Shown here one piece after another: positions 1 through 64,000 of a stretch of 64,000 nt of DNA. The DNA comes from Albidovulum aestuarii (GTDB lineage Bacteria > Pseudomonadota > Alphaproteobacteria > Rhodobacterales > Rhodobacteraceae), in NCBI RefSeq assembly GCF_029961185.1, contig NZ_JASBQQ010000001.1:662552-726551 (forward strand), written 5' to 3'. A program made the position numbers and the translations under genes. The first letter of the stretch is position 1. Every line of letters begins with the position of its first letter. The notes below the pieces were generated by a model. The model searched no databases and was not told the origin of the DNA. It saw only the letters and a list, made by a program, of their open reading frames with translations.

Positions 1-1486
1 CGGCCGGGTGGCCGGTCATGCGGTTCAGAAGCGTGTTGATGCCGAAACGCGGTTTTTCGGCTGTCCGCTGCACCGGCTGCGGCCCGCGTGCGGCGGGCTG
101 GGCCACCGGACGCTGCGCCTGTTGCTGGACAGGCGCGCGGTTGACGGCGGCCTGAAGCCGGGCAAGCGCCTCGGGTGACGGCGTGCCCGGCGCGCGGGGA
201 CGCGGCGCGACGAAGCTTTGCGGGTCATCTTCGACATGCAGGTTCTGCACATTCGCATTGCGCTCGGGCTGATAGGCGGGCGGCGGCAGGTCGCCCCCGG
301 CCGAGGTCGCATCAAAGAGCGTCCGCTCTTCCTCACGCGCGGCCACAGGCTCGCGGCGCGGCTCTTCCCGGCGCGGTTCCGGCTGGGCGGCAACCGGCTC
401 GGGCGCACGTTCGGCCCGGACCGGCTCCGGTGCGCGAACCGGCTCCGGCTCGGCCACGGCGGCAGGTTGCAGCGGCTCGGCCAGACGACGGCGCGGCGTC
501 GGGATTTCGGTCTGCGCGACATTCGCATCGATGCCAGTCGCCACGACCGACACCCGCATCGTGCCCTCCAGCGAGTCGTCGAGCGTGGAGCCGACGATGA
601 TGTTCGCGTCGGGGTCCACTTCCTCGCGAATACGGTTCGCCGCTTCGTCCAGCTCGAAGAGCGTGAGGTCGCTGCCACCGGTGATGTTGATCAGGACACC
701 CTTGGCGCCCTTCAGGCTGATCTCATCGAGAAGCGGGTTGGCAATGGCCTTCTCGGCCGCCTGCACCGCGCGATCCTCACCGGATGCCTCGCCCGTGCCC
801 ATCATCGCCTTGCCCATCTCGTCCATCACCGCGCGGACATCGGCGAAGTCGAGGTTGATCAGACCCGGACGGACCATGAGGTCGGTGACACCCTTCACAC
901 CCTGATAAAGGACGTCGTCGGCCATGGCGAAGGCCTCGGTGAAGGTGGTTTTCTCATTGGCCAGACGGAACAGGTTCTGGTTCGGGATGATGATCAGCGT
1001 ATCGACGACCTTTTGCAGGGCCTCGATCCCGTCATCGGCCTGGCGCATGCGCTTGCCGCCCTCGAACTGGAACGGCTTGGTGACGACGCCGACGGTCAGA
1101 ACGCCAAGCTCGCGCGCGGCCTGCGCGATGATCGGCGCTGCCCCGGTTCCGGTGCCCCCACCCATACCGGCCGTGATGAAACACATATGCGCACCGGCGA
1201 GGTGATCGACGATCTCTTCGATCGTCTCCTCGGCGGCAGCCGCGCCGACCGACGGACGGGCGCCCGCGCCCAGACCCTCGGTCACTTTCACACCCATCTG
1301 GATGCGCGATTTCGAATGGCTTTGCTGCAGCGCCTGGGCGTCGGTATTCGCCACAACGAATTCCACGCCTTCAAGCTGCTTCTCGATCATGTTGTTGACC
1401 GCGTTGCCGCCAGCCCCGCCCACGCCAAAAACAGTGATCCGTGGCTTAAGGTCTTCACGTTCACTCATCATCAGATTCAATGCCAT
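1..1486 (-). CDS. ftsZ: Cell division GTPase FtsZ (3' end outside window)
   Basis: FtsZ is the tubulin-like GTPase that forms the Z ring at midcell. The minus strand from the ATG at 1486 reads [20 protein letters not shown], then the nucleotide-binding start [14 protein letters not shown], and further on the tubulin signature GGGTGTG (near 1160-1180). About 495 codons are visible with no stop. The end of the globular domain is passed well before the edge, so a long P/A/E/R-rich linker, normal in Rhodobacteraceae, fills the left part. The conserved stretch [13 protein letters not shown] lies at about 20-60. The short acidic or hydrophobic C-terminal tip that binds FtsA is missing from the window. 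A second ATG pair a few codons in (MMSERED) is a possible alternative start. It lies downstream of ftsA after a 172-base gap, so it may have extra promoters. Confidence 0.97.
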
Positions 1487-1658
1487 TGATTATCCGCCTG
1501 TTTGTCCCCGGCCTGAACCAGCCGCTTTTTTCCGCATTAGTGCGATTTTAGTCACAGAATCGCCGGAGGTCACGAAAAAAACGCAAAAACGCTACAAAAT
1601 CTGGGGGTTAAATATACGGCATTCAGCGGTATTTCGCCGACACATCAAGATAATGCGG

Positions 1659-2990
1659 TTACCAGTTGTCTTTAAACCATTTAACCGCGCGACGCAGCGA
1701 CCGGGCCGGGTAACGTTCGGCCGGAATCTCGAAATCCCACCACTCGTCTTGCGGGTGTGCGGCAAAGAGCGAAAGACCGACGGTTGACGCAAATGCGGCG
1801 CCAGTCGCCGCCTGCGGCAGGCCTTGAACGCGCAAGGGGCGACCGAGTCGCACGTTCTGTCCAAGGATTCGCGCGGCCAGCATATCGAGGCCGGGGATCT
1901 GGCTCGCGCCGCCCGTCAGGACGATCTGCTGGCTCGGCAACTGGTCGAACCCGGCCGCATCCAGAAGTGCCCTGACCTCCTCCAGAATCTCCTCGACACG
2001 GGGCCGCATGATGCCGATCAGTTCCGTTCGGCTCACCTGCCGCCGGTCCTTTTCCCAGTCGCCGCAATCCGCGCCGATCTCGATCATCTCGCGGTCATCC
2101 ATGCCGGTCGCATGAACCCCGCCATGGATCGTCTTGATCCGCTCGGCGGTGGCCAGCGGCACCTGAAGACCCTTGGAGATATCCGAGGTGACATGGTCAC
2201 CGCCCAGCCGCACAGAGTCGGCAAAGATCATGTGCTTCTTGATGAAAATCGACAGCCCGGTCGATCCGCCGCCCATGTCTATACAGGCGGCACCCAGTTC
2301 CTGCTCGTCCTCGACGAGGGACGACAGCCCGGACACATAGGCCGAGGACGCCAGCCCCGCGATCTCCAGATCGCAGCGCTTGATGCAGTAAAGCAGGTTC
2401 TCCACCGCCGTCGTGTCGATCGTCAGCAGATGCATGTCCGCCGACAGCCGGTTGCCGACATGGCCGCGCGGATCGCCAAGGCCCGACCGGTGGTCGATCG
2501 CGAAGTTCACCGGATGGGCATGCAGCACCTCGCGCCCCGCGCCGAAATCCGGAACGTCGCAGGCGGCCAATACCCGCGCCACATCCTGCTCGCTGACCTG
2601 ACCGTCATGCAATTCTATATCGCCCGCCAGCCCATAGCTGCGCGGGCTCGCGCCGGAAAAACAGGCAATGACGTGATCGACCCGCGTCTGCGCCATCTTC
2701 TGGGCGGCCTGCACGGCGGTGCGGATCGCGCGCTCGGTCTCGGCCATCGCATCGACCTCGCCGAACCGCACTCCGCGCGAGCGGGTCGTGGCGGCACCGA
2801 TCACGCGGAACTGCGACTGCCCGGCAAGCGAACCGAGTCCGTCCTCGCGCATCTCCTCAGGCCCGTCGAAATGCAGGACCAGACAGGCGATCTTCGACGT
2901 GCCCACGTCAAGGATCGCGACAACGCCCCGTTGCATCGCCGCACGGCGCATGTTCCGCATCGCGCGCTGGGACTGGTAAAGATCGGTCAT
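1659..2990 (-). CDS. ftsA: Cell division protein FtsA
   Basis: FtsA is the actin-like ATPase that ties FtsZ filaments to the membrane. The 443 residues begin [13 protein letters not shown], followed by the phosphate-1 loop IAILDVGTSKIAC-like segment (seen as VVAILDVGTSKIAC) and a second actin motif near CIDMGGGSTGLSIF. The protein ends in the amphipathic helix SLRRAVKWFKDNW, which is the expected membrane anchor. Its ATG overlaps the ftsQ stop in an ATGA junction, so translation is coupled. Length is normal for the family. Confidence 0.97.
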   Translation of the reverse strand: MTDLYQSQRAMRNMRRAAMQRGVVAILDVGTSKIACLVLHFDGPEEMREDGLGSLAGQSQFRVIGAATTRSRGVRFGEVDAMAETERAIRTAVQAAQKMAQTRVDHVIACFSGASPRSYGLAGDIELHDGQVSEQDVARVLAACDVPDFGAGREVLHAHPVNFAIDHRSGLGDPRGHVGNRLSADMHLLTIDTTAVENLLYCIKRCDLEIAGLASSAYVSGLSSLVEDEQELGAACIDMGGGSTGLSIFIKKHMIFADSVRLGGDHVTSDISKGLQVPLATAERIKTIHGGVHATGMDDREMIEIGADCGDWEKDRRQVSRTELIGIMRPRVEEILEEVRALLDAAGFDQLPSQQIVLTGGASQIPGLDMLAARILGQNVRLGRPLRVQGLPQAATGAAFASTVGLSLFAAHPQDEWWDFEIPAERYPARSLRRAVKWFKDNW

Positions 2991-3889
2991 TGCCCTGTCA
3001 CCCCGGTTTCAAGACTTGTCAGTTCGGCATTGGCATCGGCCGCGATCCTGATCGTCGGCCGGTTCTGATTGCGCAGATCCACAATGGTCAGATCGCGGCC
3101 CAGCATGTCCTCGGCCTGATCGAGCGCGATGACCCGCTGTACGGCCTCGATCGCCTTCGTCTCCGGCAAGAGGATGCGCTGATCGCGGTCCAGCACGATG
3201 TCCCAGCGCCGCTCACCGACGCGGACCAGCCCGCGGATACGGTCCCGGATCGGCTCAGCGGCATCTAAAAGCGCCAGCGCCTCGCCCACGCGCGCATCCG
3301 CCCCCTCGCCCGCGATCACCGGCAGATCAGGCCGCGCCGCGCGGTTCAGAAGCGTCGCCACCCGGTGGCCGGTCGCGTCCAGCATCTCCAGCCCGGCCTC
3401 GGTCCGCCACAGGATCGCCGGCTGACGTTCACGCACCGTGACCTGAAGAATGCCGCCCTTGCGGATATGCAGTTCGGCCGAGGCCACCGCATCGACCTGT
3501 TCGATCTCGGCGCGCAAGGCCTCAAGGTCCAGCCGGAAGGATGAGGCAGGCAGCGCCACCGGCAGCATCTTGCGGATCGCGGTCGCGACCGGGGCCGAGG
3601 CCCCATCGATCGCCATGAGCTTGACCATGAATTCCGGCCGCGTCTCGACACTTTCACGCAGATCGGCCAGCGATTTCGCGATGCCCGCGCGCCGCGCGTC
3701 GTCGGCGAGGTAGCCGCCGACCAGCGACACCGCCAGAACAAAGGGCAGGCCGACGCGCACTGCCAGCCGGAACATCGGCGTCAGCCACAGCCGGTCCATC
3801 CGGTAGGCGAGCCGCGACGGCGCCGGATCGCGGCGCACCGGCTCGGCCTGTTCGGCAAACCGCCGTTCCGCCCCGCCTAGCGACCGCAT
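2987..3889 (-). CDS. ftsQ: Cell division protein FtsQ
   Basis: FtsQ is a bitopic divisome scaffold that links early and late division proteins. From the ATG at 3889 ([11 protein letters not shown]) the protein has about 300 residues: a charged cytoplasmic tail, one membrane segment (about residues 40-60, [20 protein letters not shown]), a POTRA domain containing [16 protein letters not shown], and a beta domain. An upstream in-frame ATG at 3916 exists, but 3889 has a strong GGAGG seven bases ahead of it. With 3889 the gene overlaps the end of ddl by 13 bases. It overlaps ftsA downstream by ATGA. Confidence 0.95.
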
Positions 3890-4800
3890 GACGCGTCCTC
3901 CACGATCCAGGCGCAAAGCTCGGGGAACGACATGCCCACCGCCGCCGCCTGTTCCGGGCTGAGCGATGTGGGCGTCATCCCCGGTTGGGTATTGGTTTCC
4001 AGAATGAAGAGACCCTCCAGCCCCCGGCTGTCATCCCAGCGGAAATCCGACCGCGACAGGCCCCGGCAGCCAAGCGCCCGGTGGGCGCGCAAGGCATAGT
4101 CGCAGGCCGCCTTGGCAATCTCGGCGGGAATGACCGCGGGGCAGCTATGGGTCGACCCGCCCGGCGCGTATTTGGCATGGTAGTCGTACCAGCCCGAGGT
4201 ATGGATCTCGGTCACGCCCAGGGCCCGGTCGCCGAGAACGGAGACGGTCAACTCACGCCCCGGCACATATTCCTCGACCATCGCAATCTCGGGCATCTCC
4301 TCACCCAGGTGCGGCGGCGAATTGGCGTCCTTCGCGACGATATAGACCCCGACGGACGATCCTTCGGCATTCGGTTTCACCACATAGGGCGGCGCCATCA
4401 CGTGCCGCGCCATGACCGCGGCCTTGGGGGCCAGCAGGCTCTCCACCACCGGCAGCCCGACGCCGCGATAGATGTCCTTGGCCCGCGTCTTGTCCATCGA
4501 CAGGGCCGAGGCCAGCACGCCCGAATGGGTATAGGGAATGGCCAGCCATTCCAGCATGCCCTGCACGCAGCCATCCTCGCCCCAGCGGCCATGGAGTGCG
4601 TTGAAACAGACATCGGGTCTGATCTCGGCCAGACGTGCGGCAATATCGCGGCCCGCATCGACCTCGATCACCGTGAATCCTGCCTCCCGGAGCGCTGCGG
4701 CGCATTCACGCCCGCTCGACAGCGACACCTCCCGCTCTGCGGAAAGGCCGCCCATCAGTACCGCCACTCTGGAGGCTTGTCTGCTCGACTTGCCTGCCAA
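3877..4800 (-). CDS. ddl: D-alanine--D-alanine ligase
   Basis: This ATP-grasp enzyme joins two D-alanines to make the dipeptide that MurF adds to the peptidoglycan precursor. The 307 residues show the family pattern: N-terminal [17 protein letters not shown], the [15 protein letters not shown] loop, the ATP-binding segment EGSSVGVY, and the C-terminal [18 protein letters not shown] magnesium and substrate site. It sits between murB and ftsQ, the usual place in alphaproteobacterial dcw clusters, and is named ddl (ddlB type). Length is normal. Confidence 0.97.
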
Positions 4801-4836
4801 TTTTGCCTCGAACGGGGCCTTTTCCGGCCCCTTGTC

Positions 4837-5784
4837 TTATGGTTTCTGCGCGACTGCCTCAGGCGATGTTACGCCCACGCGCATGATTTCCCACTCTAAT
4901 GTCAAACCGCTGTTTTTGAAAACCCTTTTTCTGACCTCTTCGCCCAATCCTTCAAGGTCTGCAGCCGTCGCGCCGCCGGTGTTGATCAGGAAGTTCGGAT
5001 GCTTCTCGCTCATCTGCGCGCCGCCCTGCCGCGCGCCGCGCATCCCGGCCTCGTCGATCAGCTTCCAGGCCTTCAGGTCATGCACATCATCCGCCTTGCC
5101 GGTCGACGAAAACCCCGCCGGATTGCGGAAGGAGGAGCCTGCCGAGCGGTCTTTGACCGGCTGGGTCGCGTCGCGCTTGGCCAATTGCTCCTCCATCCGC
5201 GCGGCCAGTTCCGCCGGATCGGCCAAGGGCCCCTCGAACACCGCCTCGGTGACGATGGCCCCCTCGGGCAAGGACGACGAACGATAGGCAAAGCCCATCT
5301 CATCCTTCGTGACCGTCCGCACGGTCCCGTCGCGCGCCACCACCGTCGCCTGAACGAAGTGATCGGCGGTGTAGGACCCATAACAGCCCGCATTCATCCG
5401 CACCGCGCCGCCGATGGCGCCGGGAATGGTGCGCAGGAAGGTCAGGTCCACCCCCGCCTCGGCCGCCTTCCGCGCGACATGGGCATCCAAGGCCGCCGCC
5501 CCGGCCGTCACCCGGTTGCCTACGACGCTGATCCCGTTGAACCCGCGCCCAAGCCGGATCACCACGCCCCTTATGCCGCCATCACGCACGATCAGGTTCG
5601 ACCCGACCCCCATCGGAAAGACCGGCACGTCTTCCGGCAGGGCCGCAAGGAAGGTGCAGAGATCGTCGAGATCGGCAGGCTGAAACAACCACTCCGCCGG
5701 CCCGCCAACGCGCAGCCAGGTCAGATCGGCCAAAGGCCTGTCAGGGGTCAAAGCCCCCCGGGGAGAGGGAAGGGTCAAACTCAT
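4837..5784 (-). CDS. murB: UDP-N-acetylenolpyruvoylglucosamine reductase MurB
   Basis: MurB is the FAD enzyme that reduces enolpyruvyl-UDP-GlcNAc to UDP-MurNAc with NADPH. Visible marks are [13 protein letters not shown], the FAD-binding [23 protein letters not shown], the catalytic serine region SAGSSFRNP, and the end motif [19 protein letters not shown]. The start is placed at the ATG at 5784 ([10 protein letters not shown]), giving 315 residues, the family norm. The open frame continues 48 codons upstream into the low-complexity repeat block at 5785-6148, which is not conserved MurB sequence. No clear Shine-Dalgarno is seen ahead of 5784. Confidence 0.95.
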
Positions 5785-6148
5785 GAGGTGACGGTTAATC
5801 CGGCAGGACGACAGGGGCAAGCCTCTCCCGAGGAACGCCCCACAAGAAACCGCACCACCAGATCGCGAACACCTTTCCCCAAAGCGCCTCCCCTCCCCCT
5901 CGTGGGGAGGGGATGGGGGTGGGGGCAAACCAGACCCGACACGAGATCAAGCCGGGCAGCGCCCGACCGCGGGCGGGCGCTGCTACGCCAGAGTTGGGCA
6001 CTTTATGGCGCCGCCACCTCCAACGCCCGTTCCCCTCGAAACGGTTCAGGAGCGCCCGCCCAGGGGGCGGTCGGGCGCTGCCCGGCGGCGCGCAAGCGCG
6101 CCTTGATTCCGGGCGGGTTGAAACGGAAACTCCGATTGCATTGGAAGC
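5785..6148. repeat. Hairpin-rich intergenic repeat block between murB and an inserted gene
   Basis: This 364-base gene-free stretch is packed with inverted repeats. One is CCCCTCCCC/GGGGAGGGG (5890-5898 and 5904-5912, 5-base loop). A second is GCAGCGCCCG/CGGGCGCTGC (5956-5965 and 5974-5983). A third is GGCGCGC/GCGCGCC (6087-6093 and 6096-6102). In addition the 20 bases at 5951-5970 recur as a perfect inverted copy at 6067-6086. This looks like a pair of mobile palindromic repeats of the kind scattered in high-GC genomes; that reading is inference. It lies exactly at the 3' end of the inserted unknown gene. Confidence 0.75.
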
Positions 6149-7786
6149 TCAGCCCAAGCCGCCGCCGTTCCCAAACCAATTACCGGACATGATTTCAGAA
6201 GCGACCCAGTGGCCGAAATCCCAAATCTCGCTGGCGTTTTCCTGCGCCACATCGACAATCTTGTCGCCCGCAACGGCAATATCGGCGACGTCCTTGATCT
6301 TCTTGGCAACGCCACCCTCTTTCGCCGACTTACGCCCCTCTTCGAAACGGATCGCGGCATCGGCCCCGCGCGGCAACACAGCCGCAAGAAAGTACCACGC
6401 GCTTTGCAATTCTTCCTTGGGTCGGCTGGGGTCCTTAATCGTCTTCAACGCCCACGCGGTCGCAACGCGCAGATATCCGCTGCTCCGATCATGCAGGCCC
6501 TGACCAAGCGTCAGCGCCTGACGCAACTCTGCTTCGGTGAACAGTTTCACCTGAACCATGGTCCGCCTCCGGATCATTTCCAGAAGCTCCGGGCAGGTTC
6601 CGCAAAGATCGGTTTGCTGCCGTGTCCAAGCACCGATCAGGCGTTGCAGCACCGGTTCAGACTGAACGCCTTCCCGCCGGGCAGATGCGACGACCTCCTG
6701 AATGGCATCGCCGATTGCATCGTGCAGCTTTAAAGGAGAATCTGCGTATCTCTTCAGGTCACGCCGCAACTCCTTGACGGCTGGGTTCACCGTTTCGCGC
6801 AGGGCAAAACCGGGCTGGTTCCCGGTCATCATACCCGCTGTGCGCCGGGTAAAATCGCGCATGGAGGCTGCGACCGCGTCGATGATGTCCGAAAGATCGA
6901 ATTCTCGAAGTTCATCTGCGACCAGGCTCGCCGACCCAGCATCAACGTCGATTCTTAGAGCGAATGGGTTTTCCCGAATTGCCTCAGCGAGTGCTATTTG
7001 AGGATGTGTTAGAAGTGGCCGGTCAATGCCAGCAATTGCCTCCGCAATCGCATCCGGCCCCTGCTGCCATACTACATCGCGTATACAAACTACGTCTCTT
7101 TGAAACAAATAGTTGACTGGCTTACCTGCACTAACGCCGTCCCACCATCGCCCCCAAAAACCCCAGGTATCAGGTTTAAGCTCCCATAGCCTGCGCATCG
7201 CACGTTCGGATTCGACAAACCAGCTGGGCATTCGCTCAATAGTCCACAAACGTTGGAGGTAGAGCGAGGCTCCTGTGGCCATTGAGTCTGCATCGGCTCG
7301 AAGCTGTGCCATAGCCCCGGGGCCAGCTAGAGATATTTCTGAAGCCATACGTATTACTTTTGCGGCGTCATGGCGCGCAGATCGGGCGAGTTCAGACGCT
7401 GTCGCGTTGGAGATTTGAAAAGAAGCCGCGGCGTCTGCTGCGTCCGCTGCAACTCGCGCCACATCAACCACTCTTGCAGCGCTCATGCGGTTGGCGGTTT
7501 CTGCAATCTGATAAAGAGCCTTTTCCGCCCTAGGGTCTGGAGGTTCAACATACGCATAGCTTGGTGCCTGTTCGTGCACCATGACCATTCCCCATAGACC
7601 AAGCCGAAGCGCTGGCAACATCGAAGCATTATTTGCGTTCACCCAAGGCTCAGACATTGCAGCGCCAAGTAGCGGCATCAACCGCAGCACTGCTCGAAGC
7701 GCGATGATGGCCGCCTCTTCAGGATGGCGTGTTTCCAGCCACTCAATAAGAGCTTCAACATCTCGGATTTCGTTGGGTTGCGTCAT
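6149..7786 (-). CDS. Uncharacterised 545-residue protein inserted in the dcw cluster
   Basis: I do not recognise a named family. The start chosen is the ATG at 7786 (MTQPNEIRDVEAL) with a weak GAGAG ahead; an upstream ATG at 7846 has no ribosome site. The protein is soluble and looks mainly helical: an N-terminal region rich in alanine and arginine helices (about residues 90-160), a tryptophan-rich centre (about residue 209, TWGFWGRWWDG followed by GKP), the segment VWQQGPDAIAEAIAGID, a CGTC pair near residue 395, and a glycine-rich tail GNWFGNGGGLG. From memory, the W-rich plus WxxGP pattern recurs in uncharacterised alphaproteobacterial accessory proteins; I cannot verify this here. Base composition is visibly more AT-rich than the flanking mur genes, and the gene splits murB from DUF2484/murC. 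A transferred gene is likely. Confidence 0.8.
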   Translation of the reverse strand: MTQPNEIRDVEALIEWLETRHPEEAAIIALRAVLRLMPLLGAAMSEPWVNANNASMLPALRLGLWGMVMVHEQAPSYAYVEPPDPRAEKALYQIAETANRMSAARVVDVARVAADAADAAASFQISNATASELARSARHDAAKVIRMASEISLAGPGAMAQLRADADSMATGASLYLQRLWTIERMPSWFVESERAMRRLWELKPDTWGFWGRWWDGVSAGKPVNYLFQRDVVCIRDVVWQQGPDAIAEAIAGIDRPLLTHPQIALAEAIRENPFALRIDVDAGSASLVADELREFDLSDIIDAVAASMRDFTRRTAGMMTGNQPGFALRETVNPAVKELRRDLKRYADSPLKLHDAIGDAIQEVVASARREGVQSEPVLQRLIGAWTRQQTDLCGTCPELLEMIRRRTMVQVKLFTEAELRQALTLGQGLHDRSSGYLRVATAWALKTIKDPSRPKEELQSAWYFLAAVLPRGADAAIRFEEGRKSAKEGGVAKKIKDVADIAVAGDKIVDVAQENASEIWDFGHWVASEIMSGNWFGNGGGLG

Positions 7787-7885
7787 GCTCTCAAGCTGAC
7801 CGAAACAGCCCTCCCCTTCAAGCACCCGTGTCGGGACGGAAGCCATACGCTTGCCATACGTTTTGCAGACGCTTTGCCGACGGGC

Positions 7886-8134
7886 TCAGCGGGCCCGTTT
7901 CCGCCGCAGCCAGCGCCAGAGATAGATGAGCGGCCAGCGCAGGATCGAGGCGCCTGCGGCCAGCACGATCAGCCCCACCCATGGGCCGTTCTGATAGGTC
8001 ACATAGCCAAGGATCGGGATGCCCACCGCGATCAGCACATAGGCCGCGCGCCAGTGGCGGTCGCGCGACGGCAGCATGGCGATCAGGGTCGCGGTGATGG
8101 CCCAGAGACAGGCGAGGAGGATCGAGATATTCAT
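7886..8134 (-). CDS. Small membrane protein, DUF2484 family
   Basis: This 82-residue protein has about three hydrophobic segments (ISILLACLWAITATLIAML, AAYVLIAVGIPILGYVTY and WVGLIVLAAGASILRW) and ends in the basic tail RWLRRKRAR. It matches what I know as DUF2484, a short membrane protein found beside murC and murB in Rhodobacteraceae. Its function is unknown; the position suggests a role in envelope synthesis or the divisome. It lies 48 bases downstream of murC on the same strand. Confidence 0.8.
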   Translation of the reverse strand: MNISILLACLWAITATLIAMLPSRDRHWRAAYVLIAVGIPILGYVTYQNGPWVGLIVLAAGASILRWPLIYLWRWLRRKRAR

Positions 8135-8182
8135 CCCGTCTGCCCCCCCTGCCCGCCATATTTCTCTTGTACTGCCAATGGC

Positions 8183-9592
8183 TTACCCTCCGAACCGGGC
8201 AGGCAGCGCATTGGCCCAGGCCGAGATTGTCCCCGCCCCCAGACAGACAACCATATCCCCCGGCCGCGCCTGTTCGCGGACCAGCCGTTCCAGATCATCT
8301 TCGCTCAGCAGCGCGCGGGCATGGCGATGGCCATGGGCGATGAGGCCAGCCACCAGATCGTCGCGGCTCGCCCCCGGGATCGGCTCCTCACCGGCGGCAT
8401 AGACCTCGGCGATGGCGACCACGTCGGCCTCGTTGAAGCAGGTGCAGAAGTCCTCGAAAAGACTGGATAATCTGGTGTAGCGGTGGGGCTGATGAACGGC
8501 GATGACCCGGCCCTTCGTGGCCTGTCTCGCGGCCTTCAGAACGGCCGCGATCTCCACCGGGTGGTGGCCGTAATCGTCGATGATCGTGACCCCGCCCAAG
8601 ACTTCGCCCACCTTGGTGAAGCGCCGGTTGACGCCGCCGAAATTGGCCAAAGCCTCGCGGATCTCATCCTTCTTCATGCCCAGATGACGGGCGACGGCGA
8701 CGGCGGCCAAGGCATTGGAAACGTTGTGATCCCCGGGCATCGGCAGGGTGCAGCCCTCAATGACGGAACCCTCATCCTCTCCGCGCAGGGCAATATCGAA
8801 ATGAGCAACACCGTTTTCATAACGAAGGTTCACCGCCCGCACATCTGCCTGCGCGTTGAAGCCAAACGTGATGACCCGCCGGTCTGTGACACGGCCCACC
8901 AGCGTCTGAACCTCTGGATGATCGGTGCAGCAGACGGCGGCACCGTAGAACGGGATGTTGGAGACAAAGTCGTAAAACCCCTGCCGGAGCTTATCGAAAT
9001 CGCCCCAATGCTCCATATGTTCCGGGTCGATATTGGTCACGATGGCGATGGTCGCGGGCAGGCGGTTGAAGCTGCCATCGCTCTCATCCGCCTCGACCAC
9101 CATCCACTCCCCTGCCCCGGCGCGGGCGTTGGAGCCATAGGCATGGATGATGCCGCCATTGATCACGGTCGGGTCAAAACCGCCCTTGTCGAGCAGGGTC
9201 GCTACCATGGTCGTCGTGGTCGTCTTGCCATGCGTCCCGCCGATGGCGACGTTCGAGCGCATGCGCATCAGTTCGGCCAGCATCTCGGCCCGGCGCACCA
9301 CGGGCAGGCCGCGCTTGCGGGCCTCTTCAAGCTCGGGATTGCCCTTCTTGATCGCCGAAGAGATCACGACAACCGCCGCTTCACCGATATTTTCGGCATT
9401 CTGACCTTCGAAGAAGGTCGCGCCCAGCTTGACCAGCCGTTCGGTGATCTTCGAGGCCTTCGCATCCGATCCCTGCACCCGATAGCCCAAAGTCATCAGC
9501 ACCTCGGCGATGCCCGACATGCCGATGCCGCCGATACCGACGAAATGGATGGGGCCCAGCTCTCCGGGCAGTTTGGTGGCGGCGGCGTTCAT
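8183..9592 (-). CDS. murC: UDP-N-acetylmuramate--L-alanine ligase MurC
   Basis: MurC adds L-alanine to UDP-MurNAc, the first amino acid of the stem peptide. The 469 residues show the N-terminal Rossmann-like motif [17 protein letters not shown], the ATP loop [14 protein letters not shown], the ligase motif [22 protein letters not shown] region, and [10 protein letters not shown]. Length is normal. The murC start overlaps the murG stop by ATGA. Confidence 0.97.
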
Positions 9593-10686
9593 GTCGTCTC
9601 TTTCACGGGCAGGGCCTCGACCATCTGGACCAGACGGTCGGTGGCGTCGGGGATGCCATAGGCAAGGGCCGCCTTGGCCATGCGGGTCGCGGCGGCGGGG
9701 TTTTCCAGAACCGTGGCGACATGGCCCGCGAGCGTGGCGGCGTCAAGCCGGGATTCGGGGATCAGTATCGCGGCCTCGGCTTCCACCAGCCCATGAGCGT
9801 TCGCGGTCTGGTGGTCGCCGGCAGCCGCAGCGAAGGGGACGAGGATCGACGGGCGGCCGATGATCGAGATATCCGCGACCGAGGAAGCACCCGCGCGGGA
9901 AATGATCAGCTGCGCCTCAGAAAAACGGCGCGGCACGTCGTCGAAGAAGGGGCGCACGTCGGCGCGGATGCCCGCCCCGGCATAGGCGGCGACGACGCGG
10001 TCGACATCCTCGGGCCGGGCCTGATGGGCGACACGGATGTTGTCCCGAAGTGCTTCCGGCAGGGCTGCCATCGCCTCTGGCACTCGGTCTGAAAGGATAC
10101 GTGCGCCCTGCGACCCGCCGATCACGACGACGCTCATCGGGTAATCACCGGGTGGGATATACGGCGCACCGGCGCGGTCGAGCACGGCCTTGCGGACGGG
10201 ATTGCCGGTGTGATGACCCTCGACCCCTTGGGGCAGGGTCGTCGGCCATGTGCCGCAGGCCACCCAGCGGACGCGCTTGGCGAAAAGCTGGTTCACGCGG
10301 CCAAGGATGCCGTTCTGTTCGTGGATCATTCGCGGGATGCGCAAGGCGACGGCCGCGGCAAGGGCCGGGATCGTCGGATAACCGCCGAACCCGATCACCG
10401 CGTCAGGCTTGTCGCGCATCATGCCGAGGATGGCGCCAGCCACGCCGCCCGCGATCCGGAACGGCACGGCAAGTTTCGCGGCAACACCGCCGCGCGCGAA
10501 GGTCGCTGCGGTCACTGTCTCGACCGTTACCTCTTTCGGATAGCCGCCCGCATAACGCGCACCACGTTCGTCTGTGGACAGCTTCACCCGCCAGCCACGG
10601 CTCAGCATCGCCTCTGCCAAGGCCTGCGCAGGAAACATGTGCCCGCCGGTTCCCCCGGCTGCAATGAGAAGCAGAGGCGCCGCCAT
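9589..10686 (-). CDS. murG: Lipid II synthase MurG (UDP-GlcNAc transferase)
   Basis: MurG transfers GlcNAc from UDP-GlcNAc to lipid I on the inner face of the membrane, giving lipid II. It is a GT-B fold enzyme of the normal length (365 residues) with the N-terminal glycine loop [17 protein letters not shown], the [11 protein letters not shown] acceptor site, and the C-terminal donor site around [20 protein letters not shown]. It shares one base with the ftsW stop (TGATG) and overlaps murC by four bases. Confidence 0.97.
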
Positions 10687-11852
10687 CAGCGCCCCCGTTT
10701 GATCAGGTAATCACCGATCTTGCCCTGCGGCCGCGCGCGGGTGAACGCCAGAAGCATGCCGAGCGCGATGCCCGAGGCGATGACCGAAGAGCCGCCATAA
10801 CTCACGAAGGGCAGCGTCATCCCCTTGGCGGGCAGAAGCCGCACGGCAACGCCCATATTAATCAGCGCCTGCACCCCGAAAGCGCAAGCCAGCCCCGTTC
10901 CCGCAAGCCGGATGAACGGGTCACGTTCCCGCATCAGACGGAAGAGCGACCGCGCGGTGATCGCGCCGTAAAGCGCAATGATTACGAGGACGAGGACAAG
11001 CCCGTATTCCTCGGCCGCGACCGCGATGATGAAATCCGTATGGGCGTCAGGAAGCGACCATTTGACAGTGCCCTCGCCGACGCCGACACCGAAGAAGCCG
11101 CCTTCCTGAATGGCGTTGGTGGCGTAGCCGATCTGGGTTCTGGGGTCGATATCGGCCGCGAGGAACCCGTCGATACGGCGGGCAAAGTGTTCCGACACGT
11201 CATATGCAAAGATGCCGCCCGCAACGACGAGGCCACCGATCACGGTCAGAAGCGTAATCGGGGCGCCCGCCACGAAATACATCACGCCCCAGGCGAAAAG
11301 GATCAGGCAGGCCTGTCCGAAATCGGGCTGAAGCGCGAGGAAAAGGACGATGACGATGGTGAGGACGAAGGAATAAAGCCGCCCCGGGGGGCCGTTGATC
11401 TCCTGCGCCGCCGCCATCAGCCAGGCCGAGATGATGACGAAACCGGGCTTGAGGAACTCCGATGGCTGGAAGCTGGCGAAGCCCAGCGAATACCAGCGCG
11501 TTGCGCCCTTGCCGAAATCGGTCCCGAAAACCGGCAGCAGCATGAGTGCCACGAAGGCCAGCAGAAATCCGATGACTCCGAGGCGACGTACAAGATCGGG
11601 CGACATCATCGAGGTGAACATCATCGCGGCCAGGGCCATGACGCCGAAAAAGCCCTGCCGCGTCACATAGTAGAAAGGATCGAGCCCGTTCTTTTCCGCC
11701 AACGGAACCGAAGCGGCGAGGCCCAGCAGGAGCCCGATCCCGAAAAGCACCATCACGCCAGAGAGCGACCATTTGTCGATCGTGCGCCACCAGCGGGGGA
11801 GAACCGGCTCACCTGCCCGCGCGGGGATGGAGCCATAGACCATTTCAGTCAT
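10686..11852 (-). CDS. ftsW: SEDS peptidoglycan polymerase FtsW
   Basis: FtsW is the septal glycosyltransferase that polymerises lipid II together with FtsI. The 388 residues carry about ten membrane segments and the SEDS signatures: [15 protein letters not shown] in the middle and [26 protein letters not shown] near the end. It is co-transcribed with murG (TGATG overlap). A 192-base gap upstream separates it from the RTX gene. Length is normal. Confidence 0.97.
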
Positions 11853-12044
11853 GGGATACCGCTTTCACTGCCTCGAACCGCCCGTTTGCCGGGTCTGACA
11901 GGAAGTGTAACGAAGATCGCGCCTCAGTGCCAGTGAAAGAAGGGCAACAGGCGGAATTTCCGCGTATTTTCAAAGCGCGGTGATGCGCACGATTGAGCTG
12001 TCACCCAATGGGTGGATCGACCGCCTGTGTCGGACAGAATGCGC

Positions 12045-13448
12045 CTACAGCAGGAAGATATCGTCGATGTAGAACTCGTCCCCGGCTCCGGCGATCACGC
12101 TGAACTGGATCACATCGGTGGCGTTGGTGAAGCTCAGGACGCCATTCGCATCGAGATCGGCGGATGTGACCGTCACCTGCCCGACCGCATTGCCGTTGAC
12201 ATCCGAGAAGACGATGGTCGCCGTTTCCCCCGGATCGAAACCGGTCATGGTGAAGCCGCCGAGATCGAAGGGCGAGTGATCCTGATGGGTGACGTTAATT
12301 TCGTGCGTGTCACCGTTCGGATCCGTCCAGACGCGGAATTCGTCGTCACCGTCACCGTCATAATCGAAGCTCGCCGCCCCTGCGTCGCGCTCCTCGAAAT
12401 AGTTCGTCGCCGAGGAAAGCTGGCTGATCCAGTATTGGCCGTTGGGCCCGTCCTGATAGATCCAGATACCGGTGATCGCCGCTGTGATGGGATCATAGAC
12501 GCTGGTCATATTCTCGAACTCGATATCGCCCACCGGCGCCGGATAGGTCACCTGGAAGGTGACGTCGCCATAGGCGAAATTGCCCGCACCGTCGGTCGCC
12601 TCATACCAGAATTGGACGACCGGTGTGGTGCCGCCTGCCGTGTCGTAAACGCCATTCGGATCCCAGGTCAGCGTGCCGTCGGGATTGAGCGTCAGGATCG
12701 ACCCGTCATTCAGCAGCCCGCCACCGGTGTAGTAAGACAGCGGCTGGCCATCCGGGATCAGGTCGACATCGTTGATCCCGTCCTGGTCGAGGTCGATCTG
12801 GACGTCGACGATCGCCGACAATGTAAGCCCCGCGCCGGGTTGCCCGCCTTCGACGTAGTCGTTGGCCAGCGGATCGAGTGTCACCGTGCTGTCGAAGGCA
12901 ACCAGATCAAAGTCGCCCTGCGTGATGATATCGCCCGCTGAGGGCAGTTCGACGAAGATCAGCTCATCGACATTGGTGATGATATCGACATCGCCCGACC
13001 CGTCGAGCGCGGTCACGGTGAACCCCGTGACCACGGTCTGCTGGTTCTTGCCCTTGCCGACGGTCGTCGTCTGGATCGTATAGTCGTAATCGACGCCAAC
13101 CTCGCCGTAATAGATCACCGTGTCGATACCGCCGCCGGTGCCGCCGTCGATTGTATCGCTGCCCGCGCCGGCGATGATCACATCGCTGCCGTCGCCGCCA
13201 TTGATGACGTCGTTGCCCGCACCGCCATAGATCGTGTCGTCGCCCGCACCGGCCTCGATCGTATCGTTGCCGTCGCCGCCATGCACCTCGTCATTGCCCT
13301 CAAGGCTCCAGATGACGTCGTCAAAGGGCGTGGAAGCCGGAGAGGTCAGATCATTGATCAGATCGTCGCCCGACGTTCCGACAATGGCGCCTGCGGGCGG
13401 TGTCGGCGTGGTGTTTTTTCCACCACCTGAACCGGAGGGTTTCGGCAT
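12045..13448 (-). CDS. RTX-repeat calcium-binding protein, likely type I secretion substrate
   Basis: This 467-residue acidic protein begins MPKPSGSGGGKNTT with no signal peptide. Residues of about 20-105 hold the repeat block, with about six GGxGxDxI-type nonapeptides (for example GGDGNDTIEAGAGDDTI and YGGAGNDVINGGDGSDV), which fold as calcium-binding beta rolls. The rest is a beta-rich, aspartate-rich region with cadherin-like features and EF-like runs such as DLDQDGINDVDL and DYDGDGDDEF. The C-terminus FYIDDIFLL fits an uncleaved type I secretion signal. A strong AAGGAGG lies seven bases before the ATG at 13448. No ABC/MFP exporter genes lie nearby. It splits ftsW from murD in the dcw cluster, and its role (adhesin, surface layer or enzyme) cannot be told. 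Confidence 0.9.
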   Translation of the reverse strand: MPKPSGSGGGKNTTPTPPAGAIVGTSGDDLINDLTSPASTPFDDVIWSLEGNDEVHGGDGNDTIEAGAGDDTIYGGAGNDVINGGDGSDVIIAGAGSDTIDGGTGGGIDTVIYYGEVGVDYDYTIQTTTVGKGKNQQTVVTGFTVTALDGSGDVDIITNVDELIFVELPSAGDIITQGDFDLVAFDSTVTLDPLANDYVEGGQPGAGLTLSAIVDVQIDLDQDGINDVDLIPDGQPLSYYTGGGLLNDGSILTLNPDGTLTWDPNGVYDTAGGTTPVVQFWYEATDGAGNFAYGDVTFQVTYPAPVGDIEFENMTSVYDPITAAITGIWIYQDGPNGQYWISQLSSATNYFEERDAGAASFDYDGDGDDEFRVWTDPNGDTHEINVTHQDHSPFDLGGFTMTGFDPGETATIVFSDVNGNAVGQVTVTSADLDANGVLSFTNATDVIQFSVIAGAGDEFYIDDIFLL

Positions 13449-13639
13449 GACATGGCCTCCTTGTGAGGGCCCCGAGGCACTTCAATGGGGCCGGATGATC
13501 CTGACTTCACGTCATTTGAGACCATTTCCCGGCGGAAGCGCGAATATTGCGTGGCATTGAACCATGTCGGGGCGCAATGCGCGCTAGCGCCCAGAACTGT
13601 GGGGCCACGCGCAACAATTCCGGATACGTGTCGCGGAAA

Positions 13640-15040
13640 TTACCCGATCAGGGCCTGCACGCGCGCCGCGAAATCCTCACCGCGTTTTTCGAAATTGGGA
13701 TACTGGTCGAACGAGGCCGCTGCCGGGGCAAGCAGCACGACCTCACCCGCCTCGGCCTCTTCCGCCGCGCGCGCCACGGCGCGCTCCATCGTCTCGCAGA
13801 TCTCATGCTGGGTATCGCCGAGTTCCAGTGCGAAATCCCGCGCCGAATGACCGATGAGATAGGCCTTCACGACCGACCCGAGATGGGGTTTCAGGCTCGC
13901 GATCCCGCCATCCTTGCCGAGCCCGCCGGCAATCCAGCGGATCTTCGGGAAGGCCTGCAATGCCTTGGCCGCGCTGTCGACATTCGTGGCCTTGCTGTCG
14001 TTGACGAACCGCACCCCGTCCTTCTCGCCCACAAGCTGGCTGCGATGCGGCAGGCCTTCGAAGGAATGCAGCGCCTCTTCGATCAGCTTCGGCGCAAGGC
14101 CGAGCGTGCGGGTGGCGGCATAGGCGGCGCAGGCATTCTGGTGGTTGTGGGCGCCGGGCAAACCCCTGACCTCGCGCAGATCAATGGAGGCGACCTGTCG
14201 CCCCTTGCGCCATTCGGCAAGGAAACCCTTGCGGGCAAAGACCGACCAGCCCGGCCCTTCCAGCTTCGCCCCCGAAGAAATCCGGATCACCCGGTCGCCC
14301 CCCGCGCCCTGCGCCAGTTGATTGGCCAGAAACCGCCCCTCGACTTCATCGACGCCGATGATTGCGCGGTCAGGTCCACCTTCGGCAAAGAGCCGGCGCT
14401 TGGCCGCGAAATAGCCGCCCAGCCCGCCATGGCGGTCGAGATGATCCGGCGACAGATTGGTGAAGACGGCGATATCCGGCGTAAGAGAGCGCGCGAGTTC
14501 GGTCTGGTAAGAGCTGAGTTCCAGCACCAAGACCTCGCCGTCCTGCGCTGGCTCGATATCCAGCACGCCCCGACCGATATTGCCCGCCATCTGGGTGGGC
14601 CTCCCCGCGACCTGTAGGATGTGGTGGATGAGCGCCGTCGTGGTTGACTTGCCGTTCGATCCGGTTACCGCGATCACCTTCGGCACCTGATCCATCTCGT
14701 CCCAGTCGGGCGTGGACCACGAGCGGAAGAAAAGCCCGATATCGTTGTCGACCGGCACCCCCGCCGCCATCGCCCGGGCGATGAGCTTGTTCGGTTCGGG
14801 GTAAAGATGCGGGATGCCGGGCGAGACGATGAGCGCCGCCACCCCATCCCAGGCAGTGGCGCGGGTCAGGTCGGTCAGCGTGAACCCCGCCGCCTCGGCA
14901 TTTGCGCGGGCCTCGGGGCTGTCGTCCCAAAGGCAGGGTTCGGCACCGCCCGCGATCAGCGCCCTTGCGGTCGCGAGCCCCGACCGGCCGAGGCCCAGCA
15001 CGGCGACCTTCCTGCCTTCATATCCCCTGACCGGAATCAT
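13640..15040 (-). CDS. murD: UDP-N-acetylmuramoylalanine--D-glutamate ligase MurD
   Basis: MurD adds D-glutamate to UDP-MurNAc-L-Ala. From the ATG at 15040 ([21 protein letters not shown]) the protein has 466 residues, with the ATP loop [14 protein letters not shown], the [11 protein letters not shown] segment, [12 protein letters not shown], and the C-terminal [17 protein letters not shown]. The frame stays open 37 codons upstream of this start, but that part is not MurD-like. A GGGGGC-type sequence ahead of the ATG may act as ribosome site. It diverges from the FKBP gene. Confidence 0.96.
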
Positions 15041-15200
15041 GCTGCCCCCATTCCCTTCGCGCCCGCGACAATGCCCTGCCCCCCGCGCGCCTGCAAGGAC
15101 CCCGCCTTTACGCCTACGCCTGTAGCGTCTAGGGTCGGGCCACGAGAGCACCCGCGAGAGACGCGGCCTCAGAATTCATCCCCCATCCCGAAAGGACGCC

Positions 15201-15629
15201 ATGACCCAGGTAAAAACGGGCGATAAGGTAAGCATTCACTATCGCGGCACGCTGAACGACGGCACCCAGTTCGACAGTTCCGAAGGGCGCGACCCGCTGG
15301 AATTCACCGTGGGCTCAGGCCAGATCATCCCGGGCCTCGACAAGGCGCTACCGGGCATGGCGGTTGGCGACAAGAAGTCAGTGCCGGTGCCTGCTGCCGA
15401 AGCCTACGGCGCGCACAATCCCGATGCCCGGCAAGCCATTCCACGTGACCAGATTCCCGCTGACATCCCGCTTGAGATCGGAACCGCCCTGCAGATGCGC
15501 ACACCGAACGGACAGGCGATGCAGGTCACGGTGGCCGAGGTTACGGCCGAGACAGTGACACTCGACGCCAATCACCCGCTGGCGGGCAAGGACCTGAACT
15601 TTGACATCGAACTGGTGTCGATCGGCTGA
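15201..15629 (+). CDS. FKBP-type peptidyl-prolyl cis-trans isomerase (SlyD-like)
   Basis: This 142-residue protein begins MTQVKTGDKVSIHYRGTLND and has the SlyD-type FKBP layout: GTQFDSSEGRDPLEFTVGSGQIIPGLDKALPGM is the FKBP core, an insert-in-flap region follows (about 70-120), and the end reads VTLDANHPLAGKDLNFDIELVSI. SlyD proteins are cytoplasmic folding helpers and often bind nickel, but this copy lacks a histidine-rich metal-binding tail. GAAAGGA lies ahead of the ATG. It is divergent from murD and converges on the SDR gene, whose end is two bases away. Confidence 0.93.
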   Translation: MTQVKTGDKVSIHYRGTLNDGTQFDSSEGRDPLEFTVGSGQIIPGLDKALPGMAVGDKKSVPVPAAEAYGAHNPDARQAIPRDQIPADIPLEIGTALQMRTPNGQAMQVTVAEVTAETVTLDANHPLAGKDLNFDIELVSIG

Positions 15630-15630
15630 G

Positions 15631-16302
15631 CTACCAGTCGAAGGGCCGACGGTCGCGGAAGAAACCGCCCGTCGGTCCGTCCTCCGGCAGAAGCGCCAGC
15701 CAGATTGCGGTGTCGGCACCTTCTTCGGGACTGCGGTCGGCACCGTCTCCGCCCATTCGGGTTCTGACCCAGCCCGGGCACATCGCATTGACCTTGACGC
15801 CCGCGGGCAGGTCGCGCGGCAGCGCTTTCGTCAACGCGTTGAGCGCCGCCTTGGCCACCCCATAAGCACCCGGCCCAGCAAGGCCATGGGCGAAACTGCC
15901 CCAGTCGGACGACAGGTTGACGATCCGGCCCCAGCCGGTTTCCCGCCAGTGCGGCAGGTTGAGCCGGATCAGGTCGAGCGGCGCTGACACCATCACCTGC
16001 ATCGCATCGTCGAAATCGCTCTTGGGGCTCAGCAGCGAGGCGTCGCTGAGGATACCGGCATTGTTGACAAGGATGTCAAAGCCCCCCGCCCCGGTCATGG
16101 CGGCGAAATAGCTGTCCGGATCGGTGAGATCGAGCGGAAGAAAACCGCAGCCCAATTCCCCGGCCGCCTTGCGACCAGCGCCTGTATCCCGTGCGCCGAT
16201 CGTCACCGCGCAACCCTTCTCGGTCAGCCCGGCCGCGATGGCACGGCCAATGCCGCGATTGCCACCAGTGACAAGCGCGGTCGGGCAAGAAGGTCTGTTC
16301 AT
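15631..16302 (-). CDS. SDR-family NAD(P)-dependent oxidoreductase
   Basis: A short-chain dehydrogenase/reductase of 223 residues. Visible are the dinucleotide loop TGGNRGIGRAIA near the N-terminus, the NNAGIL motif, the serine LSSDWGSF, and the YxxxK catalytic pair in GAYGVAKAALNAL, followed by PGWVRTRMGG. The substrate cannot be told from sequence. The start at 16302 (MNRPSCPTALV) is preferred because GAGG lies eight bases ahead; an in-frame ATG at 16320 has only a weak site. Confidence 0.92.
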   Translation of the reverse strand: MNRPSCPTALVTGGNRGIGRAIAAGLTEKGCAVTIGARDTGAGRKAAGELGCGFLPLDLTDPDSYFAAMTGAGGFDILVNNAGILSDASLLSPKSDFDDAMQVMVSAPLDLIRLNLPHWRETGWGRIVNLSSDWGSFAHGLAGPGAYGVAKAALNALTKALPRDLPAGVKVNAMCPGWVRTRMGGDGADRSPEEGADTAIWLALLPEDGPTGGFFRDRRPFDW

Positions 16303-16386
16303 TGGGGCATCCTCGATCATCTGCTGGGTCTTTTGCCGACACGGCCACGGTTTTGCGCCAGCTTGGCCGCATTAATGCTTTATTTA

Positions 16387-16417
16387 GCAGACACATCCAT
16401 TCTATGGAAATGTCTGC
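16387..16417. promoter_or_regulatory. Inverted repeat overlapping the start of a small membrane-protein gene
   Basis: GCAGACA at 16387-16393 and TGTCTGC at 16411-16417 form a perfect 7-bp inverted repeat. The ATG at 16404 (and the second ATG at 16410) lies within or next to it. It may be an operator between the divergent SDR and membrane-protein genes, or an RNA hairpin hiding the start codon. No ribosome site is seen ahead of 16404. Confidence 0.45.
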
Positions 16418-16874
16418 ATCGCCTTCCATTTTGGCCCGTCTGGCCCGGCGCCTGCACCGTGAAACCCGGCTCCTGGGGTTCGTGATCAGCCTCTCGTTCC
16501 TCGCCGGGTTCGTGATGTATGTCCGCTATGACGTGATGGTTTTCGGAATGCCGATGCCACTCTTCACCGGTTTGTTATACGCCGGGTTCGTCGGCACCGC
16601 CGCGACGCTTGTCAGCCTGCTCCTGCCTGCGCTCCGCGCGATGATCGAGGCGGCCGCAATTTCCCGGCTCGGCATCGCCTTGGCGGCCTACGGTGTGCCG
16701 GAATTCGGGCTGAAGCTGGCAACGTCGCCACTACTGAGCGCGACGGTGATCGTTGTGGGCGCGGTTCTCGTACGCAAACTATTCGGCACCGCCACCTTTG
16801 CGCACTGGTCGGTCCTGGCGCATGAGACCAGCTATGAAGCGAGCGGCGGCGGCAGAACGGCCGAGGCCAGTTAG
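16404..16874 (+). CDS. Small membrane protein of unknown function
   Basis: About 156 residues from the ATG at 16404 (MEMSASPSILARLARRLHRET). There are three or four hydrophobic stretches: LLGFVISLSFLAGFVMYV, PLFTGLLYAGFVGTAATLVSLLLPAL and LLSATVIVVGAVLVRKLF. No family is recognised. A longer frame starting at 16302 would overlap the SDR start and is less likely. The gene converges on the DUF2161 gene with a 4-base overlap of stops. Confidence 0.6.
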   Translation: MEMSASPSILARLARRLHRETRLLGFVISLSFLAGFVMYVRYDVMVFGMPMPLFTGLLYAGFVGTAATLVSLLLPALRAMIEAAAISRLGIALAAYGVPEFGLKLATSPLLSATVIVVGAVLVRKLFGTATFAHWSVLAHETSYEASGGGRTAEAS

Positions 16875-17530
16875 TCCGGGCGGACCCGCTCCCCCAGCGC
16901 TTCGACGGCACCTTTTGGCGTCAACGTGTAGACGCCGCGCTCCACCCGTTCGAACCAGCCGTAATGATCGGCGCGAAACATTTGCCCGGCGCGTTCGACA
17001 CCTGTCGTTTTCGCAACCTCGGCGGCCGTGCTCGGCCCGTGGGCGGCCAGATGCGCCGCGCAGAGCAGTGCATCCTGCCGGTAGGCGGTCATGCGTTTGA
17101 TCCCTGTCGTGCCGCCGGTATTCGGATCGCCGACACGCCGGTCGAACTCGCGGATCAGACGGCCCGCCTTTCGGGCGTTCAGGCGCGGCTGATAGGGTCC
17201 GGGATCGAGATGGGCCTCGACCCCGCCATGCTTTACCGCCAGAAGCCCGAGGCCAAGGCGGCGGCAGAGCCGGATAATATCCTTGTAACGCAGCTTCCAA
17301 CCGCGATCCGACGATACCGGCACCGCCAGATAGACGTGATCAAACATCGTCTGACGCGCGACGCCCTGCATCACCAGCGCCAGCGAAAAGGTCAGCTTCA
17401 TCTCCACCACAACCGGCGGTTCCTTACCCCTGCGGGCAAGCACATCGCAGTCGCCGATCTCGGCTTTGACCTCATAGCCCTGCGCCTCCAGAGGCGCCTT
17501 TACGGGCGCGTAGAGGTCCGCCTCGCGCAT
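16871..17530 (-). CDS. DUF2161 protein, PD-(D/E)XK nuclease-like
   Basis: The 219 residues start [21 protein letters not shown]. The N-terminal half carries a PD-(D/E)XK-like pattern, GDCDVLARRGKEPPVVVEMK, where the second D, the E and the K would be the metal and catalytic residues. The C-terminal half (about 145-219) looks like a winged-helix domain (ALLCAAHLAAHGPSTAAEVAK, then FERVERGVYTLTPKG). I know this as DUF2161, a putative phosphodiesterase commonly found here in Rhodobacteraceae dcw clusters; its function is untested as far as I know. It shares a TGATG overlap with mraY. Confidence 0.8.
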   Translation of the reverse strand: MREADLYAPVKAPLEAQGYEVKAEIGDCDVLARRGKEPPVVVEMKLTFSLALVMQGVARQTMFDHVYLAVPVSSDRGWKLRYKDIIRLCRRLGLGLLAVKHGGVEAHLDPGPYQPRLNARKAGRLIREFDRRVGDPNTGGTTGIKRMTAYRQDALLCAAHLAAHGPSTAAEVAKTTGVERAGQMFRADHYGWFERVERGVYTLTPKGAVEALGERVRPD

Positions 17531-18612
17531 CAGCGCAACTTCAGCGTCGCCAGCCCGATCAGCGCGAGGATCAGCGAGATGATCCAGAAGCGGATGACGA
17601 TCTGCGGCTCGGCCCAGCCCTTCTTCTCGAAATGATGGTGGATCGGCGCCATCAGGAAGACCCTTCGGCCGGTGCGTTTAAAATAGGCGACCTGGATGAT
17701 GACCGACAAAGCCTCCACCACGAAAAGGCCGCCGACGATGGCCAGCACGATCTCGTGCTTGGTCGCGACCGCGATGGCACCCAGCGCGCCGCCCAAGGCC
17801 AGCGACCCGGTATCGCCCATGAAGACCGCCGCCGGGGGCGCATTGTACCAGAGAAAGCCGAGCCCGCCGCCGATAAGGGCCGCGGTGAAGATCAGGATTT
17901 CACCTGTGCCGGGCACATAGTGAACGCCAAGATAGTTGGTGAAGTCGGTCCGGCCGACCGCGTAGGCGATCACGCCCAGCGTCGCCGCCGCGATCATCAC
18001 CGGCATGACCGCCAGCCCGTCGAGCCCGTCGGTCAGGTTCACGGCATTGGCCGCGCCAACGATGACGATCATCGCGAAGGGCACGAAGAAATAACCGAGG
18101 TTCAAGAGCGCATCCTTGAAGACCGGGAAAGCCAGCTGGTTGGTGAGGCTGGCCGGGTGGACATAGGCCGCCATCCCGCCCGCAAAGGCCGCGATCACCA
18201 GCCCCAGCAACAGTCGCATCCGCGACGACACGCCCTTGGTGTTCTGTTTCGTCACCTTGGCATAATCGTCGGCGAACCCGATCAGCCCATAGGCATAAGT
18301 CACGAAAAGCACGATCCAGATATAAGGATTGTCGAGCCGCGCCCAGAGAAGCGTCGCCACAAGGATCGCCGAGAGGATCAGCAAGCCCCCCATCGTCGGC
18401 GTCCCGGCCTTGGAAAAATGGCTCTGCGGTCCGTCATCGCGGATCGGCTGACCCTTTTTCTGCTTGCGGCGCAATAAGTTGATCAGCGGTTGGCCGAAGA
18501 GAAAGCCAAATACCAGAGCCGTGAAAAACGCCGCCCCCGCGCGGAAGGTAATGTAGCGGAACAGGTTGAAGACATCGCCGCCTTCGGCCAATCCGGAAAG
18601 CCAATACAGCAT
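17530..18612 (-). CDS. mraY: Phospho-N-acetylmuramoyl-pentapeptide transferase MraY
   Basis: MraY makes lipid I by moving phospho-MurNAc-pentapeptide to undecaprenyl phosphate. This integral membrane protein of 360 residues has about ten segments. Marks are [10 protein letters not shown], the magnesium site [35 protein letters not shown] and the [12 protein letters not shown] loop. The start directly abuts the murF stop (TAG ATG). Length is normal. Confidence 0.98.
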
Positions 18613-20058
18613 CTATTCAGTCCCCCGTGCCTCGCCCGCACCCGGCTGCCCGAGCTTTCTGAGCGCGTCAACCACAAGGCTGACCTTCGATCCTTTTGAT
18701 CCCTTCACCAGCACCACATCACCGGCATCCGCAAGGTGATGGGCGCGCTCGGCCAGTTCCCCGGCGCGGTCAAACCATTCGCCACGCTGACGTTCCGGCA
18801 GCTTCTGCCAGAGCGCGCGCATCCTTGGCCCGACGCAATGAACAACGTGAAACCGCGCCATCGCCGGGTGGTCCGCCACCGCCTCATGCATGGCGCCCTC
18901 GTCGGGGCCAAGCTCCAGCATATCGCCCAGAACCGCGATGCGGCGACCTTCGAGTTTACGGCCGATACCGTCGCGGGGTTCGGTGACCGCGAGAACCTCC
19001 AAGGCGGCGGCCATCGAGGCGGGGTTGGCGTTGAAGGCATCGTCGATCAGGTCGAAGCTCAGCGCCTCATCGACGATGTCGAGATAGATGCGCTCGCGCT
19101 GGCCCCGGCCTGCTGGCGGGCGCCACTGGCCGATGTCGCAGGCCGCAACAGCAGGGTCCGCACCAACGGCATCGGCGACGGCAAGCACGCCCAGCGCGTT
19201 GGCGGCGAAATGGCGTCCTGCCGTCTGGACCTTGAAGAGTACCGGCTCGCCTGCCCTTGTGGCCCGCACAATGGTCGTATCCTGTGCCAGCTTGACCTCG
19301 TCCAGCCGATAGTCGCTGTCCTTGACCGGGCCGAACGTGATTACACGGGCGGCCGTCGCGGCGGCACCGGCAAGAATCGGGGTCACATCCAGGCCCGTCG
19401 GGATGACGGCCACGCCATCCGGCTCCAGCCCCTCGAAGATCGAAGCTTTTTCGCGGGCGATGCCCTCGATATTCTCGAACGCCTCCAGATGGGCAGGCGC
19501 GATCGTGGTGATCATCGCGACATGGGGCCGGGCGAGGCGGGCAAGGGGCGCGATCTCTCCGGGATGGTTCATGCCGATCTCGATCACCGCGAAATCGGCG
19601 TCTTGGGGCATTCGGGCCAGCGTGATCGGCACGCCCCAATGGTTGTTGAAACTCGCCACGGCGGCATGGACGCTGCCCTGCCCGGCCAGCACTGCGCGCA
19701 GCATCTCCTTGGTGGAGGTCTTGCCCACCGACCCCGTCACCGCAATCACCCTCGCCCGCGTGCGCACCCGACCTGCCGCGCCAAGCGCGGTCAGTGCGGT
19801 CAGCACATCCGGCACGACCAGCAGGGGATCGGCTTCCGAGCAACCTTCGGGGTTACGCGATACCAGCGCGCCCGCCGCGCCCTTCTTCAATGCGTCAGCG
19901 ACGAAATCGTGGCCGTCACGCACATCCTTCAGCGCGACGAACAGATCACCGGGCTGGATCGAGCGGGTATCAATGGAAATCCCACTGGCTTCGAAAGCCT
20001 TCGCCGCCTTACCGCCAGTCGCGGCTTCGACCTCGGCCGATGTCCAGAGCACGCCCAT
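18613..20058 (-). CDS. murF: UDP-MurNAc-tripeptide--D-Ala-D-Ala ligase MurF
   Basis: MurF adds the D-Ala-D-Ala made by Ddl to complete the UDP-MurNAc pentapeptide. The 481 residues show the N-terminal substrate domain (ISIDTRSIQPGDLFVAL), the ATP loop VTGSVGKTSTKEMLRA, FNNHWGVPITLAR, EIGMNHPGEIAPLA, and the C-terminal DDAFNANPASMAAALEVL and VLGDMLELG. It overlaps the murE stop by one base (TGATG). Confidence 0.97.
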   Translation of the reverse strand: MGVLWTSAEVEAATGGKAAKAFEASGISIDTRSIQPGDLFVALKDVRDGHDFVADALKKGAAGALVSRNPEGCSEADPLLVVPDVLTALTALGAAGRVRTRARVIAVTGSVGKTSTKEMLRAVLAGQGSVHAAVASFNNHWGVPITLARMPQDADFAVIEIGMNHPGEIAPLARLARPHVAMITTIAPAHLEAFENIEGIAREKASIFEGLEPDGVAVIPTGLDVTPILAGAAATAARVITFGPVKDSDYRLDEVKLAQDTTIVRATRAGEPVLFKVQTAGRHFAANALGVLAVADAVGADPAVAACDIGQWRPPAGRGQRERIYLDIVDEALSFDLIDDAFNANPASMAAALEVLAVTEPRDGIGRKLEGRRIAVLGDMLELGPDEGAMHEAVADHPAMARFHVVHCVGPRMRALWQKLPERQRGEWFDRAGELAERAHHLADAGDVVLVKGSKGSKVSLVVDALRKLGQPGAGEARGTE

Positions 20059-21554
20059 CAGATGCGTCCCTCAAGCGCCGCGACCGCGACAGATGCCTGT
20101 TCGGCATCGTCAAAGGGATAGACGTCGGTACCGACGATCTGCCCGGTCTCATGGCCCTTGCCGGCGATCAGCAGCGCGTCGCCCGGTTGCAGCGCATCGA
20201 CGCCGCGCAGGATTGCCTCGGCCCGGTCGCCGATCTCGGTCGCCTCGGGGCATCCCGCCATAACCTCGGCACGGATCGCGGCGGGGTCCTCGGTGCGGGG
20301 ATTATCGTCGGTGACGATGACCACATCGGCAAAGGCCGCCGCGGCCTCGCCCATTAGGGGACGTTTCAGCCGGTCGCGGTCACCGCCCGCACCGAACACC
20401 ACAACGATGCGGCCCATGACATGCGGGCGGAGCGATTGCAGGGCCGAGGCGAGTGCGCCCGGCTTGTGCGAATAATCGACAAAGACCGTCGCGCCATTGT
20501 CGCGCTTGGCGGCAAGCTCCATCCGCCCCCTAACGGTGACAAGACCGGGAAGCGTCCCGAAAACGGCTTCCGGCTCCTCCCCCGCAGCCATGACGAGGCC
20601 GGCGGCGGCCAGAACGTTTTCGGCCTGAAAGCCGCCGATCAGGGCAAGACGCACCAGATGCGGCTTGCCGTCGAAGGTGAAGCGCAGGTCCTGCCCCGTC
20701 GCATCGAAGCGCTGAGATGTGATGCAAAGGTCGGCGACCGGATTGCGGCCAATGGTCAGAAGGCGCTGGCCGCGATGGCGCGCGATCTCCAGCATCTCGC
20801 GCCCGCGTGCATCGTCGATGTTGATGACGGCCGTGCCCTCTTCGGGCAGGACACGGGCAAAGAGCCCCGCCTTGGCCGCGAAATAGTCGTCAAAATTGGC
20901 GTGGTAATCGAGGTGGTCCTGGCTGAAATTCGTGAACGCCGCCGCGTCGAGCCGTACCCCGTCCAGTCGCCCCTGATCGAGCCCGTGGGACGAGGCCTCC
21001 ATCGCCGCATGGGTGACACCGGCATCGGCCATCTCGCGCAGCACGCGGTGCAACGTGATCGGTTCGGGCGTCGTGTGGGCGAGGGGCGCGGTGAAATCGC
21101 CCATCACGCCCATCGTGCCGAGATTGGCGGAAACCCGCCCAAGCGCCTGCCATATCTGCCGGGTGAAGGTCGCGACCGAGGTCTTGCCCGACGTGCCGGT
21201 CACCGCGACGACGGTTTCGGGCTGACGCTCGAACCACAGGGCGGCGGTGTAGGCCAGCGTCTGGCGCGGGTCCTCGGTGACGATCAGCGCCGCGTCGGAA
21301 GCGTTAAGCTCGGCCCGGGCGATCTCCACACCCTCGCGGTCGGTGAGGATCGCACCTGCCCCCATGCGCAAAGCATATTGAATGAATTCAGCACCATGCA
21401 TCCGGCTGCCGGGAAGAGCGGCGAAGAGATGCCCCTCCTTAACCTGACGGCTGTCGACGGAAAGGCCGGTGATGCGCGCCTCGCGTCCGCCCTGGGCAGT
21501 CAGGCCAAGTTCACCCAGCGATTTGGTCCCGGCCATGAAATTCGTCCCCGCCAC
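20058..21554 (-). CDS. murE: UDP-MurNAc-L-Ala-D-Glu--meso-diaminopimelate ligase MurE
   Basis: MurE adds the third residue of the stem peptide. The motif DNPRTEDP (within VTDDNPR) is the DNPR signature for meso-diaminopimelate, so the wall should be of the usual Gram-negative type. Also visible are the ATP loop VTGTSGKTSVATF, EASSHGLDQGRLDG, and FTNFSQDHLDYH. The 498 residues are the normal length. Ten bases separate it from ftsI. Confidence 0.97.
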   Translation of the reverse strand: MAGTNFMAGTKSLGELGLTAQGGREARITGLSVDSRQVKEGHLFAALPGSRMHGAEFIQYALRMGAGAILTDREGVEIARAELNASDAALIVTEDPRQTLAYTAALWFERQPETVVAVTGTSGKTSVATFTRQIWQALGRVSANLGTMGVMGDFTAPLAHTTPEPITLHRVLREMADAGVTHAAMEASSHGLDQGRLDGVRLDAAAFTNFSQDHLDYHANFDDYFAAKAGLFARVLPEEGTAVINIDDARGREMLEIARHRGQRLLTIGRNPVADLCITSQRFDATGQDLRFTFDGKPHLVRLALIGGFQAENVLAAAGLVMAAGEEPEAVFGTLPGLVTVRGRMELAAKRDNGATVFVDYSHKPGALASALQSLRPHVMGRIVVVFGAGGDRDRLKRPLMGEAAAAFADVVIVTDDNPRTEDPAAIRAEVMAGCPEATEIGDRAEAILRGVDALQPGDALLIAGKGHETGQIVGTDVYPFDDAEQASVAVAALEGRI

Positions 21555-21564
21555 ATGTCTGCCC

Positions 21565-23349
21565 TCAGTTGCGGACGCGTATTACCCCGGCCTCTGCCAC
21601 AGGTTCAAGCTCGGGTCTCAACCCCAGCAAGGGTGCTGCGCGACGGATGATCTCTGCCCCCACCGGCACTGCCGTCCAGCCCGCCGTGCGGCGGGGTTCG
21701 GTGCCGGAGGTTTCGACCGGCTCGTCCAGCGACACGACCAACACATATTTCGGATCGTTTGCGGGGAAGATCGAGGCGAAGGTCGCGATGACCTTGTCCT
21801 TGTGATAGCCCTTGCCATTGGCCAGCGGCTTGTCGGCAGTCCCGGTCTTGCCGCCGACAGCATAGCCCGGCACCTCGCCAAAACTTGCCGTGCCCCGCAC
21901 CACGACCTGCCGCAACATGTCCCGGATCGTGGCCGATGTCACCTCGGACACCAGACGCGCGCCGGTTTCCACCTTGTCGCGCTTCAGGATCGTGGGCGTG
22001 ATCCGCGTGCCGCCATTGACGAGCGAGGCATAGGCCGAGGCCAGATGCAGCGGGCTTGCCGCGACGCCATGGCCGTAGGACACGGTCAGCGTGGTGATCT
22101 CTGGCCATTTCGCAGGTCTAAGGGGCTTACCCGTAGGAGCCTCGACAAGTTCGATCGACGTCGCATCGAACATCCCGAGGGCTTGCAGAAACTGCTGCTG
22201 CCGCTCGCCGCCGATCAGCTGGGCGATATGTGCGGTGCCGATATTCGAGGACTTCACGATCACATCGGTGACGGAAAGTTGCGGCCCGTAATTGTGGAAA
22301 TCGCGGATCTTGAACTTGCCCCAGAACATCGGCCCCTTGGTCTCGACCATCGTCGTGGGAGCGACCAGACCCAGTTCCATCGCCTGCGCCACAGCAAAGA
22401 TCTTGAAGGTGGAGCCCAGCTCATAGACCCCCTGTACCGCGCGGTTGAAAAGCGGGCTGTCAGAAGGATCGCCCTTCAGCAGCGGCGCGGGCCGGGTGTT
22501 CGGATCAAAGTCCGGCAGTGAGGCCAATGCCACCACTTCGCCGGAATGCACATCCATCAGAACCGCCGTCGCACCCTTGGCGTTCATCAGTTTCATGCCG
22601 CCATAGAGCACATCCTCGACGGTCGACTGGATCGTCAGATCGAGCGAGAGCGCCAGCGGCGCACCGCCATTCGCGGGGTCGCGCAGCCATCCGTCGAACG
22701 TCTTTTCAACGCCCGCAACACCAACAACCTCGGCCGAATGCACACCTTCACGCCCGAAGCTCGCACCGCCCAGGACATGGGCCGCAATCGCGCCGTTCGG
22801 ATAAAGCCGCATCTCACGCGGACCGAAAAGAAGGCCGGGATCGCCGATCTCATGCACGAGCTGCATCTGCTCGGGCGAGATTTTCTTCTTGACCCACAGG
22901 AACTTGCGCTTACCGCCGAAGTCGGCTTTCAGGCGCTCCTCGTCGAGGTCGGGAAAGATTGCGACCAGTTCGGACGCCGCGCGTGCGGGATCGACCATGA
23001 GCTGCGGCTGGGCATAGAGCGAATGGGTGACGAGGTTCGTCGCCAGTATGCGCCCCTTCCGGTCGGTGATATCGGCGCGCTGCGCGATGATCGATGCGCC
23101 GGTCGCGGCCGTCTGCGGTTCGGCCGGTTCGGTCGAGGCCAGAACCCCCATACGGGCGCCGACGGTGATGAAGGCCGCAAGAAAGGCGAGGCCCAGGAGC
23201 AAAAGCCGCCCCTCTGCGCGGACACGTGCCTTGTCGCGCATCGCCTCATGCCTGAGGCGGATATTCTCGCGTTCAATCGCGTCCGGGTTCTCACCCTTTT
23301 CACGGGCCGACAGGATGCGGGCAAGCGGGCGAAGCGGTGTCCGGGTCAT
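21565..23349 (-). CDS. ftsI: Septal peptidoglycan transpeptidase FtsI (PBP3)
   Basis: FtsI cross-links septal peptidoglycan in complex with FtsW. The 594 residues have a cytoplasmic N-terminus, one membrane anchor (about residues 48-68, LLLLGLAFLAAFITVGARM), a dimerisation domain and the penicillin-binding domain with all three active-site motifs: STFK (in ELGSTFKIF), SSN (in VKSSNIGTAH) and KTG (in GGKTGTADK). It overlaps the ftsL stop by ATGA. Confidence 0.97.
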   Translation of the reverse strand: MTRTPLRPLARILSAREKGENPDAIERENIRLRHEAMRDKARVRAEGRLLLLGLAFLAAFITVGARMGVLASTEPAEPQTAATGASIIAQRADITDRKGRILATNLVTHSLYAQPQLMVDPARAASELVAIFPDLDEERLKADFGGKRKFLWVKKKISPEQMQLVHEIGDPGLLFGPREMRLYPNGAIAAHVLGGASFGREGVHSAEVVGVAGVEKTFDGWLRDPANGGAPLALSLDLTIQSTVEDVLYGGMKLMNAKGATAVLMDVHSGEVVALASLPDFDPNTRPAPLLKGDPSDSPLFNRAVQGVYELGSTFKIFAVAQAMELGLVAPTTMVETKGPMFWGKFKIRDFHNYGPQLSVTDVIVKSSNIGTAHIAQLIGGERQQQFLQALGMFDATSIELVEAPTGKPLRPAKWPEITTLTVSYGHGVAASPLHLASAYASLVNGGTRITPTILKRDKVETGARLVSEVTSATIRDMLRQVVVRGTASFGEVPGYAVGGKTGTADKPLANGKGYHKDKVIATFASIFPANDPKYVLVVSLDEPVETSGTEPRRTAGWTAVPVGAEIIRRAAPLLGLRPELEPVAEAGVIRVRN

Positions 23350-23693
23350 TGTGCGACCTCACTAAGCGCGACCGTATCTACGGGATCGGTAATCGGCGGC
23401 AACGCGACTGCAGGATAGCGCACTTCAGATATACCGCCGAACTGCCGGGGATCGAGCGGTAGAAGACCAAGGCGTTCGAAGTTGATATCCGCCAGTCCGC
23501 GCAACCGGTCGGGTCGGTTGAGATAGGCCCATTCCGCCCTCAGAACGCCAAGGCTTTCGCGATACTGACCAATTTCGCGCTGAAGCTCGCGTATCTCGGC
23601 AAGTTCGGCCTGGGTCCTGTAGTTTTCACGATACGCCCAGAAGGCAAGCGCCATGACGGCGGCGGCGGCAAGGACAACGATCAGGCTGCGCAT
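23346..23693 (-). CDS. ftsL: Cell division protein FtsL
   Basis: FtsL is a short bitopic protein that forms the FtsQLB complex. The 115 residues have a hydrophobic N-terminal segment (LIVVLAAAAVMALAFWAY) followed by a leucine/arginine-rich coiled coil (RTQAELAEIRELQREIGQYR) and the WAYLNRPDRLRGLA end motif typical of alphaproteobacterial FtsL. Assignment rests on position between rsmH and ftsI as well as on the layout. It has a 1-base overlap with rsmH. Confidence 0.93.
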   Translation of the reverse strand: MRSLIVVLAAAAVMALAFWAYRENYRTQAELAEIRELQREIGQYRESLGVLRAEWAYLNRPDRLRGLADINFERLGLLPLDPRQFGGISEVRYPAVALPPITDPVDTVALSEVAQ

Positions 23694-24685
23694 CAGTTTC
23701 GCCCTTCAAGCGCGGGTTTCGGAAGGCCGAGCGCGGCGCGGTCGACTGAACCGGCGGGCGCGTCGGTACGGATGCCGACGCGCAGTTTTGCAGACCGCGC
23801 GCGCGGATTTTCTGCAAGCTCGTCATCGTCAGGCCCGGCGGCTTTGCGGGTCTTGAGCGTGAAGGCCGGGGTCACCTGCTCACGCGCAGGGGCATAACGG
23901 CTGCCCTGCCCCTTGCCGCCCGAGCGAAGCTGGAAGAATCGCTTGACGATGCGGTCCTCCAACGAATGGAACGTGACAACGGCAAGCTGCCCGCCGGGCT
24001 TCAGCGCCCGTTCAGCCGCCTCCAGCCCCTCGGCTAACTGCCCAAATTCGTCGTTCACTGCGATCCGAATCGCTTGAAAACTGCGCGTTGCGGGATGGCT
24101 CTGCCCCGGCTTCTGGCGCGGCAGGCACCGTTCGATGACCGAGGCCAGTTCCAACGTCCGCGAAAACGGCCGCGCAGCGACAATGGCGCGGGCGATCCGG
24201 CGCGACGCGCGTTCCTCACCATAGTGATAGAGGATATCGGCGATCTCGGACTCGGAAGCCTCGTTCACCAGGCCGGCCGCTGTCGGGCCGCTATCGCCCA
24301 TGCGCATGTCAAGCGGGCCATCTTTCTGGAAGGAAAAGCCCCGCTCGGCCTGATCGAGCTGCATCGACGACACGCCGAGGTCGAGGACGACGCCATCGAC
24401 AGGTTCACCAGCCAAGCGGTCCATATCGGAAAACGTGCCTTCGACCAGTTTCAGCCGGTCGCCATATTGCCCGGCCCAGTCTTCGGCCATGCGAAATACC
24501 ATCGGATCGCGGTCGATGCCAATGACCCTGTCCGCCCCTGCCTCAAGCAGTCCGCGCGAATAGCCTCCCGCGCCAAAGGTGCCGTCGATCCATGTGCCGG
24601 AGACGGGTGCGACCGCCTCTAGGAGCGGCCGCAACAAAACCGGGATATGGGGGGCGTCTGATATGCGGGCGGCGGCAGCAGCCAT
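23693..24685 (-). CDS. rsmH: 16S rRNA (cytosine1402-N4)-methyltransferase RsmH
   Basis: RsmH (MraW) methylates C1402 in the 16S rRNA decoding centre with S-adenosylmethionine. The 330 residues carry [13 protein letters not shown], the SAM-binding [44 protein letters not shown] and [17 protein letters not shown]. It lies three bases after mraZ, the standard first pair of the dcw cluster. Confidence 0.97.
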
Positions 24686-24688
24686 CTC

Positions 24689-25192
24689 TCACCCTTTCGG
24701 CAGGGATGGCAGGAGGCTTCTTGGGTCGAAGTCCTCGGGATACTGATCAGCGAGCTTCGCGCTCCGCCGTGCGGCCTTAGCCTCGTAGGCTTCGGGATTC
24801 CAGATGCGGAAATAATCACCGGCCGAGATGAAGAACGCCTCACTCGTCAGTCCGATCTTGTCGCGGTATTTCTGCGGGATGGTCAGGCGGCCGTCATCAT
24901 CGATCTGGGCCTCAAACGACTGACCGTACATCAGTTCCTCAATCATCAGACGTTCGGGCGAGCCGCGCTGCATCAGGCCGATCTGGTCGTCCATCTCGTG
25001 GATCGCTTCCATGGAGAAGACGTCGAGCCAGTTCTGGCTTTCCGGTCCGTAGACAATGACGATGTTGGGGCGGAGGCCCTCAGTCCAGTCGGGGTCGGAG
25101 GCCTCGATCACGCGGCGGAACGGCGCGGGGATGGAAACGCGACCTTTCGCGTCCACCTTAAACGTATCCGATCCTCTGAACCTGCGTGCCAA
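24689..25192 (-). CDS. mraZ: Transcriptional regulator MraZ
   Basis: MraZ is a ring-forming DNA-binding protein that controls the dcw promoter. It has two AbrB-like half domains with the signature twice: VDAKGRVSIPAPFRRVI (about residues 12-28) and DDDGRLTIPQKYRDKI (about 100-115). The start is placed at a TTG at 25192, giving LARRFRGSDTFKV as first residues (167 in total). An AAGGAG sits nine bases ahead, and no ATG is close to the conserved start. A longer ATG frame from 25303 would run through the leader hairpin and adds non-conserved residues. The neighbouring TGGGA repeats are candidate binding sites for this protein. Confidence 0.95.
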   Translation of the reverse strand: MARRFRGSDTFKVDAKGRVSIPAPFRRVIEASDPDWTEGLRPNIVIVYGPESQNWLDVFSMEAIHEMDDQIGLMQRGSPERLMIEELMYGQSFEAQIDDDGRLTIPQKYRDKIGLTSEAFFISAGDYFRIWNPEAYEAKAARRSAKLADQYPEDFDPRSLLPSLPKG

Positions 25193-25454
25193 GGGCCCGC
25201 GCTCCTTACCTGTCCCCTCCCCCCGAAATCCGCCTTTGGACCCCTGAAACGACAACGGCGGATTGGGCTGCTGCCACTGCCCAATCCGCCGCCCTCGTCC
25301 CATCTCTGGGTTGTCCGGCTGCGCATGCCACCTGGGGGGATGTCTGCTCGCTCACGCGCCGGATCTTTGGTTCGATGAAAGCGGGTGCCTGTATGAAACC
25401 TGACTTTCGCCTTTTGGGTCTTGATGCCCTTGAGCCCGTCCTCATCGGTGTATT
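25193..25454 (-). promoter_or_regulatory. mraZ leader region
   Basis: This gene-free region lies between the first TGGGA repeat group and the mraZ start. It contains a 13-bp perfect inverted repeat (25256-25268 and 25279-25291, listed separately), a single TGGGA on the minus strand near 25300 and the AAGGAG ribosome site. No promoter hexamers can be assigned with confidence. Confidence 0.4.
25256..25291. promoter_or_regulatory. 13-bp perfect hairpin in the mraZ leader
   Basis: CGGCGGATTGGGC at 25256-25268 and GCCCAATCCGCCG at 25279-25291 are perfect inverted copies around a 10-base loop. The stem is GC-rich with no T run on either side, so it is not a classic terminator. It lies about 65 bases before the mraZ start and would be in the transcript if the promoter is upstream. 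It could act as an attenuator, a stabilising 5' stem or a protein site. Confidence 0.6.
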
Positions 25455-25479
25455 AGGGATGCCATGGGAATTTACGGGA
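25455..25479 (+). promoter_or_regulatory. MraZ-box-like repeat group 1 (plus orientation)
   Basis: Three repeats lie exactly 10 bases apart on the plus strand: AGGGA (25455-25459), TGGGA (25465-25469) and CGGGA (25475-25479), each separated by five bases. MraZ of other bacteria binds TGGG repeats spaced by five bases, so the match in spacing is exact. The orientation is opposite to mraZ transcription, which is unusual. Direct binding is inference. Confidence 0.6.
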
Positions 25480-25635
25480 AGCAAGAAAAATCTTACCTCG
25501 AAAGGCACCAGAAGTTGCGCCAGGGATTGCTGCAACGCAACAATTAGTAGGAGATGCCCTCGAATTTATCCTACAATTTGCTGAGCAGCTCACAATTGGC
25601 GCTATATATAGACATCAAGGCCTCTAGCACCCAGA

Positions 25636-25650
25636 TCCCATAATATCCCA
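25636..25650 (-). promoter_or_regulatory. MraZ-box-like repeat group 2 (minus orientation)
   Basis: Two perfect TGGGA repeats five bases apart on the minus strand (25650-25646 and 25640-25636), in the same direction as mraZ. An AT-rich TATATATAG stretch lies about 25-35 bases downstream (near 25605) and could be a -10 region, though no convincing -35 was found. Confidence 0.5.
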
Positions 25651-25779
25651 GAAAATTTCACTGATGTCGAAGATCGATTGAAAAACATAGTCCGACGCCG
25701 CATTGAGCAGCCAGAATCACGCTGAAACACGAGAAATCACAGCCCGTTGATTCGTTTCATGGTTGGATTTCGACGTTAC

Positions 25780-25824
25780 TCCCATCCATTCCCATGGAGC
25801 CGCCAACGGTCCCGTGAATTCCCA
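25780..25824 (-). promoter_or_regulatory. MraZ-box-like repeat group 3 (minus orientation)
   Basis: On the minus strand, TGGGA at 25824-25820, CGGGA at 25814-25810, TGGGA at 25794-25790 and TGGGA at 25784-25780 all lie on one 10-base grid; the middle slot (25804-25800) is degenerate. The group begins three bases after the mrp stop codon. Its first 15 bases match the 25465-25479 segment of group 1 at 14 of 15 positions in inverted orientation. Confidence 0.6.
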
Positions 25825-25826
25825 GA

Positions 25827-26897
25827 TCAGGCCATGCCGCCCGCGACAAGCCGCTGGGCAAGACGCGCATAGGCCTCGGCGATCGGTCCCTCGCCCGCCG
25901 CGATGGGCGTTCCGGCGTCCCCCGCCAGCCGCACGTCGAGACTGAGGGGAATCTCGCCCAGGAACGGAACGCCAAGCTTCTCAGCCTCGGCAGCGACCCC
26001 GCCGTGCCCGAAGATATGCGCCTCGTGCCCGCAATTGGGGCAGACATAGGTCGACATGTTTTCGATCAGGCCGAGGATCGGCGTCTTCAGCTTGCCGAAC
26101 ATGTCGATGGCGCGGCGGGCGTCGAGAAGCGCCACATCCTGCGGGGTAGAGACGATGAGCGCGCCGGTCACATGGCTTTTCTGGCAAAGCGTCAGCTGTA
26201 CGTCGCCTGTACCGGGCGGCAGGTCGACGATCAGAACGTCAAGTTCACCCCAGGCAACCTGACCCAGCATCTGCTGAAGCGCGCCCATCAGCATCGGCCC
26301 GCGCCAGACCACGGCCTCATCCTCTTTCAGCATCAGACCGATGGACATGAAGGTGACGCCATGGGCCTGCAGGGGGATGATGGTCTTGCCATCGGGAGAG
26401 GCGGGGCGTTTTGACAGCCCCATCATGCGTGGCTGCGAGGGGCCGTAGATATCAGCATCCAAAAGTCCAACGCGGCGCCCCTGCCGCGCGAGCGCTACGG
26501 CGAGGTTGGACGACACGGTGGATTTACCCACCCCGCCCTTACCCGACCCCACGGCCAGGATGCGATCCACACCGGCGATCTTGGCGGGCCCCGCCTGCGG
26601 CGTCGGATGACCGCCGATCTTCAGCGAAGGCGGCGCGGGTTTCGCGGCAGGCCCATGCGCGGTCAGCAGGGCTGAGACCGTCTCCACTCCGGGCAAAGCC
26701 TTCACTGCCGCCTCGGCCGCCTGACGCACCGGCTCCATCCGCCGCGCGATCTCCGGGTCCGGCGCTTCGATCACGAAGCGGATGCTGTCACCCTCGATCG
26801 TCAGCGCCCGAACCAGATCGCGCGAGACGAGATCTCCACCATCGGGCAAAGCGAGACGGGATAGAGCGGCGAGAACGGTGTCGCGAGTCTGTGTCAT
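25827..26897 (-). CDS. mrp: Mrp/NBP35-family iron-sulfur carrier ATPase
   Basis: Mrp (ApbC) is a P-loop ATPase that carries and inserts Fe-S clusters. The 356 residues have an N-terminal DUF59/MIP18-like domain (about 1-80), a linker, the deviant Walker A GSGKGGVGKSTVSSNLA, the DADIYGPSQPRMMG motif, IVDLPPGTGDVQL, and the cluster-binding pair CPNC in YVCPNCGHEAHIFG. Length is normal. It is on the same strand as mraZ, 634 bases upstream of it. Confidence 0.96.
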   Translation of the reverse strand: MTQTRDTVLAALSRLALPDGGDLVSRDLVRALTIEGDSIRFVIEAPDPEIARRMEPVRQAAEAAVKALPGVETVSALLTAHGPAAKPAPPSLKIGGHPTPQAGPAKIAGVDRILAVGSGKGGVGKSTVSSNLAVALARQGRRVGLLDADIYGPSQPRMMGLSKRPASPDGKTIIPLQAHGVTFMSIGLMLKEDEAVVWRGPMLMGALQQMLGQVAWGELDVLIVDLPPGTGDVQLTLCQKSHVTGALIVSTPQDVALLDARRAIDMFGKLKTPILGLIENMSTYVCPNCGHEAHIFGHGGVAAEAEKLGVPFLGEIPLSLDVRLAGDAGTPIAAGEGPIAEAYARLAQRLVAGGMA

Positions 26898-27023
26898 GAT
26901 GTCTGTCCTTCAGGTCGGACCCAACATGCCCGCTTTCCGGGCAAGGACAAGGGGGACATTGCCGCTTCTTTACGCAGACCCGTAAGCTACCGCTAGGGAA
27001 GGTAAATTTCCCGTGATGCGCTA

Positions 27024-27079
27024 TGCAATTGCTGCATGGCAGCATTGATCGCGGCAGGTATTGTGCAATTGCAGCATGG
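27024..27079. promoter_or_regulatory. Paired TGC-rich operator-like repeat upstream of DUF1127 gene
   Basis: TGCAATTGCTGCATGG at 27024-27039 recurs as TGCAATTGCAGCATGG at 27064-27079, 15 of 16 identical and exactly 40 bases apart. The first copy contains the palindrome TGCTGC-ATG-GCAGCA (27030-27044), the second TGCAATTGCA (27064-27073). The repeats lie in the promoter region of the DUF1127/small-RNA unit. They resemble the TGC-rich boxes of the PHB regulator PhaR, but the identity of the factor is a guess. Confidence 0.5.
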
Positions 27080-27143
27080 GGTCCATGTTAACGGCAACGG
27101 CGCCACAGACGGTGCCAATGATCCGAATGATGAGGCAAGAAAA

Positions 27144-27359
27144 ATGGCTTATTCAACTGTTACCCGTGGCACCCATATCGGCCTCGCCGACCGTGTCGCC
27201 GCTTTCTTCACCGCGCTCCGCGACAGCCGTCAGCGTTACCGCATGTATCGCCAGACCGTTAAGGAATTGTCGGTGCTGAGCGACCGCGAACTGCACGACC
27301 TCGGCCTGCACCGCTCTTCGATCGACGCGATCGCGCTGGAAGCGGCCTACGGCAAGTAA
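27144..27359 (+). CDS. DUF1127 small protein (CcaF1-like)
   Basis: A 71-residue basic protein starting MAYSTVTRGTHIGLADRVAAF, with the DUF1127 pattern in its C-terminal half: RYRMYRQTVKELSVLSDREL, then HDLGLHRSSIDAIA. The start at 27144 is preferred over 27036 because GAGG lies upstream at good spacing and the extra N-terminus covers the operator repeats. In Rhodobacter sphaeroides the homologous gene heads a transcript with CCUCCUCCC small RNAs, and its product binds RNA. The same layout is present here, so a stress-induced RNA-binding role is likely. Confidence 0.9.
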   Translation: MAYSTVTRGTHIGLADRVAAFFTALRDSRQRYRMYRQTVKELSVLSDRELHDLGLHRSSIDAIALEAAYGK

Positions 27360-27399
27360 GTTTCTCTGCGGGCCTCCTCCTCCCCCGGTCTGCGGAACA

Positions 27400-27431
27400 T
27401 GCGGCGGCTCCTCCTCCCTGAGGCCGCCGCA
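27400..27431 (+). ncRNA. CCUCCUCCC hairpin (motif 2)
   Basis: A perfect 9-bp stem TGCGGCGGC/GCCGCCGCA (27400-27408 and 27423-27431) presents the motif in a 14-base loop. A second small hairpin GGACCC-gaa-GGGTCC follows at 27438-27452, giving the two-hairpin form known for this RNA family. Confidence 0.8.
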
Positions 27432-27462
27432 GAGATCGGACCCGAAGGGTCCACGACGATGC

Positions 27463-27491
27463 GCCTCCCCCTCCTCCTCCCTGGGGTTGGC
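27463..27491 (+). ncRNA. CCUCCUCCC hairpin (motif 3)
   Basis: A weaker stem: GCC-t-CCCC (27463-27470) against GGGG-tt-GGC (27483-27491), with the motif in the loop. Confidence 0.6.
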
Positions 27492-27494
27492 GAT

Positions 27495-27543
27495 GTGAAA
27501 TGCGGCGGTGGCGTCCTCCTCCCTGCCACTGCCGCATCTTCAC
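27495..27543 (+). ncRNA. CCUCCUCCC hairpin (motif 4)
   Basis: A long stem made of GTGAA/TTCAC, ATGCGGC/GCCGCAT and GTGGC/GCCAC, broken by single mismatches, with the motif at 27515-27523 in the loop. Confidence 0.8.
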
Positions 27544-27550
27544 CCTGATC

Positions 27551-27580
27551 CGGCTGACCCACCTCCTCCCGGGACAGCCG
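27551..27580 (+). ncRNA. CCUCCUCCC hairpin (motif 5)
   Basis: The stem CGGCTG/CAGCCG (27551-27556 and 27575-27580) is extended by CCC/GGG after one mismatch, and the loop at 27561-27570 is ACCTCCTCCC. Confidence 0.8.
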
Positions 27581-27581
27581 C

Positions 27582-27634
27582 GATGAAGATGGGCGGCGCC
27601 CCTCCTCCTCCCTGAGGCGCCGCCCGTTTTCATC
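27582..27634 (+). ncRNA. CCUCCUCCC hairpin (motif 6)
   Basis: The stem GATGAA/TTCATC plus GGGCGGCGCC/GGCGCCGCCC (27591-27600 and 27616-27625) is the strongest of the array, with the motif at 27604-27612 in the loop. Confidence 0.85.
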
Positions 27635-27681
27635 CGGATTACGACGGTCCCTCTCTCCCCCTTGGGATCGTGGTTGCGACT

Positions 27682-27709
27682 GGCGGTGCCTCAGCGGCAC
27701 CGCCTTTTT
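27682..27709 (+). terminator. Rho-independent terminator of the DUF1127/small-RNA unit
   Basis: A perfect 9-bp stem GGCGGTGCC/GGCACCGCC (27682-27690 and 27696-27704) with a 5-base loop is followed by TTTTT on the plus strand. It closes the CCUCCUCCC array. Confidence 0.9.
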
Positions 27710-27724
27710 CGTTTCACGGATTTA

Positions 27725-27750
27725 GAAAAATGCGGCCCGCGAAGCGGGCC
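27725..27750 (-). terminator. Rho-independent terminator of uvrD
   Basis: Read on the minus strand, the stem GGCCCGC/GCGGGCC (27750-27744 and 27740-27734) with loop TTC is followed after a few bases by ATTTTT. It lies about 80 bases past the uvrD stop, back to back with the terminator of the small-RNA unit. Confidence 0.7.
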
Positions 27751-27829
27751 ATTTCCCCTGTCTCGCCTGCGCGCTTGCGCGCTTCGGCTCGGGCTGCCTC
27801 CGGCGGGAGTGTTTCCGCGATGAAGAAGC

Positions 27830-30403
27830 TCAGAACGGAATGTCGTCTGCCGCTTCGGCGCTGACGATGAAGCTTGCCACGACATGTTTGGTGCCCGCCT
27901 TGTCGAAGGCGACCTCCAGCTTGTCGCCCTCAATCCCCTCGACGATGCCGTAGCCGAATTTCTGGTGGAAGACGCGGTCGCCCTCGGTGAAGATCGAAAC
28001 CGCATCAAGGTCGATCACCACACCCCGCGCCTCGCGCGGCTGGCTGACGGGGCGGGTCTGGCTGCGGCTTTGCATGCGCTTCCAGCCGGGCGAGTTGTAG
28101 ACATCGGCCCGTGCGGCGCGATCCTCGATCCCGGCCGACATGGCAGCGGCCCCGTAGCCGCCGCCATAGAGGCCGGGTGGCGTCAGTACCTCGACATGTT
28201 TCGCGGGCAGTTCGTCAATAAAGCGTGAGGGCATCTGGCTTTGCCACTGCCCATAGACCCGCCGGTTCCCTGCGAATGAGATCGTGCACAGCTCTTCCGC
28301 GCGGGTGATACCCACATAGCCAAGGCGGCGCTCCTCTTCGAGGCCCTTGAGCCCGCTTTCGTCCATGCTGCGCTGGCTGGGGAACAACCCGTCCTCCCAT
28401 CCCGGTAGGAACACGACCGGAAATTCCAGCCCTTTCGCGGCGTGAAGGGTCATTATGGTGATCTTCTCCTCGGCATCCTCGCTTTCATTGTCCATGATCA
28501 GCGAGACATGTTCGAGGAAGCCTTGCAGGTTGTCGAAGCTTTCCAGCGCCTTCACGAGTTCCTTGAGGTTTTCCAGCCGCCCCGGCGCTTCGGGCGTCTT
28601 GTCGTTCTGCCACATCGCGGTGTAGCCGGATTCGTCGAGGATCGTTTCGGCCAGCCGGACATGGTCGTAGTCCGCGACCAGCGTCGCCCGGTGCCAGCGA
28701 TCGATGTTTTCGACGAAGGTCCGAAGCTGCGCGCCGCCCTTGCCACCGATCTGACCCGAGGCAACGCAATAGCGCGCGCCTTCCAGAAGGCTCACCCCAT
28801 CTTCCCGTGCCTGACGCTGGATCGTCTGCTGCGCCTTATCGCCAAGGCCCCGCTTCGGCGTGTTGACGACCCGCTCGAAGGCGAGGTCATCGTCGGGCGA
28901 CACGGCGAGGCGGAAATAGGCCATCGCTTCGCGAATCTCGAGCCGTTCGTAGAAGCGCGGGCCGCCGATGACGCGGTAGGGCAGACCGATGGTCAGGAAC
29001 CGGTCCTCAAAGGCGCGCATTTGGTGAGAGGCGCGGACGAGGATGGCAGTTTCATTTAGGCTAAAGCGATCAAGCGGACTCTCGAGTACCCTCTGATACA
29101 TGCGAGAAGAGTTGGCGTCTTTGCTAAGAAGCCACTTTATGAGTTTCTCGACACGCGGATTGTTGTAGGCGCTTTTAGTCTTGAACGCGTTCAGAATAAA
29201 TTGGCGGCGTGTTGGACGCCCTAAACCTGCTCTGGCAAGTTGCGCAAGCTCCTCATGAATGCCCATTGAGCGCAGATTCAATCTCTCTCTCGCCGCACGG
29301 TGCGTGCCAGATTGTAGCCCTCCAACTTCCTCCCCAATCCACCGCGCCTCTTCCTCGCCGTCCCAGAGCCCGATGAGGCGCACCTTCTCGCCGCCGTCGG
29401 CCTCGGTCCACAATGTCTTACCGAGCCGCCCTGCGTTGGCCGCGATCAGCCCCGAAGCGGCGGCAAGGATATGTTCGGTCGAGCGGTAGTTCTGTTCCAG
29501 CCGGATCACGGTCGCGCCGGGGAAGTCCTTTTCAAACCGCAGGATGTTGCCGACCTCCGCGCCACGCCAGCCATAGATCGACTGGTCGTCATCACCGACG
29601 CAGCAGATGTTCTTGTGCTTTGCGGCAAGCAGGCGCAGCCAGAGATATTGGGCGACGTTCGTATCCTGATATTCATCGACGAGGATGTAGCGGAACCAGC
29701 GCTGGTATTGTTCGAGAACATCAACGTGGTTCTGAAAGATCGTCACTACATGCAAAAGAAGATCGCCGAAATCGCAGGCGTTCAGCGTCAGAAGCCGCGC
29801 CTGATAGGCGGCGTAAAGCTCGGTGCCGACATTGTTGAAGGCCGAAGCCTCGGCCGAAGGCACCTGTTCCGGCCCCCAGGCGCGGTTCTTCCAGTTGTCG
29901 ATCAGCCCCGCCAATTGCCGCGCGGGCCAGCGCTTTTCGTCGATATTCGCGGCGGCGATGATCTGCTTCATCAGCCGGATCTGGTCGTCGGTGTCGAGGA
30001 TGGTGAAATTCGACTTCAGCCCCACAAGCTCGGCATGGCGGCGCAGCAATTTTACGCTGATCGAATGGAAGGTGCCCATCCAAGGCATCCCCTCCACCGC
30101 ATGGCCCATCAGCCGCCCCACCCTTTCCTTCATCTCGCGTGCGGCCTTGTTGGTGAAGGTCACCGCCAGAACCTCATTCGGTCGCGCCACGCCACGCGCC
30201 AGCAGATGCGCGATCCGTGCTGTCAGTGCCCGGGTCTTGCCCGTCCCCGCCCCTGCCAGCATCAGGACCGGGCCGTCCAGCGCTTCCACCGCCTGCCGCT
30301 GCGCCGGGTTCAGGCCGTCGAAATAGGGGACCGGGCGCGCGGCCATCGCGCGGGCGGACAGAGATGCGCCTTCGAAGGCGTCGGTATCGTCGAAACTGCT
30401 CAT
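27830..30403 (-). CDS. uvrD: UvrD/PcrA-type DNA helicase II with an internal insert
   Basis: UvrD is the superfamily 1 3'-5' helicase of excision and mismatch repair. From the ATG at 30403 (MSSFDDTDAFEG) there are 857 residues. Motifs: Q-motif LNPAQRQAVE, Walker A GAGTGKTR (51-58), VTFTNKAAREMKERV, VDEYQDTN, DDDQSIYGWRGAE, EQNYRST, then VNTPKRGLGD, TLHAAKGLEFPVVF and YVGITRAEE. Between residues of about 358 and 450 (DNA 29052-29330) there is an AT-richer in-frame segment, starting around SGTHRAARERLNLRS, where related helicases have only a short linker. An upstream in-frame ATG at 30508 is less likely because it would overlap the divergent lldD start. Confidence 0.95.
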   Translation of the reverse strand: MSSFDDTDAFEGASLSARAMAARPVPYFDGLNPAQRQAVEALDGPVLMLAGAGTGKTRALTARIAHLLARGVARPNEVLAVTFTNKAAREMKERVGRLMGHAVEGMPWMGTFHSISVKLLRRHAELVGLKSNFTILDTDDQIRLMKQIIAAANIDEKRWPARQLAGLIDNWKNRAWGPEQVPSAEASAFNNVGTELYAAYQARLLTLNACDFGDLLLHVVTIFQNHVDVLEQYQRWFRYILVDEYQDTNVAQYLWLRLLAAKHKNICCVGDDDQSIYGWRGAEVGNILRFEKDFPGATVIRLEQNYRSTEHILAAASGLIAANAGRLGKTLWTEADGGEKVRLIGLWDGEEEARWIGEEVGGLQSGTHRAARERLNLRSMGIHEELAQLARAGLGRPTRRQFILNAFKTKSAYNNPRVEKLIKWLLSKDANSSRMYQRVLESPLDRFSLNETAILVRASHQMRAFEDRFLTIGLPYRVIGGPRFYERLEIREAMAYFRLAVSPDDDLAFERVVNTPKRGLGDKAQQTIQRQAREDGVSLLEGARYCVASGQIGGKGGAQLRTFVENIDRWHRATLVADYDHVRLAETILDESGYTAMWQNDKTPEAPGRLENLKELVKALESFDNLQGFLEHVSLIMDNESEDAEEKITIMTLHAAKGLEFPVVFLPGWEDGLFPSQRSMDESGLKGLEEERRLGYVGITRAEELCTISFAGNRRVYGQWQSQMPSRFIDELPAKHVEVLTPPGLYGGGYGAAAMSAGIEDRAARADVYNSPGWKRMQSRSQTRPVSQPREARGVVIDLDAVSIFTEGDRVFHQKFGYGIVEGIEGDKLEVAFDKAGTKHVVASFIVSAEAADDIPF

Positions 30404-30506
30404 GGGTGGCAATCTAGCCGCATCGGGGAATGAATTAAAGAGAAGTTCACACTCTGTTCTGGCCCTGAAGCTGGACTTTTTCCCCGCGCACCGGAACAAC
30501 TTCCCC

Positions 30507-31643
30507 ATGGATCTGCATCAGCGTTACCCCGCGATATCCGACCTGAAGGCCCGCGCAAGGGCCCGCATCCCGCATTTCGTCTGGGAATATCTCGACAGTG
30601 CGACGGGGACAGAGGCGACGTTGAAGCGCAACCGGGCGAAACTGGACGAGGTTCTGTTTCGTCCCTCGATTCTGCATGGAGAGTTCACACCCGACCTGTC
30701 CACCAGACTTTTCGGCCATGACTTTCCTCTACCCTTCGGCATCTCGCCCGTCGGCATGTCCGGCCTGGTCTGGCCCGACGCCGAGCGGCTCTTGGCCTCG
30801 GCGGCGGGCACGCTGGGCTTGCCCTATTCCATGTCGACCGTTGCCAGCCAGACACCGGAATTCGTGGCCCCGGTGCTCGGGGATCACGGCTGGTTCCAGA
30901 TGTACCCGCCGCGCGATCCGGAGATTCGTGCCGATATGCTGAAGCGGGCGAAGGAGGCGGGTTTCTCTGCCCTCATCCTGACCGTCGACGTGCCCGTGGC
31001 CAGCCGCCGCGAACGCCAGACCCGATCGGGCCTGACCCAGCCGCCGAAACTGACCCCGCGGCTGATGGCGCAGGTGGCGATGCGGCCTGCCTGGGCGCTG
31101 GGGACGCTGCGGACGGGGATGCCGCGGATGCGGCTGATGGATGGCTATGCGGACACCAAGGTCAGCCTCTCCTCAACTGCCCATATCGGCTATCTTTTGC
31201 GCACCTCGCCCGATTGGGACTATGTGAAAGCCTTGCGCGACGCGTGGGAGGGGCCGCTGATCGTCAAGGGCGTGCTGCGCCCCGACGATGCCGCCCGGTT
31301 GCAGGACGAGGGCGTCGACGCGATCTGGGTGTCCAACCATGCGGGCCGCCAGTTCGACGCCGCCCCCGCGACGATCGAGGCCCTGCCGCAGGTCCGGGCG
31401 GCGACCACCCTGCCCGTCATCTTCGACAGCGGGATCGAGGGTGGGCTTGATATTCTCCGCGCCCTCGCCCTTGGCGCCGATTTCGTGATGCTGGGCCGGG
31501 CCTGGCACTATGCGCTTGGCGCTCTGGGTGCCGAGGGGCCTGCCCATCTGACAGATATACTCGCCAAGGATATGGCGGCGAATATGGGCCAGTTGGGGGC
31601 AAAGGCGCTTTCCGATCTGCCGGGTTGCCTGCTGCAAGCCTGA
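30507..31643 (+). CDS. lldD: FMN-dependent alpha-hydroxyacid dehydrogenase (L-lactate dehydrogenase type)
   Basis: This family oxidises L-2-hydroxyacids such as lactate to keto acids with FMN and feeds electrons to the respiratory chain. The protein has 378 residues from MDLHQRYPAISDLKARARARI. Seen are PFGISPVGMSGL, PYSMSTVAS, FQMYPPRD, LTVDVPVASRRERQ, IVKGVLRPDDAARLQDEG, the catalytic histidine and arginine in VSNHAGRQFDAAPATIEALP, DSGIEGGLDILRALALGA, and FVMLGRAWHYALGALG. Substrate could also be mandelate or glycolate; lactate is the default. It is divergent from uvrD. It lies just upstream of pyc, so lactate-derived pyruvate could feed straight into that enzyme. Confidence 0.85.
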   Translation: MDLHQRYPAISDLKARARARIPHFVWEYLDSATGTEATLKRNRAKLDEVLFRPSILHGEFTPDLSTRLFGHDFPLPFGISPVGMSGLVWPDAERLLASAAGTLGLPYSMSTVASQTPEFVAPVLGDHGWFQMYPPRDPEIRADMLKRAKEAGFSALILTVDVPVASRRERQTRSGLTQPPKLTPRLMAQVAMRPAWALGTLRTGMPRMRLMDGYADTKVSLSSTAHIGYLLRTSPDWDYVKALRDAWEGPLIVKGVLRPDDAARLQDEGVDAIWVSNHAGRQFDAAPATIEALPQVRAATTLPVIFDSGIEGGLDILRALALGADFVMLGRAWHYALGALGAEGPAHLTDILAKDMAANMGQLGAKALSDLPGCLLQA

Positions 31644-31751
31644 ACGTCGCTTTCGGCATAATTACTTCGTTTGCGCATCAGATCGTAGCGCTACGGGGCA
31701 TATAGGGAACGAAACGTTACCGAATCCTGACGGATCGGCCGTTTGGGGGCT

Positions 31752-31765
31752 TGCGCTGCAGCGCA
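31752..31765. promoter_or_regulatory. 14-bp perfect palindrome upstream of pyc
   Basis: TGCGCTGCAGCGCA is a perfect palindrome, 42 bases ahead of the pyc start codon. Its TGC/GCA arms resemble the operator-like repeats upstream of the DUF1127 gene and PhaR-type boxes. A regulatory role is inference. Confidence 0.45.
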
Positions 31766-31806
31766 GCATCCCTACAGTTCGCGCCGCGCCACCCGGGGAG
31801 GGACCG

Positions 31807-34800
31807 ATGACCGAGTTCAAGAAAATCCTTGTCGCAAACCGTGGAGAGATCGCGATCCGCGTCATGCGCGCCGCGACTGAACTGGGTAAGCGCACCGTGG
31901 CAATCTATGCCGAGGAAGACAAGCTGTCACTCCACCGCTTCAAGGCGGACGAGGCCTACCGGATCGGCGAAGGCATGGGACCGGTTCAGGCCTATCTCTC
32001 GATCGCCGAGATCATCCGGGTCGCAAAGGACTGCGGCGCGGACGCGATCCATCCGGGTTATGGCCTCCTCTCCGAAAACCCGGAATTCGTTGAGGCCTGC
32101 GCTGCCAACGGCATCACCTTCATCGGTCCGAAGGCCGAGACGATGCGGGCGCTTGGCGACAAGGCGTCTGCCCGCCGGGTTGCGATCGCGGCCGGTGTTC
32201 CGGTCATCCCGGCGACCGAGGTGCTGGGCGACGATTTCGACGCGATCAAGAAGGAAGCCGCCGAGATTGGCTATCCCTTGATGCTCAAGGCGTCCTGGGG
32301 CGGTGGCGGTCGCGGCATGCGCCCGATCACCAAGCCAGAGGAACTGGTCGAGAAGGTCCGCGAGGGACGGCGCGAGGCCGAAGCCGCCTTTGGCAATGGC
32401 GAAGGCTATCTGGAAAAGATGATCCTGCGCGCGCGCCACGTCGAGGTGCAGATCCTCGGCGACCAGCACGGGTCGATCTATCACCTCTATGAACGCGACT
32501 GCACCGTCCAGCGCCGCAACCAGAAGGTCGTCGAACGTGCGCCCGCGCCGTATCTGACGGAAGAACAGCGTGCCGAGGTCTGCGAGCTCGGCCGCAAGAT
32601 CTGCGCCCATGTAAACTACGAATGCGCGGGCACCGTCGAATTCCTGATGGATATGGATGACGGCAAGTTCTACTTCATCGAGGTGAACCCCCGCGTTCAG
32701 GTCGAGCATACCGTCACCGAGGAGGTGACCGGCATCGACATCGTGCAAAGCCAGATCAAGATTGCCGAGGGCAAGACGCTGGCCGAAGCGACGGGCATCG
32801 CGCGGCAGGAGGATATCCAGCTCAAGGGCCACGCGCTGCAATGCCGGGTCACGACCGAGGACCCGCAGAACAACTTCATCCCCGATTATGGCCGCATCAC
32901 CGCCTACCGCTCCGCGACGGGCATGGGCATCCGTCTGGACGGTGGCACCGCCTATTCAGGCGGCGTCATCACCCGCTACTACGATTCGCTTTTGGTCAAG
33001 GTCACGGCCTGGGCCCCGACGCCGGAACAGGCGATTGCGCGGATGGACCGGGCCTTGCGCGAGTTCCGTATCCGGGGCGTTTCGACCAATATCGCCTTTG
33101 TCGAGAACCTCTTGAAGCACCCGACCTTCCTCGACAACACCTATACGACGAAGTTCATCGACACGACGCCGGGGCTTTTCAACTTCAAGAAACGCCGCGA
33201 CCGGGCGACGAAGATCCTGACCTATATCGCCGATATCACGGTGAACGGGCATCCCGAGACGGCAGGCCGCCCGAAACCCCATGCCGAGGCGCGCGCGCCT
33301 AAGCCCCCCGCCCTCCGCGCGGCTCCGGCTAAAGGCACCCGCAACCTCCTGGAGGAAAAGGGTCCGCAGGCCGTAGCCGACTGGATGGCGTCGCAGAAAA
33401 AGCTGCTCTTGACCGACACGACGATGCGCGACGGGCACCAGTCGCTGCTGGCGACCCGGATGCGGTCGATCGACATGATCAAGGTCGCGCCCGCCTATGC
33501 GGCGAACCTGCCGGAACTGTTCAGCGTCGAATGCTGGGGCGGCGCCACCTTCGACGTGGCCTACCGCTTCCTGCAGGAATGCCCCTGGCAACGCCTGCGC
33601 GATCTCAGGAAGGCCATGCCGAACCTGATGACGCAAATGCTGCTGCGCGCCTCGAACGGCGTTGGTTACACCAACTATCCCGACAACGTGGTGCAGGAGT
33701 TCGTCCGTCAGGCCGCGACGACCGGCATCGACGTCTTCCGCGTCTTCGACAGCCTTAACTGGGTTGAGAACATGCGCGTCGCGATGGATGCGGTGGTCGA
33801 GAACAACAAGGTCTGCGAAGCAGCGATCTGTTATACCGGCGACATCCTGAACCCCGACCGGGCAAAATACGACCTGAAATATTATGTCGGCATGGGCAAG
33901 GAACTGAAGGCCGCAGGCGCGCATGTGCTCGGCCTGAAGGACATGGCGGGGCTTCTGAAGCCCGCTTCGGCACGCGTTCTTTTCAAGGCGCTGAAAGAAG
34001 AGGTCGGCCTGCCGATCCATTTCCACACCCACGACACCTCGGGCATTGCCGGGGCCACGATCCTCGCTGCCGCCGATGCGGGCGTAAGCGCCGTCGATGC
34101 GGCGATGGACGCCTTCTCGGGCGGCACCTCGCAGCCCTGTCTCGGCTCCATCGTCGAGGCGCTGGCCCATACCGACCGCGACACCGGACTCGACATCGGT
34201 GCGATCCGCGAGATTTCGAACTACTGGGAAGGCGTTCGCCACCAGTATGCCGCGTTCGAAAGCGGTCTCGAAGCGCCCGCCTCCGAAGTCTACCTGCATG
34301 AGATGCCGGGCGGCCAGTTCACCAACCTCAAGGCGCAGGCCCGCAGCCTTGGCCTTGAAGAACGCTGGCACGAAGTGGCGCAGGCCTATGCCGACGCCAA
34401 CCAGATGTTCGGCGATATCGTCAAGGTGACGCCCTCTTCCAAGGTCGTGGGCGACATGGCCCTGATGATGGTGGCGCAGAACCTTTCCCGCGCGCAGGTG
34501 GAAGACCCCGCCACCGACGTCGCCTTCCCCGATTCCGTCGCCGACATGATGCGCGGCAATCTCGGCCAGCCGCCGGGCGGCTTCCCGGAAGGGATCATCC
34601 GCAAGGTGCTGAAGGATGAAAAGCCCAATACCGAACGGCCCGGCAAGCATCTGAAACCCGTCGACCTCGAAGCGACCCGAGCGAGCGTCACGAAAGAGCT
34701 TCTGGGTTTTGCCGTTGATGACGAGGACCTGAACGGTTACCTGATGTATCCCAAGGTCTTCCTCGACTACATGGGCCGCCACCGCATCTATGGCCCGGTG

Positions 34801-35247
34801 CGCACCCTGCCCACCCGGACCTTCTTCTATGGCATGCAGCCGGGCGAGGAGATCTCGGCCGAGATCGACCCAGGCAAGACGCTGGAAATCCGGCTTCAGG
34901 CGGTGGGTGAGACCAATGAGGAAGGCGAGGCCAAGGTCTTCTTCGAACTCAATGGCCAGCCCCGCGTCATCCGGGTGCCAAACCGGGCGATCAAGGCCAA
35001 GACCGCGGCCAAACCGAAGGCCGCCGAAGGCAACCCGAACCATATCGGCGCGCCGATGCCCGGCTCGGTCGCCTCGGTTGCGGTCAAGGCCGGGCAGACC
35101 GTCAATGCGGGCGACCTTCTTCTCACCATCGAGGCGATGAAGATGGAAACCGGAATCCATGCCGACCGGGCCGCGACCGTGAAGGCGGTGCTTATTCATC
35201 CCGGAAGCCAGATCGAGGCCAAGGACCTTTTGGTGGAACTGGAATGA
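31807..35247 (+). CDS. pyc: Pyruvate carboxylase
   Basis: This biotin enzyme makes oxaloacetate from pyruvate and bicarbonate using ATP, refilling the TCA cycle. The 1146 residues give the complete one-chain form. The biotin carboxylase domain (about 1-460) includes KILVANRGEIAIRVMRAA, the ATP-grasp loop KASWGGGGRGMR and EVNPRVQVEHTVTEE. The carboxyltransferase domain (about 530-820) includes DTTMRDGHQSLLATRMR and FHTHDTSGIAGAT. A tetramerisation domain follows, and then the biotin carrier with the lysine in EAMKMETG at residue 1112. GGGAGG lies six bases before the ATG. A 10-bp hairpin follows the gene. Confidence 0.98.
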   Translation: MTEFKKILVANRGEIAIRVMRAATELGKRTVAIYAEEDKLSLHRFKADEAYRIGEGMGPVQAYLSIAEIIRVAKDCGADAIHPGYGLLSENPEFVEACAANGITFIGPKAETMRALGDKASARRVAIAAGVPVIPATEVLGDDFDAIKKEAAEIGYPLMLKASWGGGGRGMRPITKPEELVEKVREGRREAEAAFGNGEGYLEKMILRARHVEVQILGDQHGSIYHLYERDCTVQRRNQKVVERAPAPYLTEEQRAEVCELGRKICAHVNYECAGTVEFLMDMDDGKFYFIEVNPRVQVEHTVTEEVTGIDIVQSQIKIAEGKTLAEATGIARQEDIQLKGHALQCRVTTEDPQNNFIPDYGRITAYRSATGMGIRLDGGTAYSGGVITRYYDSLLVKVTAWAPTPEQAIARMDRALREFRIRGVSTNIAFVENLLKHPTFLDNTYTTKFIDTTPGLFNFKKRRDRATKILTYIADITVNGHPETAGRPKPHAEARAPKPPALRAAPAKGTRNLLEEKGPQAVADWMASQKKLLLTDTTMRDGHQSLLATRMRSIDMIKVAPAYAANLPELFSVECWGGATFDVAYRFLQECPWQRLRDLRKAMPNLMTQMLLRASNGVGYTNYPDNVVQEFVRQAATTGIDVFRVFDSLNWVENMRVAMDAVVENNKVCEAAICYTGDILNPDRAKYDLKYYVGMGKELKAAGAHVLGLKDMAGLLKPASARVLFKALKEEVGLPIHFHTHDTSGIAGATILAAADAGVSAVDAAMDAFSGGTSQPCLGSIVEALAHTDRDTGLDIGAIREISNYWEGVRHQYAAFESGLEAPASEVYLHEMPGGQFTNLKAQARSLGLEERWHEVAQAYADANQMFGDIVKVTPSSKVVGDMALMMVAQNLSRAQVEDPATDVAFPDSVADMMRGNLGQPPGGFPEGIIRKVLKDEKPNTERPGKHLKPVDLEATRASVTKELLGFAVDDEDLNGYLMYPKVFLDYMGRHRIYGPVRTLPTRTFFYGMQPGEEISAEIDPGKTLEIRLQAVGETNEEGEAKVFFELNGQPRVIRVPNRAIKAKTAAKPKAAEGNPNHIGAPMPGSVASVAVKAGQTVNAGDLLLTIEAMKMETGIHADRAATVKAVLIHPGSQIEAKDLLVELE

Positions 35248-35273
35248 TCCACCCGTGAGGGGCGCGGCCATGA

Positions 35274-35304
35274 CGACGCCGGAACTCCGTGTGATCCGGC
35301 GTCG
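35274..35304 (+). terminator. Stem-loop downstream of pyc
   Basis: CGACGCCGGA (35274-35283) and TCCGGCGTCG (35295-35304) form a perfect 10-bp stem with an 11-base loop, 27 bases after the pyc stop. There is no T run, so it may be a transcript-end stabiliser or a Rho-linked terminator. Confidence 0.5.
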
Positions 35305-35451
35305 GCTCTGACTAGACGAACGTATGCGGCCAACGCAGAGTTACGGTGACCACGTGGCCCGGGCAATTCCAGCCCCTCGGCTGGGAACAACGCTTTAGTT
35401 CCGCATTAACCCGTCCCCCCTAGAGTCTTCCGGGACAGAGCGGGGTGACTG

Positions 35452-35787
35452 ATGCCAGATGCGGTAAGACTTGGGCTCGAACAGTTTCTCGTCGAGGATG
35501 TGATCCTGACACTGGGGAATATCCGTAGGACCTTCCGTTGGGTCCGCGAATCCGGTCCCGGCGCTGATCCGGCAGAGCTTTACGAGCGACTGGACCGGCT
35601 TGACCGTCTTATCGACGTGGTGGAGACGCGGGCCCGTGATGTCTGTCACCGGCTGCACACCGCCGGTGGCCAGCTTGCCCGCTGTTCCCGGGCATCATAT
35701 CACGAGGAAATCCCGATCTCGGTGGCAATTCTCGATGCTTTGGTCGGTGACGAAGAGCCTCCCCTGTTCCGCAGCCAGCGGCGCTGA
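35452..35787 (+). CDS. Small protein of unknown function
   Basis: A 111-residue frame starting MPDAVRLGLEQFLVEDVILT. It looks helical, with a heptad-like stretch LYERLDRLDRLIDVVETRAR, and has two cysteines (CHRL, ARCSRA). No family is recognised. GGGGTGA ahead of the ATG could serve as ribosome site. Lack of overlap with another gene and amphipathic helices support it being real, but it could be a chance frame. Confidence 0.5.
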   Translation: MPDAVRLGLEQFLVEDVILTLGNIRRTFRWVRESGPGADPAELYERLDRLDRLIDVVETRARDVCHRLHTAGGQLARCSRASYHEEIPISVAILDALVGDEEPPLFRSQRR

Positions 35788-35917
35788 CAGGCGAAGCCAA
35801 TGCCGCGCGCAACCCATTGCCGACTGGTGATGCGGCGGTCGAAAAATCTGCCTGCGACATACGATTTTCCTCTTGCAGCCGGTCCTGAGGTCTACTAAAT
35901 CGCTCCCACCCAAGGAC

Positions 35918-35992
35918 GCGGGCGTAGCTCAGGGGTAGAGCATAACCTTGCCAAGGTTAGGGTCGTGAGTTCGAATCTCATCGCCCGCTCCA
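35918..35992 (+). tRNA. tRNA-Gly (anticodon GCC)
   Basis: The sequence folds as a cloverleaf. The acceptor stem GCGGGCG (35918-35924) pairs with CGCCCGC (35982-35988), followed by T and an encoded CCA. The D arm is around GTAGCTCAGGGGTAGAGC. The anticodon arm AACCTTGCCAAGGTT has GCC in the loop. The T arm contains GTTCGAATC. It decodes GGC and GGU glycine codons. Confidence 0.97.
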
Positions 35993-36001
35993 AAAAACAC
36001 G

Positions 36002-36030
36002 GGGCACCTTCGGGTGCCCTTTGTTTTTTC
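36002..36030 (+). terminator. Rho-independent terminator after tRNA-Gly
   Basis: The 7-bp stem GGGCACC/GGTGCCC with a TTCG tetraloop is followed by TTTGTTTTTT. It lies ten bases after the tRNA. Confidence 0.93.
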
Positions 36031-36300
36031 GCGGCTCTGTCCCTTCGCCATATCGGTGCCGCAATCCTCCGAACTACCGGATTTCCAGCCTTTGCAGGCA
36101 AAACCGAAAAATCTAAGATAATCAGCATTCTTTGCAATCAATGCGGAAACTGTTCGCGAGTTTTTGGGACGGTGGCCACATTTGGGACATAGTTGAGACG
36201 CTTTTTTGACTTGATGGTCGGCAGGTGCGACCTTTGACCCAGTTCGGTCCCGGCAGCATATCAGCCGACTTTGCCAACGCATTTTTGAAAGGGTGGACAA
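36031..36300. other. Gene-free stretch between tRNA-Gly and the poly-glycine gene
   Basis: About 270 bases, more AT-rich than average, with no supported gene. Only the ribosome site AAAGGGTGG just before 36301 is clear. No integrase, direct repeat of the tRNA end or other sign of an island was found. Confidence 0.4.
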
Positions 36301-36771
<471 letters not shown>

Positions 36772-36859
36772 ATCGCGCCGGTCGCCAATCTGATTCCACC
36801 GGCTGAAAAAGCCGTGGTGCATCGCGGACCGCCCGGAAAGGGCGGCCCGCAACCTGATC

Positions 36860-37426
36860 TCAACGAAAGACGCCGCCGGCCAGTGCCGCGCTCCATTTGG
36901 ACGGCGCATCCGGGTTTTGGATTCGAAGGAAGCTGTATCCTGTCTTCCACCATGGAAGAATCTGGTTGCGGACATTGTCGAGGACAAGGTCGCCACGATC
37001 TGTGCGCAACACCAGAACCGCGTGGGATGCCTTTCGCCGATCGAGAACGGTGGCAATCAGCAGTTTCCCGGGTGCGACACCGTGCCGGATCAGCTCCATC
37101 TTCTTCAGCAAGACAAAGTCCTCGCAATCGCCACCGCGGGCGGTTGGCAATGCCCAGACTTCGTCGTCACCATATTGTCGTCGGTCCGAAATTGACCGGG
37201 TCTTCAGGTTGACGGTCCGGTTGACCTGCCTGGCGAGTTTCAGTTCGTCAAGACCCGCGCGTGTCATCACGTTGTCCCGTGCGCAAGCCCACTGGTAACG
37301 GTCACATATTCCCGCAAAACCTGCCGGGGCGGCGATTGGTTTCTTCGTGTTTATGTAGGGCTCAGTGGCCGTATTGGCCCGGACTTGCGACGACATCAGG
37401 ACTGCTGCAACACAATAGAACATCAT
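36860..37426 (-). CDS. Transglutaminase-like cysteine peptidase (BTLCP/DUF920 family)
   Basis: About 188 residues from the ATG at 37426 (MMFYCVAAVLMSSQVRANT), which gives an N-terminal secretion signal. The catalytic triad pattern is visible: cysteine in ARGGDCEDFVLLKK, histidine in KASHAVLVLRTD and aspartate in LVLDNVRNQI. This family includes LapG-like periplasmic proteases that cut surface proteins. No clear ribosome site is near the start; the frame stays open to 37576, but that extension is unlike a signal peptide. It converges on the poly-glycine protein gene, 88 bases apart. Confidence 0.88.
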   Translation of the reverse strand: MMFYCVAAVLMSSQVRANTATEPYINTKKPIAAPAGFAGICDRYQWACARDNVMTRAGLDELKLARQVNRTVNLKTRSISDRRQYGDDEVWALPTARGGDCEDFVLLKKMELIRHGVAPGKLLIATVLDRRKASHAVLVLRTDRGDLVLDNVRNQILPWWKTGYSFLRIQNPDAPSKWSAALAGGVFR

Positions 37427-37713
37427 GCGAGCCGACGCGCCTCTACGCCGTCTCGACACCGCCGCACCAGTGCCTGCAGACCCACAATCCCTGTCCCTGC
37501 ACCCGACAGGGTGTCGCGCAAATCCTCCGATCATGCGGCAGCCTTTACTGTTCTCATCCCCGAAACTGACTGCCACAAAAGGGCCGTTTGATCATGATAT
37601 CAAGATTTTTGTTCATGACGCCGCGTAAGCGTGCGGATCGCCGCGCATCTCCTCCCCCTTTTCAGGCGATGCGTCGCCGCCTATAAGCGCCCGGCACGAA
37701 TGCGGAGGCAGCG

Positions 37714-38301
37714 ATGCGCAAAGCGACGATCACGCGGAAGACCGCCGAGACGGACATTTCTGTCGAGATCAATCTCGACGGCAGCGGCAGCTATTCCAAC
37801 CAGACAGGGGTCGGTTTCTTCGACCACATGCTGGACCAGCTTTCGCGCCATTCGCTGATCGACATCGCGGTCAACGCCAAGGGCGATCTGCACATCGACG
37901 ACCACCACACCGTCGAGGATTGTGGCATCGCGCTGGGTCAGGCGCTGACACAGGCGCTTGGCGACAAGAAGGGCATCCGCCGCTATGGCCATTTCGCGCT
38001 GGCGATGGATGACGCGCAGGTCACGACCGCGCTTGACCTCTCCGGGCGGCCTTACCTTATCTGGAACGTGGATTTCCCGACCGCGAAAATCGGCACGTTT
38101 GATACCGAACTGGTGCGCGAGTTCTTTCAGGCGCTCTCGACCCATGGCGGGATCACGCTGCACGTTGACCGCATCCACGGGATCAACAGCCACCACATCG
38201 CCGAGGCCGCGTTCAAATCGGTCGCAAAGGCTTTGCGCATGGCGGTGGAGCCTGATCCGCGTGCGGCAGGCGTGCTGCCTTCGACTAAGGGGGCGCTGTG
38301 A
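37714..38301 (+). CDS. hisB: Imidazoleglycerol-phosphate dehydratase HisB
   Basis: HisB catalyses the sixth step of histidine synthesis. The 195 residues are the single-function form, without the phosphatase domain of enterobacteria. Metal-site motifs are [26 protein letters not shown], and the repeated half with [16 protein letters not shown] lies ahead of the ATG. It overlaps hisH by four bases (ATG/GTGA-type junction). Confidence 0.98.
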
Positions 38302-38939
38302 GCCTGACGGTCCTTGTCGACTACGACAGCGGCAACCTGCATTCGGCCGAGAAAGCGTTTCAGCGCATGGCGACCGAGACAGGGGCCGGGTCGGTCCTCG
38401 TCTCGTCCCGGCCTGAGGACGTGGCCCGCGCCGACAGGGTCGTGCTGCCGGGCGACGGGGCCTTTCCCTCTTGCCGCGCCGCTCTTGACCGGTTCAGCGG
38501 ACTTTTTGAGGCGATTGAAGATGCGGTGACGGTAAGGGCCCGCCCCTTCCTCGGCATCTGCATCGGCATGCAGATGATGGCCACGCGCGGGCTGGAATAC
38601 CGCGAAACCCCGGGCTTTGGCTGGATCGGTGGTGAGGTGGTGCGGATCACCCCTTCGGACCCATCGATGAAGGTGCCGCATATGGGTTGGAACGATCTGA
38701 TCGTCGACCATCCGCACCCGGTTCTCTCAGGCATCAAAACCGGTCAGCATGCCTATTTCGTGCATTCCTACCATTTCCGCGTCGCCGACCCGGCCAATCG
38801 CCTTGCCCATTGCGATTACGGCGGCGACATCACCGCCATCGTCGGACGCGACAACATGGTCGGCATGCAGTTCCACCCTGAAAAGAGCCAGGCGACCGGC
38901 CTGCGCCTGATCGCCAATTTCCTCAACTGGCGGCCATGA
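38298..38939 (+). CDS. hisH: Imidazole glycerol phosphate synthase glutaminase subunit HisH
   Basis: HisH is the class I glutamine amidotransferase subunit that feeds ammonia to HisF. It has 213 residues and starts with GTG at 38298 (read as [20 protein letters not shown] after the first residue). The nucleophile is in [12 protein letters not shown], and the histidine/glutamate pair is in [12 protein letters not shown]. Both junctions, with hisB and glsA, overlap by four bases, so translation is coupled. Confidence 0.97.
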
Positions 38940-39850
38940 CCGATATCCCCACGATCCTGCGCGAGATCCTCGATACGGTCGGGCAGAGCGCAGATCGCGG
39001 GCAGGTTGCGGACTATATCCCCGAGCTTGCCAGCGTCGATCCCGCGCGGTTCGGCCTGTCGGTCGTGCTGGCAGATGGAAGCCAGTATTCGGTGGGCGAT
39101 GCGGGCGTACCGTTCTCGATCCAGTCCGTCTCCAAGGTCTTTGCGCTGGCCTTGGCGCTTGGGCGCCTTGGCGACCGGCTTTGGCTGCGGGTCGGGCGGG
39201 AACCATCGGGCCTTGCCTTCAACTCCATCCTCCAGCTGGAGCATGAGCGCGGCAAACCCCGCAATCCCTTCATCAACGCCGGTGCCATCGTCGTGACCGA
39301 CGCAGTTCTGGCTAGCCACGCGCCACGGGAATACCTCGGCGAACTTCTGCGCTTCATCCGCGCGGCGGCCGAGGATGACGATATCCATATCAATGAGGAT
39401 GTCGCCCGCTCGGAAACCGAAACCGGCCACCGCAACTTCGCGCTGGCGCATTTCATGCGCGGCCATGGCAATCTGGAGAATCCGCCCGACCTTACGCTCG
39501 GCGCCTATTTCCACCAATGCGCGGTCGAGATGAGCTGTGACCAGCTTGCCCGCGCAGGCCGCTTCCTGATGGGAGCGCCGGATGCGCCTCGGCTGGTCTC
39601 GCCCGACCGGGTGCGGCGGATCAATGCGCTGATGATGAGTTGCGGGCACTATGACGGTTCGGGCGAATTTGCCTATCGCGTGGGTCTGCCGGGGAAATCC
39701 GGGGTCGGCGGCGGTATCCTCGTCATCGCGCCCGGGCGCGCCTCCATCGCGGTCTGGTCGCCGGGTCTGAACGCTCAGGGAAACTCAAAACTCGGCACCG
39801 AGGCGGTTGAGATGCTTGCCCGCCGCACCGGTTGGTCGGTCTTTGGGTGA
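38936..39850 (+). CDS. glsA: Glutaminase
   Basis: A serine-dependent beta-lactamase-fold glutaminase that turns glutamine to glutamate and ammonia. The 304 residues include [21 protein letters not shown], the catalytic SVSK in [27 protein letters not shown] and a C-terminal part with [22 protein letters not shown]. The length is normal. Its ATG overlaps the hisH stop (ATGA), an unusual place inside a his operon beside another glutamine-hydrolysing protein. Confidence 0.95.
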
Positions 39851-39882
39851 CATTACTCTGACCGGTCAATGTCGGCGGAATG

Positions 39883-39939
39883 GGGAGCCGATTTCTTTTA
39901 AAGAAATCGGACCGGAAACTTAGGAAGTTTCCGGCTCCC
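39883..39939. terminator. Three-way-junction palindrome between convergent glsA and DUF2147
   Basis: The outer stem GGGAG/CTCCC (39883-39887 and 39935-39939) encloses two hairpins in direct succession: CCGATTTCTTT/AAAGAAATCGG (39888-39910) and CCGGAAACTT/AAGTTTCCGG (39912-39934). Only one base is left unpaired between the two hairpins. The site lies between two converging genes and may terminate both, or be a copy of a dispersed palindromic element. Confidence 0.7.
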
Positions 39940-39986
39940 GATATACGCACCACCCCGCGCCTGGCGGGTTTGCGCCGTGACACAGC

Positions 39987-40388
39987 CTAGCGCAACCTCT
40001 GCCACATCTGCCCGTCGCATACCTTGCCAACGCAGCCAAGGACCCTCAGCCGGTCGCCCGACAGCCGTGCCCTAGCATTGTACTCCCGGTCGAAAAGCGG
40101 AACCCAGACCCTTCCGCCGCCGTAATTGCCGCCGCCAAACGCCCGCAGCCCCCAAAACAGGTCACGCCCCATCGCCTTGGTGACAACGCTTTTCCCGTTG
40201 CGGTCATGGACCTTCATCACCCGGCCGCAATACGCCTCGCCGCAACGGCGGATGACCACCTGCCCGACCTGGCCCTTGTGATCGGGCTCGACCTGCCATG
40301 TGCCGAGAATGGGGTCGGCTGAGGCGGGGCCTGGCCAGACCTGCAGTGCCGCCAGAAGTGCCGCGAAGAGCAATGGACGAAACGCCAT
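39987..40388 (-). CDS. DUF2147 periplasmic protein
   Basis: 133 residues from the ATG at 40388, with GGAGG six bases ahead. A signal peptide (MAFRPLLFAALLAALQVW, cleavage near ASA) is followed by the DUF2147 pattern DPILGTWQVEPDHKGQVGQV, EAYCGRVMKVHDRNG, and the end RLRVLGCVGKVCDGQMWQR. Function of the family is not established; small beta-barrel periplasmic proteins. It is related to the next gene upstream and on the same strand. Confidence 0.88.
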   Translation of the reverse strand: MAFRPLLFAALLAALQVWPGPASADPILGTWQVEPDHKGQVGQVVIRRCGEAYCGRVMKVHDRNGKSVVTKAMGRDLFWGLRAFGGGNYGGGRVWVPLFDREYNARARLSGDRLRVLGCVGKVCDGQMWQRLR

Positions 40389-40499
40389 CCCGACCTCCAT
40401 CCGCACCGGGCGGCCCGCGCCGCCTGTCTGACCCTGAAGGTAGGAAGGAAAACGCCCGCGCTCAAGCGCGGGCGTGACAATTTCATCGGTGCGAGAGGG

Positions 40500-40883
40500 T
40501 CACTTCACCCGTTGCCAGCTTTGCTTGGAGCAGAGTAGCCCCCCGGCTATGCAGCCCGCCAGTTTCAGGTTGTCGCCGTTCAGCTGGATCTTGCCGACAT
40601 AGATCTTGTCGTTCGACGGCCGCCAGACCTTGCCGGCATAGTTGCCCTCGCCGTTCGGCACCATGTCGATGACCAGTGTCTTGCCGAGATTGGGAGAGGC
40701 GTATTCGCCCTCCGCCTTGAAGGTGCGCGAGATGACGCCGCAATAGGCCGCGCCGCAGGGCGCGATGGTGATATGGGCATAGGAACCGTCATCGGGTTCG
40801 GTCTGCCAGACCCCTTCGACCGGGTCGGCCATGGCGGCTCCGGCGGTAAGGGACAGCAGGGCTGCGATGGCGAGTTTCTTCAT
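40500..40883 (-). CDS. DUF2147 periplasmic protein, second copy
   Basis: 127 residues from the ATG at 40883, with GGGAGGA ahead. A signal peptide (MKKLAIAALLSLTAGAAMA) is followed by DPVEGVWQTEPDDGSYAHI, AAYCGVISRTFK, and LKLAGCIAGGLLCSKQSWQR. It shares fold landmarks with the 39987-40388 gene (GxWQxEPD, YCG, LxGC, WQR) and likely arose by duplication. It is divergent from hisA. Confidence 0.9.
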   Translation of the reverse strand: MKKLAIAALLSLTAGAAMADPVEGVWQTEPDDGSYAHITIAPCGAAYCGVISRTFKAEGEYASPNLGKTLVIDMVPNGEGNYAGKVWRPSNDKIYVGKIQLNGDNLKLAGCIAGGLLCSKQSWQRVK

Positions 40884-41022
40884 GGTGGATGTCCTCCCTG
40901 ACAGTTGCGCCGGATCATCCGCGAAGCCTTGTTGCCCGTCCAGTGTGACGTGACGTTGCAGCGCCTTTGCAATCCCCTGCGGGCTGTGGCAAGAGGCGCC
41001 CGCAACCGGCCGGAGACCGCCC

Positions 41023-41742
41023 ATGATCCTCTATCCCGCCATCGACCTGAAGGACGGAAACTGCGTCCGCCTCCTGCATGGCGAGATGGACAAGGCCACC
41101 GTCTTCGGCGACGACCCGGCGGCGCAGGCGGCGAAGTTCGAGGCGGCGGGATGCGAATGGCTGCACCTCGTGGACCTGAACGGAGCCTTCGCAGGCCAGC
41201 CGGTCAATGCCGCGGCGGTCGAGGCGATCCTGAAGCGGGTGAAGGTGCCCGCCCAGCTTGGCGGCGGCATCCGCGACATGGCGACGATCGAGACCTGGCT
41301 CACGAAGGGTCTCGCCCGGGTCATTCTCGGCACTGTCGCCGTCGAAAACCCCGATCTGGTGCGCGAGGCGGCGCGCGCCTTCCCGGGCAAGGTCGCCGTC
41401 GGGATCGACGCGCGGAACGGGCACGTCGCGACCAAGGGCTGGGCTGAGGAGACCGACGTGATGGTCACCGATCTGGCCAAAAGCTTCGAGGATGCCGGGG
41501 TTGCCGCCATCATCTACACCGACATCCTGCGCGACGGCGCGATGCAGGGGCCGAACATCGCCGCGACCGAGGAGCTTGCCCGCGCGGTCACGATCCCGGT
41601 CATCGCCTCAGGCGGGGTCTCCACCCTCGCCGACCTCACCGCGCTCCGCGACACCGGCGTGATCGCCGGGGCAATCTCGGGCCGAGCGCTCTATGACGGC
41701 GCGATTGATCTTGGTAATGCGATTGCCGCGCTCCGCGCCTAG
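41023..41742 (+). CDS. hisA: ProFAR isomerase HisA
   Basis: HisA opens the ribose ring of ProFAR to PRFAR, the substrate of HisF/HisH. A (beta-alpha)8 barrel of 239 residues with [57 protein letters not shown] and [16 protein letters not shown] precedes the ATG. It is separated from hisH/glsA by two minus-strand DUF2147 genes, so it probably has its own promoter. Confidence 0.98.
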
Positions 41743-42191
41743 CCGCCTGCCGCCAACCCCGTCAGCTTGGCCAAGGCCCCAGTCATCTTGCCGATGACCT
41801 CGGCGTCCTCGGGCACCGCCAGATCATCGAAGGTTTCGGCGGGCGACTCATAGACCAGCCAGACCCCTTCGGCATCCTCGTAGACCAGCACTTTCAGCGG
41901 CAGGTAGAGCCCTGCCAGCGGATCGGCTTGAATGGCCGGGGTGCCGAGTGCGGGGTTGCCGAAGATCAGAAGCTGCGAGGCCCCGATCGGCATCCCCACC
42001 TTCTCTGCGCCCGCACCATGATCGACCCGAGCGAAAACCGTGGCACCTGCCCCGGTCACGGCGGTCTCCAGCCGGTCCATGACCTCGGCGACGCTGCCGC
42101 TGGCAGGCACGCGTGTCACATCGTCTTCGTCCGCTACCGCCGGTACGGCCAGCGCGGCGGCCATGATCACACCTGATATCCACTTCATCAT
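41739..42191 (-). CDS. DUF302 periplasmic protein
   Basis: 150 residues from the ATG at 42191 ([20 protein letters not shown] signal peptide), with GGAAGGG ahead. The mature part matches DUF302: [52 protein letters not shown], and [13 protein letters not shown]. Function of the family is unclear. It converges on hisA with a 4-base overlap of the ends and is divergent from hisF. Confidence 0.9.
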
Positions 42192-42288
42192 TGGCCCTTC
42201 CCTGTTGACTTGGCGATACGGCAATGGTCTGGCCTTCTCCTGCCCATGCCAATAAAACATGCCGTGATCGGCAACGGACCGCCTGAAC

Positions 42289-43050
42289 ATGCTCAAGACC
42301 CGGATCATTCCCTGCCTCGATGTCGCCGATGGCCGCGTGGTCAAGGGCGTCAATTTCGTCGATCTCATTGATGCGGGCGATCCGGTCGAGGCGGCCAAGG
42401 CCTATGATGCGGCAGGGGCGGACGAGCTTTGTTTCCTCGATATCCATGCGACGCACGAAAACCGCGGCACGATGTTCGACCTTGTCACACGGACGGCCGA
42501 GCAATGTTACATCCCCCTGACCGTGGGCGGCGGGGTGCGCAGCCATGAGGATGTCCGGGCGCTTCTGCTGGCCGGCGCCGACAAGGTCAGCTTCAACTCC
42601 GCTGCTGTCGCCAACCCCGATGTCGTTGCCGACGCCGCCGACCGGTTCGGCAGCCAGTGCATCGTGGTCGCCATCGACGCCAAGACGGTGGAGCCGGGCC
42701 GGTGGGAGGTCTTCACCCATGGCGGGCGCAAATCCACGGGCATCGACGCGGTGGAGTTTGCAAAGACGGTCGAGGCGAAGGGCGCGGGCGAGATCCTATT
42801 GACCTCAATGGACCGCGACGGCACGCGGGCGGGCTTCAACCTGCCCTTGACCCGCGCCATTGCCGATGCGGTCGATATACCGGTCATCGCCAGCGGCGGC
42901 GTCGGCACACTCGACCACCTCGTCGAAGGCGTGACCGAAGGCCATGCGAGCGCGGTTCTCGCCGCCTCGATTTTCCATTTCGGCACCTTTACGATCCGCG
43001 AGGCCAAGGAACACATGGCCGCGGCGGGCATCCCGATGAGGCTCGAATGA
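42289..43050 (+). CDS. hisF: Imidazole glycerol phosphate synthase cyclase subunit HisF
   Basis: HisF uses ammonia from HisH to make imidazole glycerol phosphate and AICAR. A (beta-alpha)8 barrel of 253 residues with [75 protein letters not shown] and [16 protein letters not shown]. It overlaps hisE by ATGA. Confidence 0.98.
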
Positions 43051-43355
43051 CTACGCTGGAAAAACTCGCCGCCACCATCGCCGCGCGCAAGGGCGCGGAT
43101 CCCGACACGTCGTGGACCGCCAAGCTCTTGTCCAAGGGGCCTGAGAAATGCGCCGAAAAATTTGGCGAAGAGGCCGTTGAGGCGATCATCGAGGCGGTGA
43201 AGGGCGACCGTGCGCGGCTGACATCGGAAGCGGCCGATGTGCTTTACCACCTTCTCGTCATGCTCGCGTCCCGCGACGTGCCGCTTTCCGAAGTTCTGGA
43301 CGAGCTGGAGCGGCGCGAGGGCACGTCTGGCATCGCCGAAAAGGCCGGACGTTAG
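43047..43355 (+). CDS. hisE: Phosphoribosyl-ATP pyrophosphatase HisE
   Basis: HisE catalyses the second step of histidine synthesis (PR-ATP to PR-AMP). The 102 residues from the ATG at 43047 show the all-alpha MazG-like pattern [20 protein letters not shown], then [20 protein letters not shown] and [14 protein letters not shown]. The single-function form fits an organism with separate HisI. The start overlaps the hisF stop, and its end overlaps the convergent cupin gene by four bases. Confidence 0.97.
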
Positions 43356-44038
43356 GCCCCGGCGGCGCCGGGAACCGAAATCTGGTTCAGGTGCCCGGTC
43401 TTGATCCAGACCTGCGCCCCGTCGGGACCGGCCTTGGCGTCGATCACTCCACCCGGCGGAATGCGCACCCAGCTTTGCTTGCGCAGGGCATCCCCGTGTT
43501 CGGTGGCTGAACCCTCCAGCACCAGAAGTTCCGCGCCACCCGGCACATCCTGACGAAACGCGGCATGTGCCGACCAGTGTTCCAGCCGCACCGACTCGCC
43601 ATAGCCGTCGTAAAGCGGCACGGTGGCGGTTCCGGGCCGGGCCGGATCGGGCACGGGTTCCGCGCGGTTCAGATCGACATGAACCTCATCCCGGTCGGAA
43701 GGGTCGAACTGCCAGAGCTTGACGAAGATCGTGCAGCCGGGCGCGGAGGCGGGCGTATGGCGCGAGGTTGGCGGGTTGCGGACGTATGAACCCTTGGGAA
43801 AATCTCCTGCCTCGTCCTGAAACACCCCGTCGAGCACGATATATTCCTCGCCCCCGCCATGGGTATGGGCGGAAAAGGCGCTGCCCGGCGCGAAGCGCAC
43901 GATCGTGGTGGCACGGGCGACCTCTTCGCCGATCCGGTCGAGCGGGCGGCGCTCCACCCCGGCCATGGGCGAGGCGAGCCAGTCGATTTCGTCGGCATGA
44001 AGCACGACGCGTTTGGTGAAATCGGCGTTGATCTTCAT
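43352..44038 (-). CDS. Double-cupin protein (ChrR-type cupin)
   Basis: 228 residues from the ATG at 44038 with GGGAG six bases ahead. The N-terminal cupin has the metal-binding pattern [20 protein letters not shown] followed by [12 protein letters not shown] second, poorer cupin lies at about 165-225 ([14 protein letters not shown] then SWVRIPPGG). It matches the cupin half of ChrR anti-sigma factors, but the zinc-binding N-terminal anti-sigma domain is absent, so an enzymatic or sensing role, not sigma binding, is more likely. Confidence 0.87.
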
Positions 44039-44235
44039 CTGGGTCTCCCGTGCGGACTGGTCGCGAAATCGGTGGTTCGGGACGCAGACTAGCACGGCCG
44101 GACGCGGGCACGCCATTCACAGAACCTGTGCGCAGCTTACGAGTTCGGAACCGTCCGGCATTCTGCAAGGCCATGGCAAGGTTGCGCTGCACCGGTCCGA
44201 GGCGCATCATTCCCGCGATATTCAGGAGATGACAG

Positions 44236-46020
44236 ATGCGCCCGATTGCCGTTTTCCTCGCCGTCGCCGCTTTCGCGACATCAGGTTTCGCCCAGACCGC
44301 AACCGACACCGTCGCGCCCGAGAGCGGGACGTCCACGACAATCACCGCGACATCGCCGGACATCGCGTCGTCGCTCGCGGCAAAGGCGGCGGGGCTGCCC
44401 GTTACCGCCGATAACTGGATGGTCGCCGCCGCCAATCCCTTGGCGGTCAGCGCCGGGGCGCGGGTTCTGCGCGAGGGCGGCACGGCGGCCGATGCGATGG
44501 TCGCGGTTCAGGCGGTGCTGGGGCTGGTCGAGCCGCAAAGCTCGGGCCTTGGCGGCGGGGCGTTCCTTGTCTGGTACGATGCGGCGAGCGGGAATCTTAC
44601 GACGCTCGACGGGCGCGAAACCGCGCCTTTGGCGGCAACGCCCAAACTCTTCCTCGACGAAACCGGCCAGCCGCTGAAATTTTTCGATGCCGTTGTTGGC
44701 GGGCTCTCCGTCGGCACACCCGGCACGCCGCGCCTTATGGAAGTCGCGCAGAAACGCTGGGGCACGTCCGACTGGTCCGGGCTTTTCGCCGAGGCCATCG
44801 CTTTGGCCGAGGACGGGTTCGAGGTTTCGCCCCGGCTTGCGGAACTGGTGGCAGAGGATGCCGAGCGGCTCGGCCGTTTTCCGGCGACTGCGGCTTATTT
44901 TCTGCCGGGCGGTACGCCCATTGCTGCGGGCGACAGGCTGAAAAACCCAGCCTATGCCGCCACGCTGAAAGACATCGCATCGGGTGGCGCGGACGCGTTC
45001 TATTACGGACCCATTGCCGAGGATATCGTCGCGACCGTGACGGGGGCCGAGGGCAATCCCGGCAAGCTTGCCCCCATCGACCTTGCCACCTACCGGGTGG
45101 TGGAACGTGAGCCAGTCTGCGTCGCGTACCGGGCGCATGATGTCTGCGGCATGAGCCCACCCTCCTCCGGCGCGCTGACGGTCGGGCAGATCGTCGGGCT
45201 CCTGCGTGGCACGGATCTGGCTGCGCTTGGTCCCACCAGCGCCGAGGCATGGCGGCGCATCGGCGATGCCTCGCGCCTCGCCTTCGCCGACCGGGGCCGC
45301 TACATGGCCGACAGCGATTTCGTGCCCATGCCCGGCGGACTGACCGCCGATGCCTATCTGGCCGAGCGCGCGAAACTTCTCGACACCGGCACAGCGCTGG
45401 AAGAGGTCGCGCCGGGCGAGCCCGACTGGGATCACGCGATGCTCTGGGGTGACGATCAGTCCATCGAGTTCCCCTCGACCAGCCATATCTCCATCGTCGA
45501 CGGCTATGGCAATGCGCTGTCGATGACCACGACCATCGAAAATGGTTTCGGCAGCCGCCTGATGACCGGCGGTGGCTTCCTTCTGAACAACGAGCTGACC
45601 GATTTTTCCTTTGCCACGCATGAGGATGGCCGACCCATTGCCAATCGGGTGGAGCCGGGCAAAAGGCCCCGATCTTCGATGGCGCCGACCGTCGTGTTGA
45701 AGGATGGCAAGCCGGTTCTGGTGATCGGATCGCCGGGCGGCAGCCGGATCATCGGCTATGTCGCGCAGGCGATCATCGCCCATCTCGACTGGGGCATGGA
45801 TGTGCAGCAAGCGGTCGCGATGGGCCACGCCCTCAACCGGTTCGGCACATTTGATCTGGAGGCGGGAACCGGGGCCGAGGCCCTCGGGCCGGAGCTAGAG
45901 GCGATGGGATTCGAGGTTAAGACCGGTGATCTGAATTCCGGTCAGCATGCCATCGCAATCGGTGACGGACTGACCGGCGGCGCCGATCCGCGGCGCGAGG
46001 GAATCGCGCTCGGCGGTTAG
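44236..46020 (+). CDS. ggt: Periplasmic gamma-glutamyltransferase
   Basis: GGT cleaves glutathione and other gamma-glutamyl compounds. The 594 residues start with a signal peptide (MRPIAVFLAVAAFATSGFAQ). The large-subunit region contains NPLAVSAGARVLREGGTAAD and PQSSGLGGGAFLVW. The self-cleavage site and nucleophile threonine are in FPSTSHISIVDGYGNALSMT, and the small subunit has SSMAPTVV and the oxyanion GSPGGSRII. Both subunits come from one precursor. It lies 126 bases upstream of the methanethiol-oxidase homologue; both genes touch sulfur-compound metabolism. Confidence 0.95.
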   Translation: MRPIAVFLAVAAFATSGFAQTATDTVAPESGTSTTITATSPDIASSLAAKAAGLPVTADNWMVAAANPLAVSAGARVLREGGTAADAMVAVQAVLGLVEPQSSGLGGGAFLVWYDAASGNLTTLDGRETAPLAATPKLFLDETGQPLKFFDAVVGGLSVGTPGTPRLMEVAQKRWGTSDWSGLFAEAIALAEDGFEVSPRLAELVAEDAERLGRFPATAAYFLPGGTPIAAGDRLKNPAYAATLKDIASGGADAFYYGPIAEDIVATVTGAEGNPGKLAPIDLATYRVVEREPVCVAYRAHDVCGMSPPSSGALTVGQIVGLLRGTDLAALGPTSAEAWRRIGDASRLAFADRGRYMADSDFVPMPGGLTADAYLAERAKLLDTGTALEEVAPGEPDWDHAMLWGDDQSIEFPSTSHISIVDGYGNALSMTTTIENGFGSRLMTGGGFLLNNELTDFSFATHEDGRPIANRVEPGKRPRSSMAPTVVLKDGKPVLVIGSPGGSRIIGYVAQAIIAHLDWGMDVQQAVAMGHALNRFGTFDLEAGTGAEALGPELEAMGFEVKTGDLNSGQHAIAIGDGLTGGADPRREGIALGG

Positions 46021-46146
46021 ACTGCTGTAAATGTAAGACAAAAGAAATGTCGCTTTCCGAGCGAGAATCGCGCAAGCTTCGAAGGCGACCAACCAACGCG
46101 GAGATCAAGAAAACGCAATTCCACCCGTCCAACCCGGAGGAACGAA

Positions 46147-47544
46147 ATGAATTTGAGACCCGATCCCACCTTTTACCCCTCGGCCAAGCTTGCCATGGAA
46201 GGCCCGCCCGAAAAGCTCGCCTTCACACTGATGCTGAGCCCCGACGGATCACAGCCTGATGGCCTTGCCGTCGTCGATGTCGATCCTAAATCCAAAACCT
46301 ATAGCCAGATCGTTCACAAGGTGATTATGCCCAACAAGGGCGACGAGTTTCACCATTTCGGCTGGAATGCCTGCTCCTCGGCTCTGTCGCCCCTGACCGG
46401 TCACGCCTTCCTTGAGCGGCGCTACCTGATCATTCCCGGCATCCGGTCTTCCCGCATCTACGTTGTCGATGTGAAAGAACCGCTGAAGGCCAAGATTCAC
46501 AAGATCATCGAACCCGAAGAGGTTTTCGCCAAGACCGGCTATTCCCGCCCCCACACCATCCATTGCGGGCCCGAAGGCATTTATGTCTCGACCCTTGGCG
46601 GTGGCGGCAAGGACGGGACCGACGGCCCGCCGGGCATCTTCATCATGGATTGCGAGACCTTCGACGTCATCGGCCGGTATGAGATCGACCGGGGCAGCCA
46701 GGACAAGCAGTACGATTTCTGGTGGAACCTGCCGCGCGATTACATGGTCAGTTCCGAATGGGGCCTGCCGCCGCAATTTGAAAACGGCATCGTGGCCGAG
46801 GACCTTCTGTCCAACAAATACGGCCACCGCATCCATTTCTGGAACCTGCGCGAACGCAGGAACGTCCAGACCATCGATTTCGGCGAAAACCATCAGATGG
46901 CGCTGGAAATCCGGCCCGCCCATGATCCGGTCAAGGAATACGGCTTCTGCGGCGTCGTGGTGGACACGACGAACCTCGAAGGTTCGATCTGGACTTGGTG
47001 GCGCGAGGGCGGCAAGTGGCATGCGAAAAAGACAGTGACGATCCCGCCGCAACCCGCCGATCCGGATGACCTGCCGGACCTGTTGAAAGGCTTCTCGGCC
47101 GTGCCGCCGCTGGTGACCGATATCGACCTCAGCCTCGACGACAAGTACCTCTATGTCGCCTGCTGGGGCACGGGCGAGATGCATCAATACGATGTCTCGG
47201 ACCCGATGAAGCCGACGCTTGCCGGCAAGGTCGAACTCGGTGGCATCGTCGCCAGACATAAGCACCCCAATGGCAAGGACTTCGGCTATGGTCCGCAGAT
47301 GGTCGAGATCAGCCGCGACGGCAAACGGGTCTACTGGACCAATTCGCTCTATTCGACCTGGGACGATCAGTTTTATCCGGGCGAACGTGGCGGTGCGATG
47401 GTCAAGGCGGATGTCGGTGCCAAGGGCGGACTGACGCTCGACAAGGATTTCTTCGTTGAATTCCCGAAGGGATACCGCAGCCACCAGATCCGGCTGGAGG
47501 GCGGCGACTGTTCGACCGACAGCTTCTGCTACCCCTCGGCCTGA
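46147..47544 (+). CDS. mtoX: SBP56 selenium-binding / methanethiol oxidase homologue
   Basis: This beta-propeller copper protein family oxidises methanethiol to formaldehyde, H2S and H2O2. The 465 residues include SPDGSQPDGLAVVDVDP, the histidine pairs HHFGWNACSSALS and SRPHTIHCGPEGIY, the segment KQYDFWWNLPRDYMVSSEWG, DFGENHQMALEIRPAHDP, and the end RSHQIRLEGGDCSTDSFCYP. GGAGGAACGAA precedes the ATG. No signal peptide is visible, unlike the periplasmic bacterial enzyme described from Hyphomicrobium, and no MauG or SCO1-type maturation genes lie next to it. The symbol is by homology. Confidence 0.88.
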   Translation: MNLRPDPTFYPSAKLAMEGPPEKLAFTLMLSPDGSQPDGLAVVDVDPKSKTYSQIVHKVIMPNKGDEFHHFGWNACSSALSPLTGHAFLERRYLIIPGIRSSRIYVVDVKEPLKAKIHKIIEPEEVFAKTGYSRPHTIHCGPEGIYVSTLGGGGKDGTDGPPGIFIMDCETFDVIGRYEIDRGSQDKQYDFWWNLPRDYMVSSEWGLPPQFENGIVAEDLLSNKYGHRIHFWNLRERRNVQTIDFGENHQMALEIRPAHDPVKEYGFCGVVVDTTNLEGSIWTWWREGGKWHAKKTVTIPPQPADPDDLPDLLKGFSAVPPLVTDIDLSLDDKYLYVACWGTGEMHQYDVSDPMKPTLAGKVELGGIVARHKHPNGKDFGYGPQMVEISRDGKRVYWTNSLYSTWDDQFYPGERGGAMVKADVGAKGGLTLDKDFFVEFPKGYRSHQIRLEGGDCSTDSFCYPSA

Positions 47545-47547
47545 CCT

Positions 47548-48207
47548 TTGGGGGACATGATCGGCACCACGGCGGGCCTCTGGCTCGCCGTGGTGGCAAG
47601 CGGGCTTTATCACGGGGTCAATCCCGGCATGGGTTGGCCCTTGGCCGTCTCCGCCGCGCTGATGGAGCGGCGGACTGGTGCACTCTGGCGGGCCCTTGCG
47701 GGACTGGCGGCGGGGCATCTCGTGGCGATGGTCGCGATCCTGATGCCTTTCGCGGTGATGACCCTGCTGATCGACTGGCAGCGTGAGATCCGTATCGCCG
47801 CCGGGATTGTGGTGATCGCACTCGGGCTCTGGATCTTCGTCACCAAGCGCCACCCCCGCTTTCTGGCGCGCGTGAAACCTACGCGCCTTGCGCTCTGGTC
47901 CTTTCTCGTGGCGCTCGCCCATGGCGCGGCGCTGATGCTGGTGCCGATCTATCTCGGCCTCTGCCGTGCCGAAGACCTCGATACCGCCCATCGCGCCGCC
48001 GAGGCGCTGATGTCGCGCAATCTGACCGTGGCGCTTGGCGTGGCCCTGATCCACACCGCCGCGATGATCGCGGCGGGTGGGGCGGTGGCATGGGGCGTCT
48101 ATCGCTGGCTCGGGCTTAAGTTCCTGACCCGGGGCTGGTTCGACCTTGAACGGGTCTGGGCGGCGAGCCTGATCCTTGTCGGGGTGCTCGCGCTCGCCAC
48201 CGCATGA
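47548..48207 (+). CDS. Integral membrane protein linked to the SBP56 gene
   Basis: 219 residues with about six membrane segments, starting three bases after the SBP56 stop (MGDMIGTTAGLW; an ATG at 47557 is an alternative). Conserved-looking polar spots inside the membrane part are GLYHGVNPGMGWPLAV, LAAGHLVAMVAIL and LVALAHGAALMLVPIYLGLC, histidine-bearing patterns like those of small metal or sulfite permeases. Tight spacing suggests a joint role with SBP56, perhaps metal supply or export of its product. The family is not identified. Confidence 0.85.
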   Translation: MGDMIGTTAGLWLAVVASGLYHGVNPGMGWPLAVSAALMERRTGALWRALAGLAAGHLVAMVAILMPFAVMTLLIDWQREIRIAAGIVVIALGLWIFVTKRHPRFLARVKPTRLALWSFLVALAHGAALMLVPIYLGLCRAEDLDTAHRAAEALMSRNLTVALGVALIHTAAMIAAGGAVAWGVYRWLGLKFLTRGWFDLERVWAASLILVGVLALATA

Positions 48208-48211
48208 CCCG

Positions 48212-48874
48212 TCAGGTCAGAAGCGTCGACAGATGCGACCCGCGCCGCTTCAGGAAATCCAGAAGTCTGGCGGGATAATCCGTCGCCACCGCACCGCGGA
48301 CCGAGGCCCGCCCGGCAAGCGCCGACCGCCAGCGGCTGAGCTTCGGCAGGCCCGCAAGTCCGGCAACATCGCCGATCCGGTCAAGCGTGTCGAAATAGCG
48401 AAAGACCGGGGCGAAGACCGCATCGGGCAGGGAAAGCCCCTTTGGGTCAAAGGTTTCACCGCCCGGCAAGCGTTCCTCTACCCGCGCGAACTTTGCCCGA
48501 AGGGCCTCGGTCTTAGTGGTGAAGGCGCTGGCGTCCGGCGCGTTATAGAGCCCGGCAATGTCGTTCAGGATCGACGAGCCGTATTCCATCCAGCCGCGAT
48601 GGTCTGCCCGGTCGAGAACGTCTGAGGGATGCAGCGGATTGGGGCCGACTTCTTCCAGATATTCGAGGATCACCGAGGATTCGAAAATCGGCCGCCCGTC
48701 CACGACCAGAACCGGGGTCTTGCCCGTGGGCGAGAGTTTCAGGAACCAGTCGGGCTTGTTGGTGAGGTCGATGTCGATCCGTTCGAAATCCATGCCCTTT
48801 TCGGCCAGCGCGATCGCGACGCGCTGCACATAGGGGCAGAGGTGATGGCTGATCAGCGTCAGTTTCGGGGTCAT
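48212..48874 (-). CDS. Glutathione S-transferase family protein
   Basis: 220 residues from the ATG at 48874 (MTPKLTLISHHLCPYVQRVAIAL), with AAAGGA seven bases ahead. The thioredoxin-fold N-terminal domain has the CPYVQ site, KTPVLVVDG with the cis-proline, and the ES pair in IFESSVILEYLEE for glutathione binding. The C-terminal domain is helical. The CPYV active site suggests an omega-like or thiol-transfer type. It is divergent from the MarR gene, which probably controls it. Confidence 0.92.
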   Translation of the reverse strand: MTPKLTLISHHLCPYVQRVAIALAEKGMDFERIDIDLTNKPDWFLKLSPTGKTPVLVVDGRPIFESSVILEYLEEVGPNPLHPSDVLDRADHRGWMEYGSSILNDIAGLYNAPDASAFTTKTEALRAKFARVEERLPGGETFDPKGLSLPDAVFAPVFRYFDTLDRIGDVAGLAGLPKLSRWRSALAGRASVRGAVATDYPARLLDFLKRRGSHLSTLLT

Positions 48875-48894
48875 GTCGCGTCCTTTCGCAGATA

Positions 48895-48958
48895 GATGCA
48901 TATGCATTTATGTAGATTGTAACCGCACCCTTTCAATCCGCATGCAGATGCATATATG
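48895..48958. promoter_or_regulatory. Candidate MarR operators between gst and marR
   Basis: GATGCATATGCAT at 48895-48907 contains the perfect 12-bp palindrome ATGCATATGCAT. A second, related site GATGCATATATG lies at 48947-48958, 52 bases away on the same face of the helix. Both are between the divergent start codons, as expected for a MarR regulator acting on itself and the gst gene. Confidence 0.65.
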
Positions 48959-48965
48959 TTCAACC

Positions 48966-49406
48966 ATGCACAGCAAATCTGCCCCGAATCCACATGCCGA
49001 AACGGTCTGGACCCGGCTGGTCCGGGCCTCCACCCGCGTTCAGGCTGAGATCGAAGCCACGCTGAAGGCGGCAGGTCTGCCGCCGCTCGACTGGTATGAC
49101 GCGCTGTGGGAGATCGAGAAGGCGGCGCCTGACGGGCTCAGGCAGTTCGCATTGCAGGAACGGTTGCTTTTGCCGCAATACGGGTTGTCGCGCCTCATTG
49201 GCCGGATTGCAGAGGCGGGGCTGATCACCCGCACCCCCTGCCCCGAGGATGGCCGCGGCCAGATCCTGGCCTTGACCGAAGCGGGCGCGGCTGCACGCAA
49301 GGCGATGTGGCCGGTCTATGCGGCGGCGATGGAACAGGCCATTGGCACGCGGCTAACCGGGGACGACGCGCGCCGCCTCGCCGACATGCTGGCGCGTCTC
49401 GTCTAA
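48966..49406 (+). CDS. MarR-family transcriptional regulator
   Basis: A winged-helix dimeric repressor of about 146 residues from the ATG at 48966 (MHSKSAPNPHAETVW). The helix-turn-helix and wing are seen in LPQYGLSRLIGRIAEAGLIT and RTPCPEDGRGQILALTEAG. ATGs at 48942 and 48948 are in frame, but would place the start inside the second operator. No clear ribosome site is present, so the start is uncertain. The likely ligand is a phenolic or electrophile handled by the neighbouring GST. Confidence 0.9.
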   Translation: MHSKSAPNPHAETVWTRLVRASTRVQAEIEATLKAAGLPPLDWYDALWEIEKAAPDGLRQFALQERLLLPQYGLSRLIGRIAEAGLITRTPCPEDGRGQILALTEAGAAARKAMWPVYAAAMEQAIGTRLTGDDARRLADMLARLV

Positions 49407-52195
49407 GTGTCGCCGTCTTTCTTTCGCCGGTCCCCCTGCTGTGCGGCCGCCCAACGGTTCAGCACCGCAAGACCGATCAGCGACAGGCCGAGCGCGAGGA
49501 AGGAAAAGACCCGGGTCAGGCCGGACAGCCCGGAAATGTCGATCAGGAAGACCTTGGCGATGGTCAGGGCGATCACGCCCATCGCGATCCGGCGCAGGGT
49601 TTGCGACCGCCTTGCGATGGCCTGATAGAGAAGGGCGGCACCCACCGCCATCATCGCGATCGTGTAGCTGTAAAGCTCGGGCTGCGTGACACCCGGCAAC
49701 GACAGGTCATCACCGCGCCAGAAGCGCCGGATTTCCAACACCGCGTAAAGTGCCAGAAGCGCCGACCCGATGGCGGTCAGCCCCCAGCGCAGGACCTTAT
49801 GCAGGTGGGCAAGCCGGGTGAGAGCCACCAGCAGCAACAAGCCTGGCAGCGCATAGGCGACGAACAGCGTATCGATGACGAGCGGGCCGTAGACCAGTTC
49901 TTCCTTGCCGCCGATCAGACCGACGACGGGATTGGCGGGCAGCACGGCCGCCAGCAGCCCGCCAAAGCCGATGAGACCCGCCACGACCGCGATGGCCCAG
50001 CGCAGCCAGCGTAGGACGCCGCCCAGTTGCAGCCGGTAGAACTGCGCCAGCATCAGGATCAGCCATGGCAGTGCGTTGAGCGTCAGCGCCCAGTGCGCGG
50101 CGACCCAGTCGCCCCCGCTGTCGACCAGTTGCCGCGTGATCAGCACGTTGACGAAAAGCGCGGCATAGGCCGCCCCTGCGCTTTCGAGGAACACCCGTGC
50201 GGCGCGGCGCTCCAGCCCGGCGATCAGCCAGAGCCCCGCCGCCATCGCTGCTGCTGCACCACCATAGGAGGCGATGACCTCCCACAAAGCCGCATCCTCG
50301 ACCGCCCAGATCAGGCCCGGGTCGACCACCAGCCGCCACGAGATCACGAGGACCCCCGCTTGAATGAACCAGCCCATTTCGGGCAGGCGGAAGCGGCGGT
50401 CGAGCCCCGCCGCAACGATCACCAGCGCCGCGAGTGCCAGCGTCAGGGCGCCCTTGGTGGTCAGGAGGAAAAGCGCGAGCGCGATCAAGGAGAGGGCCGA
50501 CAGCGTCGCATAGGCCGCGCGCCGCATGTCACCGCCGTCCTGACGCGCGAACATCGCGGCCAGCCCGACCATCAGCGCGGCCAGACCGATCACATGCAGC
50601 GCCCAGCCATAGGCCCCGATCACGGCAGAGGGGTTCCAGAAAAGCTCCAGCACCAATGCGGTCAGGGGCGCGACCAGCGCCGCTCCCGCCGCCCAGAAGG
50701 GCTTCAGCCGCCCCGCCCCGGAACTGGTGAAGGCCGCCATCAGCGACATCGCGGTGGCGAGCGCCAACAGCAGCGCCGCGGTCATCGGTCCGGCGGTTTC
50801 GGGTTCGCGGAGATCGATCGCCTTTGCTGCGAAGTCGCGCGCCAGTGGCCAGCGGTCCATCCCCTCGAATCCCAGCCGCAACAGGAATGCGGCTGCGGGC
50901 AGGACGGTCAGATCCGAAAGCGCGGGTGCGTCCTTGCCTGCCCAGAGGGTCAGAAGGAGCGTCAAAGCAGCCAAACAGAGAAAGGCCACCGTGCTTTCTG
51001 CGGCATTGTCTGCCGGAAGATAAAGAAGCCCTACCGAAGAGGCCGCAACCGCCCCGGCGGCCAGCAGGACCGGAAAGATCGGCCTTTCCGCCTTGCGGGA
51101 GCGGAGCGCCGTTACGAGCATCGACCCCTGATGGTCCGGCATGATCCCCCGTGCGGGGATGCAGATCGCGAAGGCGGCAAGGCCGACGAGCGTGAAGGCG
51201 AACCATCCCGCCCCACCGGTTCCGGCCAGCACCATCCCTGCACCGGCATAGCCAAGAACCAGCGCCAGGACTGATACCCAGGCCCAGCGCCGCACGGTGT
51301 CGATGAAGAGGCCGGAGGCCGCGATGACCGCATAATAGGCGTAAAGCCAGTAGGGCGCGTCGCTTTCGCCGCCGACGAGAAACGGGGCGGCAGCCGCGCC
51401 GATCAGGCCGACCGCAGCCAGGAACGGCCCATAGAACCAGCCAAGCACGATGGCGAGAATGGCCGTCGCCACGAGCCCCGCCAGCGCTGCTTCGGGCCCG
51501 ATCAGGTCATAGAGCTGCCGCCCGGCGATGATGCCGCCGAAGATCGACACCAGCCCCGCGCCGGAAAGCGTCGAGGGCAGATAGGCCGTGAACTCGTTTT
51601 CACCGTCGCCCCAGCGGCGGCGGACCCATTCGCCCGCCGCGATCAGGGCAAGGCCGAAGAGGATTGCCGCCATCACCCGCACCGGTGGCGGCAGAAGCCC
51701 CTTCTCGATCCCGTACTGGACAAAGAATATCCCCGCGAGCGCCAGCGAGACGGCCGAAACTGCGTAGACCCAGTTCTGCACCAGCCATTCACCCAGAACC
51801 GATGTGCGGCTTGGACCGGCAGGCGGGTGCGGGGCGACGGGGCGGGCGGGGTCGGACCACGGACCGCCTGCTGGCATGGCCGATTCCGGACTGTCTGGAA
51901 CATCGCCCTCGACCCGGACCGGGCTTTCCGAAACGGCTTCGGAGACGGGCGCCACGGGGGTGGGGAGTTCCTCAACCGGCGGTGCTTTGCGCGCCGGGGG
52001 CTCCGCCGGCTTCGGCTCTGCGCTCGCGCCACTGGCCAGTCGCCGCAACGTACTGCCGTGCGACGCCAGATCGCTTTCCAGCCGCGCGACCTTGGCCTTG
52101 AGGTTAGAGACCCATACCAGAAGAACGATCACCGCAATCGGCGTTGCGATGACGATCAAGCCAGCGATCACGGCCAGAGTCTCAAGCCCGTACAT
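49403..52195 (-). CDS. Large multi-pass membrane protein, DUF2339
   Basis: 930 residues. The N-terminus has one membrane segment, then a short coiled coil (LKAKVARLESDLASHGSTLR) and a proline/alanine/glutamate-rich linker (about 60-130). After that come some 25 membrane segments to the end, finishing with KDGDT. This is the layout of the DUF2339 family, whose function is not known; a transport or envelope-lipid role is often guessed. Length is usual for the family. The stop overlaps the convergent marR end by four bases. Confidence 0.9.
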   Translation of the reverse strand: MYGLETLAVIAGLIVIATPIAVIVLLVWVSNLKAKVARLESDLASHGSTLRRLASGASAEPKPAEPPARKAPPVEELPTPVAPVSEAVSESPVRVEGDVPDSPESAMPAGGPWSDPARPVAPHPPAGPSRTSVLGEWLVQNWVYAVSAVSLALAGIFFVQYGIEKGLLPPPVRVMAAILFGLALIAAGEWVRRRWGDGENEFTAYLPSTLSGAGLVSIFGGIIAGRQLYDLIGPEAALAGLVATAILAIVLGWFYGPFLAAVGLIGAAAAPFLVGGESDAPYWLYAYYAVIAASGLFIDTVRRWAWVSVLALVLGYAGAGMVLAGTGGAGWFAFTLVGLAAFAICIPARGIMPDHQGSMLVTALRSRKAERPIFPVLLAAGAVAASSVGLLYLPADNAAESTVAFLCLAALTLLLTLWAGKDAPALSDLTVLPAAAFLLRLGFEGMDRWPLARDFAAKAIDLREPETAGPMTAALLLALATAMSLMAAFTSSGAGRLKPFWAAGAALVAPLTALVLELFWNPSAVIGAYGWALHVIGLAALMVGLAAMFARQDGGDMRRAAYATLSALSLIALALFLLTTKGALTLALAALVIVAAGLDRRFRLPEMGWFIQAGVLVISWRLVVDPGLIWAVEDAALWEVIASYGGAAAAMAAGLWLIAGLERRAARVFLESAGAAYAALFVNVLITRQLVDSGGDWVAAHWALTLNALPWLILMLAQFYRLQLGGVLRWLRWAIAVVAGLIGFGGLLAAVLPANPVVGLIGGKEELVYGPLVIDTLFVAYALPGLLLLVALTRLAHLHKVLRWGLTAIGSALLALYAVLEIRRFWRGDDLSLPGVTQPELYSYTIAMMAVGAALLYQAIARRSQTLRRIAMGVIALTIAKVFLIDISGLSGLTRVFSFLALGLSLIGLAVLNRWAAAQQGDRRKKDGDT

Positions 52196-52271
52196 CCGTT
52201 ACTCCCTCTCTGTCCTGCCCGTCTGCCGGGGCCTTCAGCCTATTCATAGCGCAGGAACGGCGCGGGGCCAG

Positions 52272-53297
52272 TCAGGATTTCCCGTCGGTATCGTCTGCTT
52301 TTGCAGCACCGAAGAGACCGGCGAGGCCACGGCTGACCAGATTTGTAACGCGTGGCTTGGGGAGGGCCGTAAAGGGCAAGGGGCGGCAGACCTCGATCGC
52401 GGCGACGCCCACGCGGGCCGTGAGTGCGCCGTTGATGACCCCCTCACCGAAACGGCGCGAAAGTTTCGATAGAAGGCCGCCGCCAGCGACGGACTGGATC
52501 AGATCGTCGCCCACAGCAACGGCCCCGGTGGCGACAAGATGGGTCAGGACGGTGCGCAAAAGCCGCCAGCTTCCGAACGCACCCGCCCGACCGCCATAGA
52601 TCTCGGCAATCCGCCGGATCATGCGCAGATTGGCAATGAGCGCCGCCGCGACATCGGCCAAGGCCAGCGGCACGATGGCGGTGACGGTTGCAACCTGCCG
52701 TGCCGCGCCTTCGATCTCGGCCCGCGCGGCGCGGTCGAGGGGCGCCATGAGTTCCGCCTCGGCAAGCGCCAGAAGTGCATCGGCGTCAAAGACATCGCCG
52801 CGCCGTTCGGCCAGCCGCGACCGCCCCCAGGCGGTTTCCTCGCGCGCCGCATAGAGCGATGCGAGGTTGTCGACGACGCGGCCAGCCGCTGTCATATCCC
52901 CCGATCCCGCCGCCCTGACCGCCGCCGCATGGACCCGGTCAAGGCGGGCCAGCTGCGCATAGGACACCCATTCGCGCAGGGCGATGAGCAGCGCCGCAAA
53001 GACGAAGAGACCGACGAGCAGTGCCGCCGTCCAGCCCAGCACCGGGTTCGCCGCCAGAAGCCCCACAACAAAGCGCCAGGCCGCAACCGAAATGATGAAG
53101 CCGATAAGGGCGGTCGCCGTCGCCCAGAAGAAGCGGCCGAGCCGTGATCGCGGGCGCGCGCCGAACCCGATCACCGCCTGCATTGCCCGCCCCTCGCCCG
53201 GCGCTGGGATGACATCGGGCACCGGCGCTGCACGGTCGGGCCCCTCGGCCACCGGTGCGTCCATCTCGATCAGGACCGGCTTTTTCGGTTTCGTCAT
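52272..53297 (-). CDS. ycjF: YcjF-family membrane protein
   Basis: 341 residues. A cytoplasmic N-terminus (MTKPKKPVLIEMDAPVAEGP) is followed by two membrane segments (about 60-110) and the C-terminal DUF697-like domain with ALADVAAALIANLRMIRRIAEIYGG and RLLRTVLTHLVATGAVAVGDDLI. It matches the YcjF/TIGR01620 family, which is normally paired with YcjX, as here (28 bases downstream of ycjX). In enterobacteria the pair belongs to the phage-shock regulon; here no psp genes are seen. Confidence 0.9.
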   Translation of the reverse strand: MTKPKKPVLIEMDAPVAEGPDRAAPVPDVIPAPGEGRAMQAVIGFGARPRSRLGRFFWATATALIGFIISVAAWRFVVGLLAANPVLGWTAALLVGLFVFAALLIALREWVSYAQLARLDRVHAAAVRAAGSGDMTAAGRVVDNLASLYAAREETAWGRSRLAERRGDVFDADALLALAEAELMAPLDRAARAEIEGAARQVATVTAIVPLALADVAAALIANLRMIRRIAEIYGGRAGAFGSWRLLRTVLTHLVATGAVAVGDDLIQSVAGGGLLSKLSRRFGEGVINGALTARVGVAAIEVCRPLPFTALPKPRVTNLVSRGLAGLFGAAKADDTDGKS

Positions 53298-53325
53298 TGC
53301 CGGGGTCTCCGTTTCATCTGCACCC

Positions 53326-54738
53326 TCACATCCGGTCCCCGATCAGGAACTCGGCCGCCCGGTCGAGCCGGATGTGCGGCGGCCCCTCGCCGGGTTTGAG
53401 GCTGAGCCGCGCGGGCGCGAAGCTCATGATCTCATAATCGGCATCAAGCCACGCAGTCGCACCTTCCCGCGCGGTGGCCAGAAGCTGCCCCGGCGTGTCG
53501 GGCAGTTCACCGGGATAGAACGCGGCCTCCTGGCCCGTGATCAGCCGCCCGCGCACGCAGTCGAGCGTGTCGCCATTGTGGCGCACCGTCTCTTCGACCG
53601 TGGCGCGGAGCGCGGCGATGGACATCGCCGCCGTTTCGGCCCCGGCAAAATCGGCCCGGTCCTTCGCCTCGCGCATCAGCGCGGCGATGATCTGGGTCAG
53701 GCGCGTGTGCTGCGAATGATGCAGATGGTCGGCCTTGGTCGCGGCAAAGAGGATGCGTTCCACGCGGCGCATGCCCAGAAGTCCGGTCAGCCAACCAACC
53801 CGCCCCGGCCGGAACGCATCGAGAATGGCCGCCATCGCGCGGCGCATATCCTCAACCGCGCGGGGGCCGGCATGGATCGCGCCCAATGCATCGACCAGCA
53901 CGACCTGCCGGTCGATCTTGGCGAAATGATCGCGGAAGTAGGGTTTCACGACCTTGGCCTTGTAGGCCTCGAACCGCCGTTCCATCTCGCGCCAGAGCGA
54001 CCCGCGCGGGGTGGCGGCGGGCTTCGGGATCGGCGCGAAGGTCAGGACGGGCGATCCGGCCAGTTCGCCCGGCAAAAGGAACCGGCCCGGCGTGCAGTCG
54101 GAATAACCCGCCGCGCGGGCAGCGGTAAGATAGGCGGCGAACTGGTCGGCCAAGGACTTCGCCTGCGGTTCGTCGAGCGGCGCCGTTCCATCCACATCCT
54201 TCACTGCGGTCATGAACCCCGCCGCCTCGGCCCTTGTGGCGATCCTTTCCAGCACCTCCGTCGCCCAGTCCGCATAGTCGCGGTCCATCAGCGCGAGGTC
54301 CAGAAGCCACTCGCCGGGGTAATCGACGATATCCAAATGTAATGTCCTTGGGCCCCGGAAAGTGCCGAACATGCCCGCCTCACGCAGCCGGAACGAGAGG
54401 CGCAACTCGCTGACGGCGCGGGTGCTTTCGGGCCAGCGCGGTTCGGGACCGGTCAGCGCCGCCAGATGCGCCTCATAGTCGAAGCGCGGTACGGTGTCGT
54501 CAGGTTGCGGCTGAAGGAAGGCGGACAGGATGCGCCCCTCTGCCTCGGCCCTCAACCCCGGCATCCGACCCCGATCCATGAGATTGGCGACAAGCGAGGT
54601 GATAAAAACGGTCTTGCCCGCACGCGAAAGGCCGGTGACACCAAGCCGGATCACCGGGTCGGAAAACGGCGCGGCCATGCCGCTGCCAATGCCGCCCAGA
54701 CCGCGCAACAGATCATCCGCGATGTCAGTGATACCCAA
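53326..54738 (-). CDS. ycjX: YcjX-family P-loop GTPase-like protein
   Basis: About 470 residues. The P-loop VTGLSRAGKTVFITSLVANL lies about 35 residues from the start. Family marks further on are RTLHLDIVDYPGEWLLDL and VLVDALGAIHAG. The start is placed at a TTG at 54738 (read LGITDIADDLLRG), with AAGGGG six bases ahead; the ATG at 54834 would overlap the divergent truA start and adds non-conserved residues. E. coli YcjX is about the same length. It forms an operon with ycjF. Confidence 0.9.
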   Translation of the reverse strand: MGITDIADDLLRGLGGIGSGMAAPFSDPVIRLGVTGLSRAGKTVFITSLVANLMDRGRMPGLRAEAEGRILSAFLQPQPDDTVPRFDYEAHLAALTGPEPRWPESTRAVSELRLSFRLREAGMFGTFRGPRTLHLDIVDYPGEWLLDLALMDRDYADWATEVLERIATRAEAAGFMTAVKDVDGTAPLDEPQAKSLADQFAAYLTAARAAGYSDCTPGRFLLPGELAGSPVLTFAPIPKPAATPRGSLWREMERRFEAYKAKVVKPYFRDHFAKIDRQVVLVDALGAIHAGPRAVEDMRRAMAAILDAFRPGRVGWLTGLLGMRRVERILFAATKADHLHHSQHTRLTQIIAALMREAKDRADFAGAETAAMSIAALRATVEETVRHNGDTLDCVRGRLITGQEAAFYPGELPDTPGQLLATAREGATAWLDADYEIMSFAPARLSLKPGEGPPHIRLDRAAEFLIGDRM

Positions 54739-54832
54739 TCTCTGCCCCTTGCCTTTGGCTAAAAGATAAGCACCCGCGCACGGACTGTGTAGGGGCGATT
54801 GCCAAGGTGATGCTTGGCCGCTAGGGAAAGCC

Positions 54833-55600
54833 ATGCCCCGCTACGCGCTGAAAATCGAATATCACGGCGGCCCGTTTGCGGGCTGGCAGAGGCAATCCGG
54901 CCAGCTTTCGGTACAGGAGGCGGTGGAAACCGCCCTGCGCAAGCTCGAAGCCGATGCGCCGGGGATCGCGGCGGCGGGGCGGACGGATGCCGGGGTGCAT
55001 GCGACTGGGCAGGTCGCACATTGCGACCTCTCCAAGGACTGGGACCCGTTCCGGCTGTCGGAGGCGCTGAACTGGCACCTGAAGCCCGCACCGGTTGCGA
55101 TTCTGAAGGCTGCACGGGTGGATGACGAGTTCCATGCCCGATTTTCCGCCATCGAACGGCGCTATCTGTTCCGGCTTATCTCACGCCGCGCGCCGCTGAC
55201 GCATGACGCCGGGCTCGCGTGGCGGGTGCTTGGCACCCTGGACGCGGATGCGATGCGGGCGGGTGCGGCCCATCTGGTCGGCCAGCATGATTTCACGACG
55301 TTCCGGTCGACCATGTGTCAGGCGCAAAACCCGGTAAAAACACTGGACGAGATCACGATCACGGAACACGAGATCGACCATGGCACCGAATACCGCTTTG
55401 TGCTGCGGGCACGGAGTTTTCTGCACAATCAGGTCCGCTCCATCGTCGGCACGCTGGAGAGGGTCGGCGCAGGATCATGGAAACCCGACACGGTCCGCGC
55501 CGCGCTGGAAGCGAAAGACCGGGCCGCATGTGGGCCGGTTTGCCCTCCTGAAGGCCTCTATCTAACGGGTGTTGAATATCCTCATTCTCCCTTCGTCTGA
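54833..55600 (+). CDS. truA: tRNA pseudouridine38-40 synthase TruA
   Basis: TruA modifies uridines 38-40 in the anticodon arm of many tRNAs. The 255 residues include [20 protein letters not shown], the catalytic aspartate in [44 protein letters not shown], and the end [17 protein letters not shown]. Length is normal. It is divergent from ycjX. Confidence 0.98.
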
Positions 55601-55724
55601 TCGGTGGATGTGCAGCGTGAATTGCGCTGGAATGCCAACATCTCGGCTCAGTCCCACCAGCGTTCAGCCGATCACATTCTTGGCGTAGACCGGATGCAAC
55701 CGTGTTTATGCGAAGAACGGCGTT

Positions 55725-56630
55725 CTAAAGCTTAACCGCAACCGGTGGTGGCGTTACCACCCGCCGCTTAATCTGCGCCTCGCGCCAGGTCATGTAGCTG
55801 ATCGCGGCGATAATTATGCCGCCCCCGACCAGAACCAGCGGATCCACTGCCTCGTCGAAGACCAGCCAACCCAGAAGCGTCGCCCAGACCAGTTGCAGGA
55901 ATGTTACCGGCTGCGTCACCGTCAGAGGTGCTGCCACAAAGGCCCGGGCCATCGTGTAGTGGCCGATTGTCGCGAATGCCGCCACTACACCAAGCCAGCC
56001 CACCTGCTCCAATGTCGGCGGCACCCATACAGCCAAGGCGAGCGGTGCCAGACCGATGGTGACCATCAACGACAGAAGCGCGATGATCGCGCCGGGTGCG
56101 ACCAGCACCGACATGCGCTTGGCAATGAGGTAGGAGAGGCCAAAACAGATCGCGGCCCCTAGCTGACCAAGGTGGCCCGGCATCACCTCTCGAAATCCCG
56201 GTCTGAGGATAATGATGGCCCCGACGAGCGCGATGGCAATGGCCGCCAAACGCCGGAACGCCAACCGCTCGCCCAAAAACAGCGCCGCACCGACCGTCAC
56301 CACGATCGGGTTGAGATAGCCGATGGCCGTGACCTCGGCGACCGGAATGCGGGCCATGGCGAAGAACCACAGGATCACCGCCATCACATGCAGCACGCCC
56401 CGGCCCAGGGCGAGTTTCCAGACCTGCGGCGATATCCCCCGCTTCAAAGCCGGAAGCAGCGTCGGCGCGAGGAAGACGATCCCGTATAGAAAGCGGATGA
56501 AGGCCGACTGCGCCGCGGGCAAGCCCGTGCCGAGATGGCGCACGACCCCGGTGACGACAACAAAGCATAGCCCTGTGACCAGCATCCAGAGGATGCCGAC
56601 AATGGGACGGCTTTGATCAGGCGCGGTCAT
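55725..56630 (-). CDS. DMT/EamA-family transporter
   Basis: 301 residues from the ATG at 56630 (MTAPDQSRPIVGILWMLV), with ten membrane segments in two EamA repeats. The N-terminal half has SAFIRFLYGIVFLAP and the second IALLSLMVTIGLAPLAL; the linking loop region is GERLAFRRLAAIAIALVGAIII. This is the drug/metabolite transporter superfamily; the substrate is unknown. The frame is open far upstream, but that part overlaps argO and is not transporter-like. Confidence 0.92.
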   Translation of the reverse strand: MTAPDQSRPIVGILWMLVTGLCFVVVTGVVRHLGTGLPAAQSAFIRFLYGIVFLAPTLLPALKRGISPQVWKLALGRGVLHVMAVILWFFAMARIPVAEVTAIGYLNPIVVTVGAALFLGERLAFRRLAAIAIALVGAIIILRPGFREVMPGHLGQLGAAICFGLSYLIAKRMSVLVAPGAIIALLSLMVTIGLAPLALAVWVPPTLEQVGWLGVVAAFATIGHYTMARAFVAAPLTVTQPVTFLQLVWATLLGWLVFDEAVDPLVLVGGGIIIAAISYMTWREAQIKRRVVTPPPVAVKL

Positions 56631-56668
56631 GGCCGTGACATGACCCGATCCGATCGGCGGAGGCAAGG

Positions 56669-57271
56669 TCAGAAGAGAGAGAGCCGGATCGCAATACCCG
56701 CCATGATCAGTGCGACGATCCCGTCCAGCACCCGCCATGCGGCAGGCCTGGCAAAGACCGGCGCCAGAAGCCGCGCACCATAGCCAAGCGAGAAAAAGAA
56801 GGTGAAAGAGGCCAGCACCGCCCCCGCCCCGAAGGCTGCCTCGCGCCCGGGATATTGCGCCGCGACCGAACCGATCAGCACCACCGTATCGAGATAGACA
56901 TGCGGGTTGAGCCAGGTGATCGCCGCAAGCGTCAGGACGACCCGCAGCACTGCCGCCGTTCCCGCTGCCCGGGGTTGCAAGGCCTCGCCGCCCCGGATCG
57001 CCGCCCATGCGGCACGCAAGGCATAGGCCGTGAGAAACGCCACCCCGCCCCAGCGCAGCACCTCGCCCAGCCATGGGGCAGCGGCACTGGCCATCGCGAA
57101 GCCTGCAACGCCTGCGCTGATCAGGATCGCATCGGACAGCGCACAGAACAGCACCGAGATCAGCACATGTTCGCGCTTCAGCCCCTGCCGCAGCACGAAG
57201 GCATTCTGCGCCCCGATGGCAAGGATCAGCCCGAGGGAGAGTTGAAAGCCCGATAGCCCGGCAGCAAGCAT
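56669..57271 (-). CDS. argO: LysE/ArgO-family amino acid exporter
   Basis: 200 residues from the ATG at 57271 with AAAGGA seven bases ahead. About six membrane segments: LSLGLILAIGAQNAFVLRQG is the family signature, with CALSDAILISAGVAG and ITWLNPHVYLDTVVLIGSV. Members export arginine or lysine when these build up. It is divergent from an ArgP-like regulator, the classic arrangement for argO/lysE, which strengthens the assignment. Confidence 0.92.
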   Translation of the reverse strand: MLAAGLSGFQLSLGLILAIGAQNAFVLRQGLKREHVLISVLFCALSDAILISAGVAGFAMASAAAPWLGEVLRWGGVAFLTAYALRAAWAAIRGGEALQPRAAGTAAVLRVVLTLAAITWLNPHVYLDTVVLIGSVAAQYPGREAAFGAGAVLASFTFFFSLGYGARLLAPVFARPAAWRVLDGIVALIMAGIAIRLSLF

Positions 57272-57352
57272 GACGTTTCCTTTCGCGACTTGCGTAGCGG
57301 GCCGGTTCGGCTTAATCAAATTAAAGATCATTGCGTGAATTAAGATTGTCTA
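57272..57352. promoter_or_regulatory. argO-argP divergent control region
   Basis: This 81-base AT-rich region between the two start codons contains TTAATCAAATTAAAGATC and ATTGCGTGAATTAAGATTG, which fit T-N11-A LysR-type boxes. Exact sites cannot be fixed by eye. Confidence 0.5.
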
Positions 57353-58237
57353 ATGATTGATCCGGCCCAGCTTCGAACCCTCTCCGCGATCCTCGACGCC
57401 GGTTCGTTCGAGGCTGCCGCCGCGCGTCTCGGTGTTACCCCCTCGGCGATCTCGCAACGGCTGAAGGCATTAGAGGACCGTCTCGGCACTGCTCTTATCC
57501 TCCGTGAACAACCTGCACGAGCGACCGAGGCGGGTCTGCGCCTCGCCCGCCATGCCGAGGATATGCTGCTTCTGGAACAGGGGCTGATGGCTGATCTTGG
57601 TGCTGGACTGGCGGTGGATCGGCCCGTGGTGCGGATCGCGGTTAATGCCGACAGCCTCGCGACCTGGGTCCTGCCCGCGCTGACTGCGGCACCGGATCTG
57701 CTCTTTGACCTCGTCATCGACGATCAGGACCATTCCGCCGACCTGCTCAGACGCGGCGAGGTGCAGGCGGCCGTCACCGCCCATGCCGCCCCGGTTACGG
57801 GCTGCGATTGCCATCCGCTCGGCGCGCTGCGCTACATCGCCACTGCCAGCCCGGACTTCGTCGCACGCTGGTTCCCGGACGGAATCACTGCGGACAGCCT
57901 TGCCCGCGCCCCGGCGATGACCTTCAATCGCAAGGACCGTCTGCAACGCGACTGGGCCACGGCCATCACCGGGAAACGCGTCACTTTACCCAGCCACCAC
58001 CTCGCCTCAAGTCAGGGGGTTGTCGAAGGTGCCCAGCTCGGCCTCGGTTGGGGCATGAACCCCGAACCACTCGTGCGCGACGACATCGCCCAAGGCCATC
58101 TTGTAGCGCTCGCCCCTGACAATCCGCTCGACACATCCCTTTACTGGCAGGTGAACCGCCTGACCACCCGCGCGCTGACTCCGCTCACATCCGCGATCCG
58201 CAAGGCCGCAAAAACCAGCCTCCTCCCCGCGCCTTAA
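57353..58237 (+). CDS. argP: LysR-family regulator, ArgP/LysG type
   Basis: 294 residues. The N-terminal winged helix-turn-helix reads MIDPAQLRTLSAILDAGSFE, then AAARLGVTPSAISQRLKALE. The C-terminal periplasmic-binding-like domain contains VNADSLATWVLPAL and GWGMNPEPLV, matching ArgP/IciA. It should activate the divergent exporter gene when bound to arginine or lysine. Confidence 0.93.
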   Translation: MIDPAQLRTLSAILDAGSFEAAAARLGVTPSAISQRLKALEDRLGTALILREQPARATEAGLRLARHAEDMLLLEQGLMADLGAGLAVDRPVVRIAVNADSLATWVLPALTAAPDLLFDLVIDDQDHSADLLRRGEVQAAVTAHAAPVTGCDCHPLGALRYIATASPDFVARWFPDGITADSLARAPAMTFNRKDRLQRDWATAITGKRVTLPSHHLASSQGVVEGAQLGLGWGMNPEPLVRDDIAQGHLVALAPDNPLDTSLYWQVNRLTTRALTPLTSAIRKAAKTSLLPAP

Positions 58238-58312
58238 ACTTCATCTTGCCGAAAATGCTTCCGCTGGAGGCAAAACGGACCGCCCCTTGTGGCGGCCCGC
58301 AAGATAAACAGC

Positions 58313-58327
58313 GACGCCGAAGGCGTC
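58313..58327. terminator. Hairpin between convergent argP and yebC
   Basis: GACGCC-gaa-GGCGTC (58313-58318 and 58322-58327) forms a 6-bp stem just past the yebC stop. A second stem CCGCC/GGCGG lies at about 58280-58295. Together they probably end both converging transcripts; no long T run is present. Confidence 0.45.
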
Positions 58328-58336
58328 TCCACCGGA

Positions 58337-59080
58337 TCAGGCCAGCTGCGCCGCGACATCCTCGGGGATGTCGAAGTTCGCCGTAACCGTCTGGACGTCG
58401 TCGTCGTCCTCCAGCGTGTCGATCAGGCGCATCAGTTTTTGCGCGGTTTCCAGATCAACGTCGGTGCGGTTCTGCGGCTTCCAGATCAGCTTGGCTTCCT
58501 CGCTTTCGCCGAGCGCGGCTTCGAGTGCATCCGACACCGCCGACAGTTCGGTATCGGCGCAGTAGATCCAGTGACCGTCCTCGTCGGATTCCACATCATC
58601 CGCACCGGCCTCGATCGCGGCCATCATCACCGTGTCAGCATCTCCGACCGTGACCGGATACATGATCTCACCCACCCGGTCGAACATGAAGCTGACCGAG
58701 CCGGTCGTGCCAAGATTGCCGCCGAACTTGGAGAAGGTTGATCGCACGTTCGACGCGGTGCGGTTGAGGTTGTCGGTCATCGCCTCGACAATGATCGCGA
58801 TGCCGTTCGGCCCGTAACCCTCATACCGGATTTCGGTATAGTCCTCGGCATCACCCCCGAGCGACTTCTTGATCGCGCGGTCGATCACGTCCTTGGGGCA
58901 GGAAACCGCCTTGGCCGCCTTCACCGCAAGGCGCAGACGCGGGTTCTTTTCGGGATCGGGATCACCCATCTTAGCGGCGACGGTGATTTCCTTCGCCAGC
59001 TTCGAGAACAGTTTCGAACGCGCCGCATCCTGCCGCCCCTTGCGGTGCTGGATGTTGGCCCATTTTGAATGGCCCGCCAT
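58337..59080 (-). CDS. YebC/PmpR-family regulatory protein
   Basis: 247 residues from the ATG at 59080 ([20 protein letters not shown]). The family pattern continues with [16 protein letters not shown], the [20 protein letters not shown] signature and [13 protein letters not shown]. YebC proteins were long listed as transcription regulators; recent work links them to translation of proline-rich stretches. The extended frame to 59230 is not conserved. Confidence 0.95.
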
Positions 59081-59210
59081 GACCTTCTCCGTCGGTATTT
59101 CCGTTTTCGCGCCTCTATATGTCAGCCCTGCCCCCGCCCGCAAGCCCGGCCGGGTGCTTGCATTGCCGGCGCTGCACCGTTTCACTGTGCGGTGAAAGGC
59201 AGGCCCCGAC

Positions 59211-60980
59211 ATGACGCAGGACCAGATCATTCTCTTCTCGCTCTTCGGGCTTGTCTTCGCGGCGCTGATCTGGGGGCGCTGGCGCTATGACCTTGTGGCC
59301 TTCACCGCGCTGATCTCCGCCGTCGTCCTTGGCGTCGTTCCCGCCAAGACCGCTTTCGAAGGCTTCGGCCATCCCGCAACGCTTGTGGTGGCCTTGGTGC
59401 TTGTCGTTTCGGCCGGGCTGACAAGGGCGGGGGTGGTGATGCTCATCACCCGCACCTTCATCGACGCTGGCCGTGGACTTGGTGCGCATATTACAATCAT
59501 GGGAGCGGTCGGCGGGGTGTTCTCAGCGTTCATGAATAACGTCGCGGCGCTGGCGCTGCTGATGCCCGTGGATGTGGCGAGCGCCCGCAAGGCCGGGCGC
59601 AGTCCGGGCCTGTCGCTGATGCCGCTGTCCTTCGCCACCATCCTCGGCGGTATGGTGACCCTGATCGGCACGCCACCCAATATCATCATCGCCACGATCC
59701 GAGAGGATTCGCTGGGCGAGAGTTTCGCGATGTTCGATTTCGCACCCGTCGGCGGGGTGGTGGCGCTCGCCGGTCTTGCCTTCGTGGCCCTTGTCGGCTG
59801 GCGACTCATTCCACATCGCGGGGACAGCAATGGCGCACGTGAGACGGCGGCCTATATCGCCGAACTGACCCTGCCCGAGGATACGAAACTGGCGGGCCAG
59901 GCCATGGGCACGCTTTACGACGAGGGCGACAAGGCCGGGGTCGCAGTCATGGCGCTGATACGCGGCGACAAGCGCCGCTATGGCGCGGCACGTGATACGG
60001 AACTGAAGGCGGGCGATGTAATCCTCGTGGAGGCCGGGGCCGAGCCGCTTGACGAATTTCGCGCGGCCCTCGGGCTGGATTTCGCCGACCATCGCCGCAA
60101 GCACTATCTGGAGGCGGAAAAGGCAGGCTATGCGATGGTCGAGGCGGTCGTGTCCGCCGATTCCCGTATCCGCGGCAAGACGGTCGAGGGCGTCGGCCTG
60201 ATCTGGCGCCACCGCACCGCGCTGATGGGTATCTCGCGGCGCGGTCACAAGGTGAAGGGGCCGCTCGGCAAAGCGAAGATCCGCGCGGGCGACATCCTCC
60301 TGCTGCTCGCGCCCTCGGACACCGCCGATGATGTCGTCGACTGGCTCGGCTGCCTGCCATTGGCCGAACGCGGGCTGACGGTTACCAAAGAGACACATGG
60401 CGCGATTGCCATCGCGATCTTCGCGGCGGCCGTTCTAGCGGCGAGTTTCGGACTGATCGACCTGCCAGTGGCTTTGGGGGCGGTGGCGATCGGTTATGTA
60501 GCCGCCGGAGTGCTGCCATTGCCGGAGATCTACGACCATATCGAATGGCCGGTGATTGTGTTGCTGGGCTCGATGATCCCGCTTGGCGCAGCGTTGGAAA
60601 GTTCGGGCGGTACGGAACTGATCGCGGGGGCTATCGTTGGACTGACCGCAGGTGCACCAGCCTGGGTCGCACTTCTGGTGCTGATGGTCGTGACGATGAC
60701 GCTGTCTGATGTGCTGAACAACACCGCGACCGCCATCGTCGCCGCGCCGGTCGGCATTGCCATGGCGGGCGCGCTCGGAGCCTCTCCCGATCCCTTTCTG
60801 ATGGCGGTGGCGGTTGCGGCTTCTTCGGCGTTCCTCACGCCCATTGGGCATAAGAATAACATGCTGATCCTTGGTCCCGGCGGCTACGAATTCGGCGACT
60901 ACTGGCGCATGGGCCTGCCGCTGGAAATCCTCGTCATAGCGGTCGGGCTGCCGATGATCCTTCTGGTCTGGCCGCTCTGA
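59211..60980 (+). CDS. SLC13/DASS-family permease with two TrkA-C domains (copy A)
   Basis: 589 residues. N-terminal membrane half (about 1-200) with [15 protein letters not shown] and [17 protein letters not shown]. Two cytosolic RCK_C/TrkA-C domains follow (about 215-380), and then a second membrane half with [20 protein letters not shown] and [23 protein letters not shown]. The NTP-type motifs in both halves are sodium/anion binding sites of the ion transporter superfamily. Substrate is likely sulfate, a dicarboxylate or citrate; it cannot be told. It diverges more from copies B and C than these do from each other, and converges on copy B with 15 bases between. Confidence 0.92.
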
Positions 60981-60995
60981 AGTGCCGTTTTCTGA

Positions 60996-62771
60996 TTACA
61001 AGGGCCAAATCAGCGGGATCAGCGCCGAGGCGAGCAGACCGCAGCTGAGGTTGAGCGGTATACCCACACGCAGGAAATCGGTGAATTTATAGCCACCGGG
61101 CCCATAGACCATCATGTTTGTCTGGTAGCTGATCGGCGTGGCAAAAGTCGCGCTGGCCGCCACCATGACGGCAACCACCAACGGGCGGGGATCAACTCCA
61201 ATCGACAGCGCGAGGCCGATCGCCACGGGCGTGATCACGACCGCGACCGCATGGTTGATCAGCTCCGACAGAACCGAGGTGAGAAGATAGATCGCCCAGA
61301 CGATCAGAAACGGCGGAAGCCCTGAAAGCTGTGGCGCGATGCTGTCGACCAGAAGATTTATCGCCCCCGAGGTTTCAAGTGCGGTTGCCACAGCAAGCAT
61401 GGCGAAGATCAGCGCCAGAAGGCGTCCGTCGATGAAGGAAAACGCCTCGTCGGCGTCAATGCAGCGGCTCAGGAACACTGCTGCCATTGCAAGGACCGCC
61501 AGGAGTAGGATCGGCGCGACGTCGAATGCCGCCAGCAACACGACCGCGGTCAGAGCCGCGACGGCAATGGGTGCCTGTGAGCGGCGGAACGCGCGCTCGG
61601 AAGGTTTCGACACGTCGATCATGTCCATATCGGCGGCCAGCCGCTGGATATCCTCGGGCGCCCCTTCCAGCAGCAGCGTATCGCCGACGACCACGACCAG
61701 ATCGTCTAGCTGGCGGCCGATATTCTGGTTCCGGCGATGCACGGCCAGCGGATAGACCCCATAGCGTCGCCGCAACCGCAATTCGCCAAGGCTCCGCCCG
61801 ATCATCCGGCATCCAGGCGAAATGAGCACTTCAACTGTCTCGGTCTGAACCGAACTCAGCTTGTCGACGAGACGGATTTCCTTGTTGTCCTGAAGGCCGA
61901 GCAGTTCGGCCATCTCGGTTCTGAGAACCGCCCTGTCACCTGCCTGCAGCTCTACCGAGGCGAGATCGCGGCGGAGCGAGGCATCGCCGCGCAACACGTC
62001 GATCAAACGCACGCCCGGCCGCTTGAACAGTTCGACCTCCTGCACATGGCGCCCGATCAGATTGCTTTCGGGTGGCAGTGCTACCTCTGTGAAAAACTTC
62101 ATCTTTTTACGGTCGCCAAGCATCGACGACATGCTCGACCGTTCCGGCAGCAGGCGCTGCCCAAAGATCCACAGATAGAACATGCCCCAGGCCACCAGAA
62201 ACACCGCAAGCGGCGTCAATTCGAAAATCGTGAAGGGTTCAAGACCGCTGGCGCGGGCGACACCATCGACCAACAGGTTGGTGGATGTCCCGATCAGCGT
62301 CATCGTACCCCCAAGAATGGCGGTATATGACAACGGAATCAAAAGCTTGCTGGCCGACATGCCCAGCTTGTTCGCCAGTTGCACAAAGACCGGAATCATT
62401 ACGACGACGACCGGCGTGTTGTTGACGAATGCCGAGGCGAAGATGACCAGAACCATCAGCCCGGCAATTGCCAGACGCGGATTGGTATCGGCCTGCGATT
62501 CTGCAAGCCGCGTGAACCATTCCAGCGCACCCGTCCTGACCAGGGCGCCCATCACGATGAACATTGCCGCGATCGTCCATGGCGCCGGGTTCGACAGGAC
62601 GTGCAGCGCCTCATCATAGGGCAGAACACCGAGCGCGAGCAGCGCAGCCGCACCGCCGATGGCGGTGACTTCCGGTGGATAGCTTTCGCGGACGAAAAGC
62701 GCGAACATGACCACGACGACCGCCAATGTCAGGAGTGCATCACCGTTCTGCGACACCGCAAAGAAGTCCAT
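60996..62771 (-). CDS. SLC13/DASS-family permease with two TrkA-C domains (copy B)
   Basis: About 591 residues from the ATG at 62771 (MDFFAVSQNGDALLTLAVVV); an ATG six codons upstream (62789) is an alternative. The first membrane half has SAFVNNTPVVVVMIPVF and LIGTSTNLLVDGVA. TrkA-C domains follow (about 210-390, with ISPGCRMIGRSLGELRLRRR). The second half has SELINHAVAVVITPVAIGLA and TPISYQTNMMVYGPGGYKF. The second NTP-type motif reads NHAV in place of NNAV/NNTA. It is a close paralogue of copy C, 103 bases upstream on the same strand. Confidence 0.92.
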   Translation of the reverse strand: MDFFAVSQNGDALLTLAVVVVMFALFVRESYPPEVTAIGGAAALLALGVLPYDEALHVLSNPAPWTIAAMFIVMGALVRTGALEWFTRLAESQADTNPRLAIAGLMVLVIFASAFVNNTPVVVVMIPVFVQLANKLGMSASKLLIPLSYTAILGGTMTLIGTSTNLLVDGVARASGLEPFTIFELTPLAVFLVAWGMFYLWIFGQRLLPERSSMSSMLGDRKKMKFFTEVALPPESNLIGRHVQEVELFKRPGVRLIDVLRGDASLRRDLASVELQAGDRAVLRTEMAELLGLQDNKEIRLVDKLSSVQTETVEVLISPGCRMIGRSLGELRLRRRYGVYPLAVHRRNQNIGRQLDDLVVVVGDTLLLEGAPEDIQRLAADMDMIDVSKPSERAFRRSQAPIAVAALTAVVLLAAFDVAPILLLAVLAMAAVFLSRCIDADEAFSFIDGRLLALIFAMLAVATALETSGAINLLVDSIAPQLSGLPPFLIVWAIYLLTSVLSELINHAVAVVITPVAIGLALSIGVDPRPLVVAVMVAASATFATPISYQTNMMVYGPGGYKFTDFLRVGIPLNLSCGLLASALIPLIWPL

Positions 62772-62873
62772 CCAGCCTCGCCTCCGCATGTCCTAGGGTT
62801 CAACCCTTAACGGGTTTCCGCCCGGCCACAAGCAATTAGGACAATCAGCGGCGAACCATGCGAATGTGTTGTT

Positions 62874-64000
62874 TCATAGTGGCCAAAAGATCGGGATCAT
62901 GAAACTCGCCGTCAGTGCAAGCAGGATGTTCAGAGGAATACCAACTTTGAGATAGTCGGTGAAACGATAGCCGCCCGGCCCGTAAACGAGCATGTTGGTC
63001 TGGTATCCGATGGGGGTGGAAAAGGCGGCGGAGGCCGCGAACATCACCGCCACGACCAGCCCGCGCGGGTCCATGCCAAGTCTGTGTCCAAGCTCAATTG
63101 CGACCGGGGTGAAGATCACGCCGACAGCATTGTTCGATACGATCTCGGTCAGCAGCATCGCCAACAGATAGACCGCGAAGACCACCAACTGCGGCGGCAG
63201 ATCGGTAAGCGCAGGGCTGATCCAGCCGACAAGCAGGCGCGCCGCACCGGTCTGATCCAGCGCCGCCCCAACCGCGAGCATCGCGAAAATGAGGGCAAGA
63301 AGTCGGCCCTCGATGAAAGAAAACGCCTCGTCCGCGTCGATGCACCGCGCCAGCAGCACGATTGCGACACCGGCGACGGACAGGGGCAGGATCGGCGCGA
63401 CGCCCAGGCCCGACAGGATCACGATACCGGCCAGTACTGCAAAAGCGACCGGCGCCTTGGACCGGCGGTAAGCCTTGACGGCAGGCTTGGCGACATCAAC
63501 GAGGTCCATATCGGCGGCAAGCCGCTGGATGTCCTCAGGTGCCCCTTCCAGAAGCAGCGTATCCCCAACAACGACGACAAGGTCGTCAAGCTGGCGGCCG
63601 ATATTCTGGTTCCGGCGATGAACGGCCAGCGGATAGACCCCATAGCGTCGCCGCAACCGCAATTCGCCAAGGCTCCGCCCGATCATCCGGCAACCGGGCG
63701 AGATCAGCACCTCAACCGTCTCGGTCCGCACCGATGACAGTTTGTCGACCAGCCGGATGTCCCGGTTTTCCTGCAGGCCGAGCAGTTCGGCCATCTCGGT
63801 TCTGAGAACGACGCGGTCGCCTTCCTGAAGCTCTACCGGCGCAAGATCCCGGCGGAGCGAGGCATCGCCGCGCAGGACGTCGATCACGCGCACCCCGGAC
63901 CGTTTGAATAGATCGACCTCCAGCACGTTCTGGCCGACAAGTTTCGAACCCTCCGGCACCGCGACCTCGGTGAAGAACTTCAGCTTGCGCCGGTCGCTCA
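62874..64000 (-). CDS. SLC13/DASS-family permease (copy C, N-terminus outside window)
   Basis: The C-terminal 375 or so codons of a permease; the frame runs off the right edge (KLKFFTEVAVPEGSKLVGQN at the edge matches the middle of copy B). TrkA-C domains are followed by the second membrane half, with TEIVSNNAVGVIFTPVAIEL, TPIGYQTNMLVYGPGGYRF and a final IFWPL. Here the anion-site motif is the usual NNAV. A stretch of about 95 bases around 63596-63692 is almost identical in DNA to 61715-61811 of copy B. Confidence 0.93.
   Translation of the reverse strand, partial: SDRRKLKFFTEVAVPEGSKLVGQNVLEVDLFKRSGVRVIDVLRGDASLRRDLAPVELQEGDRVVLRTEMAELLGLQENRDIRLVDKLSSVRTETVEVLISPGCRMIGRSLGELRLRRRYGVYPLAVHRRNQNIGRQLDDLVVVVGDTLLLEGAPEDIQRLAADMDLVDVAKPAVKAYRRSKAPVAFAVLAGIVILSGLGVAPILPLSVAGVAIVLLARCIDADEAFSFIEGRLLALIFAMLAVGAALDQTGAARLLVGWISPALTDLPPQLVVFAVYLLAMLLTEIVSNNAVGVIFTPVAIELGHRLGMDPRGLVVAVMFAASAAFSTPIGYQTNMLVYGPGGYRFTDYLKVGIPLNILLALTASFMIPIFWPL

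Follow-up and report, generated by a model that had tools for sequence, protein, structure and literature searches.

Does the series of hairpins that follows a DUF1127 gene in Albidovulum aestuarii form an expanded small-RNA array, or an ordinary member of a known family? Within the 64-kb stretch of DNA analysed here (the window), the original prediction had proposed an enlarged cuckoo/CcsR array in the place where Rhodobacter sphaeroides carries four such RNAs. We have examined the array itself, its neighborhood, its hairpins in relatives and its size across the family.

The motif array and its conservation

Six exact copies of CCTCCTCCC are found on the forward strand within 240 bases (27376-27612), the first located 16 nt past the stop codon of the DUF1127 gene and the others following at spacings of 34, 63, 42, 47 and 42 bases (Table 1). 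The rest of the 64-kb window holds one further copy, at 58219, while shuffled versions of the full stretch average 0.83 copies, with a maximum of four, and never reach seven. The predicted clustering of six motifs behind this gene is thus confirmed. The region 27361-27722 folds at -190.4 kcal/mol (z = -8.5 against shuffles) and places six of six motifs in hairpin loops. Five clear loops had been proposed; the loops are indeed present, but the fold counts all six, of which the third is the weakest. When each hairpin was compared with shuffled flanks, five were matched in strength by only 0-2 of 1000 shuffles. Taken alone, the third (27473) is marginal, with 61 of 1000 shuffles as strong; its stem (helix 6) covaries in relatives. 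The array is closed by an intrinsic terminator, as had been stated. Two hairpins come in addition to those originally described: a small one lacking the motif (27438-27452) and a seventh with a degenerate loop (27641-27674). A scan of the window with Rfam 15 returned one tRNA only, and the array matches no curated family.

Table 1 Features of the ccaF1-like locus, in positions of the window
Feature	Positions	Strand	Basis and details
Conserved upstream block, candidate RpoHI/RpoHII-type promoter	27021..27089	+	TTG 27061-27063, CCATGTT 27083-27089
ccaF1-like gene, 71-aa DUF1127 protein plus stop	27144..27359	+	PF06568 E=8.3e-13; TAA 27357-27359
CcsR unit 1, 5' hairpin	27365..27396	+	motif 27376-27384; count, fold, covariation, shuffled-flank test
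CcsR unit 1, 3' hairpin	27400..27431	+	motif 27410-27418; count, fold, covariation, shuffled-flank test
Small motif-less hairpin separating units 1 and 2	27438..27452	+	GGACCC-GAA-GGGUCC; fold, covariation helix 5
CcsR unit 2, 5' hairpin	27462..27492	+	motif 27473-27481; weakest of six; helices 6-7
CcsR unit 2, 3' hairpin	27495..27543	+	motif 27515-27523; 19 bp; fold, covariation, shuffled-flank test
CcsR unit 3, 5' hairpin	27551..27580	+	motif 27562-27570; count, fold, covariation, shuffled-flank test
CcsR unit 3, 3' hairpin	27582..27634	+	motif 27604-27612; ~20 bp; fold, covariation, shuffled-flank test
Degenerate seventh hairpin, loop CUCUCUCCCCC	27641..27674	+	fold; exact motif here in several congeners
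Intrinsic terminator	27682..27709	+	9-bp hairpin 27682-27704 plus T tract

Comparison within the genus provides insight into what is conserved in these hairpins. Nineteen arrays, from the window and 18 congeners, were aligned with MAFFT by sequence alone. The stems of the window are paired in 82% of the cells of this alignment, and the original prediction, which had staked itself on stems being conserved with compensation in relatives, stands: both sides have changed in 60 of the 106 pairs, a number that falls to 37 when columns are shuffled and to 26-38 in slid controls. Covariation scores 0.238 versus 0.142. As the structure was taken from the window sequence, these comparisons somewhat favour the unslid version. 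An alignment of closer relatives (n=6) agrees on most measures. The small hairpin that lacks the motif (helix 5) has four of its six pairs changed on both sides. Identity to the window is 95% in the loop motif, 71% in the stems and 54% in the linkers. Of the 982 motifs in 123 arrays of the family, 981 occupy a loop with a closing stem of 5 bp or more; with shuffled flanks the share is 77%. The array is of the cuckoo type, with CCUCCUCCC presented in hairpin loops on variable stems.

The counterpart of ccaF1-CcsR1-4

In R. sphaeroides, the gene for the DUF1127 protein CcaF1 (71 aa) shares its transcript with CcsR1-4 (PMC10253847). The locus in the window resembles this ccaF1-CcsR1-4 locus (RSP_6037) of Rhodobacter (Cereibacter) sphaeroides in its 71-aa DUF1127 gene, in the two-hairpin CCUCCUCCC units of its 3' UTR and in its terminator, and the two also have in common a divergent apbC upstream and the conserved upstream block. 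Judged from sequence, with apbC, equal protein length and the upstream block as evidence, it is the ortholog of ccaF1-CcsR1-4; apbC and the upstream block bear out the claim that the array lies in the same place in both organisms. The divergent apbC is found at 26 loci, that of R. sphaeroides included. A match to the protein is present in 22 of 22 genus genomes, and in 20 of them it is a full-length ortholog followed by 2-8 exact motifs.

The upstream block spans about 70 bp and is nearly invariant in an alignment of 15 genus members with R. sphaeroides. It contains a conserved TTG-N19-CCATGTT and an inverted repeat, TGCTGC-ATG-GCAGCA. The former appears compatible with the published RpoHI/RpoHII control (PMC10253847), an assignment made by conservation and spacing only. 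The block is conserved far beyond what is expected for a promoter alone, and a second copy of GCAGCAT is present; the inverted repeat is possibly the operator of some activator of ccaF1.

Two observations concern the surroundings. The dcw cluster genes mraZ and rsmH lie on the reverse strand at 23693-25303, about 2 kb away from ccaF1. The mraZ leader of R. sphaeroides yields the sRNA UpsM; a scan of the leader here from 25250 onwards called no terminator-like site. Some congeners (L053, L054 and L055) possess a second DUF1127 paralog, behind which stands just one CCTCCTCCC hairpin, some 56 nt past the stop codon.

Two-hairpin units and their number in relatives

The unit in which the array should be counted is the pair of hairpins. 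In R. sphaeroides one CcsR consists of two motif hairpins, and RS0680a has two stem loops (PMC3927594); the six motifs of the window therefore amount to three units. The primary array shows six motif hairpins, the predicted processed unit two. Gaps between motifs in the family have a median of 40 at odd-numbered and 56.5 at even-numbered positions. Of 203 isolated units with two motifs, 91% have the stronger hairpin on the 3' side (mean -25.6 kcal/mol, versus -19.2 for the 5' hairpin), and in each of the three pairs of the window the 3' member is likewise the stronger. For cuckoo RNAs at large, Reinkensmeier and Giegerich reportedly described in 2015 two to four adjacent hairpins family-wide. 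The likeness among hairpins 2, 4 and 6 of the window extends outside the motif (z 4.6, 5.4 and 2.1), and the odd-numbered hairpins show no such likeness, which fits an old duplication of the two-hairpin unit. Of the local duplication and divergence that had been suggested, the old duplication of units survives and a recent one does not.

The size of the array was compared with that at 109 family ccaF1 loci, which were picked by protein and not by motif. They carry 0 to 17 motifs with a median of seven, and 64 of them carry more than six. L005, a locus selected by motif, has 26 motifs and L014 has 14; across one family the motif count runs from 0 to 26. The array at L005 (G165:C1:333449-336547), behind one DUF1127 gene, is by far the largest seen and is built on a three-motif repeat roughly 140 bp long. 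In a tree of ApbC, the clade of the window has 4-6 motifs, the shortest arrays of the neighborhood, and most neighbouring clades have 6-8. Near-identical units may be undercounted in short-read assemblies, a loss for which the units of the window are too diverged. Six loops are an ordinary, slightly small number for the family and no expansion: the count in related genomes that the original prediction had called for gives arrays of equal or larger size in relatives, and the label "expanded" fails against the family median of seven and the 14 motifs of R. sphaeroides 2.4.1.

The latter count comes from an assembly (G051) that we recognised as 2.4.1 because 4.1 kb of its sequence are 100% identical to plasmid pB of that strain. 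Since one CcsR has two motif hairpins, four CcsRs should give eight motifs; the 14 motifs at the orthologous place equal seven units. Two of these units are diverged and five follow at a spacing of about 115 bp, two of the five differing at 1 of 115 positions. At this locus (L288/L278, C4 near 692460) the last five of the seven two-hairpin units are partly near-identical, and the literature names CcsR1-4. The difference between seven units and the four described is due either to collapse in an older assembly or to variation between stocks. The window differs from both numbers, with three intact units and a fourth that has probably decayed.

Evidence for this fourth unit is found downstream of unit 3. 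Four congeners (G010, G298, G301 and G307) have the motif in both the equivalent of the seventh hairpin and the terminator hairpin. The degenerate seventh hairpin of the window is probably what is left of a fourth unit's 5' hairpin, and the terminator hairpin is probably the decayed 3' hairpin of that unit. On the simplest reading there would have been four ancestral units, of which the fourth decayed in the clade of the window; unit gain in the other clades is a conceivable alternative. The decay was judged by reading the alignment of the genus arrays. An automated search of the terminator hairpin for the motif proved too loose, as the window scored positive through GTTTTC inside hairpin 6, and the alignment reading is thus what the decay rests on.

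Proposed mode of action and its alternatives

Orthology, anatomy, stem covariation, loop invariance and unit structure are established by this analysis, and the locus is very probably a ccaF1-CcsR operon, in which RNase E would cut a stress-induced co-transcript into RNAs of two hairpins each, with anti-Shine-Dalgarno loops that would block ribosome-binding sites. A single transcript from a stress promoter would encode CcaF1, a small RNA-binding DUF1127 protein, and would hold in its 3' UTR three intact CcsRs and a fourth whose motifs have probably been lost. A CcsR combines a weaker 5' hairpin with a strong, GC-rich 3' hairpin, both displaying CCUCCUCCC as a mimic of the anti-Shine-Dalgarno tail of 16S rRNA. 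RNase E, assisted by CcaF1, would cut the linkers and free the units, the loops of which would base-pair with purine-rich ribosome-binding sites and, under stress, lower the translation or stability of a common set of mRNAs. As in R. sphaeroides, the units would depend on Hfq and be turned over by PNPase. Promoter type, processing, the participation of Hfq and CcaF1 and the mode of action are in this model carried over from R. sphaeroides, where the release of single units depends on RNase E and CcaF1 (PMC8625941, PMC7866481).

Targets were predicted in the genome of the window by a pattern search for perfect complements before start codons. In this genome search GGGAGGAGG is not enriched before start codons (7 sites versus 8 in the control), and one of the seven sites is the array's own complement; real targeting therefore probably uses shorter pairing. 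A plausible candidate target is an ABC solute-binding protein gene (SBP_bac_5; L292, G000:C4:36044), in which a perfect GGGAGGAGG precedes the ATG by five bases; the duplex is predicted at -24.5 kcal/mol. The main predicted targets of NfeR1 are ABC-transporter mRNAs. NfeR1, together with SmelA075 and SmelA099 of Sinorhizobium, belongs to the cuckoo family/alpha-r14, which has the same CCUCCUCCC loops on highly variable stems (PMC3927594). They differ in that hairpins number three or four in the rhizobial RNAs, and that a promoter of its own is described for NfeR1, while the present array resides in a DUF1127 3' UTR. SisA-D of Caulobacter crescentus are similar in being several sibling sRNAs with a common anti-Shine-Dalgarno 10-mer motif, a likeness drawn from description; unlike the units here, those siblings are differentially transcribed.

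Other roles for the array have been weighed against the processed operon. It is improbable that the array, either uncut or as a pool of units, serves as a multivalent sponge that titrates CcaF1, Hfq or another RNA, in place of silencing mRNA by mRNA. The transcript does also encode CcaF1, which in R. sphaeroides binds RNA (PMC10253847), and arrays in some relatives reach 26 motifs; nothing in the sequence requires titration, however, and the published R. sphaeroides work has released units that modulate metabolism (PMC8625941). A mainly cis role, in which the hairpins protect the 3' end of the ccaF1 mRNA and terminate it while the loops have no targets in trans, is less probable still. The array does lie in the 3' UTR, a terminator closes it and strong stems would stabilise the mRNA, but the loop is conserved above the stems, which end protection does not need, and the CcsRs of R. 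sphaeroides are separate, Hfq-dependent RNAs acting on other mRNAs (PMC10253847, PMC7866481). A recent lineage-specific expansion with hairpins diverged in target choice, as originally predicted, is scarcely credible: the stems differ among hairpins and hairpins 2, 4 and 6 are paralogous, but arrays in relatives are equal or larger, orthologous hairpins align across the genus and thus predate it, and the six motifs are identical with the stems alone differing, which leaves different targets for each member without support.

The processed ccaF1-CcsR operon remains our reading, and the locus is a real and well-conserved one of a known kind, smaller than usual. It adds a further species to those with the ccaF1-CcsR stress system and corrects how such arrays are counted, as two hairpins make one sRNA. 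The turnover of unit number across the family is the more interesting by-product. A speculative extension, which we regard as doubtful, is that unit number acts as an evolvable dosage dial: units would be quickly gained, made uniform and lost, and from one stress promoter a lineage-tuned molar excess of identical anti-Shine-Dalgarno loops would dampen the translation of many mRNAs at once and not of a few dedicated targets. The number of hairpins varies widely behind an orthologous gene, and the family thereby offers a natural dosage series for anti-Shine-Dalgarno sRNA arrays.
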